From Rhodocytophaga aerolata (GTDB taxonomy: Bacteria; Bacteroidota; Bacteroidia; Cytophagales; 172606-1): a stretch of DNA of 64,000 bases. A program made the position numbers and the translations under genes. The notes beneath the pieces are model-generated. The model saw nothing but the letters and a program-made list of their open reading frames with translations, was not told the origin of the DNA and made no database searches. Shown here one piece after another: positions 1 through 64,000 of the stretch. Numbering within the stretch: position 1 is the stretch's first letter; each line of letters opens with the position of its first letter. Where the stretch lies: the NCBI RefSeq assembly GCF_030503435.1, contig NZ_JAUKPO010000010.1:1-64000 (forward strand), read 5' to 3'.

Positions 1-45
1 AGCACTACCCTATGGCTGCCTAATGTTGCACCGGCTAATCCATAG
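1..45 (+). other. Possible 3' end of an ORF entering from the left
   Basis: Frame 1 is open from the window edge to a TAG at 43-45, giving a 14-residue tail ending in VAPANP. A hairpin at 78-119 follows, which fits a + strand gene ending here. The tail is too short to assign, and frame 2 is also open to a stop at position 54. This is only a possibility. Confidence 0.2.
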
Positions 46-77
46 TTCACGTTAAGTTAATAAGTTTAAACAGCCTC

Positions 78-119
78 ATAGAAACAACCTATTTTGAAAA
101 TAAGTCAGGTTGTTTCTAT
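78..119. terminator. Hairpin, probable terminator
   Basis: ATAGAAACAACCT (78-90) pairs perfectly with AGGTTGTTTCTAT (107-119) across a 16-nt AT-rich loop. It lies between the possible gene tail at 1-45 and the end of the minus-strand ORF at 130, so it may serve either side. There is no long T-run, so the terminator role is inferred from position and stem quality. Confidence 0.5.
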
Positions 120-129
120 ATCTGTATAA

Positions 130-315
130 TTATTCAGCCGTTGTTTTCTGATTTTTTATCCGGTAAACAAAAACAATCACTGCTGTTACAAACAGAATGG
201 ACTGCACAAAAATTTTACCCTGATCCGGGTAAGACTGATGAACATTTTCCCATATACGGTACGGCAACAGCAGGATAAAAAGAAAAGGCATGAGTAAGTT
301 AAAGAAGTTTCGCAT
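130..315 (-). CDS. Small hypothetical membrane protein (61 aa)
   Basis: The 61-residue product has two hydrophobic stretches (about residues 4-20 and 37-52) separated by a polar loop, and ends in a charged tail. It therefore looks like a two-helix inner membrane protein. I do not recognise a family. The start is ATG at 313-315, about 240 bp from the divergent sigma-factor gene. No neighbour indicates its role. It could be a chance ORF, but the helix-loop-helix pattern and the positive residues between and after the helices argue for a real small gene. Confidence 0.5.
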   Translation of the reverse strand: MRNFFNLLMPFLFILLLPYRIWENVHQSYPDQGKIFVQSILFVTAVIVFVYRIKNQKTTAE

Positions 316-555
316 GGCAGCAGTTTGTTTGAACAGATATTCACCTTTTTAGTGGTAAAGAAATACTAGATACAAGATATAAAATAACCGTTTTGCAAAC
401 TATTCCCCGATAAAAAATTAGCTAACCCATTATACAGGTGGTACTCCGCGGTTGCTATTACTTTTTCTAGGCTTTCCTGAAAATATTTTTATTGATTGCT
501 TGTAACTTTCTCTTGCTTGCTGCATTATGGTTCTGCAATTCACTAACAGCCATAC

Positions 556-1137
556 GTGTTAAAATTTCCGACATATCAGCCGAAGGTTTCCGATACAGTT
601 TCTGATAACGAATATCAGGAAATTGAAGAGGCCAAACGTGACCCTGAACGCTTCCGCGTGCTATATGAACGCTACTTTAAAATGATGTTTCTGTTTATCC
701 ACCGGAAAGTAGATGACAAAAACACCTCCGCCGATTTGGCTTCACAAGTATTTCTAAAAGCTCTGCTTCATTTGCCGGGCTATCAGCACCAGGGGTTGCC
801 CTTTTCTGCCTGGCTTTACCGGATTGCGATTAATGAAGTAATGCAGTTTTTCAGAAAAAATCAACGCATCCGCCAGGTGGTTATTGATGACTATATGCTC
901 AGCAGGCTGCGGGAAGAAACAGAAGAAGCCACGCTGGAAAACTTACAAAAGCAGCTATCTCAGGTAATAGAGCAGCTTTCTCTGGCAGAAGTACAACTGA
1001 TAGAACTGCGCTTCTATGAAAACAAATCTTTCAAAGAGATAGCCTATATACTGGAGATAAGCGAAAACACGGCCAAAGTACGTGCTTTCCGCCTGCTGGA
1101 GAAAATACGGGAGGCCATGCGTAAGCTAAACAACTAA
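556..1137 (+). CDS. ECF-type RNA polymerase sigma factor, first gene of a T9SS cargo cassette
   Basis: This 193-residue protein directs RNA polymerase to a small regulon. Sigma region 2 lies at about residues 33-100 (DLASQVF, then the WLYRIAINEV segment), and region 4 is a helix-turn-helix at about 135-187 (IAYILEISENTAKVRAFRLL). It lacks region 3, as ECF factors do. The start is GTG at 556-558; the nearest upstream ATG (527) is out of frame. The next gene begins 62 bp downstream and encodes a single-pass protein with a TonB C-terminal domain instead of a classical anti-sigma factor. The two genes after that encode a T9SS cargo and a PorP/SprF-like protein, so this factor probably controls that cassette; this is inferred from gene order only. 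The family call is secure, the regulon is not. Confidence 0.9.
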   Translation: MLKFPTYQPKVSDTVSDNEYQEIEEAKRDPERFRVLYERYFKMMFLFIHRKVDDKNTSADLASQVFLKALLHLPGYQHQGLPFSAWLYRIAINEVMQFFRKNQRIRQVVIDDYMLSRLREETEEATLENLQKQLSQVIEQLSLAEVQLIELRFYENKSFKEIAYILEISENTAKVRAFRLLEKIREAMRKLNN

Positions 1138-1199
1138 GCCTGCCAGAGGCTAAAGCTCCGTAATGCGCGGAAAATAAATGGATAAAGAACGCCACAAGT

Positions 1200-1946
1200 A
1201 TGAGATACAAAATTATGCAAAACCAGGATCCGGTGCCAGATGATGAGATACGCAGCTATCAATCGTTTGATAAACTGCTACGCCAGCACAAACAAGTTTT
1301 GTGGAAGAAGATGCTTTACCGGAAACTTGCGTATGGCACAGCAACGGTAAGTATCATAATTGCCAGCCTGGTGTATTATCTGCCTGACACGCCACAGCAG
1401 AAGCCAGTTAGTAGCTTGTCTCCAGCCGCCGTGCAGCCTAGCTCTAAACCTCAATTGCCCGGGCAAAAAACGGCTGCCGCTACCAGCACCCCGTCAACGG
1501 ATACACTTTCTCCCGGACCTGCCCGAACGCCGGTTACAACAGCACCTATAAAGAAAGATGTAGTAAACCCAACAGCCACCAAGAAGATTGCAGAAAAAAA
1601 AGAGGCAACCTTACAGCAGAAAGAGGCTGAAGGTTCTTTTGTAGCTGCCTCCCCTACCGGTGGCTATTACCAGCTGTTTGATTATTTTCAGCAATCGCTC
1701 CGGTATCCCCGGCAAGCCAGAGAAGATAGTATAACCGGAACAGTTATTATCGGATTTGCTATTAATGCAGAAGGGAAACCACAAGATTTACAAGTTATAA
1801 AAAGCGTTCATCCGGCATTAGACGAAGAAGCACTCCGGCTTGTCACAGAGATGCCAGGCTGGATACCTGCGTTGCTTAACGGGAAACCTATTACTACCCG
1901 ACAAACAGTTCCCTTAACTTTTCAACTGATCACTTCCCAAAAATAA
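1200..1946 (+). CDS. Single-pass membrane protein with TonB C-terminal domain
   Basis: The 248-residue protein has a basic cytoplasmic N-terminus of about 40 residues, one transmembrane helix at about 43-61, a Pro/Ser/Thr/Ala-rich periplasmic stretch to about 155, and a TonB C-terminal fold at about 158-245 (LRYPRQAREDSITGTVIIGF, VPLTFQL at the end). TonB domains transmit inner-membrane energy to outer-membrane proteins. No ExbB or ExbD gene is nearby. Its position directly after an ECF sigma gene is where an anti-sigma factor usually sits, so the cytoplasmic segment might bind the sigma factor; that is a hypothesis. ATG at 1200 is used; ATG at 1215 is an equally plausible start. It ends 7 bp before the next gene, so the two are very likely co-transcribed. 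Confidence 0.82.
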   Translation: MRYKIMQNQDPVPDDEIRSYQSFDKLLRQHKQVLWKKMLYRKLAYGTATVSIIIASLVYYLPDTPQQKPVSSLSPAAVQPSSKPQLPGQKTAAATSTPSTDTLSPGPARTPVTTAPIKKDVVNPTATKKIAEKKEATLQQKEAEGSFVAASPTGGYYQLFDYFQQSLRYPRQAREDSITGTVIIGFAINAEGKPQDLQVIKSVHPALDEEALRLVTEMPGWIPALLNGKPITTRQTVPLTFQLITSQK

Positions 1947-1953
1947 GAAGCCT

Positions 1954-3819
1954 ATGTACCGTTCAAGACTTTTGCTTGCTTGCTTAATCGTGCTCCTGGC
2001 TGGTTTAGTATTTTCTGTTCATGTATCCGGACAGGCATTTTCCAGGCTTTCTACTACTGGCTTACCTGCCCTTAGCCAGGCAAAATCAGTTTGGGCAAAT
2101 TTTGATACAACCAGCAGTAAACTGGAGGTTTTGCTGACCGGAAAAACGGTTGATGGAAAAGGCTTCGTTCAGGCTTATCAACTAGCCGATAGTGCTACCC
2201 GGCGCTTCATTCCTTTTGGCAATGAATTGGTTTCCCTTACCGAAGTTACTACAGCTGTACATGATTACAACCACGACAATCTGATAGACCTGCTTATTTC
2301 CGGCATCACCGACAATGGAACTCCGGTAACTAAACTTTTCGCTAATAAAAGCAGAGGGGTTTTTGAGGAAGTTTCCACCCCGCTGCCAGGATTACGCAAG
2401 GGACAAGTCAGGTGGGTTGACTTAGATAATGATGGATGGAAAGATATTATACTGAATGGTTTAACAGCACAAGACCAACCGCTAACTCAGATTTTCCGGT
2501 ATACGCCAAGTGGTTTTGTGTTACAGACCCACAATTTACCTGGCATGTCTGATGGAGTTCTACTGGATTTACAGCTAGATAATGATTCCCGCCCCGACTT
2601 GTTCATCAGTGGATTATCAGCTTCGGGAAACCCGTTTAGTGCTTTATACAGAAATTCAGGCAATTTTCAATTTGAATTACTCTCTCAGTCGATAGAAGCC
2701 TTATATAAGGGCAGTGCCGCTGCCGGTGATTTTAATGCAGATGGAAAAACAGACTTACTCCTAAGCGGACTGAATGCCTCTGACACCCCAGTTACTCAAC
2801 TGTATCTGCAAGATGGGGAGACTTTCACACCGGCAGGTTTTCCTATGCCAGGGATTTATCAAAGCTCTGTACACCTGGCTGAACTAACCAACGATGGGCT
2901 AACTGATATTCTGCTTGCCGGAATAGAAGCTAATGGAAACCCGGTAGCCCAATTGCTCCGCAATGGAGGAGATGGTAAGGCTTATGAACTACCAGCAGCT
3001 CTCGGTAATCTAACTACGCCTCATTTTAGTCTCGTAGATTTAACCAGTGATGGTAATTTAGAAATATTGCAAACAGGAAATGCAGGAACCAACCCGCAAA
3101 TTCATTACCTGTTTAATCTGGCAGCCAAGAAAAATCTTGGCCCGATGGCTCCCACCAACCCGCAGGTGAATAAAGTAGAAAACCAGACAATTTTTACCTG
3201 GTCGGCCTCAGCAGATGATTTTACTGCTGCTCCTGTACTAACCTATGAAGTATACATCTGGAGTGAAGATTCCAGATTGTACACAAAAACCTTGGAGATA
3301 AGTGGCACAGATAAACGGCGGAATGTGGTAACCCACGGCAGCCAGGGCCAGTTGACCACCTTCACAGTGTATGATTTACCAGAAGGCACCTATGAGTGGG
3401 GAATTCAATCTATAGACAATGCATTCGAAACCAGAGGAAAGAAAGGCATTTGCCGGGGAGGCAAGTTTACAGTAAAGCCAGATGGTGTTGTAACAGAGCC
3501 TGATCCTGAACCTGTTGCCCGAAAAGAGGTTTTTATACCAACGCTGTTTTCGCCCAACAGTGACGGAAAAAACGATGAATTTAAAGTATATGGTGAAGGA
3601 TTTGCAGAATTGCATCTGAGAATTTATGACAGATCTGGCGCCCTGCTTTTTGAGACACGCGACATACGTACGGCAACAAATAATGGGTGGGATGGTACTA
3701 ACAATGGCCGCCCTGTTCCTAATGGCACCTATTTCTGGTCGTTGAGTGGCAGCTATGCCGATGGTACGCAGGTACAATTCAACAGCAAGCAAAGCGGGGC
3801 TATCAACCTGATCCGGTAA
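1954..3819 (+). CDS. T9SS-exported surface protein: FG-GAP/VCBS-like repeats and gliding-motility C-terminal domain
   Basis: The 621-residue protein has a signal peptide (about 1-27, ending VSGQA). Six calcium-loop-like repeats of the FG-GAP/VCBS type follow between about residues 100 and 375; each carries a D-x-[ND]-x-[DN]-G-x-x-D-[IL] core, for example DLDNDGWKDI and DFNADGKTDL. A fibronectin/Ig-like segment lies at about 400-510. The last 95 residues form the gliding motility-associated C-terminal (type B CTD) domain, recognisable from FIPTLFSPNSDGKNDEF and the late GWDGTNNGRPVPNGTYFW. Type B CTDs direct export through the type IX secretion system and are typically paired with PorP/SprF-family proteins; one is encoded 42 bp downstream. 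The repeats suggest a beta-propeller that binds calcium and perhaps glycans. The ligand is unknown. Confidence 0.88.
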   Translation: MYRSRLLLACLIVLLAGLVFSVHVSGQAFSRLSTTGLPALSQAKSVWANFDTTSSKLEVLLTGKTVDGKGFVQAYQLADSATRRFIPFGNELVSLTEVTTAVHDYNHDNLIDLLISGITDNGTPVTKLFANKSRGVFEEVSTPLPGLRKGQVRWVDLDNDGWKDIILNGLTAQDQPLTQIFRYTPSGFVLQTHNLPGMSDGVLLDLQLDNDSRPDLFISGLSASGNPFSALYRNSGNFQFELLSQSIEALYKGSAAAGDFNADGKTDLLLSGLNASDTPVTQLYLQDGETFTPAGFPMPGIYQSSVHLAELTNDGLTDILLAGIEANGNPVAQLLRNGGDGKAYELPAALGNLTTPHFSLVDLTSDGNLEILQTGNAGTNPQIHYLFNLAAKKNLGPMAPTNPQVNKVENQTIFTWSASADDFTAAPVLTYEVYIWSEDSRLYTKTLEISGTDKRRNVVTHGSQGQLTTFTVYDLPEGTYEWGIQSIDNAFETRGKKGICRGGKFTVKPDGVVTEPDPEPVARKEVFIPTLFSPNSDGKNDEFKVYGEGFAELHLRIYDRSGALLFETRDIRTATNNGWDGTNNGRPVPNGTYFWSLSGSYADGTQVQFNSKQSGAINLIR

Positions 3820-3861
3820 GCCGCATATGTCCTATTTTTTCAAGCTACTCTTATTGCCTTT

Positions 3862-5469
3862 ATGACTATACAAAAGAGCCCGCCTTCAGTTAGTTTTTTC
3901 AGGTTACTCCGGGTAGGTAGTTTAAGTATACTTCTCTGCCTGATTACCCTTCCTTCCTTTGCACAGTACTTTCATTTTACACAATACCATTATACCCCTT
4001 TACGGCTAAATCCGGCACTGGTGGGTGCACAAAAAGAAGCACAGGCTCTTTTTCATTACCGGCAGCAGTCTACCAGCACCGACGTGCAATTCAGAACCTC
4101 TATGCTTACCGCGTCCTATCCGCTCTTGCAACGGGGAAGCGGCAGGCAATACGGCGGAGTTGGCCTTTCCGTATTAGATGACCGGACAGGGGCAGGTGGC
4201 TTATTTACGTTTCAAAGTATTGGGCTTAACGGGGCTTATAATGTAGCCTTACAGGCCAACCAGAGATTGGTGCTGGGCGTACAGGCAAATTATGCTTTAA
4301 AAGGAATTTCAACAGAAGGGTTTACTACAGGCAGCCAGTATGTATCGGGCCGAGGGTATGCCCCGGATGCCGATTTAGGTGAAAATTTTGATGCCTACCG
4401 GAGTCATTATTTTTCTCTGAGTACTGGTTTATATTGGTATGCATCTGATGCATATGATCAACGGAAAGCCTACGCAGGACTAACTTTATATGATGCCAAT
4501 CGGCCACAGGAATCGTTTATTTTACAGAGCAAGGTGCCAGCTTCGTTACTTGCCCATGCCGGGTACCGCATCCTGGATCAAAACTCGCTTAGCCTTACGC
4601 CAGAATTACTTTATTCCCTTAGTGCAGGCACTACTTACCTCAACCTGGGTGCATTGGCAAGTTATTACCTGGCCGACGACCGCACCAGCCACCTGGATGT
4701 TTCCGCGCATTATGTAATCGGACAAGCCGCAAACCTAGGCGTGCAATTTGTACAACCCAGCTATATTCTGGGATTCAGTTATGATCTGCCATTAAACCAA
4801 TCTACCACCAATACTTACCGGAGTGCTACTGAAATTCTGCTTGCTCTGAAAATGCCTGTGAAAGCTGGGGATAAAAGGAAGAAAAAGAAAAAGCGGAAGT
4901 CTAAAAAAACACCCAAAAAGAAAATTACAAAATCGCCGGTAGCGGCTAAGAAAACAACACCTGCTAGCCAGCTGCCTAAAACCAAACAACCGATAGAGAG
5001 TCAGGCACCGCCCAAAGTACCTACACCTGCTGATACACTTAGTACCAATCCGGCTACAGATCCTCCGGTAACGGCTAAGAAAGATACAACTCAGCAAAAA
5101 GGTCCGGAACTGAATGGATACCTGAGTTTTCTAAAAGAAGACAACGCAATTCAGTTTAAATTCAATAGTGAAGACCTGGACGAAAGCAGTTATCCTTACC
5201 TGGATCAGCTGGCAATATCCTTGCAGCAAAGCCCGGATTACCGGCTATTAATTATAGGACATACCGATGATACGGGCAGTGCTTCGTACAATCAATCTTT
5301 GTCCTTACGACGGGCACAACGGGTGGCAGATTATCTGGCAGAAAAAGGCATAAACCGCAGCCGTTTTACCATTAACGGAAAAGGTGAATCACAGCCTCTA
5401 GTACCCAACATAAATGACCAGCAACGGGCACTGAACCGGCGGGTAGAATTTACTCTATACCAGGAATAA
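3862..5469 (+). CDS. PorP/SprF-family outer membrane protein fused to an OmpA peptidoglycan-binding domain
   Basis: The 535-residue protein starts with a signal peptide ending at about residue 35 (SFAQYFHFTQY). A PorP/SprF barrel domain follows to about 320, opened by the typical PLRLNPALVGA motif. A very lysine-rich linker begins at about 334 (DKRKKKKKRKSKK) and continues as a Lys/Pro/Thr-rich stretch to about 410. An OmpA C-terminal domain lies at about 425-535 (IIGHTDDTG, SLRRAQRVADYL, NRRVEF). PorP/SprF proteins partner type B T9SS cargo at the outer membrane; the OmpA domain would tether this one to peptidoglycan. It is the last gene of the cassette and a hairpin follows at 5494. Ordinary SprF proteins are about 330 residues, so this fusion is unusually long. 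The domain calls are confident; the specific pairing is inferred from adjacency. Confidence 0.88.
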   Translation: MTIQKSPPSVSFFRLLRVGSLSILLCLITLPSFAQYFHFTQYHYTPLRLNPALVGAQKEAQALFHYRQQSTSTDVQFRTSMLTASYPLLQRGSGRQYGGVGLSVLDDRTGAGGLFTFQSIGLNGAYNVALQANQRLVLGVQANYALKGISTEGFTTGSQYVSGRGYAPDADLGENFDAYRSHYFSLSTGLYWYASDAYDQRKAYAGLTLYDANRPQESFILQSKVPASLLAHAGYRILDQNSLSLTPELLYSLSAGTTYLNLGALASYYLADDRTSHLDVSAHYVIGQAANLGVQFVQPSYILGFSYDLPLNQSTTNTYRSATEILLALKMPVKAGDKRKKKKKRKSKKTPKKKITKSPVAAKKTTPASQLPKTKQPIESQAPPKVPTPADTLSTNPATDPPVTAKKDTTQQKGPELNGYLSFLKEDNAIQFKFNSEDLDESSYPYLDQLAISLQQSPDYRLLIIGHTDDTGSASYNQSLSLRRAQRVADYLAEKGINRSRFTINGKGESQPLVPNINDQQRALNRRVEFTLYQE

Positions 5470-5493
5470 ATGTATTTTCTGAAACATGCAAAC

Positions 5494-5529
5494 TAACCAT
5501 TAACATAAAATGAATTCTGTTAATGGTTA
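5494..5529. terminator. Hairpin ending the sigma-TonB-cargo-PorP cassette
   Basis: TAACCATTAACA (5494-5505) and TGTTAATGGTTA (5518-5529) form a perfect 12-bp AT-rich stem with a 12-nt loop, 25 bp after the PorP-OmpA stop codon. The next gene is convergent, so it may work in both directions. Confidence 0.6.
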
Positions 5530-5689
5530 CGTATTGATTACTTGCAACACTGCTTCAAACATACTTGCAAACCGCTGCTGTTTCATGAAGTTATGCCTGA
5601 TGCAGGGATATTGCTCCTATACCAGTTTGAGGTGCAGATTTCTTCTTTAAGAAGCCATTGTTATTTCTCCCCTACCACAATCTGTTTCT

Positions 5690-6019
5690 TTAATATAAAT
5701 AGTACACTTTCGTTTCAATATCTCCCTTTGAGCCATATGGCAGCGTGGTAGTACTTACTAATTGCCACCCCTGCTGGGTAAAGTAGTTCAAGGCATCTAA
5801 AATATTGCCTCCTTTAAGCACTTCTTTTATGCGGGCTGGATTAACTAAACTATCTAACGGACTACGCAGGGCAGGCATTTCCAGATCAGGCCTTCCCAGT
5901 AAATAGCCACTATTAGGGGCCCAGGCGGTTAAATGAATATAATACTCAATGGTTTTACTTTGAGCAAATCCTGCTTGAGCAAACCCTAGCCAAAGCAGTA
6001 TTCCTAGTATTTTCTTCAT
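5690..6019 (-). CDS. Small secreted hypothetical protein
   Basis: The 109-residue product begins with a clear signal peptide (MKKILGILLWLGFAQAGFAQ), so it is exported. The mature part has a GWQLVSTTTLPYG segment resembling the GWELVS motif of small DUF4177-like proteins, but I cannot assign the family firmly. It is convergent with the PorP-OmpA gene, and the DHFR-like gene lies about 55 bp upstream in the same orientation, so the two could be co-transcribed. The + strand ORF overlapping its 3' end has no protein-like features. Confidence 0.65.
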   Translation of the reverse strand: MKKILGILLWLGFAQAGFAQSKTIEYYIHLTAWAPNSGYLLGRPDLEMPALRSPLDSLVNPARIKEVLKGGNILDALNYFTQQGWQLVSTTTLPYGSKGDIETKVYYLY

Positions 6020-6073
6020 GTGTTACTATTACCTGATAATTTATTAAACAAAAGAGGGATGAGTGATACTTAC

Positions 6074-6637
6074 TTAAATCTGATTCCGTACGGGTTGATA
6101 ATACAATCCGGCCAGTCCGGATCTAAAGTGTTTTGTCCGGATTAACCGCAGATTAACCCGTTGCTGTATATTTTTAAATAAAGGAATACCCGCACCTAAC
6201 ACCACCGGATGTACCCCAATCCGGTACTCATCAATCAGATTCAGGTTAACAAAGGTAGTAATCAATCCGCCGCCCCCAAAAAGCCAGATATCCTTGCCTG
6301 CCTGTTGCTTTATTTCCTGCACTCTTTCAGAAATAGAATCTTTAATTAAGATAGCTGAGCCCGCTACCTTTTCAAGTGTGCTGGAAAACACATACTTAGT
6401 AAGTGTATTTACTTTGCCATAAAAGTCCCTTTCTGCCTCCGGCCTGTCGGCTCCGGGTTGATAATGGCCAAATAGTTCATAGCTGACCCGGCCATACAAT
6501 ACAGCATCTATTCCTTGAATAAATGTATTCAGCTCTGCTGCTACTTCGTCATCAAAAACACACCAGTCAATCTCTCCATTGGCTCCTTCAATAAATCCGT
6601 CGAGCGAAACGGCTAAGTCTAAGATAATTTTTCTCAT
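6074..6637 (-). CDS. Dihydrofolate reductase family protein (RibD C-terminal-like)
   Basis: The 187-residue protein belongs to the DHFR/RibD_C reductase superfamily. It opens with MRKIILDLAVSLDGFIEG, has the YGRVSYELFG segment at about residue 50 and the nucleotide-binding DIWLFGGGGLI loop at about residue 118. Such proteins bind NAD(P)H, but most of this subgroup have no known substrate and are not the folate enzyme FolA. The frame stays open upstream to 6904, but that extension runs through the divergent transporter gene and lacks protein character, so ATG at 6635-6637 is chosen. Its start lies only 46 bp from the divergent Nramp-like start, so the two promoters must overlap. Confidence 0.82.
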   Translation of the reverse strand: MRKIILDLAVSLDGFIEGANGEIDWCVFDDEVAAELNTFIQGIDAVLYGRVSYELFGHYQPGADRPEAERDFYGKVNTLTKYVFSSTLEKVAGSAILIKDSISERVQEIKQQAGKDIWLFGGGGLITTFVNLNLIDEYRIGVHPVVLGAGIPLFKNIQQRVNLRLIRTKHFRSGLAGLYYQPVRNQI

Positions 6638-6683
6638 ATTGAAACAGAAACTACTTCCTGCTAAAAATACTATAGAATACTTT

Positions 6684-7871
6684 ATGAACCATAGCAACCG
6701 GCGTACATTCTTAGGCGCTGCTTTTTTGATGGCCACTTCCGCGGTAGGCCCTGGATTCTTAACGCAGACCGTTGTTTTTACACAATCGCTGGGAGCTAGT
6801 TTTGGCTTTGTTATTCTTACCTCAGTGCTTCTGGATATTGGGGTGCAATTAAACGTCTGGCGAATTATGGTTGTATCCGGCCAACGGGCACAGGATATTG
6901 CCAATCAGGTATTTCCAGGATTAGGTACGGGCATTTCTCTGCTGATTGTATTGGGTGGACTGGCTTTCAATATTGGCAACATTGGAGGAGCCGGGCTTGG
7001 GTTTGACGTACTCCTGGGAATTCCGGCCCACTGGGGTGCATTGATAGCCGCCGGAATATCTATTGCCATCTTTCTAGTGAAGGAAGCCGGCAAATTAATG
7101 GACCGTTTTGTACAGTTCATGGGCCTGCTAATTATCTGCCTGATTATATATGTAGCCTTTGCATCTGAGCCACCTTTTAGCGAAGCGCTTACAAAAACAT
7201 TCGTTCCGGACAGAATAGATGCCATATCTATTGTAACGCTGGTGGGTGGTACGGTTGGCGGGTATATTACCTTTTCTGGCGGACACCGTTTGCTGGATGC
7301 CGGGCTAACGGGCAAAGCGGTACTGCCGCAAGTAACCCAAAGTGCTATTTCCGGAATAAGCGTTGCCTCGCTGATCCGGATTTTTTTGTTTCTGGCGGCC
7401 CTGGGTGTAGTAAGCAAAGGGTTGCCTCTGGATGCGGCCAATCCGCCCGCTTCCGTTTTCTCTCAGGCTGCCGGCACGGTAGGTTATAAACTTTTTGGAG
7501 TGGTTATGCTCTCTGCAGCTATTACATCGGTTATCGGTTCGGCGTATACGTCTGTTTCCTTTATTAAATCCTTCAGCAAACCTGTTCAACTATATGAAAA
7601 CTGGGTTATTATTGGCTTTATTGCTTTATCCACCATTATTTATGTGTGGGTGGGCAGGCCGGTACAACTGCTGATTTTAGCCGGCGCCTTGAATGGGCTT
7701 ATATTACCTGTTACCTTGGGGAGCATATTACTTGCTGCCAATACTAAACGTATTATGGGCAGCTACAAGCATCCGGTCTGGCTTACCGTTTTTGGAATTC
7801 TGGTGGTACTGCTAATGGCCTGGATGGGTAGTTATACGCTTATTCAGCAGTTACCTCAATTATTCAACTAA
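6684..7871 (+). CDS. Nramp-family transporter lacking the canonical metal-binding motif
   Basis: The 395-residue protein has about eleven hydrophobic helices and the overall Nramp order, beginning ATSAVGPGFLTQTVVFTQ. In classical Mn/Fe Nramp proteins the first helix carries DPGN and the sixth carries MPHN. Here GPGFL is followed directly by TQTVVFTQ with no DPGN, and the sixth helix reads VGGYITFSGGHRLLDAG. It therefore groups with the divergent YcsG-like branch, whose substrate is not settled. The ORF stays open upstream to 6579 on the + strand, but that part overlaps the DHFR-like gene; ATG 6684 gives a normal N-terminus. The SDR gene follows after 119 bp. The transporter call is confident, the substrate is unknown. 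Confidence 0.82.
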   Translation: MNHSNRRTFLGAAFLMATSAVGPGFLTQTVVFTQSLGASFGFVILTSVLLDIGVQLNVWRIMVVSGQRAQDIANQVFPGLGTGISLLIVLGGLAFNIGNIGGAGLGFDVLLGIPAHWGALIAAGISIAIFLVKEAGKLMDRFVQFMGLLIICLIIYVAFASEPPFSEALTKTFVPDRIDAISIVTLVGGTVGGYITFSGGHRLLDAGLTGKAVLPQVTQSAISGISVASLIRIFLFLAALGVVSKGLPLDAANPPASVFSQAAGTVGYKLFGVVMLSAAITSVIGSAYTSVSFIKSFSKPVQLYENWVIIGFIALSTIIYVWVGRPVQLLILAGALNGLILPVTLGSILLAANTKRIMGSYKHPVWLTVFGILVVLLMAWMGSYTLIQQLPQLFN

Positions 7872-7990
7872 TCAACTGACAATGGTAAATTGAACGCTTT
7901 GTCACTGTTGTGCCAGTGCCTGCTATATCTTTACACAGACAAACCCGTAAACAAGCAATTATTCCAACCATAGCTAAATTAGTATACACG

Positions 7991-8764
7991 ATGAACCATA
8001 CAACAAGATGGAGTTTGCAAGGCAAATATACCCTCATAACCGGAGGAACCCGGGGCATAGGCAAAGCCATTGCAGAAGAGTTACTGGCTTTAGGTGCCCA
8101 GGTATGTATCGTTTCCAGAAAAGAAACGGAGGTAAATAACCAGGTAGCCGAATGGCAACAAAACAACTTGCCAGCCCTAGGCTTTGCTGCTGACTTAAGT
8201 ACTGCTGATGAACGGGAAAAACTGAAGGCTTTTATTGAGAGCAAATGGGGTAAACTGGATGTGCTGGTAAATAATGTAGGAACCAATATCCGCAAAAAAA
8301 CTCCGGAATATTCCTCTGCCGAGTACCATTTGCTTATGCAAACCAACCTGACTTCTGCCTTCCATTTATGCCAGCTTTTTTATCCCTTGCTGAAAGCCGC
8401 CGGTCAAAGTAGTATTGTTAATATTTCATCTGTTTCCGGACTTGTGCATGTGCGGAGCGGCTCTATTTATGGAATGACGAAAGGTGCCATGAACCAGCTG
8501 ACCAGAAACTTAGCCTGTGAGTGGGCAGCAGATGGAATCCGGGTAAATGCGGTGGCTCCCTGGTATATTGAAACCCCACTGGCGCAAGCCGTATTGCAAG
8601 ACAAAGCGTATCTGGAAAATATCCTCCAACGGACACCCATGCGTAAAATCGGACAACCAGAAGATGTAGCTGGCACGGTTGCCTTTTTGTGTATGCCTGC
8701 AGCAGCCTACATTACCGGCCAGTGTATTGCCGTAGATGGGGGATTTACAGTATATGGATTTTAA
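7991..8764 (+). CDS. SDR family oxidoreductase (tropinone reductase-like)
   Basis: The 257-residue enzyme is a classical short-chain dehydrogenase/reductase. The cofactor loop is TGGTRGIG (residues 17-24), NNVGTN lies at about 94-99, and the catalytic tetrad reads N119, S147, Y160 and K164 (YGMTK). Arg43 just after the second beta-strand (VSRK) suggests NADPH preference. The closing part ([11 protein letters not shown]) is intact. The whole-length pattern, especially [20 protein letters not shown], resembles tropinone reductase-like proteins, which reduce ketones of varied structure; the substrate is not predictable. ATG 7991 is preferred to the upstream in-frame codon at 7910, which adds a segment without domain content. 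The ATP-grasp gene begins 15 bp downstream, so the two are probably co-transcribed. Confidence 0.88.
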
Positions 8765-8779
8765 TATAAATTTGCCCTT

Positions 8780-9649
8780 ATGCAAATAGCCTTAGTAACC
8801 TACGATGATCAGGGAAGATATGCTTCTTCTGTAGAAAATGAAGACAACCAGCTGCGCCAGTTTTTATTACAAAAAGGCCTAAACATCCAGCCAGAAATAT
8901 GGACAGACCCACACGTTAACTGGCAGGCGTATGATTTGGCCATCTTAAAATCTCCCTGGGATTATTTTGATAAAATAGAGCAGTTTTATAGCTGGCTGGA
9001 TAAGATGGAAAACTTAAATATTCCTTTACTCAACCCAGCCACTGTTGTCCGCTGGAATGCTGATAAACACTACCTGGCAACTATCGAAGCCAGCGGTTTG
9101 CGCGTAACCCCAACCTTGTTTCTGGAAAAAGGGCAGTCACCATCGTTAAACGATTATTTTGAAACCTTTCAAAGCTCAAAAATTGTAATAAAACCCTGTG
9201 TGAGTGGAGGATCTAAACACACCTTTGCCATCGGCAGAGAAGACATTGACCAACTTACTCCCCAGCTAACCTCCCTGCTTCAGCAGGAAGCCTTTATGGT
9301 ACAACCCTTTTTAGAGCAGATACAGCAGGAAGGGGAATGGTCTTTTATTTACTTTAACGGGCAGTTTAGCCATAGTCTGCTCAAAAAAGCCCGCACCGGC
9401 GATTTCCGCGTACAGCATTATTTGGGAGGCACCATTCACCCAGACCCGGCACCAGCCCACATCCTTTCAGAAGCATCAGCCTATGTAGAGGCATTTACCA
9501 AAAACTGTTTGTATGCCAGAGTAGACGGGTTGATCATCAACAATCATTTCGTGCTGATGGAACTGGAATTAATAGAGCCGTTTTTGTTTTTGTTCACCTA
9601 CCCAGGCAGTTATGAAAAGTACTACCAGGCACTAAAGAGGTTTATCTAA
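8780..9649 (+). CDS. ATP-grasp family ligase (RimK/glutathione synthetase-like)
   Basis: The 289-residue protein has the ATP-grasp layout: an N-terminal Rossmann-like segment (MQIALVTYDDQGRY, then LKSPWDYF), a central ATP-binding domain (KIVIKPCVSGGSKHTFAI at about 133-150, and FMVQPFLEQI at about 172) and a C-terminal metal-binding stretch (ARVDGLIINNHFVLMELELIEPFLF). These enzymes join a carboxylate to an amine or thiol through an acyl phosphate. The ending resembles the DcsG-type and uncharacterised ATP-grasp proteins common in Bacteroidota. It follows the SDR gene by 15 bp. Substrates are unknown; a small peptide or modified amino acid is the usual product class. Confidence 0.78.
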   Translation: MQIALVTYDDQGRYASSVENEDNQLRQFLLQKGLNIQPEIWTDPHVNWQAYDLAILKSPWDYFDKIEQFYSWLDKMENLNIPLLNPATVVRWNADKHYLATIEASGLRVTPTLFLEKGQSPSLNDYFETFQSSKIVIKPCVSGGSKHTFAIGREDIDQLTPQLTSLLQQEAFMVQPFLEQIQQEGEWSFIYFNGQFSHSLLKKARTGDFRVQHYLGGTIHPDPAPAHILSEASAYVEAFTKNCLYARVDGLIINNHFVLMELELIEPFLFLFTYPGSYEKYYQALKRFI

Positions 9650-9771
9650 TGGGTTTGCATGCAAAAACTGGTTATGTCAGAAATTATTTGGCAGGAAATT
9701 CACAAACAGCTTAAACAAATACTACCCCTATTTTGATTATATACCTATGCTTCTTTCTCTCCTGCTTTTAA

Positions 9772-10905
9772 ATGACTAACTTCCTGGGTACACTTACGTT
9801 ATTGTGCTGCCTGATAAGTACTTCCGGTCAGGCACAAGTCTTCCGGTGGGCGAAAGAACGGGTTATCCGGTTTCTGGCTGACTCTACCGAACCAGGGCAG
9901 CCTCAGTTTATTGCTTATCCTACATTGGCTTATTCCCCTGAAACAGGCTTAGAGATTGGTGTTAGCTCCCTGTATTTATATTATGCCCGCAAAGATACAA
10001 CCAACCGCTTGAGTGAAGTTGCAGCTTTTACATTCATTACCTTAGAACGGCAGTATGGCTTATGGCTGGACCATGCCTTGTACACTCACCAGAATAAATG
10101 GTTTGTATTGGGGCGCTTGCGCTTTCAACGTTTTCCTTTATTATACTATGGCATTGGCCCGCAAACGCCTTCCCAATACCAGGCGGTGGTAGATGCTAAT
10201 GCTATCTTGCTGCGCGAACGTTTTTTGCGAAAAGTAAAAGGATCATTTTATGCTGGGCTGGAGGTAGATTATCAGCAACTAACCAATGTTTCGTTTGAGA
10301 GAAATCCCGAGTTTGTGGATCAACCAAACCCGGTAGGCAGTGAAGGTTCCAGGAACTTGGGCATAGGTCTGGGCCTGGTGTACGATAACCGGCACAACGT
10401 GTTGAATGTACGGCATGGCTTCTTTGCGGAAACTGGCTTTTTACGCTATACCCGGGCTCTGGGCAGTAACTATACCTTTACTAATTTCTTCTTCGACACC
10501 CGGTATTTTCATCCCATAGCCCGTAAACAAGTGCTGGCTACCCAGGTATTTGCTTTGTTCAATAACGGAAATGTTCCCTTTAATCAACTGGCTTTGCTGG
10601 GTGGCGAAAGTGTAATGCGGGGCTACTACCTGGGCCGTTACCGGGACAAAAACCTTATAGCTTCTCAGGTAGAATACCGCTGGCTACCTTTTCCATTCAG
10701 CAAACGTTTTGGCGGTACCTTATTTGTTGGCGCTGGTAATGTGGCACCAGGCCTGGGTGAATTCCGTTTTCAGAGTGTAAAAGTATCTGGTGGGGGTGGT
10801 CTGCGTTTTTTGCTGTTCCCTAAAAAAGATGTATTCACCCGCCTGGATTTTGCATTCAGTAAAGAGAGCAACGGCTTTTATATATTTATCGGGGAGGCGT
10901 TTTAA
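9772..10905 (+). CDS. BamA/TamA-type outer membrane beta-barrel protein
   Basis: The 377-residue protein has a signal peptide (about 1-21, ending SGQA) and a C-terminal sixteen-strand-type surface antigen (Omp85/D15) domain. Support comes from the glycine- and aromatic-rich alternation, the conserved LLGGESVMRGYYLGRYRDKN segment (RGY is a hallmark) at about residue 280, and the typical C-terminal strand ending FIGEAF. No POTRA domains precede the barrel, so it is one of the short barrel-only relatives and not BamA itself. It may insert lipids or proteins, or be a pore. The 120-bp gap before it contains no convincing gene. It is convergent with the response regulator gene. Confidence 0.85.
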   Translation: MTNFLGTLTLLCCLISTSGQAQVFRWAKERVIRFLADSTEPGQPQFIAYPTLAYSPETGLEIGVSSLYLYYARKDTTNRLSEVAAFTFITLERQYGLWLDHALYTHQNKWFVLGRLRFQRFPLLYYGIGPQTPSQYQAVVDANAILLRERFLRKVKGSFYAGLEVDYQQLTNVSFERNPEFVDQPNPVGSEGSRNLGIGLGLVYDNRHNVLNVRHGFFAETGFLRYTRALGSNYTFTNFFFDTRYFHPIARKQVLATQVFALFNNGNVPFNQLALLGGESVMRGYYLGRYRDKNLIASQVEYRWLPFPFSKRFGGTLFVGAGNVAPGLGEFRFQSVKVSGGGGLRFLLFPKKDVFTRLDFAFSKESNGFYIFIGEAF

Positions 10906-10966
10906 AGCAATTTTTCATATCTAAAATTATATTGGCAACAAGCGTAGTCATTGAAATATAGGTTGG

Positions 10967-11620
10967 TTAAACATTCATTAGGTCATGTACAATAGCAAAC
11001 CTGACCAGACCGGCGGTATTTTTTACATTAAGTTTTCTAAGCAGATTTTTGCGGTGTGTATCTACTGTATAGGTCGCTAAATACAGAGATTCAGCAATTT
11101 CAGGGGAAGTTTTTCCCTGAACCAATAATTTTAAAATTTCGCCTTCCCGCCTGGTCAGGTTATACGTTTTCCCAAAGTCTTCCCTGGCGGGTTTGTTTTC
11201 AGCTATCAACGAAGATTTTATAGCTACTTCTTTACTGATGTACTGGCCATTCTTCACCACACAATGGATTGCTTCAAATAATTCTTCCTTCCCGGTATTC
11301 TTAATCAAATAGCCGGCTGCCCCCTGCTCCATCAGCGTTTTAGCAAAGGTAGCATCTGTATACATAGATAAGATCAGGACTTTTACCTCGGGGAAATGGC
11401 TATGCACCTGCTTAGTGACTTCCATACCGTCCATGCCAGGCATATTAATATCCAGAATGAGTACGTCTACCTGGTTATTCTGCAAAAAATGTAAGGCGCT
11501 TGCCCCATCATAGGCTTCGCCAACAATGTGAAATTCCCTGCGGGTTTGCAGCAATCTTTTAAGGCCGTCCACGAACATCTGGTGGTCATCGGCTATGAAT
11601 ATATGTATTGTTGTTCTCAT
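10967..11620 (-). CDS. Response regulator, NarL/FixJ (LuxR) type
   Basis: The 217-residue protein has an N-terminal receiver domain (1-120) with the acidic pair D11-D12 and phospho-acceptor D57 (LILDINMPGMDG). The C-terminal LuxR-type helix-turn-helix lies at about 150-212 (LTRREGEILKLLVQGKTSPEIAESLYLATYTVDTHRKN). It is phosphorylated by a partner kinase and binds DNA as a dimer. Its start codon lies inside the last 35 bases of the histidine kinase gene, in another frame, so translation is probably coupled and the two form one two-component system. Its targets are not visible in the sequence. Confidence 0.95.
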   Translation of the reverse strand: MRTTIHIFIADDHQMFVDGLKRLLQTRREFHIVGEAYDGASALHFLQNNQVDVLILDINMPGMDGMEVTKQVHSHFPEVKVLILSMYTDATFAKTLMEQGAAGYLIKNTGKEELFEAIHCVVKNGQYISKEVAIKSSLIAENKPAREDFGKTYNLTRREGEILKLLVQGKTSPEIAESLYLATYTVDTHRKNLLRKLNVKNTAGLVRFAIVHDLMNV

Positions 11621-13598
11621 TGGGCATCGTATGAAATGGAATAGTAATAATGATTGTTGTGCCGCTTTGTGGCGAAGTGTCTATAGATAAGTTACCACCT
11701 ACTATTTTTACCCTGGACTCTACATTGATCAACCCAATCCCTTTTTCTTTACCCGCAGGCTGGCTAAATCCTTTTCCATCGTCTTCTACCAGCAGCGAGA
11801 TGTACTCATTTTCTTTTACCAATTGAATGACTGCTTTATGTGCCCCGGCATGCTTGAGTATATTATTGAACAGTTCCAGCACAATGCGGTAGAGGTGTAA
11901 CTCTATATGACGGTCTATTCTTTCTTCAAAACCATACACTTCTACATCTACCCAAAGTTTGCCATTGTGGTTGATTTGTCGGGCCATGTTTTGCAGGACA
12001 ATCCCCAACCCAAAATGCTCCAGGGCTACCGGAAGCATATTATGCGAAATATTTCTAACCTCCTGGCAGGCTTTGTCTATCAGGTCAAGCATGTCCTGAT
12101 AAGCCATTTTTTCCTGTTTGGAAAAATTTTTACCCTGGTGATCTATCCGCTCTACGTTTAGCTTCAGGGCCGACAGCAACCCACCCAGGCCATCATGCAG
12201 TTCTTCGGCTACTCTTTTCCGTTCCCTCTCCTCCCCGATCAGAATGTATTGGTTCACTTCCTGCTGTTTCTGCATGATTTGCTGCGTTTTCTCTTGTACC
12301 CGTTGCTGAAGTTCCATATTTAGATTTTCTTTAAGCTCATTCAAGTTTTCGAGCCGTTCAATAGCTAACTGCTGCGTTCTCTCTTTTTCTTCTTTAATGA
12401 TCTTCAATCGCTCCAGCAGCGATACATCAATAATTGAAACATAAAAAGTCAGAAATAGCAAGAGCACGTAGCTGGCATATTTAAAATCCGGGGTGTAGAG
12501 TTCTCTGGAGACGGCGAGCACCAGTACCATCAATAATAAGGAAACAGTATAGAATCTGGCATAGCTGTAGCGTTTGTAGAGATAAATAATGTTCATCCCC
12601 AATAAACTTCCATGTCCGATCAGCAGCATCGGATACATCATACGCACGGTTAACTGGTTCACCAGCCCATTTGTAAAACAAGCAAAAATGAGTATCAGAG
12701 AAGTATATTTACATGCCGTAATAAGCCGCAGATAGATAGGATGGACAGTATCTTTATTTATCATGCCTTCCGTCAGAATGAAGGTAAGAAAGATGACCAG
12801 GTACACAAAGAAATGGGGAGCTCTGTCTCCTACATAAGGTAGCCCTGGCCATAAAAGCTGGAAGGCCAAACCACTTAGCGAAAAAAGCAGCATCAGCAAG
12901 GAGAAAAGGTAACAGGCAAACCAGAGAAATGCTTTATCCCGGAAAATAGCATACAAGTATACATTGTGCAGTAGAAGCAATAAGAGCAAGCCAAAAAAAA
13001 TACCCAGGGCCAGTTGCTTTGTATAATCTTTTTCCCAGAAATGCCGCTCCGTAGCTAAGGTAAAATACAAGGCAGAGGCTCTGCCCCGGTTATCTAGCCG
13101 GAAATAATAGCTGCGGGTTTCCTGCGGCTGCAATTCTACCGGATACAAAAAACTTCGGTGGTTTACAAACCTGGTATGGAATGGGTAATCGTCGCCGCTT
13201 TTGTTCTCCCGAATTATCTTCCCCTGGCTAACCTCATAAAACAGGATTTCATTAAAGTTTACATACGCTTGCTCAATGAACAGGTGCTGTAGTTTATCAG
13301 ATTCATTATGGATGGTGAAATACACCCAATTAAGTTTGCGGGCACTCCACTCATAGGGTATTTCCCTGGATTCAGGTTTTTGAAATGAATACTGTTCCGC
13401 CTGTGCAAGCAACTGCTGTACTGTTAACGAGGCATCCCCAGTTTGATAGACCCATACGTTTTGAAGAAGATCCCGGCTGATAAAATTATTTCCAACAGAT
13501 ACTACATTTTGCCGAGAAAAACTTTTGGCTGCTGAAGCTTGTGTAAGGCCAATGATCAGCCAAATACTCCATATACAATATCTGAAGTGAAAATACAT
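11586..13598 (-). CDS. 7TMR-DISM sensor histidine kinase (HisKA_3 type)
   Basis: The 670-residue kinase has a signal peptide, a periplasmic 7TMR-DISM extracellular domain at about 45-185, seven hydrophobic helices at about 193-392, a coiled coil at about 400-455, a HisKA_3 dimerisation domain with phospho-acceptor H468 (EELHDGLGGLL), and a HATPase domain at about 560-655 (NNILKHAGA, DDGKGFSQPAGKEKGIGL). The DISM ectodomain has a carbohydrate-binding-like fold in this family, so a sugar or peptide ligand is plausible but unproved. It sits immediately upstream of, and overlaps, the NarL-type regulator. No adjacent gene indicates the signal. Confidence 0.95.
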   Translation of the reverse strand: MYFHFRYCIWSIWLIIGLTQASAAKSFSRQNVVSVGNNFISRDLLQNVWVYQTGDASLTVQQLLAQAEQYSFQKPESREIPYEWSARKLNWVYFTIHNESDKLQHLFIEQAYVNFNEILFYEVSQGKIIRENKSGDDYPFHTRFVNHRSFLYPVELQPQETRSYYFRLDNRGRASALYFTLATERHFWEKDYTKQLALGIFFGLLLLLLLHNVYLYAIFRDKAFLWFACYLFSLLMLLFSLSGLAFQLLWPGLPYVGDRAPHFFVYLVIFLTFILTEGMINKDTVHPIYLRLITACKYTSLILIFACFTNGLVNQLTVRMMYPMLLIGHGSLLGMNIIYLYKRYSYARFYTVSLLLMVLVLAVSRELYTPDFKYASYVLLLFLTFYVSIIDVSLLERLKIIKEEKERTQQLAIERLENLNELKENLNMELQQRVQEKTQQIMQKQQEVNQYILIGEERERKRVAEELHDGLGGLLSALKLNVERIDHQGKNFSKQEKMAYQDMLDLIDKACQEVRNISHNMLPVALEHFGLGIVLQNMARQINHNGKLWVDVEVYGFEERIDRHIELHLYRIVLELFNNILKHAGAHKAVIQLVKENEYISLLVEDDGKGFSQPAGKEKGIGLINVESRVKIVGGNLSIDTSPQSGTTIIITIPFHTMPNENNNTYIHSR

Positions 13599-13660
13599 GT
13601 CAACCCTTATCAGCTTAATGGCCTGGATACAGGTTGTAAATTACATAGTTTCTCAGCCAA

Positions 13661-13688
13661 GAAAAATACCTAATTGTTGGTATTTTTC
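13661..13688 (-). terminator. Hairpin terminator after the 114-aa gene
   Basis: GAAAAATACC (13661-13670) pairs with GGTATTTTTC (13679-13688) around an 8-nt loop. It lies between the end of the minus-strand gene at 13724 and the kinase start at 13598, and has T-rich flanks on the minus strand. Confidence 0.6.
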
Positions 13689-13723
13689 ATTTCAGAAGGC
13701 GAAAAAACGAAGTATAGCTACGG

Positions 13724-14068
13724 CTAATTTTTATGTGTTGCCGTAGACCTGAACCAAAGTTCATCTGCCATTTCTTCACTCCAAATCAATTTAACGCCTG
13801 CCCGCCGGCAATCATTAATAAAATCATTCAGGTCATCCGGAAGATGGAGGCTTTCTGCATTAATCGTGTAGCTTGATTCGCCGAACCGGATAATATTCCG
13901 GTCCTCAGAACTATCGATGTAGCAGCCACAATAAGCATAGTACTCCCACCCTTCGAACAATGCTGGAATATTTTGTGGATAAAATGGCTGCATATAAAGT
14001 TTCTGTGCATACTCCTGGGGCACAGAGGGAAAATACTGAACAAACTCTTTTAAACATACGGATTGCAT
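13724..14068 (-). CDS. Hypothetical protein (114 aa), divergent from the DUF932-like gene
   Basis: This 114-residue soluble protein has no signal peptide or membrane helix. It is rich in aromatic and acidic residues (EGWEYYAYCGCYIDSSEDRN) and ends with DDLNDFINDCRRAGVKLIW. I recognise no family. Two other minus-strand frames are open over parts of this region, but this one is longest and has the most protein-like composition. It has its own promoter-like boxes (TTGC at 14136-14133, 20-nt spacer, TATCTTTA at 14112-14105), sharing a palindrome with the divergent DUF932-like gene. Linked control suggests related roles. Confidence 0.65.
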   Translation of the reverse strand: MQSVCLKEFVQYFPSVPQEYAQKLYMQPFYPQNIPALFEGWEYYAYCGCYIDSSEDRNIIRFGESSYTINAESLHLPDDLNDFINDCRRAGVKLIWSEEMADELWFRSTATHKN

Positions 14069-14104
14069 AACTACAATAGACTTTCTGAAGGACGTGCACT
14101 AGTC

Positions 14105-14161
14105 TAAAGATAAAGAAACTCACTCAAAATTTGCAATTGCAAATTTACAATTGTATATTTA
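14105..14161. promoter_or_regulatory. Back-to-back promoters meeting on a 20-bp palindrome
   Basis: A perfect 20-bp palindrome, AAATTTGCAATTGCAAATTT, occupies 14127-14146. Rightward: TTTG at 14130-14133, a 20-nt gap, then TATATTTA at 14154-14161, close to the Bacteroidota TTTG / TAnnTTTG pattern and 17 bp before ATG 14179. Leftward on the minus strand: TTGC at 14136-14133, a 20-nt gap, then TATCTTTA at 14112-14105. Both -33 boxes lie inside the palindrome. A second small palindrome, ACAATTGT, follows at 14147-14154, and ACAATTGTA recurs at 14182-14190. A dimeric regulator bound here would affect both genes. Confidence 0.6.
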
Positions 14162-14178
14162 ATAAACCATTTTTACCT

Positions 14179-15123
14179 ATGACAATTGTAAGTACTTCTT
14201 TAGAACGGGCCAGTCAATGGGACCAGATTTGCTTTCCGGTGCATACCTTACCTCTGGCCCAATTACTGCCTGCTTCCTATGAACTTTTAGCTACCGACCG
14301 GCAAACAGCTGTGGTGGGTGAGGGTGAGCCCGGCAGTTTTCAGGTATTTGCTTTACAAGGAAAAGACTACAGCCTGATCCCCAATACATTATTACGCGAG
14401 GTAGTAGATAGCTGCATTTCTGACTATAAACTGGATATCCACTTTTCGGACCGGGGAGAGTTCAGTATTGCTATTATTTTGCCCCAACCAGTCCGTATCG
14501 GAGAAGAACAAGTGTATAAAACGCTGATATTAAATAACTCATACACAGGAAAAACACCCTTTACCATTCAGGGCACTACGCTGAAAGATGAACGGACCAA
14601 TAAAGCTAGAATAAGCTTTTACAGGCAACTCTGTTCCAACAGCTTAATGGGCTGGGCAGACGACTTTAGCAGCCTGGAACAGTACCAGTCATGGCTCGGA
14701 TCAGGACAAATGCCAAAAATCAATAATTCTCTGGTAGATCCTACATCCGTAGTGCATAAAAAGATTTCTCACAAAAAACTGGACCTATCCTGGTTTGAGC
14801 AATACTTAAAAGAAGTGATCAGTAGTTTTTTGTCGCAGCATACATCCGTTACTGCCCAGGTGCATAGCCGGCTTACGCAGGTTAGTCCGCCGAAGCAAGT
14901 GCAGGAACTGATTGTAGAAACCGGCATTCCTAAGCAACTCGCTAAAATTGCGATGGAAAGGCTCCGGAAAGAAGAAAAGATACTGAAAACAGAGCCTACG
15001 TTGTGGCTGGTGTACAACGCCATTAACTATTCGCTGCTGAACAGCCGCAGCTCACTTACCATTGGCGACCGGTATGAGCTAGATAAGAAAGCTTTGCATC
15101 ACCTGGCTGCTTTGGCCTTTTAA
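14179..15123 (+). CDS. DUF932-like protein
   Basis: The 314-residue protein matches the DUF932 (phage/plasmid-like) pattern: a YSLIPN segment at about residue 62, the central ILNNSYTGKTPFTIQG at about 119-134, FYRQLCSNSLMGWAD at about 150 and the closing LWLVYNAINYSLLNSRSSL. DUF932 proteins are usually found on plasmids and phages and have no settled function. Here the gene is chromosomal-looking, has no mobile genes around it, and is followed 49 bp later by a Rnk/GreA-like gene. ATG 14179 is used; the open frame from 14131 begins with TTG inside the palindrome. The family call rests on motif order only. Confidence 0.72.
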   Translation: MTIVSTSLERASQWDQICFPVHTLPLAQLLPASYELLATDRQTAVVGEGEPGSFQVFALQGKDYSLIPNTLLREVVDSCISDYKLDIHFSDRGEFSIAIILPQPVRIGEEQVYKTLILNNSYTGKTPFTIQGTTLKDERTNKARISFYRQLCSNSLMGWADDFSSLEQYQSWLGSGQMPKINNSLVDPTSVVHKKISHKKLDLSWFEQYLKEVISSFLSQHTSVTAQVHSRLTQVSPPKQVQELIVETGIPKQLAKIAMERLRKEEKILKTEPTLWLVYNAINYSLLNSRSSLTIGDRYELDKKALHHLAALAF

Positions 15124-15172
15124 TGTTTCAAACAGTTACAAATATCCATATACCGATCAATTTTATACTGCT

Positions 15173-15583
15173 ATGACAAACGTACTTATAACCAAACTCG
15201 ATTATATCCGGCTTAAAGAAAGTTTACAGCGGGTAAAGACTTCTAACCAGGAGCATATTACTCAGGCGAATGCGTTGCTGCGAAATGTGCATCAGGCTAC
15301 AGTGGTAGAGTCCACAGAGATTCCGCCGGATGTGGTTACGATGAACTCTTTGGTCCGTATTGTATATCTGAGCACTGACCGCATTATGGTACTTCGCCTG
15401 GTGTATCCGGAACAAGCAGATATCAAGCAGAACAGGATTTCTATTCTGGCGCCTTTGGCTATGGCCTTGCTGGGCAGCAAGAAGGGAGACGTTATTCATT
15501 TAAAGTTGCCCAAAGGCATTGTATCTATTAAAGTAGATAGTTTGCTCTACCAGCCGGAAGCAGCAGGAAATTATCAACTCTGA
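15173..15583 (+). CDS. Rnk/GreA C-terminal-domain protein
   Basis: The 136-residue protein has a short helical N-terminus and a GreA/GreB-type C-terminal domain from about residue 48 (PPDVVTMNSLVRIVYL, then ISILAPLAMALLGSKKGDVIHLKLPKG). It lacks the long coiled coil that GreA uses to reach the polymerase active site, so it is closer to Rnk, a regulator of nucleoside diphosphate kinase that also binds RNA polymerase. Rnk-like proteins are common in Bacteroidota. It is co-oriented with the DUF932-like gene and a strong terminator follows. Confidence 0.85.
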   Translation: MTNVLITKLDYIRLKESLQRVKTSNQEHITQANALLRNVHQATVVESTEIPPDVVTMNSLVRIVYLSTDRIMVLRLVYPEQADIKQNRISILAPLAMALLGSKKGDVIHLKLPKGIVSIKVDSLLYQPEAAGNYQL

Positions 15584-15591
15584 CATATTTG

Positions 15592-15615
15592 TAAACTCCG
15601 GCTTGCCGGAGTTTA
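15592..15615 (+). terminator. Strong hairpin terminator after the Rnk-like gene
   Basis: TAAACTCCGGC (15592-15602) pairs with GCCGGAGTTTA (15605-15615), an 11-bp stem with a very tight turn, 9 bp after the stop codon. It closes the DUF932/Rnk unit. Confidence 0.75.
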
Positions 15616-15645
15616 TGTTAATAACTTATTCATCCCTTACTGCCT

Positions 15646-16344
15646 ATGAAATGGCTATTATTTTTTAAAGAAAAAAACAAGCTGGTATTTTTACTTCCAG
15701 TAATGGTTATTTTAATCCTTACGCTGATTGTGGCGTCTAAAAGCCAGATAAGTCAGGTGGATAAGTCGGTACATTCTATTTACCACGACCGGCTGGTAGC
15801 AGGCAGGTCCATTACCCAAATGATGGATCTGCATTATCAAAATCATTTTTTGCTGGATAAATATATTCACGCAGATACCTTACTCAAGCAAGCCACCCTA
15901 GAAGAGCAAGTAGTTTACAACTATCAGCAGATGGATAGTATTATGCATGAGTTTAGAAAAACAGTTTTGGTAGCCGAGGAGAAAGAAGCTCTGCAGGCAT
16001 ATGAATTAAAAAACAAAGCTCACCGGACTTTTCAGCAACAGATTTTCGGGCTCTCTCCTTCAACAAGGCAAGCCTCCCAACTGGTTTTGTATAGCCAGCA
16101 GGAAGAGAGCTCGTTCCAGTCTGTACTGCATATCCTGCGTCAACTCTCTATGGTGCAACCAAGGGTAGGCAAAGCCCTGCTACAAGATTCCCAGCAAAGT
16201 ATCCGTCTTATTCAAGAGCTATCTTTTTTAGAAATAGCCTTTGTAATTATCCTTTTTGCCATTATTGAGATGATTATTTTTTTATTACTGGTGAGAGTGG
16301 GTAGCAGTTTGCATCCTCAAAAACAGAAATTCTGGTTGAATTAA
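15646..16344 (+). CDS. Orphan four-helix-bundle sensor (MCP-type) membrane protein
   Basis: The 232-residue protein has a transmembrane helix at about 12-31, a helical periplasmic region to about 190 with the features of the 4HB_MCP ligand domain, and a second helix at about 193-216. Only about 14 residues follow, so there is no HAMP, kinase or methyl-accepting output domain. The N-terminal two-thirds resembles the chemoreceptor encoded at 47252. No output domain follows downstream in any frame, so it does not look like a frameshifted receptor. It may work through a partner protein. The domain call is moderate because the bundle is poorly conserved. Confidence 0.7.
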   Translation: MKWLLFFKEKNKLVFLLPVMVILILTLIVASKSQISQVDKSVHSIYHDRLVAGRSITQMMDLHYQNHFLLDKYIHADTLLKQATLEEQVVYNYQQMDSIMHEFRKTVLVAEEKEALQAYELKNKAHRTFQQQIFGLSPSTRQASQLVLYSQQEESSFQSVLHILRQLSMVQPRVGKALLQDSQQSIRLIQELSFLEIAFVIILFAIIEMIIFLLLVRVGSSLHPQKQKFWLN

Positions 16345-16454
16345 TCTTAGCTCTATATTCGGAAAGCGGCAGCGAAGGCAGATAAAATGGCTTCGTTCGT
16401 TTTACTATTCCTGCGTATGTTATATATTTAGGACTAGCCTATTCTGCCTAACCT

Positions 16455-17609
16455 ATGAGACCGACACCCGCTATTTTGCTATTCCTATGGCTGGAAGTAT
16501 TACTCACCATCAGCATCCCTCCTGCTTCTTTTGGACAAAATTCTTCCGCTGAAAAAAAAGCTCCGGCAGCTGGCAGGTATTTATATGTGGCTGTTCCCGG
16601 TATTCGCAACTACCTGGGCTATGGCGGCCATGGCATCCTCGTTTTTGATATAGCGAATGGACATAAATTCGTAAAGCGCATACCAACGCAAGGGCTCAGT
16701 AAAAATGGCAAACCCTCTAATGTTAAAGGCGTTGCTGTCAGTGTGCCGCTCAACAGTATATATATAAGCACTTTGGAAGCTCTTCAGCGAATAGATATTA
16801 CTACTGAAAAAGTAATCTGGGAGAAACACTATGAGGGTGGTGCCGACCGCATGTCTATTTCACCGGATGGAAAAATTATGTACTTGCCTTCTCTGGAGAA
16901 AAACTTCTGGAATGTAGTGGACTGCGAAACTGGCGAAATTATAAAAAAGATTGACGTGTATAAACGGGCCCACAATACCATTTATGCTCCTTCAGGAAAA
17001 GAAGTATATTTAGCTGACATAGCCTCTCCCCTCCTGCACATAGCTGATCCTAAAACACATAGCATCGTTAGAAAAGTAGGACCTTTCGGAAATGGTATCC
17101 GTCCGTTCACCATTAATATTGCCGAGACGCTGGTTTTTGCCACCGTGGATAGCTTACTGGGATTTGAGGTGGGAGATTTAAAGACTGGCCAGGTACTAAC
17201 CCGTATTGTAGTGGAAGGCTGGAACATGGGCCCAGTGAGGCGGCACGGTAATCCTAGTCATGGCATTGGCCTTACACCCGATGAAAAAGAAATATGGCTA
17301 GCCGATGGCCACAACATGCGTATGCATGTATTCAGTGCAGTTAAACCCTATCAACAACTGACTACCCTTCCGCTACAGGATATGCCCGGCTGGATCACGT
17401 TTAGTATGGATGGCCAGTATGCATATCCTTCCAGTGGAGAGGTGATTGAGGTAAAAACCCGGAAAACTTTACTGGTCTTGCAGGATGAGTTTTACAACAA
17501 TGTAGCCAGCGAAAAGATGGTAGAAGTGCACCTTGCTGACCACAAAGCTGTAAAAGCAGGTGACCAATTTGGAATTGGCCGGGCTACCAGAAAAGTAGCG
17601 GTGAATTAG
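16455..17609 (+). CDS. Secreted beta-propeller (YVTN/NHL-like) protein
   Basis: The 384-residue protein has a signal peptide (about 1-27, ending SFGQ), then repeated blades of about 45 residues. These carry phrases typical of YVTN-type propellers: GKIMYLPSLEKNFWNVVDCETGEII, PSGKEVYLADIASPLLHIAD and PDEKEIWLADGHNMRMHVFS. These propellers often bind ligands or hold cofactors in the periplasm, and function cannot be read from the fold. No haem or metal motif is obvious. TATATTTA at 16423-16430 could be a -7 box. The neighbours give no functional clue. Confidence 0.78.
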   Translation: MRPTPAILLFLWLEVLLTISIPPASFGQNSSAEKKAPAAGRYLYVAVPGIRNYLGYGGHGILVFDIANGHKFVKRIPTQGLSKNGKPSNVKGVAVSVPLNSIYISTLEALQRIDITTEKVIWEKHYEGGADRMSISPDGKIMYLPSLEKNFWNVVDCETGEIIKKIDVYKRAHNTIYAPSGKEVYLADIASPLLHIADPKTHSIVRKVGPFGNGIRPFTINIAETLVFATVDSLLGFEVGDLKTGQVLTRIVVEGWNMGPVRRHGNPSHGIGLTPDEKEIWLADGHNMRMHVFSAVKPYQQLTTLPLQDMPGWITFSMDGQYAYPSSGEVIEVKTRKTLLVLQDEFYNNVASEKMVEVHLADHKAVKAGDQFGIGRATRKVAVN

Positions 17610-17817
17610 CCAGGGATACGCCACCTACTTACCTTACCGGAGCCTACATACGAAAGGTTCTGACAAACTCTCTGGTTCCGGGTAGTATACAGGTAATGCT
17701 TCGATAAACTTTATAGCAATCCTTGCGTAATGTAAGTATTGGTTATAGCTTTTCTTTCAACATTAACCAGTCTGACTATTACTGTTCATTTTTCGCTAAC
17801 CCTATAACTTATATTTT

Positions 17818-18213
17818 ATGGAACGTTATCTAGGAAAATACTCCGCTTATTTCTATGCTATTCTGCGTATTGTGTCAGGGATCATGTTTGCCATTCATGG
17901 CAGCCAGAAGTTATTTGGGGAGCCAGGCGGAAAAGATCCGGTAGAACTGTTCTCCATGATGGGTTTTGCCGGCGTTGTAGAATTAGTGGGTGGTTTGCTG
18001 ATAGCTATAGGTTTGCTGACAAGTTATGCCGCATTTATTGCCAGCGGCCAGATGGCCGCTGCGTTTTTTATAGCACACGTTCCGCAGGGAATTATTCCAA
18101 ACCTGAATGGTGGAGAACTGGCTGTACTTTACTGCTTCCTTTTTCTTTATATTGCCTCAGTTGGTTCGGGTATTTGGAGTGTGGATGGCAGAAGAAAAAC
18201 TACCCTGCAATAA
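17818..18213 (+). CDS. DoxX family membrane protein
   Basis: The 131-residue protein has four hydrophobic helices and the DoxX signature: RIVSGIMFAIHGSQKLFG at the start, GFAGVVELVGGLLIAIGLLT in the middle and FLYIASVGSGIWSVDG at the end. DoxX relatives are small inner membrane proteins linked in different organisms to quinones or thiol and sulfur stress. The start is ATG 17818. It is convergent with the channel-like gene ending at 18295. Confidence 0.9.
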   Translation: MERYLGKYSAYFYAILRIVSGIMFAIHGSQKLFGEPGGKDPVELFSMMGFAGVVELVGGLLIAIGLLTSYAAFIASGQMAAAFFIAHVPQGIIPNLNGGELAVLYCFLFLYIASVGSGIWSVDGRRKTTLQ

Positions 18214-18294
18214 GTTTGCTAATATTTGGTTTATTTCCTTCTGCAGAAACAATTGCTTTCGGTGCAGAAATAGGGAATTACCCATGCTGGAAAG

Positions 18295-19347
18295 TCAGGC
18301 ATTTTCCCCAGAATCGAATTTTGGTAGGTATATATGCTTAAACTTCCATCCTTCATTTTGTAACAGTTTACTTATCAGTTCTCTCCTTCTGGCGAACTGG
18401 TCATATAATTTCTTTCTATCCGCTTCTTCCTTTATAAGCCCAATACCTGCTTCTTGCAGCATGCCAAGCGTGGGCAATACCTTAGCTGTGTCAGAACTTT
18501 TTGTAAAATTATGGTCCAGTATTTTTAGATAATCCATAATGGCCTTCCGTAAGGGCATTATTGCCAGATTACCGGGCCTGTTTTCTTCCGGAATGTGCAA
18601 GAGTAATATAGTTAACGCTTCATCCAGCACAGCAATGCTGATAGCCGCGGATTTATATACGTTGGCACTATGAAAACTATATAAAACCGGATAAGCTAAT
18701 AGTTGCTGGCTGTGGGTAATAATAATATCTGTTAAATCAGGCAGGTATTTTTCCAGCTGGTTGAAATTGCCTTTATCATACGTATTCAGGAGTAATTCCT
18801 GGGGCGTACTGCCTAAGATGAATATTTTTTTGCTAATCTTTTTCTTAAGTATGTCGGCAGAGAGCACAGGTAACATATAGGTAACGGCAGTAGTAATAAG
18901 CATAAATCCGGAGAAGGATAAGAAAACACTGAATAGTTGCCATATGTGTCCGGAAGCCTTAAAATCGCCGTTTCCCATGGTAGTTAGGGTATACCCTATG
19001 AAGTAAAGTTTTTCAATAGGTCCTGCTTTGGCATACGTGCTTGAATCTATCACGGAGGCGGGGTCGGATAGAATAATAAGTGTACTGCCTACCCATATAC
19101 AGAGAAACCAGACGAATACAATTGTTCCGATGGTGAATATGCCTACATACTCTAACATTTTCTTAGAGCCATCTCCTCCACATAATCGTAAAGAAGCACG
19201 CCACATGCCTTTGGTAATTCCTTCTGTTAAGTACCCTGCTCCACTGGAAGAAAACGTAGTAAATGCCAAATCGCATAGTGTGCCAGTATACAGTAGTATG
19301 CCGGAGATCAGATAGAAGTAGTTCATAGGCAGGGAGGAAAGTAACAT
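18295..19347 (-). CDS. Potassium-channel-like protein with a large cytoplasmic domain
   Basis: The 350-residue protein has an N-terminal hydrophobic segment, a helix at about 68-92, a pore loop with TTMGNGDF (about 122-129) that fits the TxGxGD potassium filter, and another helix at about 133-160. This is the two-helix Ion_trans_2 pore design. About 190 residues of helical cytoplasmic domain follow (from about KKKISKKIFILG onward), with no TrkA-N nucleotide-binding motif. Its gating signal is therefore unclear. The filter has Asn where Tyr or Phe is usual. Starts are possible at 19347 and 19326; the longer is given. Confidence 0.8.
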   Translation of the reverse strand: MLLSSLPMNYFYLISGILLYTGTLCDLAFTTFSSSGAGYLTEGITKGMWRASLRLCGGDGSKKMLEYVGIFTIGTIVFVWFLCIWVGSTLIILSDPASVIDSSTYAKAGPIEKLYFIGYTLTTMGNGDFKASGHIWQLFSVFLSFSGFMLITTAVTYMLPVLSADILKKKISKKIFILGSTPQELLLNTYDKGNFNQLEKYLPDLTDIIITHSQQLLAYPVLYSFHSANVYKSAAISIAVLDEALTILLLHIPEENRPGNLAIMPLRKAIMDYLKILDHNFTKSSDTAKVLPTLGMLQEAGIGLIKEEADRKKLYDQFARRRELISKLLQNEGWKFKHIYLPKFDSGENA

Positions 19348-19833
19348 TAACTTATTCAGTAATAAATCGGTATACCTACACTATTTGTTTCAGGTAGCTT
19401 AAGTAGTTCGCCGGAACGTTACTACCAAAGGTTACAGAGTAAGCAGGTATTGGAGCCTTATAAGGTGTAAAGTACCCGATAATCTTTCCAAAACACAGGT
19501 TATGTTATCCCCAATCAAAGCATACCTAAAGCTAGATTTGAACAAAAAATAGCACCCATTCCGAGTGCATCCGATCCAGTAGTAACTTCTATGTATCTTC
19601 CGGTATTGGTCAATAAATGAATTTTATGTTAACAAATTGTTACTTACTGCGTTATTGACTATATGCTCCACTGGCCAACTGAGTAGTACAGGCAGAAACC
19701 CTAGTGGCATTTACCTCATTTTCAGGTCTTTATAATTTACATATCACATTCAGCTTTGCATACGCTTGTCTGCAAAGGTATATCTCTCTAGTTGTTTCTT
19801 TGTTTCACCGTTTATCACGCATTTTGTATTTTA
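19348..19833. other. Intergenic region without recognised gene
   Basis: About 486 bp between divergent genes. I see no conserved RNA structure, repeat or clear promoter pair. It presumably holds both promoters. An in-frame TTG at 19792 could extend the following gene by 14 residues. Confidence 0.5.
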
Positions 19834-20523
19834 ATGTATCAACTTCTACTTAATCAATGCAAGGGACAGAAAAAATGGGTACGCTTAGTGCTTTTACCAG
19901 CCATTGTACTGTTGCTATTTGTGGCCTTGCTCAGTATGCATCTTGAGATACCTTTCAACCACTTTACCCGGGATCCGGCAGCTATCACAAACTCCAATCC
20001 CCTGTATGGGCTGTTATCAAATATTGGAATCCTGATCTGGTGTGCTTCGGCAACCTGCTGTTTTCTTACGTATACCATTAAAAGCAATTGGGGTTCTTCA
20101 AAAATCACAACTAATTTCTGGTTGGTTTCCGGGTTAATTACTTCTATGTTGTTGCTGGATGACCTGTTTATGCTCCATGAGGAGTTATTTCCTAACGTGC
20201 TGCAAATCCCTGAAAAAGCTATTCTAGCCAGTTATTTTATACTCATTGCTGCTTATCTGGTCAACTTTGGAAAAATCATCCTCAAAACCCGTTTCTTATT
20301 TCTGTTGCTTGCTTTTGGTTTGTTTGGAATTTCTGTTATAGCCGATATCTTGAATGCATTGCCTTTTCACTTTTTAATTGAGGATGGATCTAAATTTTTG
20401 GGAATCGTTAGCTGGGCTATTTACTTTACCACCAATAGTATGAAATCAATTAAAAGCGCTAGTATTTCTCAGAATAAAGAAAGAGCCGCCTCCTTAACAA
20501 CCCAAAGTAATCTGTCGCTTTAA
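19834..20523 (+). CDS. Multi-pass membrane protein of unknown function
   Basis: The 229-residue protein has about six hydrophobic helices. Notable polar residues lie inside or beside helices: LLLDDLFMLHEELFP at about residue 108, then ADILNALPFHFLIEDGSKFLGIVSW at about 170. The arrangement of Asp, His and Glu in membrane segments resembles intramembrane hydrolase-type families, but I cannot name a family. ATG 19834 is preferred to TTG 19792. It is convergent with the desaturase gene. Confidence 0.68.
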   Translation: MYQLLLNQCKGQKKWVRLVLLPAIVLLLFVALLSMHLEIPFNHFTRDPAAITNSNPLYGLLSNIGILIWCASATCCFLTYTIKSNWGSSKITTNFWLVSGLITSMLLLDDLFMLHEELFPNVLQIPEKAILASYFILIAAYLVNFGKIILKTRFLFLLLAFGLFGISVIADILNALPFHFLIEDGSKFLGIVSWAIYFTTNSMKSIKSASISQNKERAASLTTQSNLSL

Positions 20524-20685
20524 TCAGGTTACTGGTAGTTAGCTTGAGGGAACCAGCAACTCTACTTGCTACGATCTGTTTCAGCGAGCAGCCTATCGTA
20601 CGGATGCCCAAGCAAACGAATATTCGCCCTGGTAGTTAAATACTTTAGATAAACGAGTAAAGCAGCCCTACCGGGTTACTACAAA

Positions 20686-21729
20686 TCAGCCAGAAATCCG
20701 CCTAGTACGTTCTTTCAGCAAATGAACTACCTGCTCCTGGGAAGGATAGCTATTATTTATATTCACCACATTCCTTGCCAGTACATCGTAGCGCTTTAAC
20801 ATTAAGTTGTAGAAAATGCCCAGAAAGTCTATTCCGTCAAAAACGATAGCCTGATTCTTTGCATACTCATTTGTGGTGCGTTGAAAATACACGGGGTGTT
20901 CCGTCCAGTGCATGTTAGGTTTTATATGATGGCTGATGTGGTAACCATCGTTCCAGCATTTTTTGTTGTACTTTACATTAATGCAAGTAATGCTGTTCTT
21001 GTAGGGGTTACCCGGATCAGAAGCATCAATGAAGGCATGTTGTGTCCAGTTGCCAAGCATGCTGATAAAACGGGAAATAAGAAAGGGCAACACAAAAACC
21101 ACCAGGGTAGCTTGCCAATTAACAAAACTAAGGGCAATACATAAAATAAAAAAAGCCATCTCACCCATAATGGTGCTCATCAATAATTTTTTCCGGTTCT
21201 TTCTCAGAAAATAGGCTGACAGATGAAAAATTCCGGTAAAGAGAAAACTGGTAAAGTATTTGAGAAAACTGCGAAAACTGTCTCTCTGATAAAACATGGT
21301 ACAGCTCTTATCTTCCGGCAGGTTGTTTTCCGGGTGGTGCATCCCTATATGGTGGCTGAAATAGGTTTCTGGTGTTTGCCCGAAAAAGGGGCTTAGTACC
21401 CAGGGAAGAAAATGATTGGCTTTGGCATACTGGTTCTTGAATAACTTCCGGTGGCAGGTACAATGCAGCATTAAGCCAAAAGGTCCTTTAAAATAAAAAT
21501 TATTCAACACAAAATAGCCTACAGCCAGTAACCCCCACACCCAGCCATGTGCCACAGGTAAGTACAACAAAATTGCCAGGGGCACCAGGGTACAACTAAT
21601 TTCAACAATCAGATACATGAAAGGAAGGTCTCGTTCATCGCGGATAAACTGGAGAAAAAACGTATCCATGGCTGAATACTTTTCTTTTTTTTGATAAACG
21701 GGGTCATTTATCTGAGCTAATAATTTCAT
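20686..21729 (-). CDS. Membrane fatty acid desaturase family protein
   Basis: The 347-residue protein has several membrane helices and the three histidine boxes of di-iron membrane desaturases: HCTCH at about residue 89, HHIGMHH at about 126, and HISHH at about 266. These enzymes introduce a double bond or hydroxyl group in lipid acyl chains or carotenoids using O2. A DxGNPYKNS segment precedes the third box. The substrate is not determinable. The gene is alone on the minus strand, with about 400 bp before the next gene on the right. Confidence 0.85.
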   Translation of the reverse strand: MKLLAQINDPVYQKKEKYSAMDTFFLQFIRDERDLPFMYLIVEISCTLVPLAILLYLPVAHGWVWGLLAVGYFVLNNFYFKGPFGLMLHCTCHRKLFKNQYAKANHFLPWVLSPFFGQTPETYFSHHIGMHHPENNLPEDKSCTMFYQRDSFRSFLKYFTSFLFTGIFHLSAYFLRKNRKKLLMSTIMGEMAFFILCIALSFVNWQATLVVFVLPFLISRFISMLGNWTQHAFIDASDPGNPYKNSITCINVKYNKKCWNDGYHISHHIKPNMHWTEHPVYFQRTTNEYAKNQAIVFDGIDFLGIFYNLMLKRYDVLARNVVNINNSYPSQEQVVHLLKERTRRISG

Positions 21730-22133
21730 CAGGTTACTTTAGGGTTACAAGTGATTTAATACTTTCCTTGCCAGGAATTTAATACAGCAATCTAACAATA
21801 GAGAAAAGTTGCAGGGATATTCTCACATTTGAAGGAGAGAGAATCTGAACACACTACTCAATACAACGAATTTTACAGGCAGACGTTGCTTAGAACTTCA
21901 TAAGATAGGTCTAATTTATTGAGATTTACAACCGCCTTCTGGAAATTTTTTAAAACACTAACTAATTTACTGTTTGTTGCAGGAAAGTATGTTTGCAACT
22001 GTGTAAGCCAGGGATAGAATGCATAGCAGAAATCTACGAATTAGTCAGGCACAAGCCTGAAAGACCGGCTGCTGCCTGAAGAGTTGTACAGAGATACTAC
22101 GAAAACCTGGAAATTAGCTATATTTGCACCCAT
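21730..22133. other. Intergenic region; small hairpin and a -7 type box near its right end
   Basis: About 400 bp without a gene. TCAGGC (22045-22050) and GCCTGA (22055-22060) form a short GC hairpin with an ACAA loop. TATATTTG at 22119-22126 matches the Bacteroidota -7 box and lies only 7 bp before the ATG at 22134. No TTTG box is found at the usual distance. Confidence 0.4.
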
Positions 22134-22499
22134 ATGCTAAGAAGACTAGTTAGCCTGTTATTTCTTCCGGCATTTATTCTGCTCATTTTCCCCGCAGAAA
22201 AAGAGGCATTACCAGCTACGGCTGATGCTGTTAAAACGGCCACAGTTATCTCTGGTACCTTATCTGCTAGGTCAGAAGCAAAAAGCCATTTTTCCTCGTT
22301 GCTCTATTTACTTCAACCGGAAGCAGTCGTGTTTCAGGCTGGTATTTTTCATTTCAGCAATCCGGAGTCTACTGGTTTGTTGCTGCTTATTTTCCTTCTA
22401 TTCTGCCGGTTGCTAAAAACAGCTCAGCTTATTTTTCCGGTTCATTCAGTTCATGTCCGTAATCTTTTTTATACCCTTATTCTCATAAATGCTCCTTGA
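22134..22499 (+). CDS. Small hypothetical exported/membrane protein
   Basis: The 121-residue product has an N-terminal hydrophobic helix (about 5-20, signal-like, ending IFPAEKEA), a polar middle and a second helix at about 80-95. I recognise no family. The TATATTTG box 7 bp before the ATG suggests a very short or absent leader. No neighbour hints at function. A second frame over the same region is shorter and less protein-like. Confidence 0.5.
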   Translation: MLRRLVSLLFLPAFILLIFPAEKEALPATADAVKTATVISGTLSARSEAKSHFSSLLYLLQPEAVVFQAGIFHFSNPESTGLLLLIFLLFCRLLKTAQLIFPVHSVHVRNLFYTLILINAP

Positions 22500-22783
22500 G
22501 TTGCCAGCCTGCAGAAGATAATTCTCCAGGACGCATGAACGGTGCTTATAAGGGCACTATTATTAACCTTTGCCAGCTTACTTGTTTAAGGGAGTTAGTC
22601 TGCTACTTGCCGGTAATTCCAGTAATACTGAGCGGTAATTGATGCTACTTTGTTAACAAAGCTGGTGTAGAATTATACAGGTATGTAGGTCAGTTACGCA
22701 ATTGAGCTGGTTTTATGTGTATTTCATCAGAATTTTGGTTATTTTATTAGACTACTTGTACTTTCAACCACCAACCTTTACTC

Positions 22784-24247
22784 ATGAATTTTACCTTTCA
22801 AGAAATATTACTGGGCTGCTCCATTTTGCTGTTTATCGGGATACTGGCAAGTAAAGCCTCGGGAAAAACAGGCTTACCGGTGTTGTTGCTATTCCTTAGT
22901 GTGGGTATGCTTGCCGGTTCAGATGGCATTGGAGGAATCTACTTTGATAATTATAAGGCAGCCGAATCGTTGGGAGCTATTTCACTAGCCTTAATTATTT
23001 TTTCAGGTGGTCTGGATACCAAATGGGAAAGTATAAAACCTATTTTATGGCGTGGCATCTCTTTATCAACTTTGAGTGTATTATTAACAGCCCTGGCCGT
23101 TGGTATTTTTGTCAGTCTGGTATCAGATTTTACGCTGCTGGAAGGTTTATTATTAGGATCTATCGTTTCCTCTACCGATGCGGCAGCAGTGTTCTCTATC
23201 CTCCGCACAAAAAATATTGGGTTAAAACGTAATCTCCGGCCTACACTAGAATTTGAGTCTGGCAGTAACGACCCCATGGCCTATTTTCTTACCGTAGGAA
23301 TGACCGGATTACTTATTAGCCAGGACAGTTCGATTGCAACCCTGATTCCTTCTTTTTTTATACAAATGATTGTAGGCAGCGTAGGCGGTTTTTTGATGGG
23401 AAGAGTTTCTTTATGGATTATCAACCATATTAAACTGGAAAATGATGGACTTTATCCTGTACTAACACTAGCACTGGCGGTTCTAACGTTTGCCGGAACA
23501 AATTTCCTGAATGGGAATGGATTTTTAGCTATTTACATTGCAGGCATTGTGATGGGAAATAACAGTTTTATTCATAAGAAAAGCTTGATCCGGTTTTACG
23601 ATGGTATTGCCTGGCTTATGCAAATTCTGTTGTTTATTACGCTGGGCCTGCTGGTATTTCCCAGGCAGATTGTGCCAGTCCTTGGCATAGGGTTGTTAAT
23701 TTCTATGTTCCTTATTTTTGTGGCAAGGCCATTAAGTGTGTTTCTCAGCCTTGTTTTCTTCAGAATGTCGGTGCGGGAGAAAGTGTATATCTCCTGGGTA
23801 GGTTTACGCGGGGCTGTGCCCATAGTATTTGCAACCTATCCTTTGCTGGCAGGCGTAGAAAAAGCCGATGTCATGTTTCACATTGTTTTCCTGATTGTGC
23901 TTACCTCCGTTATTTTACAAGGTACCACATTAGGCATCGTAGCCAACTGGCTGCATTTGAGTGTACCGGAAAAACTTCGAAAAAAATCGGCTCTGGAGCT
24001 GGAATTAGCGGATAACGAAAAAAATGCATTAACCGAAGTGCAAATTCCTTCGCATAGCAAAGCCGTAGGCAAAACTATTGTGGGGCTAAACTTTCCGAAA
24101 ACTTCGTTGATTGTGATGATCAAACGGGGAGGTAGCTATATTACGCCTAATGGGGCTACAGAGATTAAGCAAGGCGATACTATGCTGATAATGTCTGCTG
24201 ATGAACAGGAAATAGACAAAGTACACCAGGTGCTCGACATTGCCTAA
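22784..24247 (+). CDS. nhaP2: Potassium/proton antiporter, NhaP2/CvrA type (CPA1)
   Basis: The 487-residue protein has about twelve membrane helices and the CPA1 core: GSIVSSTDAAAVFSIL at about 125 and LEFESGSNDPMAYFL at about 160, where the acidic residues bind the cation. A cytoplasmic TrkA_C/RCK_C domain closes it from about residue 405 (ALTEVQIPSHSKAVGKTIVGL to DTMLIMSADEQEI). This family exchanges K+ (or Na+) for H+ across the inner membrane. A strong terminator separates it from the convergent barrel gene. The family is secure; ion preference is inferred from the NhaP2-like C-terminal domain. Confidence 0.9.
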   Translation: MNFTFQEILLGCSILLFIGILASKASGKTGLPVLLLFLSVGMLAGSDGIGGIYFDNYKAAESLGAISLALIIFSGGLDTKWESIKPILWRGISLSTLSVLLTALAVGIFVSLVSDFTLLEGLLLGSIVSSTDAAAVFSILRTKNIGLKRNLRPTLEFESGSNDPMAYFLTVGMTGLLISQDSSIATLIPSFFIQMIVGSVGGFLMGRVSLWIINHIKLENDGLYPVLTLALAVLTFAGTNFLNGNGFLAIYIAGIVMGNNSFIHKKSLIRFYDGIAWLMQILLFITLGLLVFPRQIVPVLGIGLLISMFLIFVARPLSVFLSLVFFRMSVREKVYISWVGLRGAVPIVFATYPLLAGVEKADVMFHIVFLIVLTSVILQGTTLGIVANWLHLSVPEKLRKKSALELELADNEKNALTEVQIPSHSKAVGKTIVGLNFPKTSLIVMIKRGGSYITPNGATEIKQGDTMLIMSADEQEIDKVHQVLDIA

Positions 24248-24358
24248 ATTACCTACAGAAAAAGGTAAGCGATACTATTTAAGATACCTAGGGCTTTAAT
24301 CATTAAAATTAATTATCTCAAAGGGTTATGCTTTCTACGGCATTTTTATACCCCTGCT

Positions 24359-24398
24359 TAGCCAAACAACAAAGCCAGTTGGCCTTGTTGTTTGGCTA
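24359..24398. terminator. Strong bidirectional terminator
   Basis: TAGCCAAACAACAA (24359-24372) pairs perfectly with TTGTTGTTTGGCTA (24385-24398), and the loop itself can form a further GCCA/TGGC stem. It lies between two convergent genes. Confidence 0.8.
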
Positions 24399-24446
24399 CT
24401 ATATATAGCTGCAAAATTGTTCAATGTTTACTAACTATCCAGGTAA

Positions 24447-25244
24447 TTAGAGTCCCCAGGTAACGCCAACAGAAGCAAAGTTAATCCAGTTGAAATTGTA
24501 GTTACTTTCTATATTTACGCCCCCTTCCAAAACACGGTAGCCTGCTTTAAGCGACAATTGATCTGTAAAAGGAAGATGAATGCCTCCAAAAATATCAAAG
24601 GCACGGCCTTCCGTAAAAGGCGGCAAGGCCAACCCATCTCCTTCCAGCAGCAGTCCAAACCGCTTAGTTGGGAGCCAGTTCACATATAAATTAATCAAAG
24701 GCACCGGACCTACATTAGCTCTTTCTGCTTTTGCTTGTCCATTATCCAGGATAATGCTGGCATCGCGTATCTTGGCTGTAATACCGGCTCCTATCAGAAG
24801 TTTTTCTTTTCTGATAAAATTATACCGGTAAGTCAAGCGGTATGAATTGAATGTATACTGCACCTTCAGATCTCTGGTATTTTCGAATGTTGTACCCTGG
24901 AAGCTAATTGGTTGGCCTGGATTTCCATTAGATACTGACTCGATGGTGAGTGGTGCAAAAAGTCCGGTAATGGTATGCCGTTCATTCAGGGTAATACCTG
25001 CTCTGAGCCGGTAAAACCATTTCGGGTTGGTAGTAAATCCAGGACCAAACACATCGAAGGTTGTGCCCCCATTGCCCGGAACGCGTATTTCATTATAAGG
25101 ACCTTTAAATGCGGCTCCGGTTTCTACGTCCAGTACGAATGTAGTTTGAGCCATGCCCTGATGGCACACCAGGAAAAATGCCAACATACCTAAAATTCTT
25201 TTTGCATGGTTTGTCAATAGGTGGTTTACTTTTTCTTTCTTCAT
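24447..25244 (-). CDS. Outer membrane beta-barrel protein, hypothetical
   Basis: The 265-residue protein has a signal peptide (about 14-33, ending HQGMAQ) and an alternating aromatic/polar pattern typical of an outer membrane barrel, for example FNSYRLTYRYNFIRKEKLLIG and a last strand ending SVGVTWGL. I recognise no specific family. It starts 42 bp after the TonB receptor gene, so the two are likely one operon, and it might assist that receptor. ATG 25244 is chosen; the ORF also opens 10 codons upstream. Confidence 0.75.
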   Translation of the reverse strand: MKKEKVNHLLTNHAKRILGMLAFFLVCHQGMAQTTFVLDVETGAAFKGPYNEIRVPGNGGTTFDVFGPGFTTNPKWFYRLRAGITLNERHTITGLFAPLTIESVSNGNPGQPISFQGTTFENTRDLKVQYTFNSYRLTYRYNFIRKEKLLIGAGITAKIRDASIILDNGQAKAERANVGPVPLINLYVNWLPTKRFGLLLEGDGLALPPFTEGRAFDIFGGIHLPFTDQLSLKAGYRVLEGGVNIESNYNFNWINFASVGVTWGL

Positions 25245-25286
25245 AGATGGTTTTATAATTGGTTGAAAAATCAACAGAAATGGTCG

Positions 25287-27731
25287 TTAAAATTCCAGAA
25301 TGAAGCCTAGCGTAGGCAGCACGGTAGCATCTTCATTATCTAAAATTAACGGAATAGCATTAGAGCCGTTGCTCTGCAAGGGCAAGCCATCCGTAGTGGC
25401 AAAACCAGTATTATCTTCGGTACGTGTGAATGTATATTGAGGCAACGCCGGTCCAACTACCAGAAATGCATTCTGTACATCCAGGTATAGGTCTAAAGTA
25501 AGTCTTTTAAAATTCCATTTCTTATCTATACGGAAGTCGAACTGGTTAAAGGCTTTGAGCCGTTCCGTATTCAGGCGGCTATAGTCCAGAATACCACTTC
25601 CTAAAGAAGCATAGTTTAGCTGGGAAGCTTGTAAGTCAAACGGAGTATAGGGGGCTCCGCCGGCAAAGCGGTACTTGGCGCCTACTTCCCATCCCCGGCC
25701 CAATTTATAGCCCAAAATAGCAGATACCAGGTGGCGGTTATCCCAGGCAGAAGGAATATACTTGGAAGCATCTAATCCGGTAAATTCACTGCGGACGAAG
25801 GTGTAAGAAAACACAGCAAATAAATTTTTCGTAAGCTTTTGCTGAAAGAAAAACTCCAGTCCATAAGCCCGTCCTTTGCCCAGGCTTGCCACTTCCTCAT
25901 TTCCAATAGCTCCGAATTCTGTACCCTGGTTTGCCAGGGAAATACCATCCCGTACAGATACCGGATAATTTCCATATTGTTTATAAAAGCCTTCCAGCGT
26001 AAAGCGGGTAGAAGTGGTAGGTAAATACTCAAGCCCGGCTACATAATGGTCTGAGAGAATGTATTTACTGTCTTTATTTACATAATTTCCGGCCGCGTCC
26101 TGATAGCCGAGAATCGTATAAATAGGCGTTTTATAGTACCGCCCAATGGATGCATTCAGTTTCCAGCGGTCAGACACGGCATAAGAAGCCGATACCCTGG
26201 GTGATAGTGTCTCAACTGGATTCAGGCCAGTGGATGTAAAAGAGTTCATATCAGACCGAATGCCAAACGAGAGGTTCAGCCGGTCTTGCAAAAAACTTCT
26301 GGATACCTGGCCAAAAACGCCAAACCGGAAAAAATCAATACCTGTATTAAAGTTTATAGCTATACCTGGCTGGATCACTTGCCCATTTTCATCGGTTATT
26401 TCTCTGCGGATTTTGCTGAACAGGTCATTAGAATATTTTACATATTGCCCTACCCCTCCGAATGAATATTTCCATCCGCCGGTAAATTTGTTTACATCTA
26501 CCCGAAGCTTATTTTCAATCTCCTGCGACCGGCTTTTTAGTAAGCGGCGGCTCTCATCTTCCTCTTGGGCATCTTCAAACCTGTCCAGGCTATTATCGAA
26601 CATATTCCGGCTCAGCGCTACATTAATAAACCCATTCCTGATCAGGTGTTTCAGGCCAAAACCCACTGTATAGTTCCATTGATTAATCAACGGATTAGAC
26701 CGGATGGCGTATTCTTTTTCAGGAGTGCTTTCTTTGGGTACCGCAAATTTAAATTCATCAATAGCGCCAATTCCGATGGCTGTCAAGGTAGTTTTATTGC
26801 TAAACTTGTGAGTTACCTTATATTGAAAATCCCAGTAATTGGGACGTATAGGCAAATCAATAACCTGAAAAAGCAATTGCAGGTATGAGCGGCGGGCAGA
26901 GGCCAGAAACGTAGTTTTTGGCCCGGCCGGACCTTCTACCGTAGCAGCCAGTTCTGTAGCACTTAAGCGTAAATTACCCTGGTAGCGGTCTGGATTCCCT
27001 TCGCGTTGTTTAAACTGAAAAACAGAAGCCAGGGCATTGTCAAACCTGGCATCAAAAGCACTGGAACTGAGGGTAACATCTTCAATAAACGATACATTCA
27101 GGATACCTTGCGGCCCCCCGGCACTGCCCTGCGTAGAGAAATGATTAATAACTGGTATTTCTATGCCATCCAGGTAATACACATTTTCATTAGGCGCACC
27201 TCCCCGGATAATAATATCATTCCGGAAACCCGAGCCGGTTCCTCCGCTTCCACCTACGCCCGGCAATGCCTGTACCACTCTGGAAATATCAAAGTTTCCT
27301 CCGGGATTACTCTTAATCTCTTCACTAGATAAGTTCTGAATAGACAAGGGAGTTTCCGGTGTTGCTACCCGAACAGATTTATTAAAAGTAACAGTAACTT
27401 CATCCAGCTGAGTTTCTTCTGGTTCTAATTCAAAATTGAGAGTGGTGGCATTACCCGACGTAATGACGATATTGAATTTTGTTAAAGGGGCATATCCGAT
27501 ATATGAGGCTTTTATATTGTAGCTTCCAGTGGGAATGTTATCTATACGGAATCTTCCCTCAGCATCGGTGGCCGAGCCAATGGGTGGATTGGTGCCTTCC
27601 AGTTGAAGCGATACGCCAATGAGTAGTTCTTGCGTATTTCTATCTCTGACGATACCTGTTAACCTGCCTTTATTTTGTGCGAGTACTAATCCGCTACATA
27701 GAAGGAGGATAATTGTAAAAAATTGTCTCAT
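25287..27731 (-). CDS. TonB-dependent receptor with CarboxypepD_reg-like domain
   Basis: The 814-residue receptor has a signal peptide (1-18, ending VLAQ), a carboxypeptidase regulatory-like beta-sandwich at about 23-110, a plug domain at about 125-240 (SVRVATPETPLSIQNLSSEE, IIIRGGAPNENVYYLDGIE) and a 22-strand-type barrel to the end. It imports a substrate across the outer membrane with TonB energy. No SusD-like gene is adjacent, so it is not a typical polysaccharide SusCD pair. The downstream barrel gene is its likely operon partner. The substrate is unknown. Confidence 0.92.
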   Translation of the reverse strand: MRQFFTIILLLCSGLVLAQNKGRLTGIVRDRNTQELLIGVSLQLEGTNPPIGSATDAEGRFRIDNIPTGSYNIKASYIGYAPLTKFNIVITSGNATTLNFELEPEETQLDEVTVTFNKSVRVATPETPLSIQNLSSEEIKSNPGGNFDISRVVQALPGVGGSGGTGSGFRNDIIIRGGAPNENVYYLDGIEIPVINHFSTQGSAGGPQGILNVSFIEDVTLSSSAFDARFDNALASVFQFKQREGNPDRYQGNLRLSATELAATVEGPAGPKTTFLASARRSYLQLLFQVIDLPIRPNYWDFQYKVTHKFSNKTTLTAIGIGAIDEFKFAVPKESTPEKEYAIRSNPLINQWNYTVGFGLKHLIRNGFINVALSRNMFDNSLDRFEDAQEEDESRRLLKSRSQEIENKLRVDVNKFTGGWKYSFGGVGQYVKYSNDLFSKIRREITDENGQVIQPGIAINFNTGIDFFRFGVFGQVSRSFLQDRLNLSFGIRSDMNSFTSTGLNPVETLSPRVSASYAVSDRWKLNASIGRYYKTPIYTILGYQDAAGNYVNKDSKYILSDHYVAGLEYLPTTSTRFTLEGFYKQYGNYPVSVRDGISLANQGTEFGAIGNEEVASLGKGRAYGLEFFFQQKLTKNLFAVFSYTFVRSEFTGLDASKYIPSAWDNRHLVSAILGYKLGRGWEVGAKYRFAGGAPYTPFDLQASQLNYASLGSGILDYSRLNTERLKAFNQFDFRIDKKWNFKRLTLDLYLDVQNAFLVVGPALPQYTFTRTEDNTGFATTDGLPLQSNGSNAIPLILDNEDATVLPTLGFILEF

Positions 27732-27824
27732 ATAGTATGTTATCGTAATATTTTTTTCAAATATTATCTAATAACAGCTAATCGTCTCAATTGTTTATAA
27801 AAAATATCTTTAGGCGCAGGGTTT

Positions 27825-28013
27825 TTACTTGTCGTTTTTTTGCCTATCCAAGGCACGTTTAATTATTTCTATCATGTATTCTTTTTCAACTGTAGTACAG
27901 CATCCAAAAAGAGCTAAACTAAATAAATCTACTCTTTGCAAATAAGAAGGATGATTTGCTGTAACAGGTGTCTTTGAACTAAATATTTCAGATTCATTGT
28001 GCTGGATAGGCAT
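27825..28013 (-). CDS. Possible small protein (62 aa)
   Basis: A 62-residue ORF with no signal peptide or recognisable domain; its end (KEYMIEIIKRALDRQKNDK) looks helical and charged. The surrounding DNA is very AT-rich and holds no other gene. It may be real or a remnant; evidence is weak. Confidence 0.3.
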   Translation of the reverse strand: MPIQHNESEIFSSKTPVTANHPSYLQRVDLFSLALFGCCTTVEKEYMIEIIKRALDRQKNDK

Positions 28014-28117
28014 AAATAGTTTGGTAAACTGTAAACAATTGACGTTTTTTTAGCTTATCTACAAAGAATAAGCGGATATATGCTTAAAATAGGTTTTCTA
28101 TAATACAAGCAATCTGC

Positions 28118-28222
28118 GAATTAGGTATATATTTTATAAATCAATTTTTATATATAATACTATATTATACTAATATATATAAAATATAACAATAAAATAC
28201 GATTTATATATAGAATTTTTTT
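28118..28222. other. Extremely AT-rich block upstream of the marR-type gene
   Basis: From 28141 to 28200 there are only five C and no G on the + strand, in a run of TATATA-like words. It lies about 65 bp before the MarR-family start codon. It may be a bent or easily melted promoter region or a site for AT-binding nucleoid proteins. No clean TTTG/TAnnTTTG pair could be fixed inside it. Confidence 0.5.
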
Positions 28223-28287
28223 GTGGTGTAGGGCAAAACTTACCTGCCTTACTTTACAGTTTAAAAACATACGAGGAAAAGCATACA

Positions 28288-28956
28288 ATGAAATATACAT
28301 TAGTGAAACAATTAATAGAACTCGCTGAGCAATACGAATCCGAAAACCCTGAAAACTCATCGCAAAATCTGGTGGATTTCACTGCCTGGTTAAATGGTCA
28401 ACTGATGCAAAAAAAGCCAGGCGATACTAAAATGGCTGGACGACTTATTACACCTTATGAAACCGTAGAGTCTGTTCTGGGAAAACTTATTACTTTCCTC
28501 TACCGCTATGCCCGTATCTACAGCAAAAAAAGCCTGGAAAATACCCCTCTGATAACGCCTGATGATTTTACTTACTTGGCTATCGTATTTAGCCGGGGTA
28601 GTATGACTAAAATGGAAGTGATTGAATCTCATATGCAGGAGAAAACAACTGGTATGGAAATACTCAAGCGTTTACTGAAAAATGGCTTAATAGAGCAATA
28701 CGATGACGAAACAGATAAGCGCAGCAAAAGATTGGTAGTAACGCAAAAAGGGCAACAAGTATTGATGGGAATTTTTCCCAGCATGGGGTATGTAGCTTCT
28801 CTGATTTCAGGAAATCTGACAACGGAAGAAAAAATGCAACTGGTTTATCTACTCAACAAACTACATCTGTTTCATCAGAATATCTATCAGGAAAGCCGCT
28901 ACCAGCATCCGGAAGACATACTAAAAGAAAGACTACCGGATAAATACAATACCTGA
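28288..28956 (+). CDS. MarR family transcriptional regulator
   Basis: The 222-residue protein has an N-terminal helical region and a MarR-type winged helix at about residues 90-170: a DDFTYLAIVFSRGSMTKMEVIESH turn, recognition helix MEILKRLLKNGLIEQYDDETDKRSKRLVVTQKG, and a wing with the D-R-S-R-like tip. Such dimers usually repress nearby or their own genes in response to small molecules. It is convergent with the ABC permease gene with 32 bp between stops, so operon control of that gene is unlikely. It is longer than the typical 150-residue MarR because of its N-terminal extension. Confidence 0.85.
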   Translation: MKYTLVKQLIELAEQYESENPENSSQNLVDFTAWLNGQLMQKKPGDTKMAGRLITPYETVESVLGKLITFLYRYARIYSKKSLENTPLITPDDFTYLAIVFSRGSMTKMEVIESHMQEKTTGMEILKRLLKNGLIEQYDDETDKRSKRLVVTQKGQQVLMGIFPSMGYVASLISGNLTTEEKMQLVYLLNKLHLFHQNIYQESRYQHPEDILKERLPDKYNT

Positions 28957-28988
28957 TAGACTTGCTATACCTAACATATTACCTACCA

Positions 28989-30230
28989 TTACTTAGAACG
29001 GATGGCAATAACCGGGTCTAGGCGGGAAGCTACAAAGGCAGGCACAATACCAGAAATGATTCCGATAATACTGGCTAAAATGAGGCCTATCAATATATTT
29101 TTGAAAGACAATATTATTTCCAGACTGCCTAGTGGGATAAATGTTAACAAGTAAACAATCAGAATGCCAACACCTCCGCCAAATAGGCACAGAAAAACAG
29201 CTTCGAATAAAAATTGAAAAAGAATAAAGTAATTTTTGGCTCCCAGCGATTTTTGAATACCAATAATATTGGTTCTTTCTTTTACAGACACAAACATAAT
29301 ATTGGCAATACCAAAGCCGCCAACTAAAATTGAGAAAATACTAATTACGCCACCTGCCACGGTTAATACCCCAAATACAGAAGTTATGGCATTTCCGGCC
29401 ATTTCAGGCCTGTTTAAGGCAAAATTATCTTCCTGAGCAGGTTTCAATCCCCGGATTGAGCGCATTAATCCGGTAATTTCAGATTCCAACTCAATTAAAC
29501 CTTCATCATTTTCCAGACCTTTTATAGCGATCACCGGCTGTGACCATTTCGTCGTATACATCTTGCTGAATACCCCATACGGTACAAAACATGTATTGTC
29601 CATATCCGGGCCACCCAGGATGCTGTTGCCTTGTTTTTCTATTACACCAACTACCGAAAAACGCAGCCCTTTAATTTTTAACGTTTTACCGATAGGGTCC
29701 TGGTTAGGGAATAAAGACTCAGCTATATTATTGCCAATAATGGTTACATCTCTTGCGGCATCGGCTTCCTGCCCGGTAAAATACCGGCCATTTACAATTT
29801 TCATTTCAGTGATGATGTTGTAATCGTAGGAAACTCCCCATACATTCCCTCCTTCCAGGCTGTTGTTTTGATTTTTCAGTGTGACCCCTCCTTTTCCATC
29901 AAATATGGCAACCCCCCGCTGCATTTCCAGATTCCGTTGCAAAAACCGGTAATCGCGGATACCAGGTACCGGCCGGTTCACGTATTTCCACCAGGGGTAA
30001 TTAGGCCCAAAAGACCAGGGAAACTTCTGCACGTAAATTACTTTATCGCCCAGGAAGGCCATGCTCTGCCGGATATTCCTCTCTAATGAATCAATAATGG
30101 TAAATACAGCAATAATGGCAAATATCCCAACCGTTACCCCTAGCAAAGACAATATTGTGCGCAGCAAATTACTTTTTAAGGCCTGCAAAGCAAATCGGAA
30201 ACTTTCAAAAATTAACTGTATATAGATCAT
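28989..30230 (-). CDS. ABC transporter permease, MacB/FtsX-like
   Basis: The 413-residue permease has one N-terminal membrane helix (LLRTILSLLGVTVGIFAIIAV), a large periplasmic MacB_PCD domain at about 50-270 and three C-terminal helices of the FtsX fold (about 285-310, 335-365, 380-400), with the typical GFGIANIMFVSVKERTNIIGIQKSLGA coupling segment. MacB-type permeases move lipoproteins, peptides or lipids outward using a separate ATPase. No ATPase gene is adjacent, so its partner is elsewhere. The family is secure. Confidence 0.9.
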   Translation of the reverse strand: MIYIQLIFESFRFALQALKSNLLRTILSLLGVTVGIFAIIAVFTIIDSLERNIRQSMAFLGDKVIYVQKFPWSFGPNYPWWKYVNRPVPGIRDYRFLQRNLEMQRGVAIFDGKGGVTLKNQNNSLEGGNVWGVSYDYNIITEMKIVNGRYFTGQEADAARDVTIIGNNIAESLFPNQDPIGKTLKIKGLRFSVVGVIEKQGNSILGGPDMDNTCFVPYGVFSKMYTTKWSQPVIAIKGLENDEGLIELESEITGLMRSIRGLKPAQEDNFALNRPEMAGNAITSVFGVLTVAGGVISIFSILVGGFGIANIMFVSVKERTNIIGIQKSLGAKNYFILFQFLFEAVFLCLFGGGVGILIVYLLTFIPLGSLEIILSFKNILIGLILASIIGIISGIVPAFVASRLDPVIAIRSK

Positions 30231-30596
30231 GATCAGATGATGGCAGTTGCTATTTTTTACCGGCTAAGCAAGAAGGCAAAACTTACCTGGTTCTTGCAAA
30301 ATTCACCAGACACAGCGGCTACCAGAAGCCGCTATAGTAGCTACTTTTTGTTTGATGAAAATAGTAAAATCATTGAGTTTTATCAATTAAACTTTGATGA
30401 ATAAGCCTCTGAAAGGTTGAACGGTAGATTAAGTAGCTAGCTATTTTGTACTGGAATGTATTTTATCCTAGAATTATTTGTTTTTATCTAAAGAATACCT
30501 ATTTTCATCTAATAAATCTGAAAGCAACCATTTTAATGTACTATTTTTACATCGTAAGAATAACGATAGTAATCTTTAGAGCTGGTTGAACAAAGA
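30231..30596. other. Intergenic region with a short GC hairpin
   Basis: About 366 bp between the permease start and the end of lutB, both on the minus strand. AGCGGCT (30314-30320) pairs with AGCCGCT (30327-30333). No gene or clear promoter was found, although the permease promoter should lie here. Confidence 0.4.
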
Positions 30597-31973
30597 TTAT
30601 TTATTACGTTTTTCTTTCCATAGCTGGTTGAAGGATCTTGGGGGTAAGACTGGCGTAACCCGCCGTCTTCCCCAGGTATCTTTAAAGAGAACCTTCAACG
30701 CTAAATTCTTAAAGCCAGCACCCGCCAAATTCATCAATCTCCTGCTTTTCATTGCTTTTGCCCACATTTTAAAGCCAACAGCTTCTGATTTATCATGTAA
30801 GCCTTCTTCTACACTTTGGCGTCTGTTCAATAATAATAAATTATGTATGTCTATGCGTACCGGACATACAGCACTGCAATTACCACATAAAGAACTAGCA
30901 TAGCTCAAATGCTTATATTCTTTCATGCCTGCTAGATGCGGTGTAATAACCGATCCGATAGGGCCACTGTAAGTAGTATCATAGGTATGCCCTCCAATAT
31001 TTTTATATACTGGACAAGCATTGAGGCAAGCCCCACAACGGATACAATTCAGTGCCTGGCGTTTATCTGGCTCATTCAGCAGGTTAGTCCGGCCGTTGTC
31101 CAATAGTATTACATACATTTCCTCAGGGCCATCCGTTTCATCTTTTTGCCTGGGTCCGGTAACCACAGAACTGTAGTTAGTTACCTGCTGCCCAGTACCA
31201 CTAGTCGCCAGCAAGGGCCAGAACAAATCTAAATCATGAATGCTGGGAATTACCTTCTCAATGCCGATAATGGCAATATGAGTTTTAGGGAAAGAAACAG
31301 TCAACCTGGCATTGCCCTCATTTTCAGTAAGGGCTATCCCCCCTACATCTGCTACAATAAAATTACCCCCGGTGATACCGATTCCGGCTTCTGTATATTT
31401 CTCCCTCAGCAAACGGCGGGCAATCATGGTAAGTTCCTGGGCATCGTCGGTGCGGGCAGTTTTGAGCTTTGTAAAAAATATTTCAGAAATATCTTTTTTG
31501 GATAGGTGCATGGCAGGCGTTACAATATGATATGGCCGCTGCCCTGCCAGCTGAACAATATATTCGCCTAAATCCGTTTCCACCGCTTCAATCCCATTCT
31601 GCTCCAAATGTTCATTTAAATGAATTTCTTCGGTTGTCATGGATTTGGATTTGACTACCATACGGGCTTTTTTCTTTTCGAAAATGGCTAGTATTTCTTT
31701 GATAGCTTCCTCTTTTGTTTCGGCCCAGATTACCTTCCCTCCTCTTTTCGTGAAATTTTCTTCGAACTGCAACAGGTATTTGTCCAGATTTTCAACACTC
31801 TGTGTTTTAATATACGATGCCCGGCTGCGGGCCAGTTCATGATCGGTGTACTGGCCTAAACCTAATTTAACAGCTGCATTGTATTTACCAATATTAAAAT
31901 TAATGGTCGTGCGGTGTTTCAAATCAAAGGCTTTGTTCTCGGCAGCGGTCTGAAAAATTTCGGCGGTTTTCAT
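30597..31973 (-). CDS. lutB: LutB-type lactate utilization iron-sulfur protein
   Basis: The 458-residue protein has the LUD domain at about 65-290 and two 4Fe-4S binding motifs, CIRCGACLNACPVY at about residue 310 and CGNCSAVCPVRI at about 360, followed by the DUF3390-like tail. LutB works with LutA and LutC to oxidise L-lactate to pyruvate. Neither partner is in the window. It begins 34 bp after the end of the M28 peptidase gene on the same strand, so the two may be co-transcribed. Relatives in Bacteroidota often sit in lutABC operons, so this isolated copy is worth noting. Confidence 0.88.
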   Translation of the reverse strand: MKTAEIFQTAAENKAFDLKHRTTINFNIGKYNAAVKLGLGQYTDHELARSRASYIKTQSVENLDKYLLQFEENFTKRGGKVIWAETKEEAIKEILAIFEKKKARMVVKSKSMTTEEIHLNEHLEQNGIEAVETDLGEYIVQLAGQRPYHIVTPAMHLSKKDISEIFFTKLKTARTDDAQELTMIARRLLREKYTEAGIGITGGNFIVADVGGIALTENEGNARLTVSFPKTHIAIIGIEKVIPSIHDLDLFWPLLATSGTGQQVTNYSSVVTGPRQKDETDGPEEMYVILLDNGRTNLLNEPDKRQALNCIRCGACLNACPVYKNIGGHTYDTTYSGPIGSVITPHLAGMKEYKHLSYASSLCGNCSAVCPVRIDIHNLLLLNRRQSVEEGLHDKSEAVGFKMWAKAMKSRRLMNLAGAGFKNLALKVLFKDTWGRRRVTPVLPPRSFNQLWKEKRNK

Positions 31974-32007
31974 ATCGTGGTTTTATAAACTGATTTACTA
32001 TGCTCTT

Positions 32008-33606
32008 TTATTGTTTATTGCTGTCTACTACAATGCGCTGTTCGCGGTTTGCCAGTTCCCAGGCAGTATGAAATACCAGCCGGGTAATTTTTTCCATTTT
32101 CTGAAAATTGATCTTTTCCACATCATCGGTAGGTCTATGGTAATCGTCATGTACCCCATTGAAGAAGAAAGCTACCGGGATACGGTTTTTGGCAAAATTA
32201 TAATGGTCTGAGCGGTAGTAGAAGCGGTTCGGGTCATTTGGGTCGTTATACGTATAATCCAGATCTAGTTTGGTATATTTCGCATTTGCCTCTTCATTGA
32301 TCTTGTGCAGCTCGCTGGAAAGCTTGTCAGCCCCAATGACATAAATATAATCCGGATTGTTTTCATGGGATTTATCTACCCTTCCAATCATATCAATATT
32401 CAGGTTCACAACCGTGTTTTGTAAAGGGAATATTGGATTTTTTGTGTAATACTCGGAGCCTAAAAGACCTTTTTCCTCAGCGGTTACCGTCATAAACAAG
32501 ATGCTTCTGCGGGGAGCAAATCCATCGTTTTTTGCTTGTGCAAATGCTTCTGCCATCTCCAGGACAGCTACTGTGCCTGAACCATCATCGTCAGCTCCAT
32601 TGTAGATCTGGCCGTCTTTTATTCCTTCATGGTCGTAGTGTGCTGTAATTACAAGGAGTTCATCTTTTTTATCGGTTCCTTCTATATAGCCCAGTACATT
32701 TTCAGTGATGACAGCTTCCTCTTTCCGCTGAGCTTGTATAGAAATAGCCCCGGCATCTACTCTGTCGGTTGTGCTTTTACCACGGCGGCTAATCCGCCGG
32801 CGCTGCCTTTCGAGTTGTCGTTCACTTACACCCAGCATTTCAGCGGCCATTGCCGGAGAAATAAACACGGTACCATCGTTGGTTGCACCATTCTCGCGGA
32901 AACCTAAGGTCGGATGAGAGAAATAGCCTTTATACTGGTTAATGGTATTATCAAGCGTTTTCTGATCTTCGGTTACAACAAATACCAGTTCGGCTCCTTT
33001 TTCTTTAGCTGTGGCTACTTTTTTGCGCCAGTTGGTTGCCCATTCCGATGCTTCGCTGGTTCCGGTTACAAGGTACTTGCCTTTTCTGCCGGCAGGTTCG
33101 CCGCTCCATACAAGTACGCCTTTGCCTTTTACATCAATCTTGCTGTAATCCGAATAATTGGGTGCATCTATTCCGTATCCGCCAAATACCACATCCATGT
33201 CTTTCTGGCCCGGATAATTCAAGCTTCCAATAATATAAAAGTCTTTCAAAAATTCACGCCGCTTCGTACCTGTTTCCACATATACTTGGCCCCAACTTCT
33301 TCTAACTAATTCAAAAGGCTGGTAAAAACTTTTAGAGTTCTCCTCTGAATTTACAACGGCTTGCAGGCCCGAATTAAAAAAATGCGTAGCAATATAGTTT
33401 GCTGCCATTTTCTGTCCTCTCTCTCCGGTATCTCTTCCTTCCAGGCTATCAGAGGCGATAATATGTAAATGTCTGGATAGGTCGTCTGCAGTAATGGTAG
33501 CAGCATACTCGGCAGACTTATCTGTAATGGTTGTGGAGGCCTGTTGCTGCCCTAATCCCTGAACGACTATTCCGGAAACCAAAAACGCACAAAGCAAATG
33601 TTTCAT
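32008..33606 (-). CDS. Secreted M28 family metallopeptidase with PA domain
   Basis: The 532-residue enzyme has a signal peptide (about 1-20, ending GLGQ), a protease-associated (PA) domain inserted at about 130-260, and an M28 zinc aminopeptidase domain from about 300. The di-zinc ligands are visible in order: HYDH, the Asp of ADDDGSG, the Glu of TAEEKGLLGS, the Asp of NIDMIGR and the His of SDHYNFA. It probably removes N-terminal residues from peptides in the periplasm or outside. It is the first gene of a possible two-gene unit with lutB and is divergent from gcvP. Confidence 0.92.
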   Translation of the reverse strand: MKHLLCAFLVSGIVVQGLGQQQASTTITDKSAEYAATITADDLSRHLHIIASDSLEGRDTGERGQKMAANYIATHFFNSGLQAVVNSEENSKSFYQPFELVRRSWGQVYVETGTKRREFLKDFYIIGSLNYPGQKDMDVVFGGYGIDAPNYSDYSKIDVKGKGVLVWSGEPAGRKGKYLVTGTSEASEWATNWRKKVATAKEKGAELVFVVTEDQKTLDNTINQYKGYFSHPTLGFRENGATNDGTVFISPAMAAEMLGVSERQLERQRRRISRRGKSTTDRVDAGAISIQAQRKEEAVITENVLGYIEGTDKKDELLVITAHYDHEGIKDGQIYNGADDDGSGTVAVLEMAEAFAQAKNDGFAPRRSILFMTVTAEEKGLLGSEYYTKNPIFPLQNTVVNLNIDMIGRVDKSHENNPDYIYVIGADKLSSELHKINEEANAKYTKLDLDYTYNDPNDPNRFYYRSDHYNFAKNRIPVAFFFNGVHDDYHRPTDDVEKINFQKMEKITRLVFHTAWELANREQRIVVDSNKQ

Positions 33607-34016
33607 GTGTATATAAATTTAATTTTTAATGGATACATAAAGCGTCCTTATTTAGTTAAACCCATCGCATATATGGTAACTGATGGCCATTTCATATATT
33701 TCCTAGAATTAATTGGTTATTATTTGTATGAAGAGCAATCTAACAATTAATGTGCAAAGCTCTGGAATAACAACGAAAGAAATAAATTTCATTCAAGTTT
33801 AGCAGGATAATTTATGCCACCAAAGACGTGCAAACCCAGGCAGAATTATCTGGCGGCTTGTAAGTATATTTTATTTTTTCCAATCGGCAGATTTTCAAAT
33901 TATCTATATTTGTACAATTAACCATATCCTCGTACACTTACTTACTTGTTCATTGAACACTAAGCACCCACATCTTGTTTTACCTTTAACATTGCTATTT
34001 CTCTCATTATTTTCAC
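33607..34016. other. Divergent intergenic region upstream of gcvP
   Basis: About 410 bp. TATATTTG at 33905-33912 matches the -7 box and would give a gcvP leader of about 100 nt; no good TTTG box lies 20 bp before it. An imperfect dyad spans 33805-33850 (GATAATTTATGCC against GGCAGAATTATC). No glycine riboswitch core is recognisable. Confidence 0.45.
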
Positions 34017-36929
34017 ATGAAGATTAACTTAACTTATTCGGAGTCTTTCGAAAGCAGGCATAATGGGCCTGATACAACCCAAGTAACGGAAATGCTGCAG
34101 AAAATAGGCGTAGATTCTGTAGATTCGCTGATTTCACAGACTATTCCTCCAGCTATCCGCCTGAAAAACAAACTAAATATACCGGCTGCAAAAACAGAAG
34201 CTCAGTTTCTGAAAGACTTCAAGCAAATTGCCCGTCAAAACAAAGTTTTCAAATCCTATATTGGCTTAGGCTATCATGATTGTTTTGTACCGCCGGTAAT
34301 TCTGCGGAATATTATGGAAAATCCAGGCTGGTACACAGCCTACACGCCTTACCAAGCTGAAATAGCCCAGGGCCGCCTGGAAGCATTACTTAATTATCAG
34401 ACCATGGTCATAGACCTGACTGGTATGGAGATAGCCAACGCCTCTTTGCTAGACGAAGGTACAGCGGCTGCCGAAGCCATGACGCTGCAACATGCTCTGA
34501 GAAAAGGCAACCGCAAGGAAGCGTCTGTCTACTTTGTTTCGGAACTGGTACTTCCCCAGACATTAGACATTTTGCGTACCCGCGCCATTCCATTAGGTAT
34601 AGAAATTAAAGTGGGCAACCATACAAAAGTAGATGTCACCGATACTACTTTATTTGGTTTGCTGCTCCAATATCCCGGAAGTGATGGGGCTGTATACGAT
34701 TACTCTGCGTTGATTGCTGCCGCTCACGAACAGGAAATAACGGTGGCTGTAGCGGCCGACCTGCTAAGCCTGACTTTATTAACACCTCCAGGAGAAATGG
34801 GTGCAGACGTTGTGATCGGCTCTGCCCAGCGCTTTGGTGTGCCTATGGGCTATGGGGGCCCACACGCCGCCTTTTTTGCTACCCGCGAGGCGAATAAGCG
34901 CCTGATTCCAGGTAGAATCATTGGTGTTTCGGTAGATGCGCAGGGCAACCGGGCTTTACGTATGGCTTTACAAACCCGCGAGCAACACATCCGCCGCGAA
35001 AAAGCTACTTCCAATATTTGTACTGCCCAGGTTTTGTTATCAGTTATGGCCAGCAGCTATGCCGTATATCACGGACCGGTAGGCTTACGTAGAATTGGCG
35101 AACGGGTACATGGCTTAACTAAACTTCTGGCAACAGGTTTACAAAAGTTAGGGTTTACCATAGAAAATGAACAATATTTTGATACGCTTAAAGTAGCCGT
35201 AAAAGATATTCCGCAGCAACAGGCCATAAAAAAAATGGCCGAAGATAATGACATTAACTTCCGCTACTTCGATACAGCTCACATCGGTATTTCATTGAAT
35301 GAAGTAACCAGAATAGATGATGTAGAACAGCTGTTTTTTGTTATCGCTGAAGCATTAGGTAAGCAACTACCCTTTGATACTCAAGAATTAGCCGAGGATA
35401 TTTCACTAGACTATCCGCAAAACCTGCTTCGGAAAACTGCTTATCTACAACATCCGGTATTCAACAAGCACCATTCCGAACATGAAATGCTGCGCTACCT
35501 GAAGTCACTGGAAAATAAGGATTTGTCATTGGTTCATTCCATGATCCCCTTAGGCAGTTGTACTATGAAGTTGAATGCCACAGCTGAAATGATTCCGGTA
35601 ACTTGGCCAGAGATAGGGAATATCCATCCGTTTGCACCAGTTGAGCAAACAGAAGGCTACCAGCAGATATTTGCTGATTTAAGTAAATGGCTATGTGAAG
35701 TTACCGGGTTTGCAGCCGTTTCCCTGCAACCCAACTCTGGTGCACAAGGAGAATATGCCGGGTTAATGGTAATCCGGGCATATCATCTGAGCAGAGGAGA
35801 TCATCACCGGGATGTAGCCCTGATTCCTGCATCTGCACATGGTACTAATCCTGCTAGTGCGGTAATGGCCGGCATGAAAGTAGTCGTGACTAAAACAGAT
35901 TCAACAGGTAATATTGATGTGGCTGATCTACGCGAGAAGGCTGCTAAATATAAAGATAACCTGTCGTGCCTGATGGTTACCTATCCTTCTACACATGGCG
36001 TATTTGAGGAAAGCATCCAGGAAATCTGCGGGTTAATCCATGAAAATGGCGGACAGGTGTATATGGATGGGGCTAATATGAATGCACAAGTAGGCTTAAC
36101 CAGTCCCGCTACGATCGGGGCAGATGTGTGCCACCTGAATTTACATAAAACCTTTTGTATACCGCATGGTGGTGGTGGCCCTGGCATGGGACCAATAGGT
36201 GTAGCCAAGCACCTGGCTCCTTTCTTACCTGGCCATGCCGTTATTAAAACCGGAGGGGATAAAGCAATCCATGCTATATCTGCGGCTCCCTGGGGAAGTG
36301 CCAGTATTTTGCCTATTTCTTATGCCTACATTTCTATGATGGGCGGAGAAGGGCTAAAGCGGGCTACTGAAATGGCTATTCTGAATGCCAACTATATTAA
36401 AGCCCGCCTGGAAGGACATTATCCGGTATTGTATGTAGGCAGCCAGGGCCGCTGTGCGCATGAGATGATTGTAGATTGCCGTTCATTTAAACAATATGGC
36501 GTAGAAGTAGAAGACATCGCCAAACGCCTAATGGACTATGGATTCCATGCTCCTACGGTGTCTTTCCCGGTGGCCGGCACGCTGATGATTGAACCTACTG
36601 AAAGCGAACCAAAGGAAGAACTGGACCGTTTCTGCGAAGCTATGATTGCCATACGGGAAGAGATACGGGAAATTGAACAAGGCAAATTCGACAAGCAAAA
36701 TAACGTTTTAAAGCATGCCCCACATACAGCTAAAATAGCTTTATCTGATAGCTGGAACCGGCCATATAGCCGCGAAAAAGCGGTTTACCCGCTGGAATGG
36801 GTGAAAGCCAATAAATTCTGGCCATCTGTTAGCCGGGTAGATAATGCCTATGGCGACCGGAATCTGGTATGTAGTTGTTTGCCCATAGAAGAGTATGCCG
36901 TAAGCCAGGTAGAAGCAGCAGCCCTGTAA
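34017..36929 (+). CDS. gcvP: Glycine dehydrogenase (decarboxylating), P-protein
   Basis: The 970-residue enzyme is the fused P-protein of the glycine cleavage system. It decarboxylates glycine with pyridoxal phosphate and passes the aminomethyl group to lipoyl GcvH. The inactive N-terminal half runs to about 450 ([19 protein letters not shown]), and the catalytic half includes [24 protein letters not shown] and the PLP lysine K711 in [17 protein letters not shown]. Length and motifs are typical of the single-chain form. gcvT and gcvH are not in the window. A strong terminator follows 24 bp after the stop codon. Confidence 0.98.
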
Positions 36930-36952
36930 CTTACTAACTTTTATATGTATTT

Positions 36953-36981
36953 AAAAGCCACTCACATGAGTGGCTTTTTTT
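36953..36981 (+). terminator. Rho-independent terminator after gcvP
   Basis: AAAAGCCACTCA (36953-36964) pairs with TGAGTGGCTTTT (36967-36978), followed by a T-run to 36981. This is a textbook intrinsic terminator. Confidence 0.9.
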
Positions 36982-37075
36982 ATTGGAGGTTGAGAAGATT
37001 GATACTGAAGCCAGTTTAACCTGAATCTCTTAATTCCGTTTATCCTATTTATTCTATTTCCTATACTTCTGCCAC

Positions 37076-37876
37076 ATGGCTTTAGCACAACAGAAAAACA
37101 TACTGGCCCGATTTTTCAGTAATGCCCATCAATGGGTTGCTCAAAGTACCTGGTTCAGAAAATTCAGAAGTCATTATCCTCAAGCATACACCTTCATTCG
37201 CAACCGTTTTGCTTTAAATGTATTTACTGGTTTTCCGCTAACCATTCTGGTGAGTGTGTTTATTATCAACATCCTTACTTTTTCTGAAATAGCCGAAAAT
37301 GTAATTGATTCAGAAGCAATCGTGGTGATTGATCAGGAAGTTACTCATTTCCTTTACAAAGCCCGGAATCAGATGGTAGGCCAAGTATTTTACCTAATTT
37401 CTTATTTGGGTTCTCAGAAAGGGTCTATTATCATTGGCGTACTAGTATCCATTATTCTGCTTAAACAGGGACGTAAAACCTATTTTGTCGCTTTATGGCT
37501 GGTATTACTGGGCGTTGGTTTGTCAGTACGCTACGGAAAACTTATTTTTCACAGAGTACGCCCGGCAGATGTGGGATTCTACGAGGAAACCAACTTCTCT
37601 TTTCCAAGTGGGCACTCTACTACAGCTATGGTGCTGTTTGGTATGCTTACTTATTTTCTCATGCGGAACAGCCATAGCCGGAAACAACGTTTGCTATACT
37701 TTTTAATGGGCCTATTATTAGTATTGCTGGTGGGCTTCAGCCGGATTTACCTGGGCGTACACTTTTTAAGCGATGTGTTAGGTGGCTATTTACTCGGTGC
37801 TACCTGGATGATTATGGGTATAACCGTAATAGAATGGCTAAGCTATAAGAAAGAACTGCGGAATATTCCACAATAG
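37076..37876 (+). CDS. PAP2-family phosphatase
   Basis: The 266-residue membrane enzyme has about six helices and the three phosphatase motifs: KLIFHRVRP at about 160, PSGH at about 179 and SRIYLGVHFLSD at about 222. In this family the second His forms a phospho-enzyme with a lipid phosphate such as phosphatidate, undecaprenyl diphosphate or a lipid A phosphate. The active site faces the periplasm. It stands alone between a terminator and the hydrolase gene. The substrate is not determined. Confidence 0.92.
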   Translation: MALAQQKNILARFFSNAHQWVAQSTWFRKFRSHYPQAYTFIRNRFALNVFTGFPLTILVSVFIINILTFSEIAENVIDSEAIVVIDQEVTHFLYKARNQMVGQVFYLISYLGSQKGSIIIGVLVSIILLKQGRKTYFVALWLVLLGVGLSVRYGKLIFHRVRPADVGFYEETNFSFPSGHSTTAMVLFGMLTYFLMRNSHSRKQRLLYFLMGLLLVLLVGFSRIYLGVHFLSDVLGGYLLGATWMIMGITVIEWLSYKKELRNIPQ

Positions 37877-37947
37877 AAATTGCTGTATGAATGATTCATT
37901 GGCTTTTCAAGTAAAAGGTAGTACTTTGAAACACCTATTCTATCTTT

Positions 37948-39033
37948 ATGCCTCTTAACCAAACGAGCCGCCGAACATTTCTGCAACACTGTGGAATGCT
38001 GGCAACAGCCAATTTACTCACCCCTACGCTGCTTTACTCCAACTCATGGAATTCACTTACCCAGGCTAATGAAAAAATAATGACCGTTCAGGGTCCTATC
38101 TCACCGCAGGCTATGGGTATTTGTCTGGTACACGAACATATCCTCTCCCGGTTTGGAGTTGATCCGTTGGAACCAGGTGCATATTCAGGTGAGGAAGCCA
38201 TACAAGAAGTAACTCCCTATTTGCAGTATATTAAAGAACTCGGCGGCCAGACAATTGTTGATTGTACAGCTGCCTATTTTGGCAGGGATGCGGCTTTGCT
38301 CAAGCAACTTTCGCAGGCGAGCGGCGTGCATATTATTACCAACACCGGCTATTACGGAGCTGCCAACGACCGGTATGTTCCGGACTTTGTCCAGAAAGAA
38401 AGTGCTGACCAGATTGCCCGAAGATGGATCACGGAATTTGAAAAAGGGATAGCCGGTACAGGCATAAAACCAGGATTCATCAAATCAGGGGTAGATTCCG
38501 GCCCACTTTCCTCTACCGACCGTAAACTCATACAGGCTGCTGCCCTCACCCATGCAGCTACCGGCCTTACTATTGCCGTGCATACAGCCAATAACGCCAC
38601 AGCGGCAAAAGAGCAGCTGGCTATTCTCAAAACCGCAGGCATAAGTCCGCAAGCCTGGATCTGGGTGCATGCCCATGATGTGGCTGATATAAAAGAATTG
38701 CTTACTGCTGCCTCTCAAGGCGCCTGGATTTCCCTGGATGGAATCAAAACATTTCACTATAGCAACGGCAAAAAACAAGGCAGCCAGACCCTGGAGAAGC
38801 ATTTATCGTATTTGCAGGCACTTACAAAAGCAGGTTTTCTGGAGCAGGTGCTGCTCTCTCACGATGGTTCTTCTTTCCCGGTTGGCGGTGCTGACTCCAA
38901 GCGGCCATTTGATACCTTGTTTACCACCTTTATCCCAATGATGAAAGCAGCCGGTTTTACGGAAGCACAAATCAGGCAACTGACGGTAATTAATCCGGCA
39001 AAAGCATTTACTTTGATAGTCCGGAAGGTGTAA
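37948..39033 (+). CDS. Phosphotriesterase-family hydrolase, exported
   Basis: The 361-residue protein starts with a twin-arginine-like signal (SRRTFLQ), then an amidohydrolase barrel of the phosphotriesterase (PHP/PTE) type. The metal ligands are visible: HEH in CLVHEHILSRF at about 57, Lys in GFIKSGVDSG at about 178, His in AVHTANN at about 211, His in VHAHDV, and Asp in LLSHDGSSF at about 310. Relatives hydrolyse lactones or phosphoesters. It ends only 6 bp from the stop codon of the convergent GH67 gene, so the transcripts probably overlap. Confidence 0.88.
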   Translation: MPLNQTSRRTFLQHCGMLATANLLTPTLLYSNSWNSLTQANEKIMTVQGPISPQAMGICLVHEHILSRFGVDPLEPGAYSGEEAIQEVTPYLQYIKELGGQTIVDCTAAYFGRDAALLKQLSQASGVHIITNTGYYGAANDRYVPDFVQKESADQIARRWITEFEKGIAGTGIKPGFIKSGVDSGPLSSTDRKLIQAAALTHAATGLTIAVHTANNATAAKEQLAILKTAGISPQAWIWVHAHDVADIKELLTAASQGAWISLDGIKTFHYSNGKKQGSQTLEKHLSYLQALTKAGFLEQVLLSHDGSSFPVGGADSKRPFDTLFTTFIPMMKAAGFTEAQIRQLTVINPAKAFTLIVRKV

Positions 39034-39039
39034 GACAGA

Positions 39040-41223
39040 TCAGATACCTGGAACAAATTTATACTCCAGCTTCTCATAATATTCTAAAGGCTTATCGGGT
39101 TTTTCGTAGCCAGCCGGAATAGGTCTTCTGGAAAATGTCTGGAAGTAGAGCACACAGGAGTTCCGCCAGAGAATTGCCTCCTTTTCCTGCACTTTTAATA
39201 GCTGCTGTACCTGCGCAAAGCGGTCTGCATCTATCTTACCTTCCAGGCTGTTCCAGGTTTTCTGCATCCCCCGTACCGAATCTACACCCATATAATAATG
39301 CTGTACCAGCCCTTCCCATAAATTTTTACCAGACTTGAGTGTATAATCCCAGGGCAGGTGATGAAACCAGAGCAAGTATTCTTCCGGACAGGTTTTGGGG
39401 TTGGAAAACTTTTCTCTTACCACAGGAAAATACTGGCTCAAGGCATTACTGCCGCTGACTGTACGGTTGAAGCCTATACCCAGGGAATCCGCCTGATGGT
39501 AATACACAGATGTCCAGTCGGCGCGTGGTTTATTTTTGATCCAGGGTCCCGGCCCGTAGTGATGATCCCATCCAAATAGATGATGCAAGCCCAGGGGCAT
39601 CATATAATTTACAATGGCTTCTCTGGAATGGAGCATGAGTTGCTTTACAGGATTTACCACAGCGGCCTCGTTGCTAAAGGTCATTTTAATCCATTCATCG
39701 GCTATTGCTTCAGAAGATACGTACGGGTCCCAGGCCAGGCGGCCATAGCTGTACCAGTTAGCTTGCCCGAACGGATGGCCAGTCCAGTTGCGGTCGGTGC
39801 CGATGTTAGCCACGCCGGCCATACCAGATATTTTATGAGCATGCAAACTCCCATCAATTACCTTAGCTACTGTAGACCCTGGGCCTTTGGCATAGGTATC
39901 GGAATCCAGGCACTCTTCGAAGAGGGTAGATAAGTAAGCCAAGTGGGTAGAAAATCCAAGATATTCCTGCGTAATCTGAAATTCCACCATCAGCGGTGTC
40001 TTAGGCATGGCACCAAACAGCGGATGAAAGGGCTCACGGGGCTGAAAGTCTACCGGGCCATTTTTTACCTGCACCAGTACATTATCCCGGAACTTGCCAT
40101 CTAAGGGGACAAATTCAGTATATGCCTGCTTAGCCCGGTCGTCGGGAACTTTGTTATCATACACAAAAGCCCGCCACATCACAATGCCGCCATATGGAGC
40201 CAGGGCATCTGCCAACATATTGGCTCCGTCGGCATGGTTGCGGCCATAATTCTGCGGTCCGGGCTGCCCTTCAGAATTGGCTTTTACCAGAAATCCGCCG
40301 AAGTCAGGCACATACTTGTATATTTCATCTGCTTTTGCATTCCACCAGGCTTTTACCCCTGGGTCCAGCGGATCGGCCGTTTTTAATCCGCCAATTTCTA
40401 CAGGAGCACTGAAGCGGGCCGTGAGGTATACTTTTATGCCATACGGCCGGAAAACATCGGCTAGAGCTTTTACTTTTTCTAAATATGCCGGCGTAATTAC
40501 CAGCGCATTGGCATTTACATTAGTCAGCACCGTGCCATTGATCCCGATAGAAGCATTGGCCCGGGCATAATCGGTATATCTGGGGTCAATATAGCCTGGT
40601 AGTTTATGCCATTCCCACAAAGAAAAGCCGGCATAGCCTCTTTCCACGGTGCGGTCCAGGTTATCCCAGTGATTGAGAATCCGGTGAGTTAGCTTGGGTG
40701 AGCTTTGTATAGCCAGCTTTTGTATATTCTGATGAGTCTGGAGCAATTTTAGAAAATGAAAAACTCCGTATAATACACCTACTTCGCTGTTGGCCGTAAT
40801 AACGGTGCTATTTTTCCCCTGCACCTTTAGCGTCTGAATCAGAAAACCTTCCTTCCCTATTGCTTGTAGTGATGTAGTTAAATTTAATGAAGCAATGACC
40901 GGTGAATTTTCAGGTGTTCCGATCAGTAAAGCTCCCTCCCGGGTTACAGTTGTAGCTTCTGGCAACTGAATCCCCAACAGCCCGCTGAGTCCTGTTTGAA
41001 GCTCCTTTCTGGAGGCAGTCACGGTAGGAGAATTACCCAAAAGTACAAGTTCAGTTATAGATGTTTTGTAGCTGGTTAATACTTGTGCATTGGTAATTTT
41101 GTCGTAGCGTAACCACAGCCGGTATCCGTCTTCTGCCTGGCCATTTACAGCCATTATTATACAGACAATAAAACAAAGGAAACCTGGAATGGTGAAATGG
41201 ATAGTTTTATGTATATTCTTCAT
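39040..41223 (-). CDS. aguA: GH67 alpha-glucuronidase
   Basis: The 727-residue enzyme removes 4-O-methyl-glucuronic acid from the non-reducing end of xylo-oligosaccharides. The catalytic region shows the acid Glu318 in KANSEGQPGP, and the base pair Asp392 (PVDFQP) and Glu420 (ITQEYLG). Their spacing fits that of characterised GH67 enzymes. A signal peptide (about 1-30, ending VNGQA) predicts a periplasmic enzyme. It starts 3 bp after the LacI regulator stop codon, so the two are co-transcribed. It is convergent with the phosphotriesterase-like gene. Confidence 0.95.
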   Translation of the reverse strand: MKNIHKTIHFTIPGFLCFIVCIIMAVNGQAEDGYRLWLRYDKITNAQVLTSYKTSITELVLLGNSPTVTASRKELQTGLSGLLGIQLPEATTVTREGALLIGTPENSPVIASLNLTTSLQAIGKEGFLIQTLKVQGKNSTVITANSEVGVLYGVFHFLKLLQTHQNIQKLAIQSSPKLTHRILNHWDNLDRTVERGYAGFSLWEWHKLPGYIDPRYTDYARANASIGINGTVLTNVNANALVITPAYLEKVKALADVFRPYGIKVYLTARFSAPVEIGGLKTADPLDPGVKAWWNAKADEIYKYVPDFGGFLVKANSEGQPGPQNYGRNHADGANMLADALAPYGGIVMWRAFVYDNKVPDDRAKQAYTEFVPLDGKFRDNVLVQVKNGPVDFQPREPFHPLFGAMPKTPLMVEFQITQEYLGFSTHLAYLSTLFEECLDSDTYAKGPGSTVAKVIDGSLHAHKISGMAGVANIGTDRNWTGHPFGQANWYSYGRLAWDPYVSSEAIADEWIKMTFSNEAAVVNPVKQLMLHSREAIVNYMMPLGLHHLFGWDHHYGPGPWIKNKPRADWTSVYYHQADSLGIGFNRTVSGSNALSQYFPVVREKFSNPKTCPEEYLLWFHHLPWDYTLKSGKNLWEGLVQHYYMGVDSVRGMQKTWNSLEGKIDADRFAQVQQLLKVQEKEAILWRNSCVLYFQTFSRRPIPAGYEKPDKPLEYYEKLEYKFVPGI

Positions 41224-41226
41224 AGA

Positions 41227-42258
41227 TCAGGAAGTGGCGTGTTTAAGAGAAGATTGCCGGCTAATCAGTTCATGGGGTAAAACAATGGTCTGGTTGCTGG
41301 CTTCTTGCCCATGATTCAACCGGTTAATTAACGTCTGCGCAGCTGTTTCACCCATATCAAAGCCTTTGTAATGCACTGTAGTCAGCTGGGGTTTAACTAC
41401 CCAGGAAATAGGGTCATTATTGAATCCCGTAAAGGCAATGTCTTCCGGAATACGTATCCCCTTTTCCATTAACTCTAGCATACAGGCTACTGCACAGGTA
41501 TCGTTGGCCACAAACACACCATCGGGCAATGTCTTCTTTTGTAGGAGTAAATGGGCGGTTGCTTTTCCTTCCTGTGCACTTAAATTGTTTATCAGCAGAT
41601 ATTCCGGGCTATGGTTTATCTGATGATCAGCTAAGGCTTGCCGGAAACCGTTGAAGCGGTCGGCATATACGTTCCGGGACAAGTTACCAGTTATATGAAA
41701 AAGGTTCTGGCATCCCTGCTCTATCAGGTGAGCGGTAATCTCATAGGCTGCCTGATAATTGTTGATAACAATGCCAGCATACTGTTGCTGGTCACAAATG
41801 CGGTCGAAGAAAAGTAAAGGGATATTCTTCTGAATAAAAGGCTCAAAATGAGCTATGCTGTCGGTGTCGTAAGCCAGCGAAACCAGTAAGCCATCTACCC
41901 TGTTATTAAACATGGTGGCTGCATTAATGGCTTCTTTTTTCATCATCTCCAGCGACTGGCTAATAATAAGGTTATAGCCAGCTTCATTAGCTACTTTCTC
42001 CATACCGGCTATTACTTCTGACATAAAGGTACTATTGAGCCTAGGTACGATTACACCAAGGGTATTGGTTTTCTGCCGGCGGAGGTTACGGGCAAATGTG
42101 TTAGACCGGTAACCCATCTCTTTTGCCGTAGCCAGTATTTTCTGTTTGGTTTTATCACTGATAGCCGGGTGGTTTTTCAGGCTTCTACTAACTGTAGCAG
42201 CAGAGATATTCAACTCTTTAGCAATGTCATAAATTGTAACTTCTCTGGAAATACTCAT
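41227..42258 (-). CDS. LacI-family transcriptional regulator of the glucuronoxylan locus
   Basis: The 343-residue regulator has the N-terminal LacI helix-turn-helix (TIYDIAKELNISAATVSRSLKN) and a periplasmic-binding-protein-like sugar domain from about residue 60 (LGVIVPRLNSTFMSEVIAG). It is transcribed with GH67 and divergent from GH43. A LacI-type operator lies about 175 bp upstream at 42433-42446, next to a TATATTTG box on its strand, so it probably represses its own operon and perhaps GH43 until an oligosaccharide is bound. Confidence 0.93.
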   Translation of the reverse strand: MSISREVTIYDIAKELNISAATVSRSLKNHPAISDKTKQKILATAKEMGYRSNTFARNLRRQKTNTLGVIVPRLNSTFMSEVIAGMEKVANEAGYNLIISQSLEMMKKEAINAATMFNNRVDGLLVSLAYDTDSIAHFEPFIQKNIPLLFFDRICDQQQYAGIVINNYQAAYEITAHLIEQGCQNLFHITGNLSRNVYADRFNGFRQALADHQINHSPEYLLINNLSAQEGKATAHLLLQKKTLPDGVFVANDTCAVACMLELMEKGIRIPEDIAFTGFNNDPISWVVKPQLTTVHYKGFDMGETAAQTLINRLNHGQEASNQTIVLPHELISRQSSLKHATS

Positions 42259-42414
42259 AGGTATTATAGGCGCATTTATTTATATACTCTGATGCGAACG
42301 ACACTTATACTTTCATTGCTAGTAGCAATGTGTTGGAGGAGTAATCCGGTCAAGTTTGCTAGTACAAATTATAGCAAGTTCATTTGTTGTTAGAACAAGT
42401 AATTTGCTCATAAA

Positions 42415-42446
42415 CAAATATAAAAAATTTTACGCAATCGGTTGCA
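42415..42446 (-). promoter_or_regulatory. LacI-type operator beside a -7 box (lacI-GH67 promoter)
   Basis: CGCAATCGGTTGCA at 42433-42446 is a near-perfect dyad (GCAA / TTGC) with a central CG, the hallmark of LacI-family operators. On the minus strand, TATATTTG at 42422-42415 matches the Bacteroidota -7 box, with the operator centre 17-18 bp upstream, where it would block the -33 region. Confidence 0.6.
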
Positions 42447-42557
42447 TTAAATACTATTATTACATACTTTTATTTTCCTATTTAACTTATAACCTGCTAT
42501 TTTGCTCAAGTAGGTTGTTCAAAATAAGCTGACTCAATTCTTTTACTTAGTATATCT

Positions 42558-43679
42558 ATGTCATTCGTTACCACTCTTAGAAAAATAGTCCATTTTCTTT
42601 GTTTTACAGCCATTGTAGCTGCCTGCCAAAGTAACAGCGAACAAGAAAGCACCACGGAATCTCAGCAAGCCGATACAACTACACAAGCAGAAGCAACTCC
42701 TACCCGGACTTTCCTATCCAAACCTTTGGTCCGGGATGTGTATACAGCGGACCCTTCAGCGCATGTGTTTAATGGAAAAATCTATATCTATCCTTCGCAT
42801 GACATTGAATCAGGTATACCCCAGGATGACGAAGGATCTCATTTTGATATGAAGGATTATCATGTTTTTTCTATGGATAGTCCGGAAGGAAATATAACTG
42901 ACCATGGCGTGGCATTGGATATTAAGGATGTTCCCTGGGCAAAAAGGCAATTATGGGCTCCGGATGCTGCTTTTCAGAATGGTAAATACTATTTATACTT
43001 CCCGGCCAAAGATAAAGATAATGTGTTCCGTATCGGTGTTGCCACTAGTTCCTCTCCTACTGGTCCATTCAAAGCAGAAGCGGCTCCCATCAAAGGAAGT
43101 TTTAGCATTGACCCGGCTGTATTTAAGGATACCGATGGAAAATTTTATATGTACTTTGGCGGCATCTGGGGAGGCCAGTTGCAACGCTGGCGTACAGGCA
43201 AGTATGATTCAACCGGAACCGAACCTACAGCAGAACAGCCGGCATTAACTGCCAAAGTGGCCAGGCTTAGCCAGGATATGCTCCAGTTTGCCGAGCAGCC
43301 CAAAAACGTACAGATTGTGGATTCTACCGGAAAACCGTTACTGGCCGGAGATAACAACCGCCGTTTTTTTGAAGCAGCCTGGCTACATAAATATAATGGC
43401 AAATATTACTTCTCCTACTCTACCGGAGATACGCATTTTATTGCCTATGCCACTGGCGATAGTCCGTATGGGCCGTTTACTTACAAAGGTGTAATTCTAA
43501 ACCCTGTACTTGGCTGGACTAACCATCATTCTATTGTAGAAGTTAACGGAAAATGGTATCTGTTCTACCATGATACGGAGCTTTCTGGCGGACAAACGCA
43601 TTTACGGAACATCAAAGTAACCCCACTTACCCACCAGCCCGACGGCACCATTGAAACGATTAATCCATACGAAGAATAG
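42558..43679 (+). CDS. GH43-family glycoside hydrolase lipoprotein
   Basis: The 373-residue protein has a lipoprotein signal (Cys23 in IVAACQS) and a Thr/Glu-rich linker to about 50. A five-bladed GH43 propeller follows, with catalytic base D65 (TADPSAH), pKa-modulating D185 (FSIDPAVFKD) and acid E272 (FFEAAWLHKY). GH43 enzymes cleave beta-xylose or alpha-arabinose linkages. It is divergent from the lacI-GH67 operon and fits trimming of xylo-oligosaccharides. Exact specificity is open. Confidence 0.92.
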   Translation: MSFVTTLRKIVHFLCFTAIVAACQSNSEQESTTESQQADTTTQAEATPTRTFLSKPLVRDVYTADPSAHVFNGKIYIYPSHDIESGIPQDDEGSHFDMKDYHVFSMDSPEGNITDHGVALDIKDVPWAKRQLWAPDAAFQNGKYYLYFPAKDKDNVFRIGVATSSSPTGPFKAEAAPIKGSFSIDPAVFKDTDGKFYMYFGGIWGGQLQRWRTGKYDSTGTEPTAEQPALTAKVARLSQDMLQFAEQPKNVQIVDSTGKPLLAGDNNRRFFEAAWLHKYNGKYYFSYSTGDTHFIAYATGDSPYGPFTYKGVILNPVLGWTNHHSIVEVNGKWYLFYHDTELSGGQTHLRNIKVTPLTHQPDGTIETINPYEE

Positions 43680-44199
43680 GCTAATTATCAGGCACTCCCC
43701 TATAATGAATTTTACTCTCCTACGTTCATAATACTGGAGGGTATGTCCAAGAATTGTATAGCTATATCGTTTCTTATAGCTTTACCAATGAATGCTTACC
43801 CAAGTAGAAACCTGGCAGGTTTTTAAAACCTACCAGGTTTACGCGTAAATTTCAGGTAACTGTTTGCTGAAAGAACGATAAATAGGTGTACCTCCTATCA
43901 ACACCCTATTGCTGGCATAACTTTTCTTGTACTAATTCCGGATGCTGAAACAGACTGATAGCTTTCATAGAAAGCAAGTGAGTAGGTTGCTTTACAGGGT
44001 GTTCAATTGCATAGATCTATATAAATAAGGATAAGAGAGAGGGATTTTAGTTAAAATAAGTTAAAATCTACCTACCCATTCAATCCTTTTATATATTTAC
44101 CTAAGAAGTGCAAGTTTACTTGCCGGATGCAACGCCTGTGTAAATTAAGTCATCTTACCTGAGAAGAGTTCCTGTGCAGGGCTTTCCTGTACAGTTTGC
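43680..44199. other. Intergenic region, 520 bp
   Basis: No gene is recognised. Besides the palindromic repeat at 43808-43840 there is a weak bulged hairpin at about 43889-43910 (AATAGGTGT against ACACCCTATT). TATATTTA at 44092-44099 could be a -7 box for the DUF5686 gene, but no -33 partner was found. Confidence 0.4.
43808..43840. repeat. Palindromic intergenic element
   Basis: AAACCTGGCAGGTTTT (43808-43823) and AAAACCTACCAGGTTT (43825-43840) are inverted repeats with one mismatch around a single T. The word CCTGGCAGG / CCTACCAGG resembles palindromic elements often scattered between genes in Bacteroidota genomes. It may be a REP-like repeat or a terminator for the GH43 gene, 128 bp upstream. 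Confidence 0.6.
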
Positions 44200-46737
44200 A
44201 TGTTCAACTTTATGACACCCACACCACCCTGCTGTTTCCGGCACCCGGCCTGTTTCATCCGCATCGTATCGGGTTTGCTGCTTTTCGTGCTTGTTTCTCC
44301 AACCAGCTTTGCTCAAAGTATCAGTGGGTATATTACCGATGAAAACAACGAACCGGTTCCTTTTGCCAATGTATTTGTCAGGGAACTAAATACTGGCACT
44401 TCAGCCGATGAAAAAGGCTATTATTTCATGACTATTGATGTAGGAGTCTACCAATTTATTTACTCATCGGTAGGCTATCAGGCTAAAACCGAACAAGTAA
44501 TTATTGGTGACAAGCCGTTGAAGCTGAATATCCGCCTTAGTTCGGAGGGTACACAGTTGAATGAGATTGTGGTAAAAGCTACGAAAAGAGACCCTGCCTA
44601 TGAAATTATTAAGCATGTGATAGATAACAAAGAGAAATTTCTTTCCCAGATCAAAAGTGCCAGGGCTAATGTGTATGTCCGGGCTATGGAAACGGTAGAT
44701 GATAAGAGAAAGAAAGCACGGGAAGCTGAAGAGAATCTGGACTTATCCAAAGGAATTACACCCGCTGATGGCCTGGCAGAGGCCAAGAAAAAAGAGGAGG
44801 CAGAAATGGATAAGATTAATATGGTAGAGATGCAACTCACCTTAAACTATCAGTACCCCGACCAGTACAAGGAAGAACGCACCGGATACAAAATATATGG
44901 CAAAAAGGAAGGGTTATTTATTCCGTTGTTTGGAGAGTCGGATTTCAACTTTTACCACAACCTGGTCCATTTGAAAGGGATTGCAGAAGTGCCGCTGATT
45001 TCTCCGGTAAGCAAATTTGCCTTTCTTTCCTATAAGTACAAACTGGAAGAAATGGTGAAGGAAGACAGTGGCTTTGTTTACAAAATTAAAGTTACCCCAC
45101 GCAAAACAGGCGATGCCACCTGCCGCGGCTACCTGTATATCAACGACAGCACCTGGCAAATTAACCGGCTGGAATTGACGATGGATAAAGGCGGCCTGAA
45201 GTTTTACGATGTTTTTACTATCCGGCAGACGTATAAAGAAATAGCTAAAGATGTATGGATACCTTACCGGCAGGAGTTTGACTACCAGACAAAAGGCGGT
45301 TCAAAGGTTTTTAAGGGGAATACGGTGTGGGTATATGCGGCCTATGAGAAAGATTATGTGTTTACGGCAAAGTTTTTTGGCAATGAAGTAGCCGTTACTA
45401 CCAAAGAAGCCTATACCAGAGATTCCACCTACTGGAACAAAGCCCGTACAGAACCCCTAACCCAAGAGCAGCAAAAAGTAATTTCTTACAGAGATAGTAT
45501 AACGGCAGCACACAGCACACAGGCATACATTGACTCTATAGAAGCAAAATTCAATAAGATTACATTTGGCGAAGTTTTGTATCATGGAATTGGGTTCCGC
45601 AAAGAAGCCACCAAGCGCAATATATATATTTCTCCCCTACTGAGCCTGATTGGGTTTGAAGTGATTGGCGGTTTCCGCATAGGTCCGTATGTTTCCTATT
45701 TTCGAAGATTCGACAATGGCAGAGCTTTGCATACCTCTGGTTCGTTTAGCATGGGACTCAAAAACAGGGACTGGACCGGCAATGTTGGCTTCTGGACCAG
45801 ATATAATCCTCTCCGCTTGGGTGATATTTCTGTACGGGTTGGCCGCGACTTTTATTCGGTAAATAGCTTTGATGCCTACCTGAATCAATTGCGTATTTCC
45901 AATTATATTTTACATGAGCATGCCAGCGTATTTCATAGAATAGAACTGTTTAATGGATTTTATGTAAGTGCGGAACTTGGCTTTCACAACAGACTACCGG
46001 TAACCGGCTATGACCGCACTTCCATTATTAACCGGGTAATAGATGAAGATGAACCTTTGGAGTTTACCAGTTACCAGGCGCTTATCAGCCAGGTTAAACT
46101 TTCCTATACCCCTGGGCAGCGTTTTATGACGGAACCAACTCAAAAAGTAGTACTTGGCAGCAAGTATCCTACGTTTAGCCTGGCGCATAGAAAGGGATGG
46201 AACCAGGTATTAACCAGTGATATTAATTTTGATTATCTGGAGGCATCTATTGAACAAAACCTGCTGCTGGGCACACTGGGTAACTCTAGGTATACTTTGT
46301 CAGCTGGCAAATTTGTCAATACTGCCGATCTAAGATATGTAGACCTGAAACGGTTCCGGCAGTCTGACCCGTATTTGTACTCTGACCCTTTGCACTCCTT
46401 CCAACTGCTGGATACCTCTATGTCGGCCACTGACTTATTTCTGGAGGCACATTACATTCATCATTTCAACGGGGCTATGATTAATAATATACCCCTTATT
46501 AAAAAAACCAAAATACGCACAGTAGCCGGCGCCGGTGCCATGTGGATCAAACAAAGTAACTACCGGTACCAGGAGGTGTTTGGCGGAGTTGAACGGGTAT
46601 TTAAGATGGGGCCCAGACGGCGTTTACGGTTAGGTGTATTTGGAGTACTATCACAAACAAACCATTTACCGCCCCGCACCGGTTTCAAAATCTCTTTTGA
46701 TGTGATAGACGCCTGGAAAAGGGAATGGAGTTACTGA
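44200..46737 (+). CDS. DUF5686 and carboxypeptidase regulatory-like domain protein
   Basis: The 845-residue protein has a signal sequence (about 20-39, ending SFAQ), a CarboxypepD_reg-like beta-sandwich at about 40-120 (SISGYITDENNEPVPFANVFV) and the large DUF5686 region. That region starts with the RDPAYEIIKHVIDNKEKF segment and ends in a barrel-like C-terminus closing with IDAWKREWSY. These proteins are outer-membrane components common in Bacteroidota and of unsettled function. No TonB plug domain is present, so it is not a TonB receptor. It stands alone, with about 500 bp of non-coding DNA on each side. Confidence 0.9.
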   Translation: MFNFMTPTPPCCFRHPACFIRIVSGLLLFVLVSPTSFAQSISGYITDENNEPVPFANVFVRELNTGTSADEKGYYFMTIDVGVYQFIYSSVGYQAKTEQVIIGDKPLKLNIRLSSEGTQLNEIVVKATKRDPAYEIIKHVIDNKEKFLSQIKSARANVYVRAMETVDDKRKKAREAEENLDLSKGITPADGLAEAKKKEEAEMDKINMVEMQLTLNYQYPDQYKEERTGYKIYGKKEGLFIPLFGESDFNFYHNLVHLKGIAEVPLISPVSKFAFLSYKYKLEEMVKEDSGFVYKIKVTPRKTGDATCRGYLYINDSTWQINRLELTMDKGGLKFYDVFTIRQTYKEIAKDVWIPYRQEFDYQTKGGSKVFKGNTVWVYAAYEKDYVFTAKFFGNEVAVTTKEAYTRDSTYWNKARTEPLTQEQQKVISYRDSITAAHSTQAYIDSIEAKFNKITFGEVLYHGIGFRKEATKRNIYISPLLSLIGFEVIGGFRIGPYVSYFRRFDNGRALHTSGSFSMGLKNRDWTGNVGFWTRYNPLRLGDISVRVGRDFYSVNSFDAYLNQLRISNYILHEHASVFHRIELFNGFYVSAELGFHNRLPVTGYDRTSIINRVIDEDEPLEFTSYQALISQVKLSYTPGQRFMTEPTQKVVLGSKYPTFSLAHRKGWNQVLTSDINFDYLEASIEQNLLLGTLGNSRYTLSAGKFVNTADLRYVDLKRFRQSDPYLYSDPLHSFQLLDTSMSATDLFLEAHYIHHFNGAMINNIPLIKKTKIRTVAGAGAMWIKQSNYRYQEVFGGVERVFKMGPRRRLRLGVFGVLSQTNHLPPRTGFKISFDVIDAWKREWSY

Positions 46738-47251
46738 TATGCCGCACTTTCAGTAGGTGTTAATCTATTTTTTGTATCTTCTCTTGTTGTTTCTGCAGAT
46801 ACCTTGCTTTTCATGCGGGTGCCTTCAACTTTTTATAAAATAATACCTCCTGTCTCAGCAATTCAACACTACCGCCTTTAATATACATTCCTGAAAACCG
46901 GCTAGGCGTTGGACTTGTGCAAGTTGCCTAAACAACAAGCAGCAAAACATTACATAAAAAGGATGAATAGCCTTTTAATCAGAATTATTCTGGCCATAAG
47001 CTACTTATTTGCAATTCGAAAGAGTACATGTACATTATTTTTTAGGTAAGCGGCAAAAGATATGGAGCTAATACCGGCAAAACTGTATTCCTCAGGACTT
47101 CAGTTATATACCTGGGCTTAGATTTTTATACAAGTACATGCACTAAACTTTTTTATTAAGGGAGTTGGAAACAGAAGGAAGATTTGAGAAACGGCTCTTT
47201 ATTAACGCAAATAACACAATCTAACACTTTCAATATACTTCGTTACTTACT
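46738..47251. other. Intergenic region, 514 bp, nothing recognised
   Basis: No ORF with protein-like features, RNA structure or repeat was identified. The chemoreceptor promoter presumably lies near the right end. Confidence 0.4.
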
Positions 47252-48817
47252 ATGGAAATTCTATACAAATTTCAAATCTGGAAAAGATTATACTTCGTTT
47301 TCGGTTTAATTATTCTGCTAAGCGTGGTAAATCTATGGTATAACCTAAAAAGCCTCGATTCCTCTAAACTATCCGTAGTAGAGATTAACGCTTCTCTTCT
47401 CAGTATCGACTACCTGATTGAAGCCGATAGAGATGCCTACCAGGCTAGCATTGCCATTAGTCAATGTCTGCAAAAAGAAGTATACGAAAATCCGGATCTG
47501 TTTAATAAACTGGTCAACGATATTGATGTTAATATGAAGCAAGTTGAGGAACGGTATACAAAGTTCTCAGAGATCTCCTATATCGAAGAGAAAGAAATGT
47601 ATGCCCGTATAAATGAAGAATTCTGGAAGAATTATAAAAATCTTGCCTCTGTTAGCCAGAATATTACCAGAAGCCTGAAAAGTGGCGACTATCAAAAAGC
47701 TTCTCACCTGTACTTTACTGAATACCAGAGCATTTTTGAACCCATGCGGGAGTCGTTGAATAAATTTACCGATCTGCACTTAAAAGATTCTGCCGACTCC
47801 TTTGACGAAAACATGGCTATCAGTGAAAACATACGGAACAATTCGGTTTCTATATTTTCTGCCATCGTGGTAGTATTTCTTTTGAGCGGCTTAATTTTAA
47901 CCAGAAGTATAGCCAACCCCCTGTCTCAGTCAGTAGAAATAACCAAAAACATCTCTACCGGAGACCTGACTAAACAAATTGAGGTATTGGGCAAAGATGA
48001 AACAAGCTCTGTACTGGCAGGCTTAAAACTAATGATTGAGAAAATTGCTCAGATCGTAAGCGGCATTAAAACCAGTGCCGAGAACTTTTTAGCCAGCAGT
48101 AATCAGTTATCTTCATCTGCGCAGCAAATATCCAGCGGAGTAAACGAGCAGGCGTCTGCAGCTGAAGAAATTTCTGCTTCTATTCAACAGATTGCCGCCA
48201 GTATCAATGATAACTCTATGCATGCCCAGCACACCGAGAAGATTGCCAAAGAAGTATCAGAAAATATTAAAGTGGCTAATGAATCTGTAACACAGACGAT
48301 TGAGGCTATGAAAACCATTCTGGAAAAAGTATCCGTCATTAATGAGATAGCCGGAAAAACCAACTTGCTGGCCGTAAATGCAGCCATTGAAGCAGCTCAT
48401 GCCGGCCAGGCAGGTAAAGGATTTGCGGTAGTAGCCAATGAAGTAAAAAAACTAGCCGAACATTCTCAAAAAGCAGCCAAAGACATTAACAGCATTTCTT
48501 TCGCCAGTGTAAAAACCGCCGAACATTCCGGCAAGCTGCTAGCCGATATTATTCCACAAATTCACACCACTGCCCAGCTAGTACAGAAGATTTCTATGGC
48601 TAGTGGCGAGCAAAATACCTCTGCCGAGCAGATTAATGTAGCCGTTCAAAAACTAACAAAAGTTATTCAGGAAAACTCAGCCCTGGCTGAAGAATTGGCT
48701 TCCAGCTCAGAAGAGTTAACCGGGCAAGCCTATGGCTTGATTGAGTCTGTAGCTATATTCAAGATGAATGCCGAAGCAAAATCTCCTATAAAAGGAAAGC
48801 TTACGCCGCTTACTTAA
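47252..48817 (+). CDS. Methyl-accepting chemotaxis protein
   Basis: The 521-residue receptor has a transmembrane helix at about 12-31, a four-helix-bundle periplasmic domain to about 190, a second helix at about 195-213, a HAMP domain at about 214-268 and the MCP signalling coiled coil. The conserved hairpin tip reads [34 protein letters not shown] at about 368-400 (quoted here only as a locator: the key residues are the NLLALNAAIEAARAGE-like core). It lacks a C-terminal CheR-docking pentapeptide. It is followed 40 bp later by a porin gene, probably in the same operon. No che genes are in the window. Confidence 0.95.
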
Positions 48818-48857
48818 GCTGTGCTTTTCTCATCTGTTCACTGACTATACATCTATC

Positions 48858-50051
48858 ATGAAAAAATATATACTGCTGCTGTCGGCTTTCGTATTACCAG
48901 GTTTAGCCTTCTGCCAGCAATCAACTTTCCTTAAGCAAGATAGCTTATATAAATTCATTCAACCCTTTGCTGTGGTGCAATCCTGGGCTACCTATACGAT
49001 GGGCGAAAAAGCCAGGTTATCCCCGGATGAGTCTCTGGAGCCTGTCGTTAACCGGCTGAATATAACAGCCCGCAGAGCCCGTCTTGGATTTAAGGGTACT
49101 CCCTACAAAAACTTTTCCTACTACTTGTCTTTATTTTATGATAACCTGGGCAGAGACCGTTACAGCGGCACCAGGGCCGGCATAAACGATGGACAAATTG
49201 GCGTTTGGGATGCGTTTATGAGCTGGAAAATGAGCTCTAAACATGATCTGGCTACGTTAACTTTTGGCTATTTTCGTCCACAGTTGAGCCGGGAATGTAT
49301 TACAGCGTATACTGCAGTCAACTCTTTTGAAAAATCCCTTTCCCAGACCTACATCCGCCAGCATATGATGGGTAAAAATCATGGCCGCACCATGGGTATC
49401 AATATTGGAGGGCTTAAAAAAGAAGGGTTCGTTAGTATGAACTACAACGTAGGTTTATTTAACAACAACACTACTTCCAGCCAGACAGAAACAGCTGGTG
49501 TACTTTATAGTCCGCTGCTTACCGGAAGGCTGGCTTTCAGCTTTGGAGATCCGGAAATGGATAAATATGGCATAAGCTATGATATCAATTATTTCAATAA
49601 ACGGAAAGGCGTAACTATTGGCGTAAATGCATCCAGACAAGGTCACACAGATATATACAATTTAAATATGACCAAAGGAGTAGATGTACTAGTGAATTAC
49701 TTAAACTTTAATATGGATGGGGAATGGATGGCTTTAGACAGATCTACGGAAGTAAAACAGGTACATGCTCGAACAGGCCACATCCGGGGAGGATACAACC
49801 TGATCATCAACAAGAAGCTATTTATTGAACCTACCTTTCTTATGACTTTTTATGATGGGCAGGAAGGTGGCCAATTTAATGGCCAAGACCGTATTTATGA
49901 TGCCGGGGTAAACTGGTATATGAATAAGAAAAACTGCAAACTCGGCTTACACTATGTATGGCAGGAAGGTCACGGAAAAAATGGCTATACGGATGGAGTA
50001 ACTTTTGAAAAAGGAGATTATGTAGGGTTAGGTTTTCTGATTATGCTGTAA
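48858..50051 (+). CDS. Outer membrane porin, OprO/OprP type
   Basis: The 397-residue protein has a signal peptide (1-19, ending AFCQ) and the pattern of phosphate-selective porin O/P proteins: NRLNITARRARLGFKGTPYKNFSYYLSLFYDN at about 65-95, then alternating barrel strands, ending GDYVGLGFLIML. These form outer membrane channels for anions or, in Bacteroidota, less defined solutes. It is probably co-transcribed with the chemoreceptor. Solute specificity is unknown. Confidence 0.82.
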   Translation: MKKYILLLSAFVLPGLAFCQQSTFLKQDSLYKFIQPFAVVQSWATYTMGEKARLSPDESLEPVVNRLNITARRARLGFKGTPYKNFSYYLSLFYDNLGRDRYSGTRAGINDGQIGVWDAFMSWKMSSKHDLATLTFGYFRPQLSRECITAYTAVNSFEKSLSQTYIRQHMMGKNHGRTMGINIGGLKKEGFVSMNYNVGLFNNNTTSSQTETAGVLYSPLLTGRLAFSFGDPEMDKYGISYDINYFNKRKGVTIGVNASRQGHTDIYNLNMTKGVDVLVNYLNFNMDGEWMALDRSTEVKQVHARTGHIRGGYNLIINKKLFIEPTFLMTFYDGQEGGQFNGQDRIYDAGVNWYMNKKNCKLGLHYVWQEGHGKNGYTDGVTFEKGDYVGLGFLIML

Positions 50052-50102
50052 GTCTCGATCCTTTTTAGTAAGTCAAAAACATTTCAATCAGCCACTTTGT
50101 TC

Positions 50103-50134
50103 AGCACCCGGACGTAGGTATAGGTCCGGGTGTT
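50103..50134. terminator. Hairpin terminator between porin and ggt
   Basis: CACCCGGAC (50105-50113) pairs with GTCCGGGTG (50124-50132), extended by a G-T and an A-T pair, and is followed by a T-rich run. It serves two convergent genes. Confidence 0.8.
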
Positions 50135-50167
50135 CTGTTTTAAATGGAATACTAAACAGGCATACTG

Positions 50168-51877
50168 TTAATAACCCATGGCCGTATCATCGCCCCTTGG
50201 ATCGGCACCGCCCTCCAGTTTACCTCCTTTTTTTACCAGTATGGCATCTACCCGGCCGATAGAAGAAATTTCCCGGATTACATGCCCTTTAGCTTCCAAT
50301 GCCTGCTTGGTTTCTGGTGTAAAACCGCCAGTTTCTACCATAATCTCATCTGGTAACCATTGGTGGTGAAAACGTTTGGCATTAACTGCTTCTTGCATAT
50401 TCATGTCATGCTCAAGTACATTCAGAATCGTTTGAAACACAGAAGTAATAATAGTAGAGCCACCTGGCGTACCTACTACCATAAATAATTTTCCTTCTTT
50501 TTCAATGATGGTGGGTGTCATAGAAGAAAGCATGCGTTTCCCTGGCACAATAGCATTGGCTTTACCCCCTACCAGGCCAAACATATTTGGTACACCCGGT
50601 TTAATACTGAAATCATCCATCTCATTATTCAAGAGAAAACCTGCTTCTTTCACAACTACTTTAGAGCCATATCCGCCATTTAAGGTAGTCGTAATGGCTA
50701 CCGCATTGCCAGCTTTGTCTACAACAGAAAAATGGGTTGTTTCATTGCTTTCATTCAAGGCAAACATACCTGCCTTTATCTCAGAAGAAGGTGTTTTCTT
50801 AGCTGCTGAAATATTAGCCCGTCGTTCTGACAGGTATTTTTCATCCAGCAGGCTACTTACCGGGACAGTATAAAAGTCCGGATCACCCAGGTGGGTTGCC
50901 CTGTCAGCATATACGCGTCTTTCGGCTTCTGTCATCAGATGTACTGTTTCCGGGGCTTGCCATCCTTTTTTACTCAGATCAAAATCTTCTACCATTTTCA
51001 GCAATTGCACTAAGGCTATTCCTCCACTGGAGGGTGGCGGCATGGAAATAATTTTATAGCCTTTGTAGGTGCCCACAATAGCCTCACGCCACACAGCATG
51101 ATAATTGGCTAAATCTTCTAATGAGATAATCCCCTTATTGGTTTGCATTTCCCGTACGATCATTTCGGCTGTAGTACCTTCATAAAAGCCTGCTCTGCCT
51201 AAGTTGCGTATGCGTTCCAGGGTTTGTCCTAACGCTGGATGCTTTAAAGTATCGCCTTCTTTCCAGGCTTCCTCTCTAACCAGATACGGCAGATGGGTAT
51301 TGTGTGTAATAAAACCTTCTTTACTCCGGTTCAGGCCATCTGCTTCGTTCCTGGTTAGCCTTACACCTGTAAGGGCTAGTTCTACGGATGGCTGAATGAG
51401 TTCTTGCCAGGGTAATGAACCGTATTTTTTGTGTGCTTCTATCATGCCGTCTACTGTCCCTGGCACACCTGCGGCTAAATGCCCATCAATACTTAGGTTA
51501 GCAATTACATTTCCGGCAGAGTCCTGGTACATGGTTTCAGTAGCAAGCGCCGGAGCTTTTTCCCGGAAATCCAGGGTACTGATATCACCAGTGGCACTAC
51601 GGTACACCATAAATCCACCCCCTCCGATGTTGCCAGCAGCCGGATGAGTTACGGCTAGAGCAAACTGCACAGCAATGGCGGCATCTACCGCATTTCCTCC
51701 TCTTTTCAATATTTCCACGCCCACTCTGGAAGCTTCCGGATGGGCGGAAACTACCATGCCATTGGTAGCCGTTACTGGTTCGGCTTGTGGTATTCTAGTT
51801 TGCGTAGTACAAGCCGTAGCAAGCAATAGTACTGAAGTAACCATAAGAGTTACTTGCCGGAGATTGATATACTGCAT
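50168..51877 (-). CDS. ggt: Gamma-glutamyltransferase precursor
   Basis: The 569-residue proenzyme cleaves gamma-glutamyl bonds of glutathione and related peptides in the periplasm. The catalytic Thr380 in NETTHFSVVDKAGNAV is the self-cleavage site and becomes the N-terminus of the small subunit. The later LLNNEMDDFSIKPG and PGGSTIITSVFQ segments are intact. The N-terminus has a lipobox-like LLLATAC, suggesting a lipoprotein. It is about 220 bp from the sigma operon end and convergent with the porin. Confidence 0.96.
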   Translation of the reverse strand: MQYINLRQVTLMVTSVLLLATACTTQTRIPQAEPVTATNGMVVSAHPEASRVGVEILKRGGNAVDAAIAVQFALAVTHPAAGNIGGGGFMVYRSATGDISTLDFREKAPALATETMYQDSAGNVIANLSIDGHLAAGVPGTVDGMIEAHKKYGSLPWQELIQPSVELALTGVRLTRNEADGLNRSKEGFITHNTHLPYLVREEAWKEGDTLKHPALGQTLERIRNLGRAGFYEGTTAEMIVREMQTNKGIISLEDLANYHAVWREAIVGTYKGYKIISMPPPSSGGIALVQLLKMVEDFDLSKKGWQAPETVHLMTEAERRVYADRATHLGDPDFYTVPVSSLLDEKYLSERRANISAAKKTPSSEIKAGMFALNESNETTHFSVVDKAGNAVAITTTLNGGYGSKVVVKEAGFLLNNEMDDFSIKPGVPNMFGLVGGKANAIVPGKRMLSSMTPTIIEKEGKLFMVVGTPGGSTIITSVFQTILNVLEHDMNMQEAVNAKRFHHQWLPDEIMVETGGFTPETKQALEAKGHVIREISSIGRVDAILVKKGGKLEGGADPRGDDTAMGY

Positions 51878-52020
51878 ATAGGTAGAAGGTTATTGCTCTA
51901 TCGTAGTAAGATAAACAAAAACAACTAAATAGGGGGTAAAAGAACTTTTAGTCCTATTAAATATACAATAATCCCTTTTTATAATCCTGTTGGCTGCCTT
52001 AGATGTCGTAGACAAAATAA

Positions 52021-52051
52021 AAAACTTCCGAAGCAGTACTCCGGAAGTTTT
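52021..52051 (-). terminator. Terminator of the sigma / anti-sigma / Spy-like operon
   Basis: AAAACTTCCG (52021-52030) and CGGAAGTTTT (52042-52051) form a perfect 10-bp stem with an 11-nt loop, 45 bp after the Spy-like stop codon; on the minus strand the stem ends in a T-rich stretch. Confidence 0.75.
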
Positions 52052-52096
52052 CAGACTTGTGTGTATTTAATTACTAGATAAAATGAGTGTCGTAGC

Positions 52097-52549
52097 TTAA
52101 TCATTAGGCCGGTGCCGGGTATGCCCATCTTCCAGCCGTTCCAACAACAATTTTGTAAAATCCTGCTCTGTTTTGTAGAGTTCTGCTAATTGCCTGGCCG
52201 AAATAGTTTTTAAAAATTTATTCATGTATTCTTTCTCCAGATCTACTTCTTTTTGGCGAAGGGCAATCATATCCTGCAACGACTTTTGCACCTGTTCATC
52301 GGTTGAGGTAATGGTAGAAGTTTCGTTTCTCATGCCACGTATCTGTCTGCGGATGTCTCTTTTTTTATCTGTATATTCATTGTATACAGCCCAGAATTGG
52401 GGAGCTTGCTCGGTAGAAAGATTCAGGCGGTCTGTAATCAATCCTATTTTTGCCGTACTGATCCGTTCTCTGGCTCCGGAAGATGGCCTTTGTGCAAGGC
52501 TTGTCAGGCTTATGCATACAAAAACCATTAAGAAGAATATATTTTTCAT
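52097..52549 (-). CDS. Secreted Spy/CpxP-like helical protein
   Basis: The 150-residue protein has a signal peptide (1-19, ending SLAQ) and a long helical body with LTDRLNLSTEQAPQFWAVYNEYTDKKRDI, resembling the Spy/CpxP and heavy-metal-sensor families, which act as periplasmic chaperones or stress sensors. It is 26 bp downstream of the anti-sigma gene and is therefore the third gene of the sigma operon. It may sense envelope stress. The family match is moderate. Confidence 0.78.
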   Translation of the reverse strand: MKNIFFLMVFVCISLTSLAQRPSSGARERISTAKIGLITDRLNLSTEQAPQFWAVYNEYTDKKRDIRRQIRGMRNETSTITSTDEQVQKSLQDMIALRQKEVDLEKEYMNKFLKTISARQLAELYKTEQDFTKLLLERLEDGHTRHRPND

Positions 52550-52575
52550 GTTGGTAATCGTTTGTTTCGTCTTCG

Positions 52576-53007
52576 TTACATGTACTCTTGCAATAATTCT
52601 GTATCGGCTTCTTCCATCAAGAGTTCAGGGTTAATATCTGTCTGTTGAAAGAACTGACTGTCGAAAGTAACCTCGGCATCCGAAGCTGCTTCTATAATAT
52701 CGTATTGTGATAATTCCTGTGTTTCCAGATAATCAATAATTTCGGTATAGGCTATTTCTGAAATAAGCTGCTGCGTATTCTGCGTTTGAGAACCGGCAAC
52801 CCAGAAGTAGCTGGCTAAAAGTATCAGAAATAGGCTTGCCAAGCCAACACTGTACCTAACCCAGGAGATAGCAGGTTTATCAGCGTTTTGAACTCCATTC
52901 AACCGGCGCCGGATGTTGGCAGGTAAATCTTCAAAATAAGCATCTGGCACAATATATACCTGCTTCTTTTCCAGTCTATCAATTGATATTTTCTCTTTCT
53001 TCGGCAT
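52576..53007 (-). CDS. Single-pass membrane protein, putative anti-sigma factor
   Basis: The 143-residue protein has an N-terminal cytoplasmic segment of about 47 residues (YIVPDAYFEDLPANIRRRL), one helix at about 50-70 and a periplasmic tail rich in acidic residues. It follows the ECF sigma gene after 52 bp and has an extra ECF-type promoter of its own. This order is typical of anti-sigma factors in Bacteroidota. No zinc-finger HxxxCxxC motif is seen, so the anti-sigma role is inferred from position and topology. Confidence 0.72.
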   Translation of the reverse strand: MPKKEKISIDRLEKKQVYIVPDAYFEDLPANIRRRLNGVQNADKPAISWVRYSVGLASLFLILLASYFWVAGSQTQNTQQLISEIAYTEIIDYLETQELSQYDIIEAASDAEVTFDSQFFQQTDINPELLMEEADTELLQEYM

Positions 53008-53033
53008 AATAACTAATCTCCCGTAGCTTATAT

Positions 53034-53061
53034 GTTAGATGGTTTTTTTCTTCCAGCGTTT
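53034..53061 (-). promoter_or_regulatory. ECF-type promoter before the anti-sigma gene
   Basis: On the minus strand AAACG (53061-53057) and TCTAA (53039-53035) are separated by 17 nt. The 30-nt block ending in AAACCATCTAA matches the block before the sigma gene in the same register, with the same spacing. The -35 box overlaps the sigma stop codon. Confidence 0.6.
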
Positions 53062-53623
53062 AATTTTTATTCAAAAAATCTTCAATTTTTTTTACGGCCA
53101 GGTGGTACGATGACTTTAAAGCCCCTACCGATGTACCAACAATGGCTGATATTTCTTCATAGGTTAACTCATCAAAATATTTCATATTAAATACCAGCCG
53201 TTGTTTAGTGGGTAGTTGTAATAAGGCTTTTTGCAACTTCAGTTGAATTTCGTCTCCGGTAATCAGATTGCCGCTTTGCAGTTTGTCTAACAGCTCCGCC
53301 TTTACATCCACAATCGGCAGGAAAAATCGGCGTTTCTTCTTATCCAGAAAACTCAGGCATTCGTTGGTAGCAATGCGGTATAGCCAGGTGTATAGCTGCG
53401 AATCTCCCTTAAAACTGTGAAGATTTTTCCAGACTTTTATAAAAGTTTCCTGAGTAAGATCATCCGCATCCTCATGATCAATAACCATTTTGCGGATGTG
53501 CCAATAGATTTTCTGCTGGTATTTTCGTACCAGTTCATTGAAAGCAGCCTGTTGGGTATCCGGCTGCCGGAACCTGTCGAGAAGCTCTTTGTCTTCCAAC
53601 TGTGTCTGCGTGGTGCTCACCAT
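53060..53623 (-). CDS. ECF RNA polymerase sigma factor, first gene of an envelope-stress operon
   Basis: The 187-residue sigma factor has region 2 at about 25-95 (DHEDADDLTQETFIKVWKNL, LYTWLYRIATNE) and region 4 at about 130-180 (LVFNMKYFDELTYEEISAIVGTSVGALKSSYHLAVKKI). Its own ATG at 53623 lies only about 7 bp after the TCTAA box, so the mRNA may be leaderless. The anti-sigma and Spy-like genes follow. The shared promoter sequence at 53630-53656 suggests that the factor drives its own operon. Confidence 0.93.
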   Translation of the reverse strand: MVSTTQTQLEDKELLDRFRQPDTQQAAFNELVRKYQQKIYWHIRKMVIDHEDADDLTQETFIKVWKNLHSFKGDSQLYTWLYRIATNECLSFLDKKKRRFFLPIVDVKAELLDKLQSGNLITGDEIQLKLQKALLQLPTKQRLVFNMKYFDELTYEEISAIVGTSVGALKSSYHLAVKKIEDFLNKN

Positions 53624-53629
53624 TTACCA

Positions 53630-53656
53630 TTAGATGGTTTTCTATTGAAAGGGTTT
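53630..53656 (-). promoter_or_regulatory. ECF-type promoter before the sigma gene
   Basis: Minus strand: AAACC (53656-53652), 17-nt spacer, TCTAA (53634-53630). The block ATTAAAC..CT..AAACCATCTAA is shared with the site at 53034-53061. The TCTAA box is about 7 bp from the ATG. Confidence 0.6.
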
Positions 53657-53689
53657 AATGGAAGATAATTTTTTCCATCTATAAATAAA

Positions 53690-53723
53690 AACACCTCATA
53701 GATTTCAAAATCTATGAGGTGTT
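53690..53723 (-). terminator. Strong hairpin terminator after the transketolase C-subunit gene
   Basis: AACACCTCATAGATTT (53690-53705) pairs perfectly with AAATCTATGAGGTGTT (53708-53723), a 16-bp stem. It separates the transketolase gene from the sigma promoter. Confidence 0.85.
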
Positions 53724-53755
53724 AACAAATGAATGTATAAACTGATTTATTTCTT

Positions 53756-54724
53756 TTATTTATATATTTCTTGTTTGCGGCTGATTACTTTCTTTACAGC
53801 ATCTACAATATTACTGGCGCTTAAGCCATATTTGATCATCAGTTCTTCCGGCGTACCACTTTCACCGAATGTATCATTTACCCCAACCATTTCCAGGGGA
53901 GCTAAATAATTCCGGCAAAGCAGCTGGGCTACACTATCTCCTAAACCGCCGTTCATCTGGTGCTCTTCAGCAGAAACAGCACAACCAGTTTTTTTCACAG
54001 AGTTTAAAATGGCCTGTGTATCTAGTGGTTTAATCGTGTGGATGTTGATAATTTCTGCATCTATCCCTTGCTCGGCCAGTATTTCTCCAGCCTTAATTGC
54101 TTCCCATACTAAGTGGCCGGTAGCAAAGATACTCACATCTGCTCCTTCGTTCACCATCCATGCTTTGCCAATTTCAAATTTCTGATCTGCCGGTGTAAAA
54201 ATCGGCACTACCGGGCGGCCAAACCGCAGATAAACCGGGCCCACATACTCTGCAATAGCAATAGTAGCCGCTTTGGTTTGGTTATAATCGCAGGGATTAA
54301 TTACAGTCATGTTAGGCAGCATTTTCATCATGCCCAGGTCTTCCAGAATCTGGTGAGTTGCACCGTCTTCACCCAGGGTAACGCCAGCATGAGAAGCGCA
54401 TATTTTTACATTTTTATTTGAGTAGGCAATAGACTGGCGAATCTGGTCGTATACACGCCCGGTAGAAAAGTTAGCAAACGTGCCGGTATAGGGTATTTTA
54501 CCGCCAATGGTTAACCCGGCTGCCAAGCCCATCATGTTTGCCTCCGCTATACCCACCTGAAAAAAACGCTCAGGAAATTCTTTCTGAAAATCGCCCATCT
54601 TCAGGGAGCCTATTAAGTCAGCACAAAGGCCCACTACATTCGGATTTTTACGGCCTACTTCTAAAAAACCGGCACCAAAGCCGGAACGGGTGTCTTTCTT
54701 GTCGGTATAGGTGTATTTTTTCAT
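53756..54724 (-). CDS. Transketolase, C-terminal subunit
   Basis: The 322-residue protein contains the pyrimidine-binding and C-terminal domains of transketolase (RSGFGAGFLEVGRKNPNVVGLCADL, FAEANMMGLAAGLT, ITIHTIKPLD, AEEHQMNGGLGD). Split transketolases need an N-terminal subunit, which is encoded at 55698-56555 on the same strand. Together they transfer two-carbon units in the pentose phosphate pathway with thiamine diphosphate. A lipoprotein gene lies between the two halves. Confidence 0.93.
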   Translation of the reverse strand: MKKYTYTDKKDTRSGFGAGFLEVGRKNPNVVGLCADLIGSLKMGDFQKEFPERFFQVGIAEANMMGLAAGLTIGGKIPYTGTFANFSTGRVYDQIRQSIAYSNKNVKICASHAGVTLGEDGATHQILEDLGMMKMLPNMTVINPCDYNQTKAATIAIAEYVGPVYLRFGRPVVPIFTPADQKFEIGKAWMVNEGADVSIFATGHLVWEAIKAGEILAEQGIDAEIINIHTIKPLDTQAILNSVKKTGCAVSAEEHQMNGGLGDSVAQLLCRNYLAPLEMVGVNDTFGESGTPEELMIKYGLSASNIVDAVKKVISRKQEIYK

Positions 54725-54837
54725 CTGTTAATAATTGTTTGTCTAAGGTCAGCGGATTAGCAGGTAAAATTGGTATAACATACACAAGTTTAAACGGCTA
54801 TCCCTATAAGAAAATCCAGTATATGCGTGTAAAATTA

Positions 54838-54867
54838 AAATCCTTTCTCTTGTGAAAGAAAGGATTT
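54838..54867 (-). terminator. Hairpin after the small lipoprotein gene
   Basis: AAATCCTTTCT (54838-54848) pairs with AGAAAGGATTT (54857-54867). It is about 110 bp downstream of the lipoprotein stop codon on the minus strand and followed there by a T-rich run. Confidence 0.65.
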
Positions 54868-54976
54868 AACAGAATTATCTATAAGAATTTAATAAAATTA
54901 TCATCAGAATAACACGAAGTGTAGCTAGGCCACAAAATTTACACTTCCAAAGATGGAAAAATTATCTCTAAAAATC

Positions 54977-55369
54977 TTAATTTTTTACAGATTTCACCCG
55001 GCAATCATCAAAAAAATTATTTTTTACGCCATTTACCCAATAACTCATGGTTAGTTCTTGCCCGTTTATAGAACCTAGCCCGACTATGCGAAAGTTATTA
55101 ACCTGCTGCTCAGGAATAGAAAGTTTAGAGCCACTGATTTTAGCTTTTACGGTCAGATCTGCATTCCAGAAATTTTTGATGTAAACCACGCTGTCTTTTT
55201 CAGGTGATTTGCTTATCTGCATGGTGAACTTGCTGGTAGTAGAGACCGTAGAACTTTCTTCTTCTGCGGTGTATCTACCTACAAACTTATCTCTGAAATC
55301 AGCCGGACGCAATTCGGTAATGGAACAGCCGTACATAATAAATAATACCAGGTAAATACAAGCCTTCAT
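54977..55369 (-). CDS. Small lipoprotein, hypothetical
   Basis: The 130-residue protein has a lipoprotein signal ending at Cys15 (LFIMYGCSIT) and a beta-rich mature part (YTAEEESSTVSTTSKFTMQIS, SIPEQQVNNFRIVGLGSINGQELTMSYW) resembling small lipocalin-like lipoproteins of Bacteroidota. No family is assigned. It sits between the two transketolase half-genes, with terminators on both sides. Confidence 0.7.
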   Translation of the reverse strand: MKACIYLVLFIMYGCSITELRPADFRDKFVGRYTAEEESSTVSTTSKFTMQISKSPEKDSVVYIKNFWNADLTVKAKISGSKLSIPEQQVNNFRIVGLGSINGQELTMSYWVNGVKNNFFDDCRVKSVKN

Positions 55370-55623
55370 AGCAGATTGGGATAGATTGTGGACTTATAAA
55401 ATTAAGCCTTCGCCATTCCCTTTTTGCGTTACTATTTATAGAATTCTTACATAGGTACTATCTGTAAAGTGGTTGTACGGCCACTATCTTTGCAAAACAA
55501 ATACGTGAATTGAAAGCCAATTACTTTCACAGAAATAAAGTGGTATAAAAATTCAAGAGCCTGGTTAGCCTATGTAAGGTTTAAGCTTCAGCAATAAAAT
55601 TTTACTGTGTTATGTATAATCAA

Positions 55624-55666
55624 AAAGCACTATCACACACATTTTACTCTGGTGCAATAGTGCTTT
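55624..55666 (-). terminator. Terminator after the transketolase N-subunit gene
   Basis: AAAGCACTAT (55624-55633) pairs with ATAGTGCTTT (55657-55666). On the minus strand the stem is followed by TTTTTG. It lies 32 bp after the stop codon. Confidence 0.75.
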
Positions 55667-55697
55667 CAACCGCTGTTAAACTAAGCAGGGAACCGGT

Positions 55698-56555
55698 TTA
55701 TTTACTCAGGTAATCTATCAGTTCACCTAAGGGAAGTTGATTAAGGGCTTCTTGTAACTGATCATCGTTTGGAGCCACACCATGCCATTTATGGCTACCC
55801 ATCATAAACTTCACGCCATAACCCATCTCGGTATGCATGTTGATCATAATTGGTGAACCTTTGCCTGTCATACCTTTGGCCTGTTCCAACGCTTTTACTA
55901 CGGCTTCCATATCATTACCATTTTCCAGTTCGATTACCTGCCAGCCAAAAGCCTTATATTTTGCGCCAAGATCCATCAAATCCATAATTTCTTTGACCGG
56001 GCCATCTATTTGCTGGCCATTGCGGTCTACTGTAGCAATCAGATTGTCTACTTTATGATGGGCTGCATACATGGCTGCTTCCCAGATTTGCCCTTCCTCC
56101 TGCTCTCCGTCACCCATCAGTACAAACACCAGACGGTCGTCGCCATTGAGTTTTTTTGCCTGAGCAGCTCCAATAGCTACTGACAAGCCTTGTCCTAATG
56201 AACCTGAAGCAACTCTGATTCCTGGCAGATGTTCGGCAGTTGCCGGGTGGCCCTGCAAGCGTGAATCCAGCCTACGGAAAGTGTGCAGCTCACCTACTTC
56301 GAAATATCCTGACCTGGCCAAAGTGCTGTACCAAACCGGGGAAATATGCCCGTTAGACAAGAAGAACAGATCTTCGCCCTTGCCATCCATATTGAATTTA
56401 GGATCGTGCTTCATCAGATGAAAATACAGGGCAACAAAATATTCTGTACAGCCCAGGGAAGCACCCGGATGCCCGGATTTTGCTCCGTGTACCATACGCA
56501 CAATATCCCGGCGGACTTGTGAAGCAATGCCTTTCAATTTTTCGATATCTGCCAT
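55698..56555 (-). CDS. Transketolase, N-terminal subunit
   Basis: The 285-residue protein holds the thiamine-diphosphate diphosphate-binding domain of transketolase: GHPGASLGCTEYFVALYFHLMKHDP at about 30, GSLGQGLSVAIGAA at about 120, and the GDGEQEEGQIWEAAMYAAHHKVDNLIATVDRN metal-binding motif at about 150-180. It is the partner of the C-terminal subunit. Its start lies 60 bp after the Bcp gene on the same strand. Confidence 0.95.
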   Translation of the reverse strand: MADIEKLKGIASQVRRDIVRMVHGAKSGHPGASLGCTEYFVALYFHLMKHDPKFNMDGKGEDLFFLSNGHISPVWYSTLARSGYFEVGELHTFRRLDSRLQGHPATAEHLPGIRVASGSLGQGLSVAIGAAQAKKLNGDDRLVFVLMGDGEQEEGQIWEAAMYAAHHKVDNLIATVDRNGQQIDGPVKEIMDLMDLGAKYKAFGWQVIELENGNDMEAVVKALEQAKGMTGKGSPIMINMHTEMGYGVKFMMGSHKWHGVAPNDDQLQEALNQLPLGELIDYLSK

Positions 56556-56615
56556 ATTTTAAGTTTTGCGTTTAAAGATTAAGGTTAAGAATAGTATAAA
56601 TAATAGGTATTGGTA

Positions 56616-57065
56616 TTACTTTAATATCTGGCTTGCATGCTGTTTAGTATCTACCTTACTGATGATGTCGGTGATAATGCCTTTTTCATCAATCAGGAAT
56701 GTCGTGCGGACAGTGCCCATATACTTGCGGCCATACATGGATTTTTCTTTCCACACATCGTATTGTTCTACAATTTGTTTATCGGTATCAGCAAGTAAGG
56801 TAAAATTCAGGTTGTGCTTATTGATAAATTTCTGGTGGGATTTTTCGTCATCAGTGCTGACACCGATTATTTCATAACCAGCCTTTTGCAGGGCCTCTTT
56901 ATTGTCGCGCAGATCGCAGGCCTGTGCGGTACAGCCTGAAGTATCGTCTTTGGGATAAAAATACAGCACTACTTTTTTGCCTCTAAGGTCCGACAGTTTT
57001 ACGGTATTGCCATTCTGGTCTTTTCCTTCAAAAAGCGGGGCCGGATCGCCTACGTGTAGCTTCAT
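56616..57065 (-). CDS. bcp: Thioredoxin-dependent peroxiredoxin, Bcp/PrxQ type
   Basis: The 149-residue enzyme reduces hydroperoxides using thioredoxin. The peroxidatic Cys sits in PKDDTSGCTAQACDLRD, with the second Cys five residues later as resolving residue. The rest follows the Bcp fold (GVSTDDEKSHQKFINKHNLNFTLLAD). ATG 57065 is used instead of the upstream in-frame codon at 57083. Confidence 0.93.
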   Translation of the reverse strand: MKLHVGDPAPLFEGKDQNGNTVKLSDLRGKKVVLYFYPKDDTSGCTAQACDLRDNKEALQKAGYEIIGVSTDDEKSHQKFINKHNLNFTLLADTDKQIVEQYDVWKEKSMYGRKYMGTVRTTFLIDEKGIITDIISKVDTKQHASQILK

Positions 57066-57145
57066 AATTTCAGGTGGTATCAATCAGCAGGCAAGTTATA
57101 CCTTTTTGAAAAAAAAATACAAAAACTTCCTGAGAAATAAGGAAA

Positions 57146-57637
57146 TTATGCGTTAACCTGTAGCTGCTGTAGTAAACGTTGATTATATGCCTGGCAATCA
57201 GCAGCACCTTCTTCCGGTGCCCACGGTGCAAAAATCTTATCGGTTTGCACAATATAGGGCCCGTCTTTCAGCTCATAGATGACGGAGCCAGGTTCCAGGG
57301 AAATCAAGGTATGAAAAGTCCGTGGAGGAACTTCCAGGCCGTATACCCCTTTCTCCTTACTTAATATCACATGATCTGTAACGTTACCCTTCTCATCAAA
57401 CTCCACAATCAGAAAAGAACCTCTCAGCAGAATGAATGCTTCCCGTTTATCTGGGTTTTCGTGTTTATGCGGGCGTACATAGGTATCTGGTTCCATGGCA
57501 TTAAGCATGCGGTTCAGCAAATCTTCCGGACTCTGGTGAAAGTTGTGATTCATCCGCCGGCGGGGAGCTTTCTTTGCTTTTTCGGAAACCTGGTCGAGCA
57601 GCTGTTTATCTATTCGGATCATCGGGTAATGTCTCAT
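57146..57637 (-). CDS. WbuC-family cupin protein
   Basis: The 163-residue cupin has the WbuC signature: an N-terminal NHNFHQSPEDLLNRMLNAM, the metal-binding RPHKHENPDKREAF at about 55-70 and the late PRTFHTLISLEPGSVIYE. WbuC relatives occur near O-antigen and lipopolysaccharide genes; the reaction is not established. ATG 57637 is given; ATG 57622 is a plausible shorter start. It overlaps neither neighbour and follows the M23 gene after 23 bp. Confidence 0.85.
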   Translation of the reverse strand: MRHYPMIRIDKQLLDQVSEKAKKAPRRRMNHNFHQSPEDLLNRMLNAMEPDTYVRPHKHENPDKREAFILLRGSFLIVEFDEKGNVTDHVILSKEKGVYGLEVPPRTFHTLISLEPGSVIYELKDGPYIVQTDKIFAPWAPEEGAADCQAYNQRLLQQLQVNA

Positions 57638-57660
57638 CAATATGCAATCGTGGATAATGA

Positions 57661-59619
57661 TTATAGGGTTGTTTCAAAGGTAGTGCTATTGCCGGCATTA
57701 TCTACCACTTCCATTACAAACTTTCCCTTCAACGGTTTTTCATCGTCGAGCGGATCAGACCACACCAGGTTTTTCTTGTAATCATACTGCATCAACAGCC
57801 ATTCTCCATTTATGCTGGCAGTAAAGCTATAAATTCCGGAGAGGTTATCGGTAATTTTACAGGCTATTCTATCGGGCGTTTTCGACTCTAGCTTAATTAC
57901 TGGGGCTATGGTATCTGCGGCAACGGTAAACCTTCCAAACTCCCGTATTTTAAAGCTTAATTGCTCATTTACCCATATTCCCCCTCTATACGATAAAGTT
58001 TTTCCGCTAACGGCATATACACCTGTACGTGTTTTGTATTCCGGAGCCACTATTTTTCCAGGGGTTATCCTCAAATCTATGCTTTCTTGCATGGGCACTA
58101 CTGGCTTTCCTATCGTAAAGATATCTCCAACCCGGTTAGCTTCCAGGTAAAGGGTATCAAATAATGACCTGGCCGGAAAAAGTATATTTAATGAATCCAT
58201 CGTAAATTGCACATCCTGAGCAGCAGGCACCATTTTTTTAAAGCTAAATACCTGGGTTGTCTCCTGTACATGAACAGAATCGGGCAAGGCTTTGCGCATG
58301 TCCCACAGGTAAACAGCCTGATTGTTTACTAGATAGCTTACTGGCAGTGTAACGGCTTTTTTGCCTACATGTACCACAGCCGCGCCATCCGGGTATTGCG
58401 GGTTTTTAGCAGTAATTTTCAAAACATTATCCAGTACTCTTGTGTGTACGATAGTTGCCTGCGATACTGGTTTAAAGGGCGTGTTGTCACTGCTGGGCAA
58501 TTCTCCCTTTACAGTAAAAGAAAAAGTAGATTTATTCTGATGTGCATCCCACATAGTAATGGTTACTTTATGTGGCTTTTCGTCTTTGATAGTGATTTTA
58601 CCTTTTTTGTCGTCTGTTTTATAAATAGCTAATTTGTTGCCATCGGCTATATATAAGCGTTGAAAGCGGTTGTTGGTCTGGTAAGCTGTTTCATAATCAA
58701 TATGTATATTAATATGCCGGCCTACATCGAATGAAAGCATTTCCAGATGGTGTGTGTATATTTCCTTATCGTCCAGCTTCACTTCCATACAGGTAACCCC
58801 ATTTTTATTGTGTGTACCATCCGACATATCAAAAGCCAGAATTTCCAGGCCAATCTGTCCCCATACCGGAATGGGCTTTACAATAGAGTAACTAGATGAG
58901 CTATTTTTCTGAGGAATAAACTCAGCCCGGCTGAATTCTCCTTCTACTCTAGCTTGAATATCCAATGGCTTGATGGCCAGTTTTGAAACAGTTGGAGGAA
59001 TATGGTCTTTTATTTCATTGAAGCCGAAATACAAAGGGTTGAATAAATTATCTAAGGTATCGCGGATTTCGAAATGCAGATGCGGCCCGCCAGAACCACC
59101 AGTATTTCCGGAATAGGCTACAATATCTCCTTTTTTTACTTGTAACAGTTCTTTATTGGGCAGTACATCTATCTCAAATGTTTTACCATTATATTGCTGC
59201 CTGCGCAGAAACCCACCTATGGTTTTGTTATAATTGCGGATATGGCCGTAAACAGTAACAAACCCATTGGGATGTGTGATATACAGGGCATTGCCATAAC
59301 CTGCCGTCGTTACTTTGATCCGCGAAACATACCCATCGGCAGCTGCATAAATAGGTAAGCCTTCCCTGCCCTCTGTGCGGATATCCAGGCCTCCATGAAA
59401 ATGATTGCTGCGAAGCTCTCCCATATTCCCTGTCAGAAAGTTAGTCTGGCCAGGTTTGATAGGAAACATAAAATACCCTTTGGGATACGTAGCAGGTTTT
59501 TGTGCAAAAGCACCTGGCGCATTCAATACCTGCAGACTAAAGAACAGACCAGTACAGCACAGAAACAATAAACAGGCGCGGCTGCTTATTAAAAAGCGGC
59601 AGTTATTCAATAAACTCAT
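57661..59619 (-). CDS. M23 family metallopeptidase, exported
   Basis: The 652-residue protein has a signal peptide (about 1-40, ending GAFAQ) and a LytM/M23 endopeptidase domain at about 55-200: HFHGGLDIRT and GGPHLHFEIRD carry the zinc ligands, with VYGHIRNYN before them. The remaining 450 residues are beta-rich and unassigned. M23 enzymes cut peptidoglycan cross-links or act as scaffolds, and all zinc ligands are present here. ATG 59619 is chosen because it leaves a normal signal peptide; the frame opens 29 codons earlier. Confidence 0.88.
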   Translation of the reverse strand: MSLLNNCRFLISSRACLLFLCCTGLFFSLQVLNAPGAFAQKPATYPKGYFMFPIKPGQTNFLTGNMGELRSNHFHGGLDIRTEGREGLPIYAAADGYVSRIKVTTAGYGNALYITHPNGFVTVYGHIRNYNKTIGGFLRRQQYNGKTFEIDVLPNKELLQVKKGDIVAYSGNTGGSGGPHLHFEIRDTLDNLFNPLYFGFNEIKDHIPPTVSKLAIKPLDIQARVEGEFSRAEFIPQKNSSSSYSIVKPIPVWGQIGLEILAFDMSDGTHNKNGVTCMEVKLDDKEIYTHHLEMLSFDVGRHINIHIDYETAYQTNNRFQRLYIADGNKLAIYKTDDKKGKITIKDEKPHKVTITMWDAHQNKSTFSFTVKGELPSSDNTPFKPVSQATIVHTRVLDNVLKITAKNPQYPDGAAVVHVGKKAVTLPVSYLVNNQAVYLWDMRKALPDSVHVQETTQVFSFKKMVPAAQDVQFTMDSLNILFPARSLFDTLYLEANRVGDIFTIGKPVVPMQESIDLRITPGKIVAPEYKTRTGVYAVSGKTLSYRGGIWVNEQLSFKIREFGRFTVAADTIAPVIKLESKTPDRIACKITDNLSGIYSFTASINGEWLLMQYDYKKNLVWSDPLDDEKPLKGKFVMEVVDNAGNSTTFETTL

Positions 59620-59783
59620 TAATACAGGAAGTACAGCGTGTTGGACAAATAAAATTAACAGAATTCTTCTGCTCGCTGGCAAAATCCGAAAATTATATTT
59701 ACCCACTACATGTAAGAAAATGGAAAAATACCGGATGTATTTAATAGCATCCAGTATTTTAACGTCTGTTCTGTTTATCTGTT

Positions 59784-60395
59784 TTATTTCACCTCAAACG
59801 ACAACATATTTTTATCTTCGATAAAGCACTCCAGCTTATCACCAATTTTTACCGGCCCAACTCCTTTGGGTGTACCTGTAAAAATAATATCGCCTTTTTT
59901 TAAGGTAAAAAACTTAGATAAATAGGAGATAATATAATTAAAATTGAACAACATCAAGCTGGTATTGCCTTGCTGCTTTACTTCTCCGTTTACTTTAAGG
60001 CTAAAATTAAGATTTTGTAAATCGGCTATACTGCTCAGCGGAATAAAATCGGATATGGGGGCAGAGCCGTTAAAACCTTTGGCAATATCCCAGGGAAGGC
60101 CCTTTTCTTTAGCTTTCTGCTGCAGATCTCTGGCTGTAAAGTCTATCCCTATGCCAATTTCCTGGTAATATTTATGTGCAAATTTCTCTTCTATATTTTT
60201 TCCTTCTTTATCTATCTTTAGCAAGATTTCCACTTCGTGATGTATATCTTTGGAAAAATCCGGATAATAGAAAGGAGCATTGTTTTTCAGAATGGCTGTA
60301 TCAGGTTTTGTAAAGATAACAGGTTCCTCCGGACGTTCGTTGTTTAGTTCTTTAATGTGTTCTGCGTAGTTTCTGCCAATTGCGAATATTTTCAT
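59784..60395 (-). CDS. Fumarylacetoacetate hydrolase family protein
   Basis: The 203-residue enzyme belongs to the FAH superfamily: GRNYAEHIKELNNERPEEPVIFTKP at the N-terminus, HHEVEILLKI with metal-ligand Glu residues at about 52-60, and the late KKGDIIFTGTPKGVGPVKIGD. Members hydrolyse beta-diketo acids or decarboxylate oxaloacetate. The substrate is unknown. It is transcribed toward the M23 gene with a 165-bp gap. Confidence 0.9.
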   Translation of the reverse strand: MKIFAIGRNYAEHIKELNNERPEEPVIFTKPDTAILKNNAPFYYPDFSKDIHHEVEILLKIDKEGKNIEEKFAHKYYQEIGIGIDFTARDLQQKAKEKGLPWDIAKGFNGSAPISDFIPLSSIADLQNLNFSLKVNGEVKQQGNTSLMLFNFNYIISYLSKFFTLKKGDIIFTGTPKGVGPVKIGDKLECFIEDKNMLSFEVK

Positions 60396-60703
60396 AAATG
60401 ATTTGTTTTTATATCCTTTTAAAGTTTAAGAAGGAATGTACTATTGACTTTCCTTCCGGACGTTACTTCGGTTTATTATGTTTAGTTATGTATGTACGTA
60501 ATTTCGGTTAGTATTTATTTAGGTAGTTGGGTGTTTTATTTTACTGATCAAAAATTTACAGGAATGTAAGTATCGTTGAAATTGGTCTGATGATTGCAAG
60601 GCTCATTTGTAGGTATGTGGTTTATTTATTCAGGTTGGTAATGCATACAAAAATAGAACTTGTTCGTATTAGTTATAAAATTAATTAACACAATTTGATT
60701 TAT
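60396..60703. other. Divergent intergenic region, about 310 bp
   Basis: AT-rich, no gene, repeat or clear promoter pair recognised between the FAH-family and M48 genes. Confidence 0.4.
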
Positions 60704-61501
60704 ATGAGAAAGATAATAGTAGCTTTTTCCGTACTATGGCTGATGGTAAGCTGTGCAGAAGTGCCGGTCACTGGACGCCGTCAATTAAAACTGGTAAGCG
60801 ATTCAGAATTAAATGCACAATCTTTTGCTGCTTACAAGCAATTTTTACAAGAAAATAAAGTGGTACAAAGCTCCCGGGAAGCTAATATGGTGAAGGAAGT
60901 TGGAACCAGGATACAAAGAGCGGTGGAAATGTATATGCGGCAAAATAACCTGACAGAACAAATTGCAGGCTATAAATGGGAATTTAATCTGGTGCAAGAC
61001 CAAAATGTGAATGCCTGGTGTATGCCTGGCGGAAAAGTAGTGGTTTATTCCGGCATTTTGCCAGTAGCACAGGATGAAGCAGGTCTTGCAGTAGTAATGG
61101 GCCATGAAATTGCCCATGCCATTGCTGCGCATGGCAATGAAAGAGCTAGCCAGGGTTTATTATCCAATGGTTTATTACAAGGTGGCTCCATTTTAGCCGG
61201 ACAGAATCCTACGCTAACCAAGCAAATTATTATGCAGGCAGCTGGCGTTGGTACACAATTAGGGTTGTTGGCCTATGGGCGTAACCAGGAATCGGAAGCT
61301 GATCATATTGGACTGATCTTTATGGCTATGGCTGGCTACGATCCAAATGCAGCTGTTCCTTTCTGGCAACGGATGTCAAAAGCAGGCGGTGCTTCACCAC
61401 CTGAATTCTTATCCACCCACCCTTCTCCGGAAACCCGTATCAAAGATTTGGAGAAACTCATCCCGAAAGCCATGAAATATTATCAGAAAGGTGGCGTATA
61501 A
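60704..61501 (+). CDS. M48 family metallopeptidase lipoprotein
   Basis: The 265-residue protein has a lipoprotein signal with Cys17 (LMVSCAEVPVTGRRQL) and a zinc peptidase domain: HEIAHAIAAHGNERASQ at about 135-150 gives two His and the catalytic Glu, and ESEADHIGLIFMAMAGYDP gives the third ligand. It resembles the periplasmic M48 (BepA/YcaL-like) peptidases involved in outer-membrane protein quality control. ATG 60704 is chosen over a TTG three codons earlier. A terminator follows. Confidence 0.93.
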   Translation: MRKIIVAFSVLWLMVSCAEVPVTGRRQLKLVSDSELNAQSFAAYKQFLQENKVVQSSREANMVKEVGTRIQRAVEMYMRQNNLTEQIAGYKWEFNLVQDQNVNAWCMPGGKVVVYSGILPVAQDEAGLAVVMGHEIAHAIAAHGNERASQGLLSNGLLQGGSILAGQNPTLTKQIIMQAAGVGTQLGLLAYGRNQESEADHIGLIFMAMAGYDPNAAVPFWQRMSKAGGASPPEFLSTHPSPETRIKDLEKLIPKAMKYYQKGGV

Positions 61502-61538
61502 GATCCGTTCAACCGTTGTAATCTTCAGAACATACAAA

Positions 61539-61570
61539 CAAAAAGGACAGCGTTGGCTCTGTCCTTTTTG
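61539..61570. terminator. Intrinsic terminator between the M48 and anti-sigma genes
   Basis: CAAAAAGGACAG (61539-61550) pairs with CTGTCCTTTTTG (61559-61570), ending in a T-run on the + strand and in the mirror direction too. Confidence 0.85.
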
Positions 61571-61616
61571 TATATGAAGTAGTATTAATGTAGAATCTAT
61601 CAGTGATCTTATGTAC

Positions 61617-62435
61617 TTATACCTTACCTAACACATAAATTTGGCCTTCGGGTGTTGGGTTGCCCCCTTTTTTCTCAAGTGTAATAGCAAAAGCTTCTGC
61701 TTTACCAATATTCTTCATTTTTTGTAGTTGAGGGCCTTGTTCTTTTAATTCCAACATGCCTGCATCTACCGGCTTACCATCTACAATGGCCCATAACTGA
61801 TACTGTTTATCAGGGCTTGGCGCCGGTAAGTTGTGTACGGCCAGGTGTACTTGTTGCTTATCTTTATTCCAATAAACCATAACGGCTGCACCTGGAGCAG
61901 GTTCCTGCCCCCCTAAGAAGATGGGCCTGTTATCCGGATTACGTAAAATTTCCAGTTCTGCCAGGGCCTGTGTATAATCCGTCTGGCGTACTTGCAGGCT
62001 GGCGCTTAGGCTTTGATTTCTGGTAGTTGCCGCTGCTAATTGTTGCTTCGTATCTGTTAGCTGGTTATATAAATAAGCGTTCAGGCCAATACTTAAAATA
62101 AATCCGGTAACGGCTGCCGCAAGCCAGTACATCGTAAAGTTTCTACCAGTTTTTGTTTCCCTTGAACTGTTCAGGCTTATCTCTTCTGGCATACTTACCT
62201 CGTCAGTATCCAGTTGTTCCAGCTTATACCAGATTTTCTTCTTTAATGATGCTGGAGGCACCTGTTCATGTTGCATAATATAGGCTTCCAACGATGCACG
62301 TATGGCTTCAATTTCAGCCTTTATCTGGGGATATTGTTTGGCCAGGCGTTCTACTTCAGCTGTTTCTTCAGGAGAAGCAATGCCAAGCACATAACTCTCC
62401 AGAACTCCCGATGCTATGTAAGCTTGTATATCCAA
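61617..62435 (-). CDS. Anti-sigma factor, RskA type
   Basis: The 272-residue protein has an N-terminal helical domain (about 1-90) that would bind the sigma factor, a transmembrane helix at about 100-121, a short coiled coil and an RskA_C-type beta-domain at about 165-270 (PIFLGGQEPAPGAAVMVYWNKDK, YQLWAIVDGKPVDAGML). It starts 1 bp after the sigma stop codon, so the two are translated together. No zinc motif is seen in the N-terminal domain. Confidence 0.9.
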   Translation of the reverse strand: MDIQAYIASGVLESYVLGIASPEETAEVERLAKQYPQIKAEIEAIRASLEAYIMQHEQVPPASLKKKIWYKLEQLDTDEVSMPEEISLNSSRETKTGRNFTMYWLAAAVTGFILSIGLNAYLYNQLTDTKQQLAAATTRNQSLSASLQVRQTDYTQALAELEILRNPDNRPIFLGGQEPAPGAAVMVYWNKDKQQVHLAVHNLPAPSPDKQYQLWAIVDGKPVDAGMLELKEQGPQLQKMKNIGKAEAFAITLEKKGGNPTPEGQIYVLGKV

Positions 62436-62436
62436 T

Positions 62437-62985
62437 TTATTTGAAGAATTCTCTTAAATGATTGATGGCAGATTTGACCCTGGTTTTTACCGTTCCCAAT
62501 GGAATATTTAACTCTTCGGCGACTTCTGCCTGGGTAAATCCTTTGAAATATATATAATCTATAATAATCTTTTGTTCCGGCTTCAGGGTGTCTACGACCT
62601 TATCTAACCCTATATGATCTACGGCTGATTGTGTTTGTGACTGGCCATCCATCATACTTACGTGATTATCCAATGACTGGATTTTGTTTGTATGCTTATA
62701 ACTTTGTGACCGTAATCTGTCAATGGCGGTGTTGCGGCATACGTTCAATAACCATGTAAACAAAGTGCCTTTGGAAGCATCATAGGCATCAATATTTTTC
62801 CAGATCTTGACAAATGCATCTTGTAATACGTCTTCTGCTAATGATTCTGAATGGACAATTTTGAGCACAATACCATACAGCACCCTGGAATAGTTGTCAT
62901 ACAACAATTCAAACCCCTTCTTGTCTTTGTTTTTTAACAAACCAACAAGTTCTTTTTCAGTAATGGTAGACAGCGTTTTGTACAA
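62437..62985 (-). CDS. ECF RNA polymerase sigma factor
   Basis: The 182-residue factor has region 2 at about 25-95 (ESLAEDVLQDAFVKIWKNIDAY, TLFTWLLNVCRNTAIDRLRS) and region 4 at about 130-178 (IDYIYFKGFTQAEVAEELNIPLGTVKTRVKSAINHLREFF). The start codon appears to be TTG at 62985; no ATG precedes region 2 in frame before a stop. It forms a two-gene unit with the RskA-type anti-sigma factor. Confidence 0.92.
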   Translation of the reverse strand: MYKTLSTITEKELVGLLKNKDKKGFELLYDNYSRVLYGIVLKIVHSESLAEDVLQDAFVKIWKNIDAYDASKGTLFTWLLNVCRNTAIDRLRSQSYKHTNKIQSLDNHVSMMDGQSQTQSAVDHIGLDKVVDTLKPEQKIIIDYIYFKGFTQAEVAEELNIPLGTVKTRVKSAINHLREFFK

Positions 62986-63103
62986 AGCCTGCTCGAGCGA
63001 AACGAAAAGATTAATTACCAGATAAACAAACCAAATCTATTATTGTTTGAAGATTTTTATGGCCTGAACAATATATAGTTGGCTTAAAAAATAACAAAAA
63101 GGA

Positions 63104-63129
63104 AAAGCCTTTCTCTATTGAAAGGCTTT
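63104..63129 (-). terminator. Terminator of the ATP synthase operon
   Basis: AAAGCCTTTC (63104-63113) pairs with GAAAGGCTTT (63120-63129); the minus strand continues in a T-rich run. It lies 22 bp after the atpC stop codon. Confidence 0.85.
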
Positions 63130-63150
63130 GCTAGTACATTAGTTTATGCT

Positions 63151-63396
63151 TCAGGAGAGAACCGCTTCTGCTAAAACAGTTATTTTATTATCCAACACCT
63201 CTACTACTCCCCCATCTACAGTTACTGCCTGTTCACCTTGTGTAGTCCGGATCGTAACTTTTCCTCTCTCTAACAAACTAATCAGTGGAGCATGGTTATT
63301 CAACACTTGGAAAGATCCTTTCACTCCAGGAAACTGGGCAGAGATCACTTCTCCTGCAAAAACTCTCTGATCAGGCGTAATAATTTCTAAATACAT
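63151..63396 (-). CDS. atpC: F1 ATP synthase epsilon subunit, short form
   Basis: The 81-residue protein is the N-terminal beta-sandwich of epsilon (LEIITPDQRVFAGEVISAQFPGVKGSFQVLNNHAPLISLL). It joins the central stalk to the c-ring. The C-terminal helical hairpin of about 50 residues found in E. coli epsilon is absent, as in many Bacteroidota, so the usual epsilon inhibition of ATP hydrolysis may be lacking. It follows atpD after 71 bp. Confidence 0.92.
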   Translation of the reverse strand: MYLEIITPDQRVFAGEVISAQFPGVKGSFQVLNNHAPLISLLERGKVTIRTTQGEQAVTVDGGVVEVLDNKITVLAEAVLS

Positions 63397-63467
63397 GTGT
63401 GTACTGATTAATGGTAAATGACGAATGATTACTAAGTATATACCTAATAATCATTCATCAATAATCA

Positions 63468-64000
<533 letters not shown>

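What the first reader, a model, noticed from the sequence alone, without database searches (positions are those of the whole stretch)
556..5529. Compact cassette: ECF sigma factor, TonB-domain protein, T9SS cargo and its PorP/SprF-OmpA partner
Seen: four co-oriented genes with gaps of 62, 7 and 42 bp, closed by a 12-bp hairpin. Known: type B CTD cargo of the type IX secretion system is often paired with a PorP/SprF protein, as for SprB and SprF. Inference: one sigma factor may switch on a single surface protein together with its own anchor, and the TonB-like protein may report export status to the sigma factor. A dedicated sigma-to-cargo circuit of this type would be an interesting unit.
Basis: partly seen in the sequence, partly recalled or inferred. 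Interest (0 to 1): 0.7.

Follow-up and report, generated by a model that had tools for sequence, protein, structure and literature searches.

The report
Self-regulating operon for one surface protein
A four-gene bacterial operon carries its own transcription switch, a membrane protein that probably holds that switch off, one exported surface protein and that protein's outer-membrane anchor; the same set recurs in 14 other genomes, which suggests a private circuit for displaying a single surface protein.

Summary
In detail: four co-oriented genes (gaps 62, 7, 42 bp) and a 12-bp hairpin, encoding an ECF sigma factor, a one-TM protein ending in a TonB CTD, an FG-GAP protein with a T9SS type B signal, and a PorP/SprF-OmpA fusion. 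It is a real module: the same order recurs in 15 of 390 genomes of the order (five family codes), often with 4-bp overlaps, though in none of the 7 other genomes of its own family. Three findings go further. (1) The TonB-like protein starts with an unannotated ~45-residue domain plus TM that lies directly behind this sigma subfamily almost everywhere (76 of 83 hits) with varying periplasmic parts; with a confident AlphaFold model resembling inhibited CnrH/SigW, it is a likely class II-like anti-sigma factor. (2) A promoter, TGTATCTTTT-N9/10-TGCATTATA, precedes the sigma gene (501-529); the two best sites found in the 9-Mb genome head this operon and its sigma paralogue. (3) The OmpA fusion keeps peptidoglycan-binding motifs and lacks SprF's twin cysteines, predicting a static anchor. 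Best reading: an autoregulated single-operon sigma/anti-sigma circuit for one T9SS surface protein. What TonB_C senses is untested.

The parts
501..529 (+). ECF promoter: -35-like TGTAACTTTC (501-510), 10-nt spacer, -10-like TGCATTATG (521-529)
   Evidence: Shared motif before the sigma genes of the subfamily: 46 of 54 representatives exceed the 95% shuffle level, 43 of 54 leave-one-out; window leave-one-out 24.3 bits against a shuffle maximum of 15.5. Best site in the window by 10 bits.
556..1137 (+). ECF sigma factor, 193 aa, GTG start
   Evidence: PF04542, PF08281, TIGR02937 over cut-off; subfamily bounded in 69 of 390 genomes.
1200..1946 (+). TonB-like protein, 248 aa: putative anti-sigma factor with TonB_C sensor
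1200..1325 (+). NT domain (aa 1-42), cytosolic, conserved behind this sigma subfamily
   Evidence: Profile search: 83 hits in 390 genomes, 76 directly behind a top sigma hit; no Pfam family.
1326..1382 (+). Transmembrane helix (aa 43-61), without the histidine of energy-coupling TonB
   Evidence: Hydropathy and His check in 13 cassettes; helix 23-60 in the model.
1698..1928 (+). Periplasmic TonB_C domain (aa 167-243) behind a disordered linker
   Evidence: PF03544 E=1.3e-17; pLDDT 91-97; PDB match 6i97_D, TonB CTD with FoxA.
1954..3819 (+). T9SS cargo, 621 aa: FG-GAP repeats, then type B C-terminal domain (aa 528-599, 3535-3750)
   Evidence: PF13517, PF13585, TIGR04131 over cut-off.
3862..5469 (+). 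PorP/SprF barrel (aa 34-327) fused to OmpA peptidoglycan-binding domain (aa 432-526)
   Evidence: PF11751, TIGR03519, PF00691; GHTD / NRRVE motifs kept, no CxC.
5494..5529 (+). 12-bp perfect hairpin downstream of the operon; possible transcript end

Best explanation
A self-contained sigma/anti-sigma switch that controls display of one surface protein. (Strongly suggested by sequence) The sigma factor reads a family-specific promoter at 501-529 and transcribes its own operon. (Strongly suggested) The TonB-like protein is its anti-sigma factor: a short cytosolic domain wraps the sigma factor at the inner membrane, in the manner of CnrY. (Inferred) Its periplasmic TonB_C domain, on a disordered linker, reaches the outer membrane and reads the state of an outer-membrane partner, most plausibly the operon's own PorP-OmpA barrel with or without cargo; the signal frees the sigma factor, perhaps by intramembrane proteolysis. 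(Inferred from known families) The cargo crosses the outer membrane through the T9SS, is collected by its own PorP/SprF barrel, and is held statically because the barrel carries a peptidoglycan-binding OmpA domain.
For: Same quartet in 15 of 390 genomes, often with -4 overlaps. Cassette parts co-vary: Mantel r 0.31-0.82, all p<0.01. NT domain searched without reference to sigma: 83 hits, 76 directly behind a top sigma hit; C-termini vary (27 mini, 11 mini plus separate TonB_C gene, 9 other, 30 TonB_C fused, including all 14 cassettes counted). Sigma and NT distances correlate, r=0.52, p=0.0005. AlphaFold2 of a natural in-frame sigma-stop-NT reading in cassette locus L158: pTM 0.80, NT helices pLDDT 93-96 against 72-84 for the window protein without sigma; its sigma part is closest to anti-sigma-bound CnrH (4cxf, TM 0.73) and SigW (0.70-0.72), against 0.34-0.43 for RNAP-bound ECFs. 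Promoter; in 7 cassette genomes the cassette promoter is the only exact core match. Type B cargo/PorP pairing and static anchoring by PorP-PorE: PMC12618676, PMC9143113.
Against: No transcript, binding or mutant data. NT matches no known anti-sigma family by sequence. The AlphaFold model links two proteins artificially, has 8 rows covering NT, includes the TM helix and has no sigma-alone control. No evidence ties TonB_C to PorP-OmpA; TonB_C partners also occur without cargo (16 fused loci outside cassettes). A pattern search would miss diverged target promoters. The cassette is patchy and absent from close relatives.
Confidence: 0.62

Rival explanations
1. Same sigma/anti-sigma operon, but TonB_C reads a TonB-dependent receptor encoded elsewhere (as TonB CTDs bind TonB boxes); cargo and anchor are only the output, and nothing senses export.
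For: The fold matches TonB CTDs bound to transporters (FoxA, BtuB, FhuA). TonB_C-type partners occur without the cargo genes, including the own-genome paralogue.
Against: All cassettes have the fused TonB_C type, against 16 of 63 other loci (not phylogenetically independent); no receptor gene is part of the conserved cassette.
Confidence: 0.25
2. The TonB-like protein is a TonB-type energy transducer that powers or positions the PorP-OmpA barrel; the sigma gene only co-regulates it.
For: True TonB_C fold; in 11 related loci a separate TonB_C gene follows the NT protein, some with an N-terminus like ordinary Bacteroidota TonB (the resemblance is from memory).
Against: No histidine in the TM of any of 13 cassette proteins; the N-terminus is the sigma-linked NT domain shared with proteins that have no TonB_C; no ExbB/ExbD genes in the cassette.
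Confidence: 0.06
3. The NT protein is an activator or a chaperone of the sigma factor (as FecR's N-terminus is needed for FecI activity), so the switch has the opposite sign.
For: FecR precedent (59 N-terminal residues needed for sigma activity, cited in PMC7406223). NT has no sequence link to known inhibitors.
Against: The modelled sigma is in the closed, anti-sigma-bound arrangement, not the RNAP-bound one.
Confidence: 0.12
4. Chance neighbours, or an ordinary operon whose sigma factor has a broad regulon.
For: The window's own family lacks the sigma gene.
Against: Order kept in 15 genomes with overlapping genes; the promoter core is unique or nearly so in each genome.
Confidence: 0.04

Closest known systems
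FecI-FecR-FecA cell-surface signalling
   Same: ECF sigma, single-pass inner-membrane regulator and an outer-membrane barrel in one circuit.
   Different: No FecR domain and no TonB-dependent receptor in the cassette; the barrel is a T9SS shuttle, the output an exported surface protein, and TonB_C sits on the regulator itself.
CnrH-CnrY (class II anti-sigma factors)
   Same: Short (<50 aa) helical cytosolic domain plus one TM; model places sigma in the CnrH-like closed form.
   Different: No detectable sequence similarity; the periplasmic part is TonB_C here, not a metal-sensing partner.
SprB-SprF / PG1035-PorP-PorE type B cargo with PorP-like shuttle
   Same: Type B CTD gene directly followed by a PorP/SprF gene; OmpA-type wall anchor as in PorE.
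   Different: OmpA is fused to the barrel; no SprF twin cysteines; the operon carries its own sigma factor and partner.
P. gingivalis PorXY-SigP with PorA
   Same: An ECF sigma factor tied to the T9SS, with a surface CTD protein feeding back on it (PMC7712824).
   Different: SigP is activated by a two-component system and controls the T9SS machinery, not one cargo with its shuttle.

Membership tests
ECF sigma factors | Regions 2 and 4 only; sigma70-ECF model | tested here: met
   PF04542, PF08281; TIGR02937 71.9 bits over 42.9.
BldN-type ECF (TIGR02952) | Score above the equivalog cut-off | tested here: not met
   Best-scoring model, 106.6 bits, but cut-off 206.45.
FecI/FecR systems | FecR domain on the partner; receptor gene alongside | tested here: not met
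   Only TonB_C found on the partner; no receptor in the cassette; Bacteroidetes FecI-like model TIGR02985 69.3 bits under cut-off 126.4.
Class I anti-sigma (ASDI, zf-HC2 type) | Recognisable ASDI / zinc-finger domain | tested here: not met
   No Pfam match for the window NT domain and none meaningful for 26 NT domains.
Class II anti-sigma (CnrY-like) | Domain under ~50 aa whose helices wrap sigma2 and sigma4 | tested here: inconclusive
   Length and helices fit; confident model with CnrH-like sigma, but no sequence homology and contacts not inspected.
Any anti-sigma factor | Inhibits its sigma factor | not testable with these tools
   Needs deletion or binding assay.
TonB energy transducers | TM with the ExbB/D-coupling histidine | tested here: not met
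   No His in the TM of 13 cassette proteins.
TonB energy transducers | TonB_C fold | tested here: met
   PF03544; PDB TonB CTDs.
T9SS type B cargo | TIGR04131 C-terminal domain above cut-off | tested here: met
   50.2 over 35 bits.
PorP/SprF shuttle proteins | TIGR03519 above cut-off, encoded directly after a type B cargo | tested here: met
   155 over 90.55 bits; 42-bp gap.
SprF-type mobile gliding shuttle | Cys-X-Cys tail that links to GldK | tested here: not met
   The window protein has a single Cys, at residue 26 in the signal-peptide region; none of 13 cassette homologues has a CxC in its C-terminal part (motif from PMC12635249).

The most novel reading that the evidence does not exclude
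An undescribed anti-sigma domain family with interchangeable periplasmic sensor parts serves one ECF subfamily; its TonB_C form makes a secretion-coupled surface-signalling circuit in which the loading state of a T9SS shuttle (PorP-OmpA) is read through the periplasm and fed back to the one operon that makes cargo and shuttle.
Probability: 0.33. Interest if true: 0.82.

Novelty: new variant of a known kind. Interest (0 to 1): 0.64.

Why it matters
Only about 6% of Bacteroidetes ECF sigma factors have a recognisable class I anti-sigma neighbour (PMC7406223). This finding supplies a candidate anti-sigma family for one such subfamily, with its promoter motif. It is also the only example I found of a type B T9SS cargo and its shuttle under a private sigma factor, so the question whether cells sense the secretion or loading of a single surface protein becomes testable with one promoter reporter and four deletions.

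Tried and rejected
Direct search for related loci with the sigma protein found only two unrelated loci; whole-genome searches worked instead. The closest relatives (same genus and family) were tested first and lack the sigma gene; only cargo/PorP-OmpA pairs occur there. TonB as energy transducer: rejected (no TM His). SprF-type mobile adhesin carrier: rejected (no twin Cys). NT against PDB sequences and Pfam: nothing meaningful. Recent foreign DNA by composition: GC of the cassette (0.44-0.47) does not stand out. Single origin of the cassette on the sigma tree: clustered (5 changes, 13.4 in shuffles) but not one clade. Literature searches for an anti-sigma factor with TonB_C, or a sigma factor tied to a type B cargo, found nothing.

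Full report
Observation. The four ORFs, their spacing and the hairpin are as described. Domain models confirm an ECF sigma factor, a TonB_C protein, an FG-GAP protein with a T9SS type B C-terminal domain, and a PorP/SprF barrel fused to OmpA. The genome has the T9SS translocon gene sprA.

Is the neighbourhood conserved? The sigma subfamily is sharply bounded: at E<=1e-22 it occurs in 69 of 390 genomes of the order (91 genes; weakest listed hit 8e-34) and almost only in that order (7 of 395 in a phylum-wide draw, five of them from the order). I fetched 80 of these loci and the G368 locus later. The order sigma, TonB_C protein, CTD cargo, PorP+OmpA is present in 12 loci besides the window; two more turned up through the PorP-OmpA search (L140/G074 and L254/G368), making 15, and truncated contigs look like pieces of others (L139/L261, L255). 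Family codes are f1, f8, f18, f19 and f20. Genes mostly overlap by 4 bp or lie within about 10 bp. Distances of sigma, NT, TonB_C, CTD, PorP and OmpA parts correlate, as expected of a unit inherited together. The seven other genomes of the window's family lack the sigma gene; the nearest sigma relatives are in other families (55-57% identity). So the unit is patchy, by transfer or loss; composition does not decide which. On the sigma tree cassettes cluster but do not form one supported clade. Control: PorP-OmpA homologues without this sigma sit behind much larger CTD proteins (about 1,060-3,060 aa), with no sigma or NT partner gene found in the stretches fetched.

The TonB-like protein. Reading the gene after the sigma gene in all loci showed the same N-terminus nearly everywhere, whatever follows it: about 45 residues with the motif PSDEEI-x3-KNFD-x-LL-x2-Y, then one TM. 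Of 4,202 ORFs in the loci, 77 match its profile, nearly all within 300 bases of the sigma stop or overlapping it; the profile was seeded from such genes, so the independent test is the next one. A genome-wide search with this domain alone gave 83 hits, 76 directly behind a top sigma hit; two of the other seven lie beside a weaker sigma-like ORF. The C-terminal part varies: none (27), none but a separate TonB_C gene next door (11), other (9; L165 has a cytochrome c domain), or fused TonB_C (30, including all 14 cassettes counted). A constant sigma-adjacent cytosolic domain with swapped periplasmic parts is what an anti-sigma family looks like. An unrelated case of the same design exists in the window's family: proteins with an N-terminal zf-HC2 (anti-sigma type), CarboxypepD_reg and a terminal TonB_C beside another ECF gene.

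Structure. AlphaFold2 gives the window protein helices 14-21 and 23-60, a disordered stretch 64-142, and a TonB CTD at pLDDT 91-97, matching TonB CTDs bound to FoxA, BtuB and FhuA. In cassette locus L158 the sigma and partner genes are in frame; reading the stop codon as a residue gave a natural sigma-NT chain, predicted at pTM 0.80 with NT helices at 93-96. Its sigma part is closest to sigma factors held by wrap-around anti-sigmas (CnrH-CnrY 0.73, SigW-RsiW 0.70-0.72) and far from RNAP-bound ECFs (0.34-0.43). This is supportive, not decisive: the linkage is artificial, the alignment shallow, contacts could not be inspected, and there is no sigma-alone control.

Promoter. Upstream regions share TGTATCTTTT, 9-10 nt, TGCATTATA. 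46 of 54 representatives exceed the 95% shuffle level, 43 of 54 leave-one-out; the window site scores 24.3 leave-one-out against a shuffle maximum of 15.5. In the window it is the best site by 10 bits. In the 9-Mb genome the two best of the re-scored pattern matches are those before this sigma gene and before its paralogue at C11:171.8 kb; the pattern's ambiguous bases were chosen to admit the window, so its zero mismatches are not independent, but the paralogue's rank is informative. In the 15 cassette genomes an exact core has 23 matches, 12 of them the cassette promoter, against 7 for the reversed control; in seven genomes the cassette promoter is the only match. This argues for autoregulation and a very small regulon; diverged targets would be missed.

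Output. Most cargos inspected carry FG-GAP repeats and the type B CTD; one (L190) has an M43 peptidase instead, so the payload can change while the export signal stays. The PorP-OmpA protein keeps peptidoglycan-binding motifs and lacks SprF's twin cysteines. In F. johnsoniae type B substrates need cognate PorP/SprF shuttles and those with PorE-like partners are thought static (PMC12618676, PMC9143113), while SprF's Cys-X-Cys ties it to the gliding track (PMC12635249). A static anchor is therefore predicted.

What remains inference. That NT inhibits rather than activates; what TonB_C contacts; and how release happens. My leading guess, that it reads the operon's own PorP-OmpA, rests on all cassettes having the fused TonB_C form (against 16 of 63 other loci) and on function, not on any contact evidence.

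Known or new. Each part belongs to a known kind. The combination, a private ECF sigma / putative class II-like anti-sigma pair heading a type B cargo and a PorP-OmpA fusion, was not found in the papers searched (open-access subset only), and the NT domain has no family in Pfam. I file it as a new variant of a known kind.

Noticed in passing
L009:5800-7993 (own genome C11:171.8 kb): Paralogous pair: a sigma factor 40% identical plus a 559-aa protein with the NT domain, a TM and an internal TonB_C, with its own copy of the promoter and no T9SS cargo.
   Followed up: partly
L091:6558-8514; similar in L092, L093, L095, L107: ECF sigma followed by a protein with CarboxypepD_reg and a C-terminal TonB_C, with a zf-HC2 N-terminus supported by Pfam in L091-L093; present in several genomes of the window's family.
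   Followed up: partly
L165:10967-12823 (and its relative L169): The sigma-linked NT domain and TM are followed by a region with a cytochrome c domain, which suggests a redox-sensing version.
   Followed up: no
L188, L193, L195, L199-L202, L204, L208, L172, L174: Sigma, an ~80-110-aa NT-TM protein and a separate TonB_C protein in adjacent genes: a split form of the fused cassette partner.
   Followed up: partly
L190:5021-7624: One cassette's cargo carries an M43 metallopeptidase and a PKD domain instead of FG-GAP repeats.
   Followed up: no
L256-L260, L262-L264, L269: PorP-OmpA fusions without the sigma gene sit behind very large type B CTD proteins (up to about 3,060 aa).
   Followed up: partly
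window 53060-53623 (-) and 62437-62985 (-): Two further ECF sigma genes of other subfamilies (25% and 18% identity to this one) lie in the same window.
   Followed up: no
G000:C111:213722-215647: Three TonB_C matches in tandem open frames of about 230-250 aa in the window's genome.
   Followed up: no

Follow-up and report, generated by a model that had tools for sequence, protein, structure and literature searches.

In Rhodocytophaga aerolata, two near-identical 30-nt blocks lie at either end of a gene for an ECF sigma factor, raising the question of whether this sigma factor is encoded between two promoters of its own. The DNA analysed (the window; 64,000 nt) carries on its minus strand, in this order, the sigma gene, a gene for a putative membrane anti-sigma and a Spy-like gene. 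Both blocks contain a promoter-like box on the minus strand. Box 1 (TTAAAC at 53658-53653, N18, TCTAA at 53634-53630) lies ahead of the sigma gene and box 2 (TTAAAC at 53063-53058, N18, TCTAA at 53039-53035) ahead of the anti-sigma gene. The blocks (53659-53630 and 53064-53035) have ATTAAAC at one side and AAAACCATCTAA at the other, are identical at 23 of 30 positions by hand count, and keep the same register, AAAC[C/G]-N17-TCTAA, equivalent to TTAAAC-N18-TCTAA. A letter-by-letter check bore out an earlier reading of the DNA from sequence alone (the sequence-only reading), which had described two near-identical boxes in identical register; its position for box 1 was exact, and its start for box 2 was one base short of the block start at 53064. 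The second box does overlap the sigma stop codon, as that reading had claimed: the TAA (53062-53060) lies inside the TTAAAC of box 2, which begins one base ahead of the stop. The search string offered for defining the regulon, AAAC[CG]-N17-CATCTAA, overshoots by two bases and misses its own boxes (N15 before CATCTAA is correct); as typed, it matched two other places in a genome-wide search.

The sigma gene (53060..53623, minus strand) encodes 187 aa from the ATG at 53623 or, from a likely TTG start at 53599, 179 aa. The product matched PF04542 (70.9 bits) and PF08281 (56.5 bits), both above cut-off, and has sigma regions 2 and 4 only, placing it among the ECF (group IV) sigma factors. An AAC-type -35, described as a hallmark of ECF sigma target promoters (PMC8103513), is present as TTAAAC in both boxes and in those of relatives, and would be read by this sigma factor.

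The next gene (52576..53007, minus strand) starts with an ATG 27 nt past box 2 and encodes 143 aa. This membrane protein is a putative anti-sigma on the basis of gene order and conserved residues: a P..YF motif occurs near the N-terminus, with P21, Y24, F25 and L28 conserved among 43 sequences, and a P..YF anti-sigma was present in 103 of 115 orthologue loci. No anti-sigma domain was matched in Pfam or NCBIfam by the window protein or by any of 43 relatives, and an RseA-like or zinc-type anti-sigma domain was likewise unmatched in the window protein (Pfam). Comparison with PDB sequences gave matches at chance level, and the structural model (pLDDT 76, pTM 0.29), which shows one long helix across the membrane stretch, was too weak for a fold search. 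The P..YF motif is repeated two to six times in 25 of 115 loci (e.g. L028, L036, L245, L251 and L269), as if several sigma-binding units were joined in one anti-sigma protein.

A third ORF follows the anti-sigma gene in 107/115 loci. In the window this ORF (52097..52549, minus strand) encodes a Spy/LTXXQ-like exported protein of 150 aa, which belongs to the Spy/CpxP (LTXXQ) family by the PF07813 cut-off (26.1 bits against 24.3); at E 0.001, a match is obtained for 11 of the 44 members aligned. The protein was modelled as all-helical (pLDDT 90.5). CpxP, CnrX and ZraP were among the top Foldseek matches at non-significant values (E > 0.1), and in VIA-align were mixed with unrelated helical bundles. 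A fold-based assignment was dropped, as these searches fail to separate the protein from unrelated helical bundles. In two Prevotellaceae loci (L254 and L256), the anti-sigma gene is followed by one whose product (203 and 193 aa, with another start) is not Spy-like, and an exact stop-embedded box is present despite this.

The borders of the operon are marked by two terminator-like hairpins on the minus strand, each with a 15-pair stem and a T-rich tail, one in the gap between transketolase and sigma genes (53690..53723) and one 3' of the Spy-like gene (52020..52052). The upstream neighbour (53756..54724, minus strand) encodes the C-terminal half of a transketolase (PF02779, PF02780). Transketolase is split in the window (53756-56555): its two ORFs, 55698-56555 and 53756-54724, are separated by a small lipoprotein-like ORF at 54977-55369. 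Very strong, long hairpins fill the transketolase-sigma gap in Spirosoma-type loci (L030, L031, L211 and L232), that of L030 being 119 nt long with a folding energy of -78.9 kcal/mol. A main-sigma promoter inside the operon was rejected, since the minus strand there lacks TAnnTTTG, the -7 box that the main sigma of Bacteroidetes is known to use (PMC7366714); from 50769 to 54123, no copy of this sequence was found on that strand.

Within the window, the motif has two matches against 0.29 expected. At least two matches were reached in 3/100 shuffles, which makes the window by itself no more than suggestive of a box pair. Orthologue loci were examined for a strict box (i.e. TTAAAC-N16..20-TCN-A-A/T). 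Among 59 genomes picked by kinship, 39 contained a sigma orthologue (52-100% identity; next matches 41%), with an upstream box in 30 of these loci and an intercistronic box in 19, which lies at the stop codon in 16 cases. Named genomes were also searched, and the 80 closest of a larger number of matching loci were added; with four copies dropped, this gave 115 distinct loci together with the kin set. An upstream box was found in 47, an intercistronic box in 80, both in 27, either in 100 and neither strict box in 15. Dinucleotide-shuffled versions of these regions had on average 0.15 upstream and 0.22 intercistronic boxes (N18), with a maximum of two. TTAAAC was present at the sigma stop codon in 76/115 loci compared to 2/114 for the anti-sigma stop codon.

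As the named loci were closest matches only, 149 genomes were drawn across the class. The sigma factor was present in 109 of them (E 1e-40 or better), and 100 loci were taken from the 104 outside the first set. TTAAAC occurred at the stop codon in 72 of these 100, including 39 with a full strict box there; any intercistronic box was present in 48, an upstream box in 23, either in 58 and neither strict box in 42. Strict counts fall below relaxed ones because the letters after TC vary (TCTAA, TCAAA, TCATA, TCTTA or TCCAA). By the strict definition, a predicted sigma-type promoter lies between the sigma and anti-sigma genes in 80/115 and 48/100 loci. The TC itself follows the stop-embedded TTAAAC at exactly 18 nt in all but one case per set (75 of 76 for the 115 loci, 71 of 72 for the class set). 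Among other TTAAAC-TC spacings, N16, N17, N20, N21 and N22 were never found, N19 once per set, and N14 or N15 one to six times. This fixed spacing is the strongest result of the sequence comparison. What is conserved in the box is TTAAAC, TC and the distance of 18 nt between them; the AAAACCA that the spacers of the two window boxes share was not found in boxes of relatives. Luck could account for the pair within the window, and the comparison with relatives decides that the boxes are real as sequence elements.

The end of box 1 and the ATG at 53623 are separated by 6 nt, and transcription usually starts ~7 nt past a TCTAA-type box. The sequence-only reading had proposed a nearly leaderless sigma message, which would begin at this ATG, positioned at about the expected transcription start. 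Such a message is possible but not favoured, because a conserved TTG start is aligned among relatives, which begin at the codon corresponding to TTG 53599. In the same-genus orthologue, no in-frame ATG or GTG lies upstream of that codon, the frame is closed 8 codons ahead of the counterpart of window codon 9, and the TTG at the aligned position is the sole usual start codon there. The aligned codon in the 39 kin loci was TTG in 15, ATG in 7, CTG in 2 and GTG in 1, as judged with an ungapped offset by which some of the remaining loci are perhaps misaligned. The likely sigma start is TTG 53599, with a likely leader of ~24 nt if transcription starts ~7 nt past TCTAA.

Association of the motif with the sigma factor was assessed using an extended form, TTAAACSTT-N15-TCTAA, with the reversed motif as control. 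Matches to motif and control stood at 76:15 in the 39 sigma-bearing genomes of the kin set and at 1:8 in the 20 genomes without the sigma factor. A class-wide replicate was weaker with the same direction, with 61:29 in genomes with the sigma factor (55:29 once the five that also occur in the kin set are left out) and 4:10 in those without, by hand count. Random spread, which the sequence-only reading had named as an outcome that would count against promoters, was indeed seen for the loose motif in the own genome (68 matches vs 92 reversed controls), whereas across relatives the extended motif did not show it. A further motif count in the own genome likewise showed no excess (7 vs 22 reversed controls). 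A regulon drawn from this genome alone was abandoned for lack of excess over the reversed control, and targets were therefore sought via relatives.

A total of 58 stretches around motif matches away from sigma genes were examined. The box was covered by an ORF of at least 100 aa in 8 and uncovered in 50. A hydrophobic signal-like start was found in 46 of 53 downstream proteins, including two added same-genus targets, whereas the same rule gives 251 out of 633 for ORFs in the named loci and 28 out of 50 for those in the window. Spy-like proteins formed the largest downstream cluster (16/53); the others included lipoproteins, TonB-type, beta-barrel and OmpH/Skp-like proteins, serine hydrolases and a LysM protein. 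One lipoprotein family recurs behind the motif in five loci (L124, L127, L158, L170 and L184) and, by eye, in L176. Two loci of related genomes (L130 and L134) have tandem boxes, 73 and 97 nt apart from start to start, ahead of Spy-like genes. In the class replicate, 21 of 26 loci had an ORF within 250 nt of the motif, nine being sigma or anti-sigma genes; of the remaining 12 ORFs, 11 had a signal-like start, two of these 11 in genomes without a sigma match. The own genome contains one exact extended box, 48 nt ahead of a second Spy-like gene on contig C191, and a one-mismatch box precedes the orthologue of this gene in the same-genus genome. The phylogenetic footprint, the exactness of the spacing, the target genes and the joint occurrence of motif and sigma factor all support the proposal of two ECF-type promoters in one operon, and the same comparative evidence favours predicted autoregulation with a second feedback promoter for the anti-sigma and Spy-like genes.

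The two promoters differ in how widely they are kept. The intercistronic box is commoner than the sigma box in both sets (80 vs 47 of 115; 48 vs 23 of 100), indicating that, by sequence conservation, the predicted promoter ahead of the anti-sigma gene is the conserved element and the one ahead of the sigma gene is optional, a point that the sequence-only reading had missed. Transketolase precedes the sigma gene in 55 of the 115 loci. A sigma box was present behind transketolase in 4/55 loci of this set and 2/56 of the class set, as compared to 43/60 and 21/44 elsewhere. The window belongs to the rare group in which transketolase is followed by a strong terminator and then box 1. In the 115 set, a T-tailed terminator is present in all four loci that combine transketolase linkage with a sigma box. 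Terminators were considered as the cause of box 1 and gave a partial fit only, since 19 of the 51 boxless loci have one too. Both traits switch many times on a quick tree, and single origins can therefore not be claimed. The stop-embedded box is probably ancestral, because Cytophagales, Sphingobacteriaceae and Bacteroidales all have it, as does most of the class sample. We lean slightly towards the sigma factor being the ancestral Bacteroidia envelope-stress sigma, a functional counterpart of sigmaE, whose negative loop (i.e. an anti-sigma/Spy promoter fused to the sigma stop codon) has been kept class-wide; its supply would come by read-through from housekeeping transketolase, with a switch to autoregulation in some lineages only.

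These observations make it very probable that both boxes are promoters of the sigma factor encoded between them, in an envelope-stress operon with a positive and a negative loop. At rest, the membrane anti-sigma would hold the sigma factor, an inhibition predicted from gene order and protein families, as are the release and the chaperone activity. Envelope stress would free the sigma factor, which we infer to recognize the boxes and start transcription downstream of them. At box 1, it would raise expression of the whole sigma/anti-sigma/Spy operon (positive loop); at box 2, it would yield extra anti-sigma and Spy-like chaperone and no extra sigma (negative loop and output). The second, unlinked Spy-like gene and other exported proteins would follow through the same box, and the added anti-sigma would shorten the response. 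Box 1 would be a lineage-specific addition, mostly where the sigma gene is not directly behind transketolase. The boxes, their conservation and spacing, their co-occurrence with the sigma factor and the positions of the targets can be read directly from the genomes.

The wider distribution of box 2 would also fit box 2 as the sole working promoter, with box 1 a relic and the sigma gene served by read-through (terminators leak) or by some weak promoter that escaped notice. We consider this unlikely, as box 1 is exact in the window, is conserved in 30/39 kin loci and is preceded by a 15-pair terminator. The boxes might instead be operators of another DNA-binding regulator, or promoters mainly for a different ECF sigma, given that the genome holds 47 sigma-type matches and that the tie between box and sigma comes from sequence comparison. 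However, the motif tracks the presence of the sigma orthologue across genomes, lies at the sigma factor's own operon in most loci, and has the form of an ECF promoter with a rigid 18-nt spacing, which makes either reading quite improbable. Locking of box 2 to the stop codon in most loci could point to an RNA-level element at the sigma end, acting in translational coupling or mRNA processing; the same motif and spacing precede unlinked genes and the sigma gene, positions that offer no stop codon for coupling, and we give this very little credence. A chance repeat, for which the shuffles of the window with two matches and the lack of a genome-wide excess in the own genome could speak, is extremely improbable given that position and spacing are conserved across 215 loci, counts that contradict it unless the loci are misaligned.

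The wiring and the operon type proposed here are each already known from other systems. In CnrYXH of Cupriavidus metallidurans, an ECF sigma is combined with a short anti-sigma of one helix and with CnrX, a helical partner in the periplasm that is a membrane-anchored metal sensor. The window shares a sigma factor, a one-helix anti-sigma (putative here) and a helical partner with that system, but its Spy-like protein falls below the cut-off of Metal_resist, the CnrX-type sensor family (20.1 vs 29.2 bits). SigmaE-RseA of Escherichia coli comprises an envelope-stress ECF sigma, a membrane anti-sigma and an autoregulated promoter, with a -35 of GGAACTT as against TTAAAC in the window. Common to both are an AAC-type -35 (PMC8103513) and, as predicted for the window, an envelope-stress role, a membrane anti-sigma and an autoregulated promoter. 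The window anti-sigma differs from RseA in that no RseA-like or zinc-type domain was matched. The nearest wiring is that of sigH-rshA in Corynebacterium glutamicum, where a sigma-dependent internal promoter serves the anti-sigma gene alone, the sigma is made from other promoters and a quick shut-down has been proposed (PMC3489674). That system belongs to another phylum, responds to disulphide and heat stress and is described for one lineage that differs from related bacteria; its rshA starts lie 62 and 66 nt upstream and are not, in the portion of the paper available, reported as stop-embedded (PMC3489674). The closest operon is CirYZ-Spy of Phocaeicola vulgatus, which has the same order of ECF sigma, anti-sigma and Spy genes as the window and in which deletion of cirZ (the anti-sigma gene) raises expression of cirY, spy and two downstream genes (PMC13114119). 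Unlike the present analysis, the available part of that paper reports no promoter motif or second promoter (PMC13114119). The likeness lies in operon make-up, and P. vulgatus also has a second Spy-linked sigma. Large ECF promoter predictions may list the motif; no report of the motif, of its class-wide conservation at the stop codon or of the trade between transketolase linkage and autoregulation was found in the open-access literature, mostly without subscription journals.

Bacteroidota encode dozens of ECF sigma factors and few of their promoters are known. For a sigma factor found in 109/149 class-wide genomes, the present findings would provide a circuit, a candidate regulon and a promoter open to testing, and would tie envelope stress in Bacteroidota to Spy-like proteins. 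Box 2 is also a clear case of a predicted regulatory element fixed to a stop codon, in which the C-terminus of the protein and the -35 hexamer would set limits on one another. A negative loop that appears fixed and a positive loop that appears optional pose a question on how feedback is used in stress responses.
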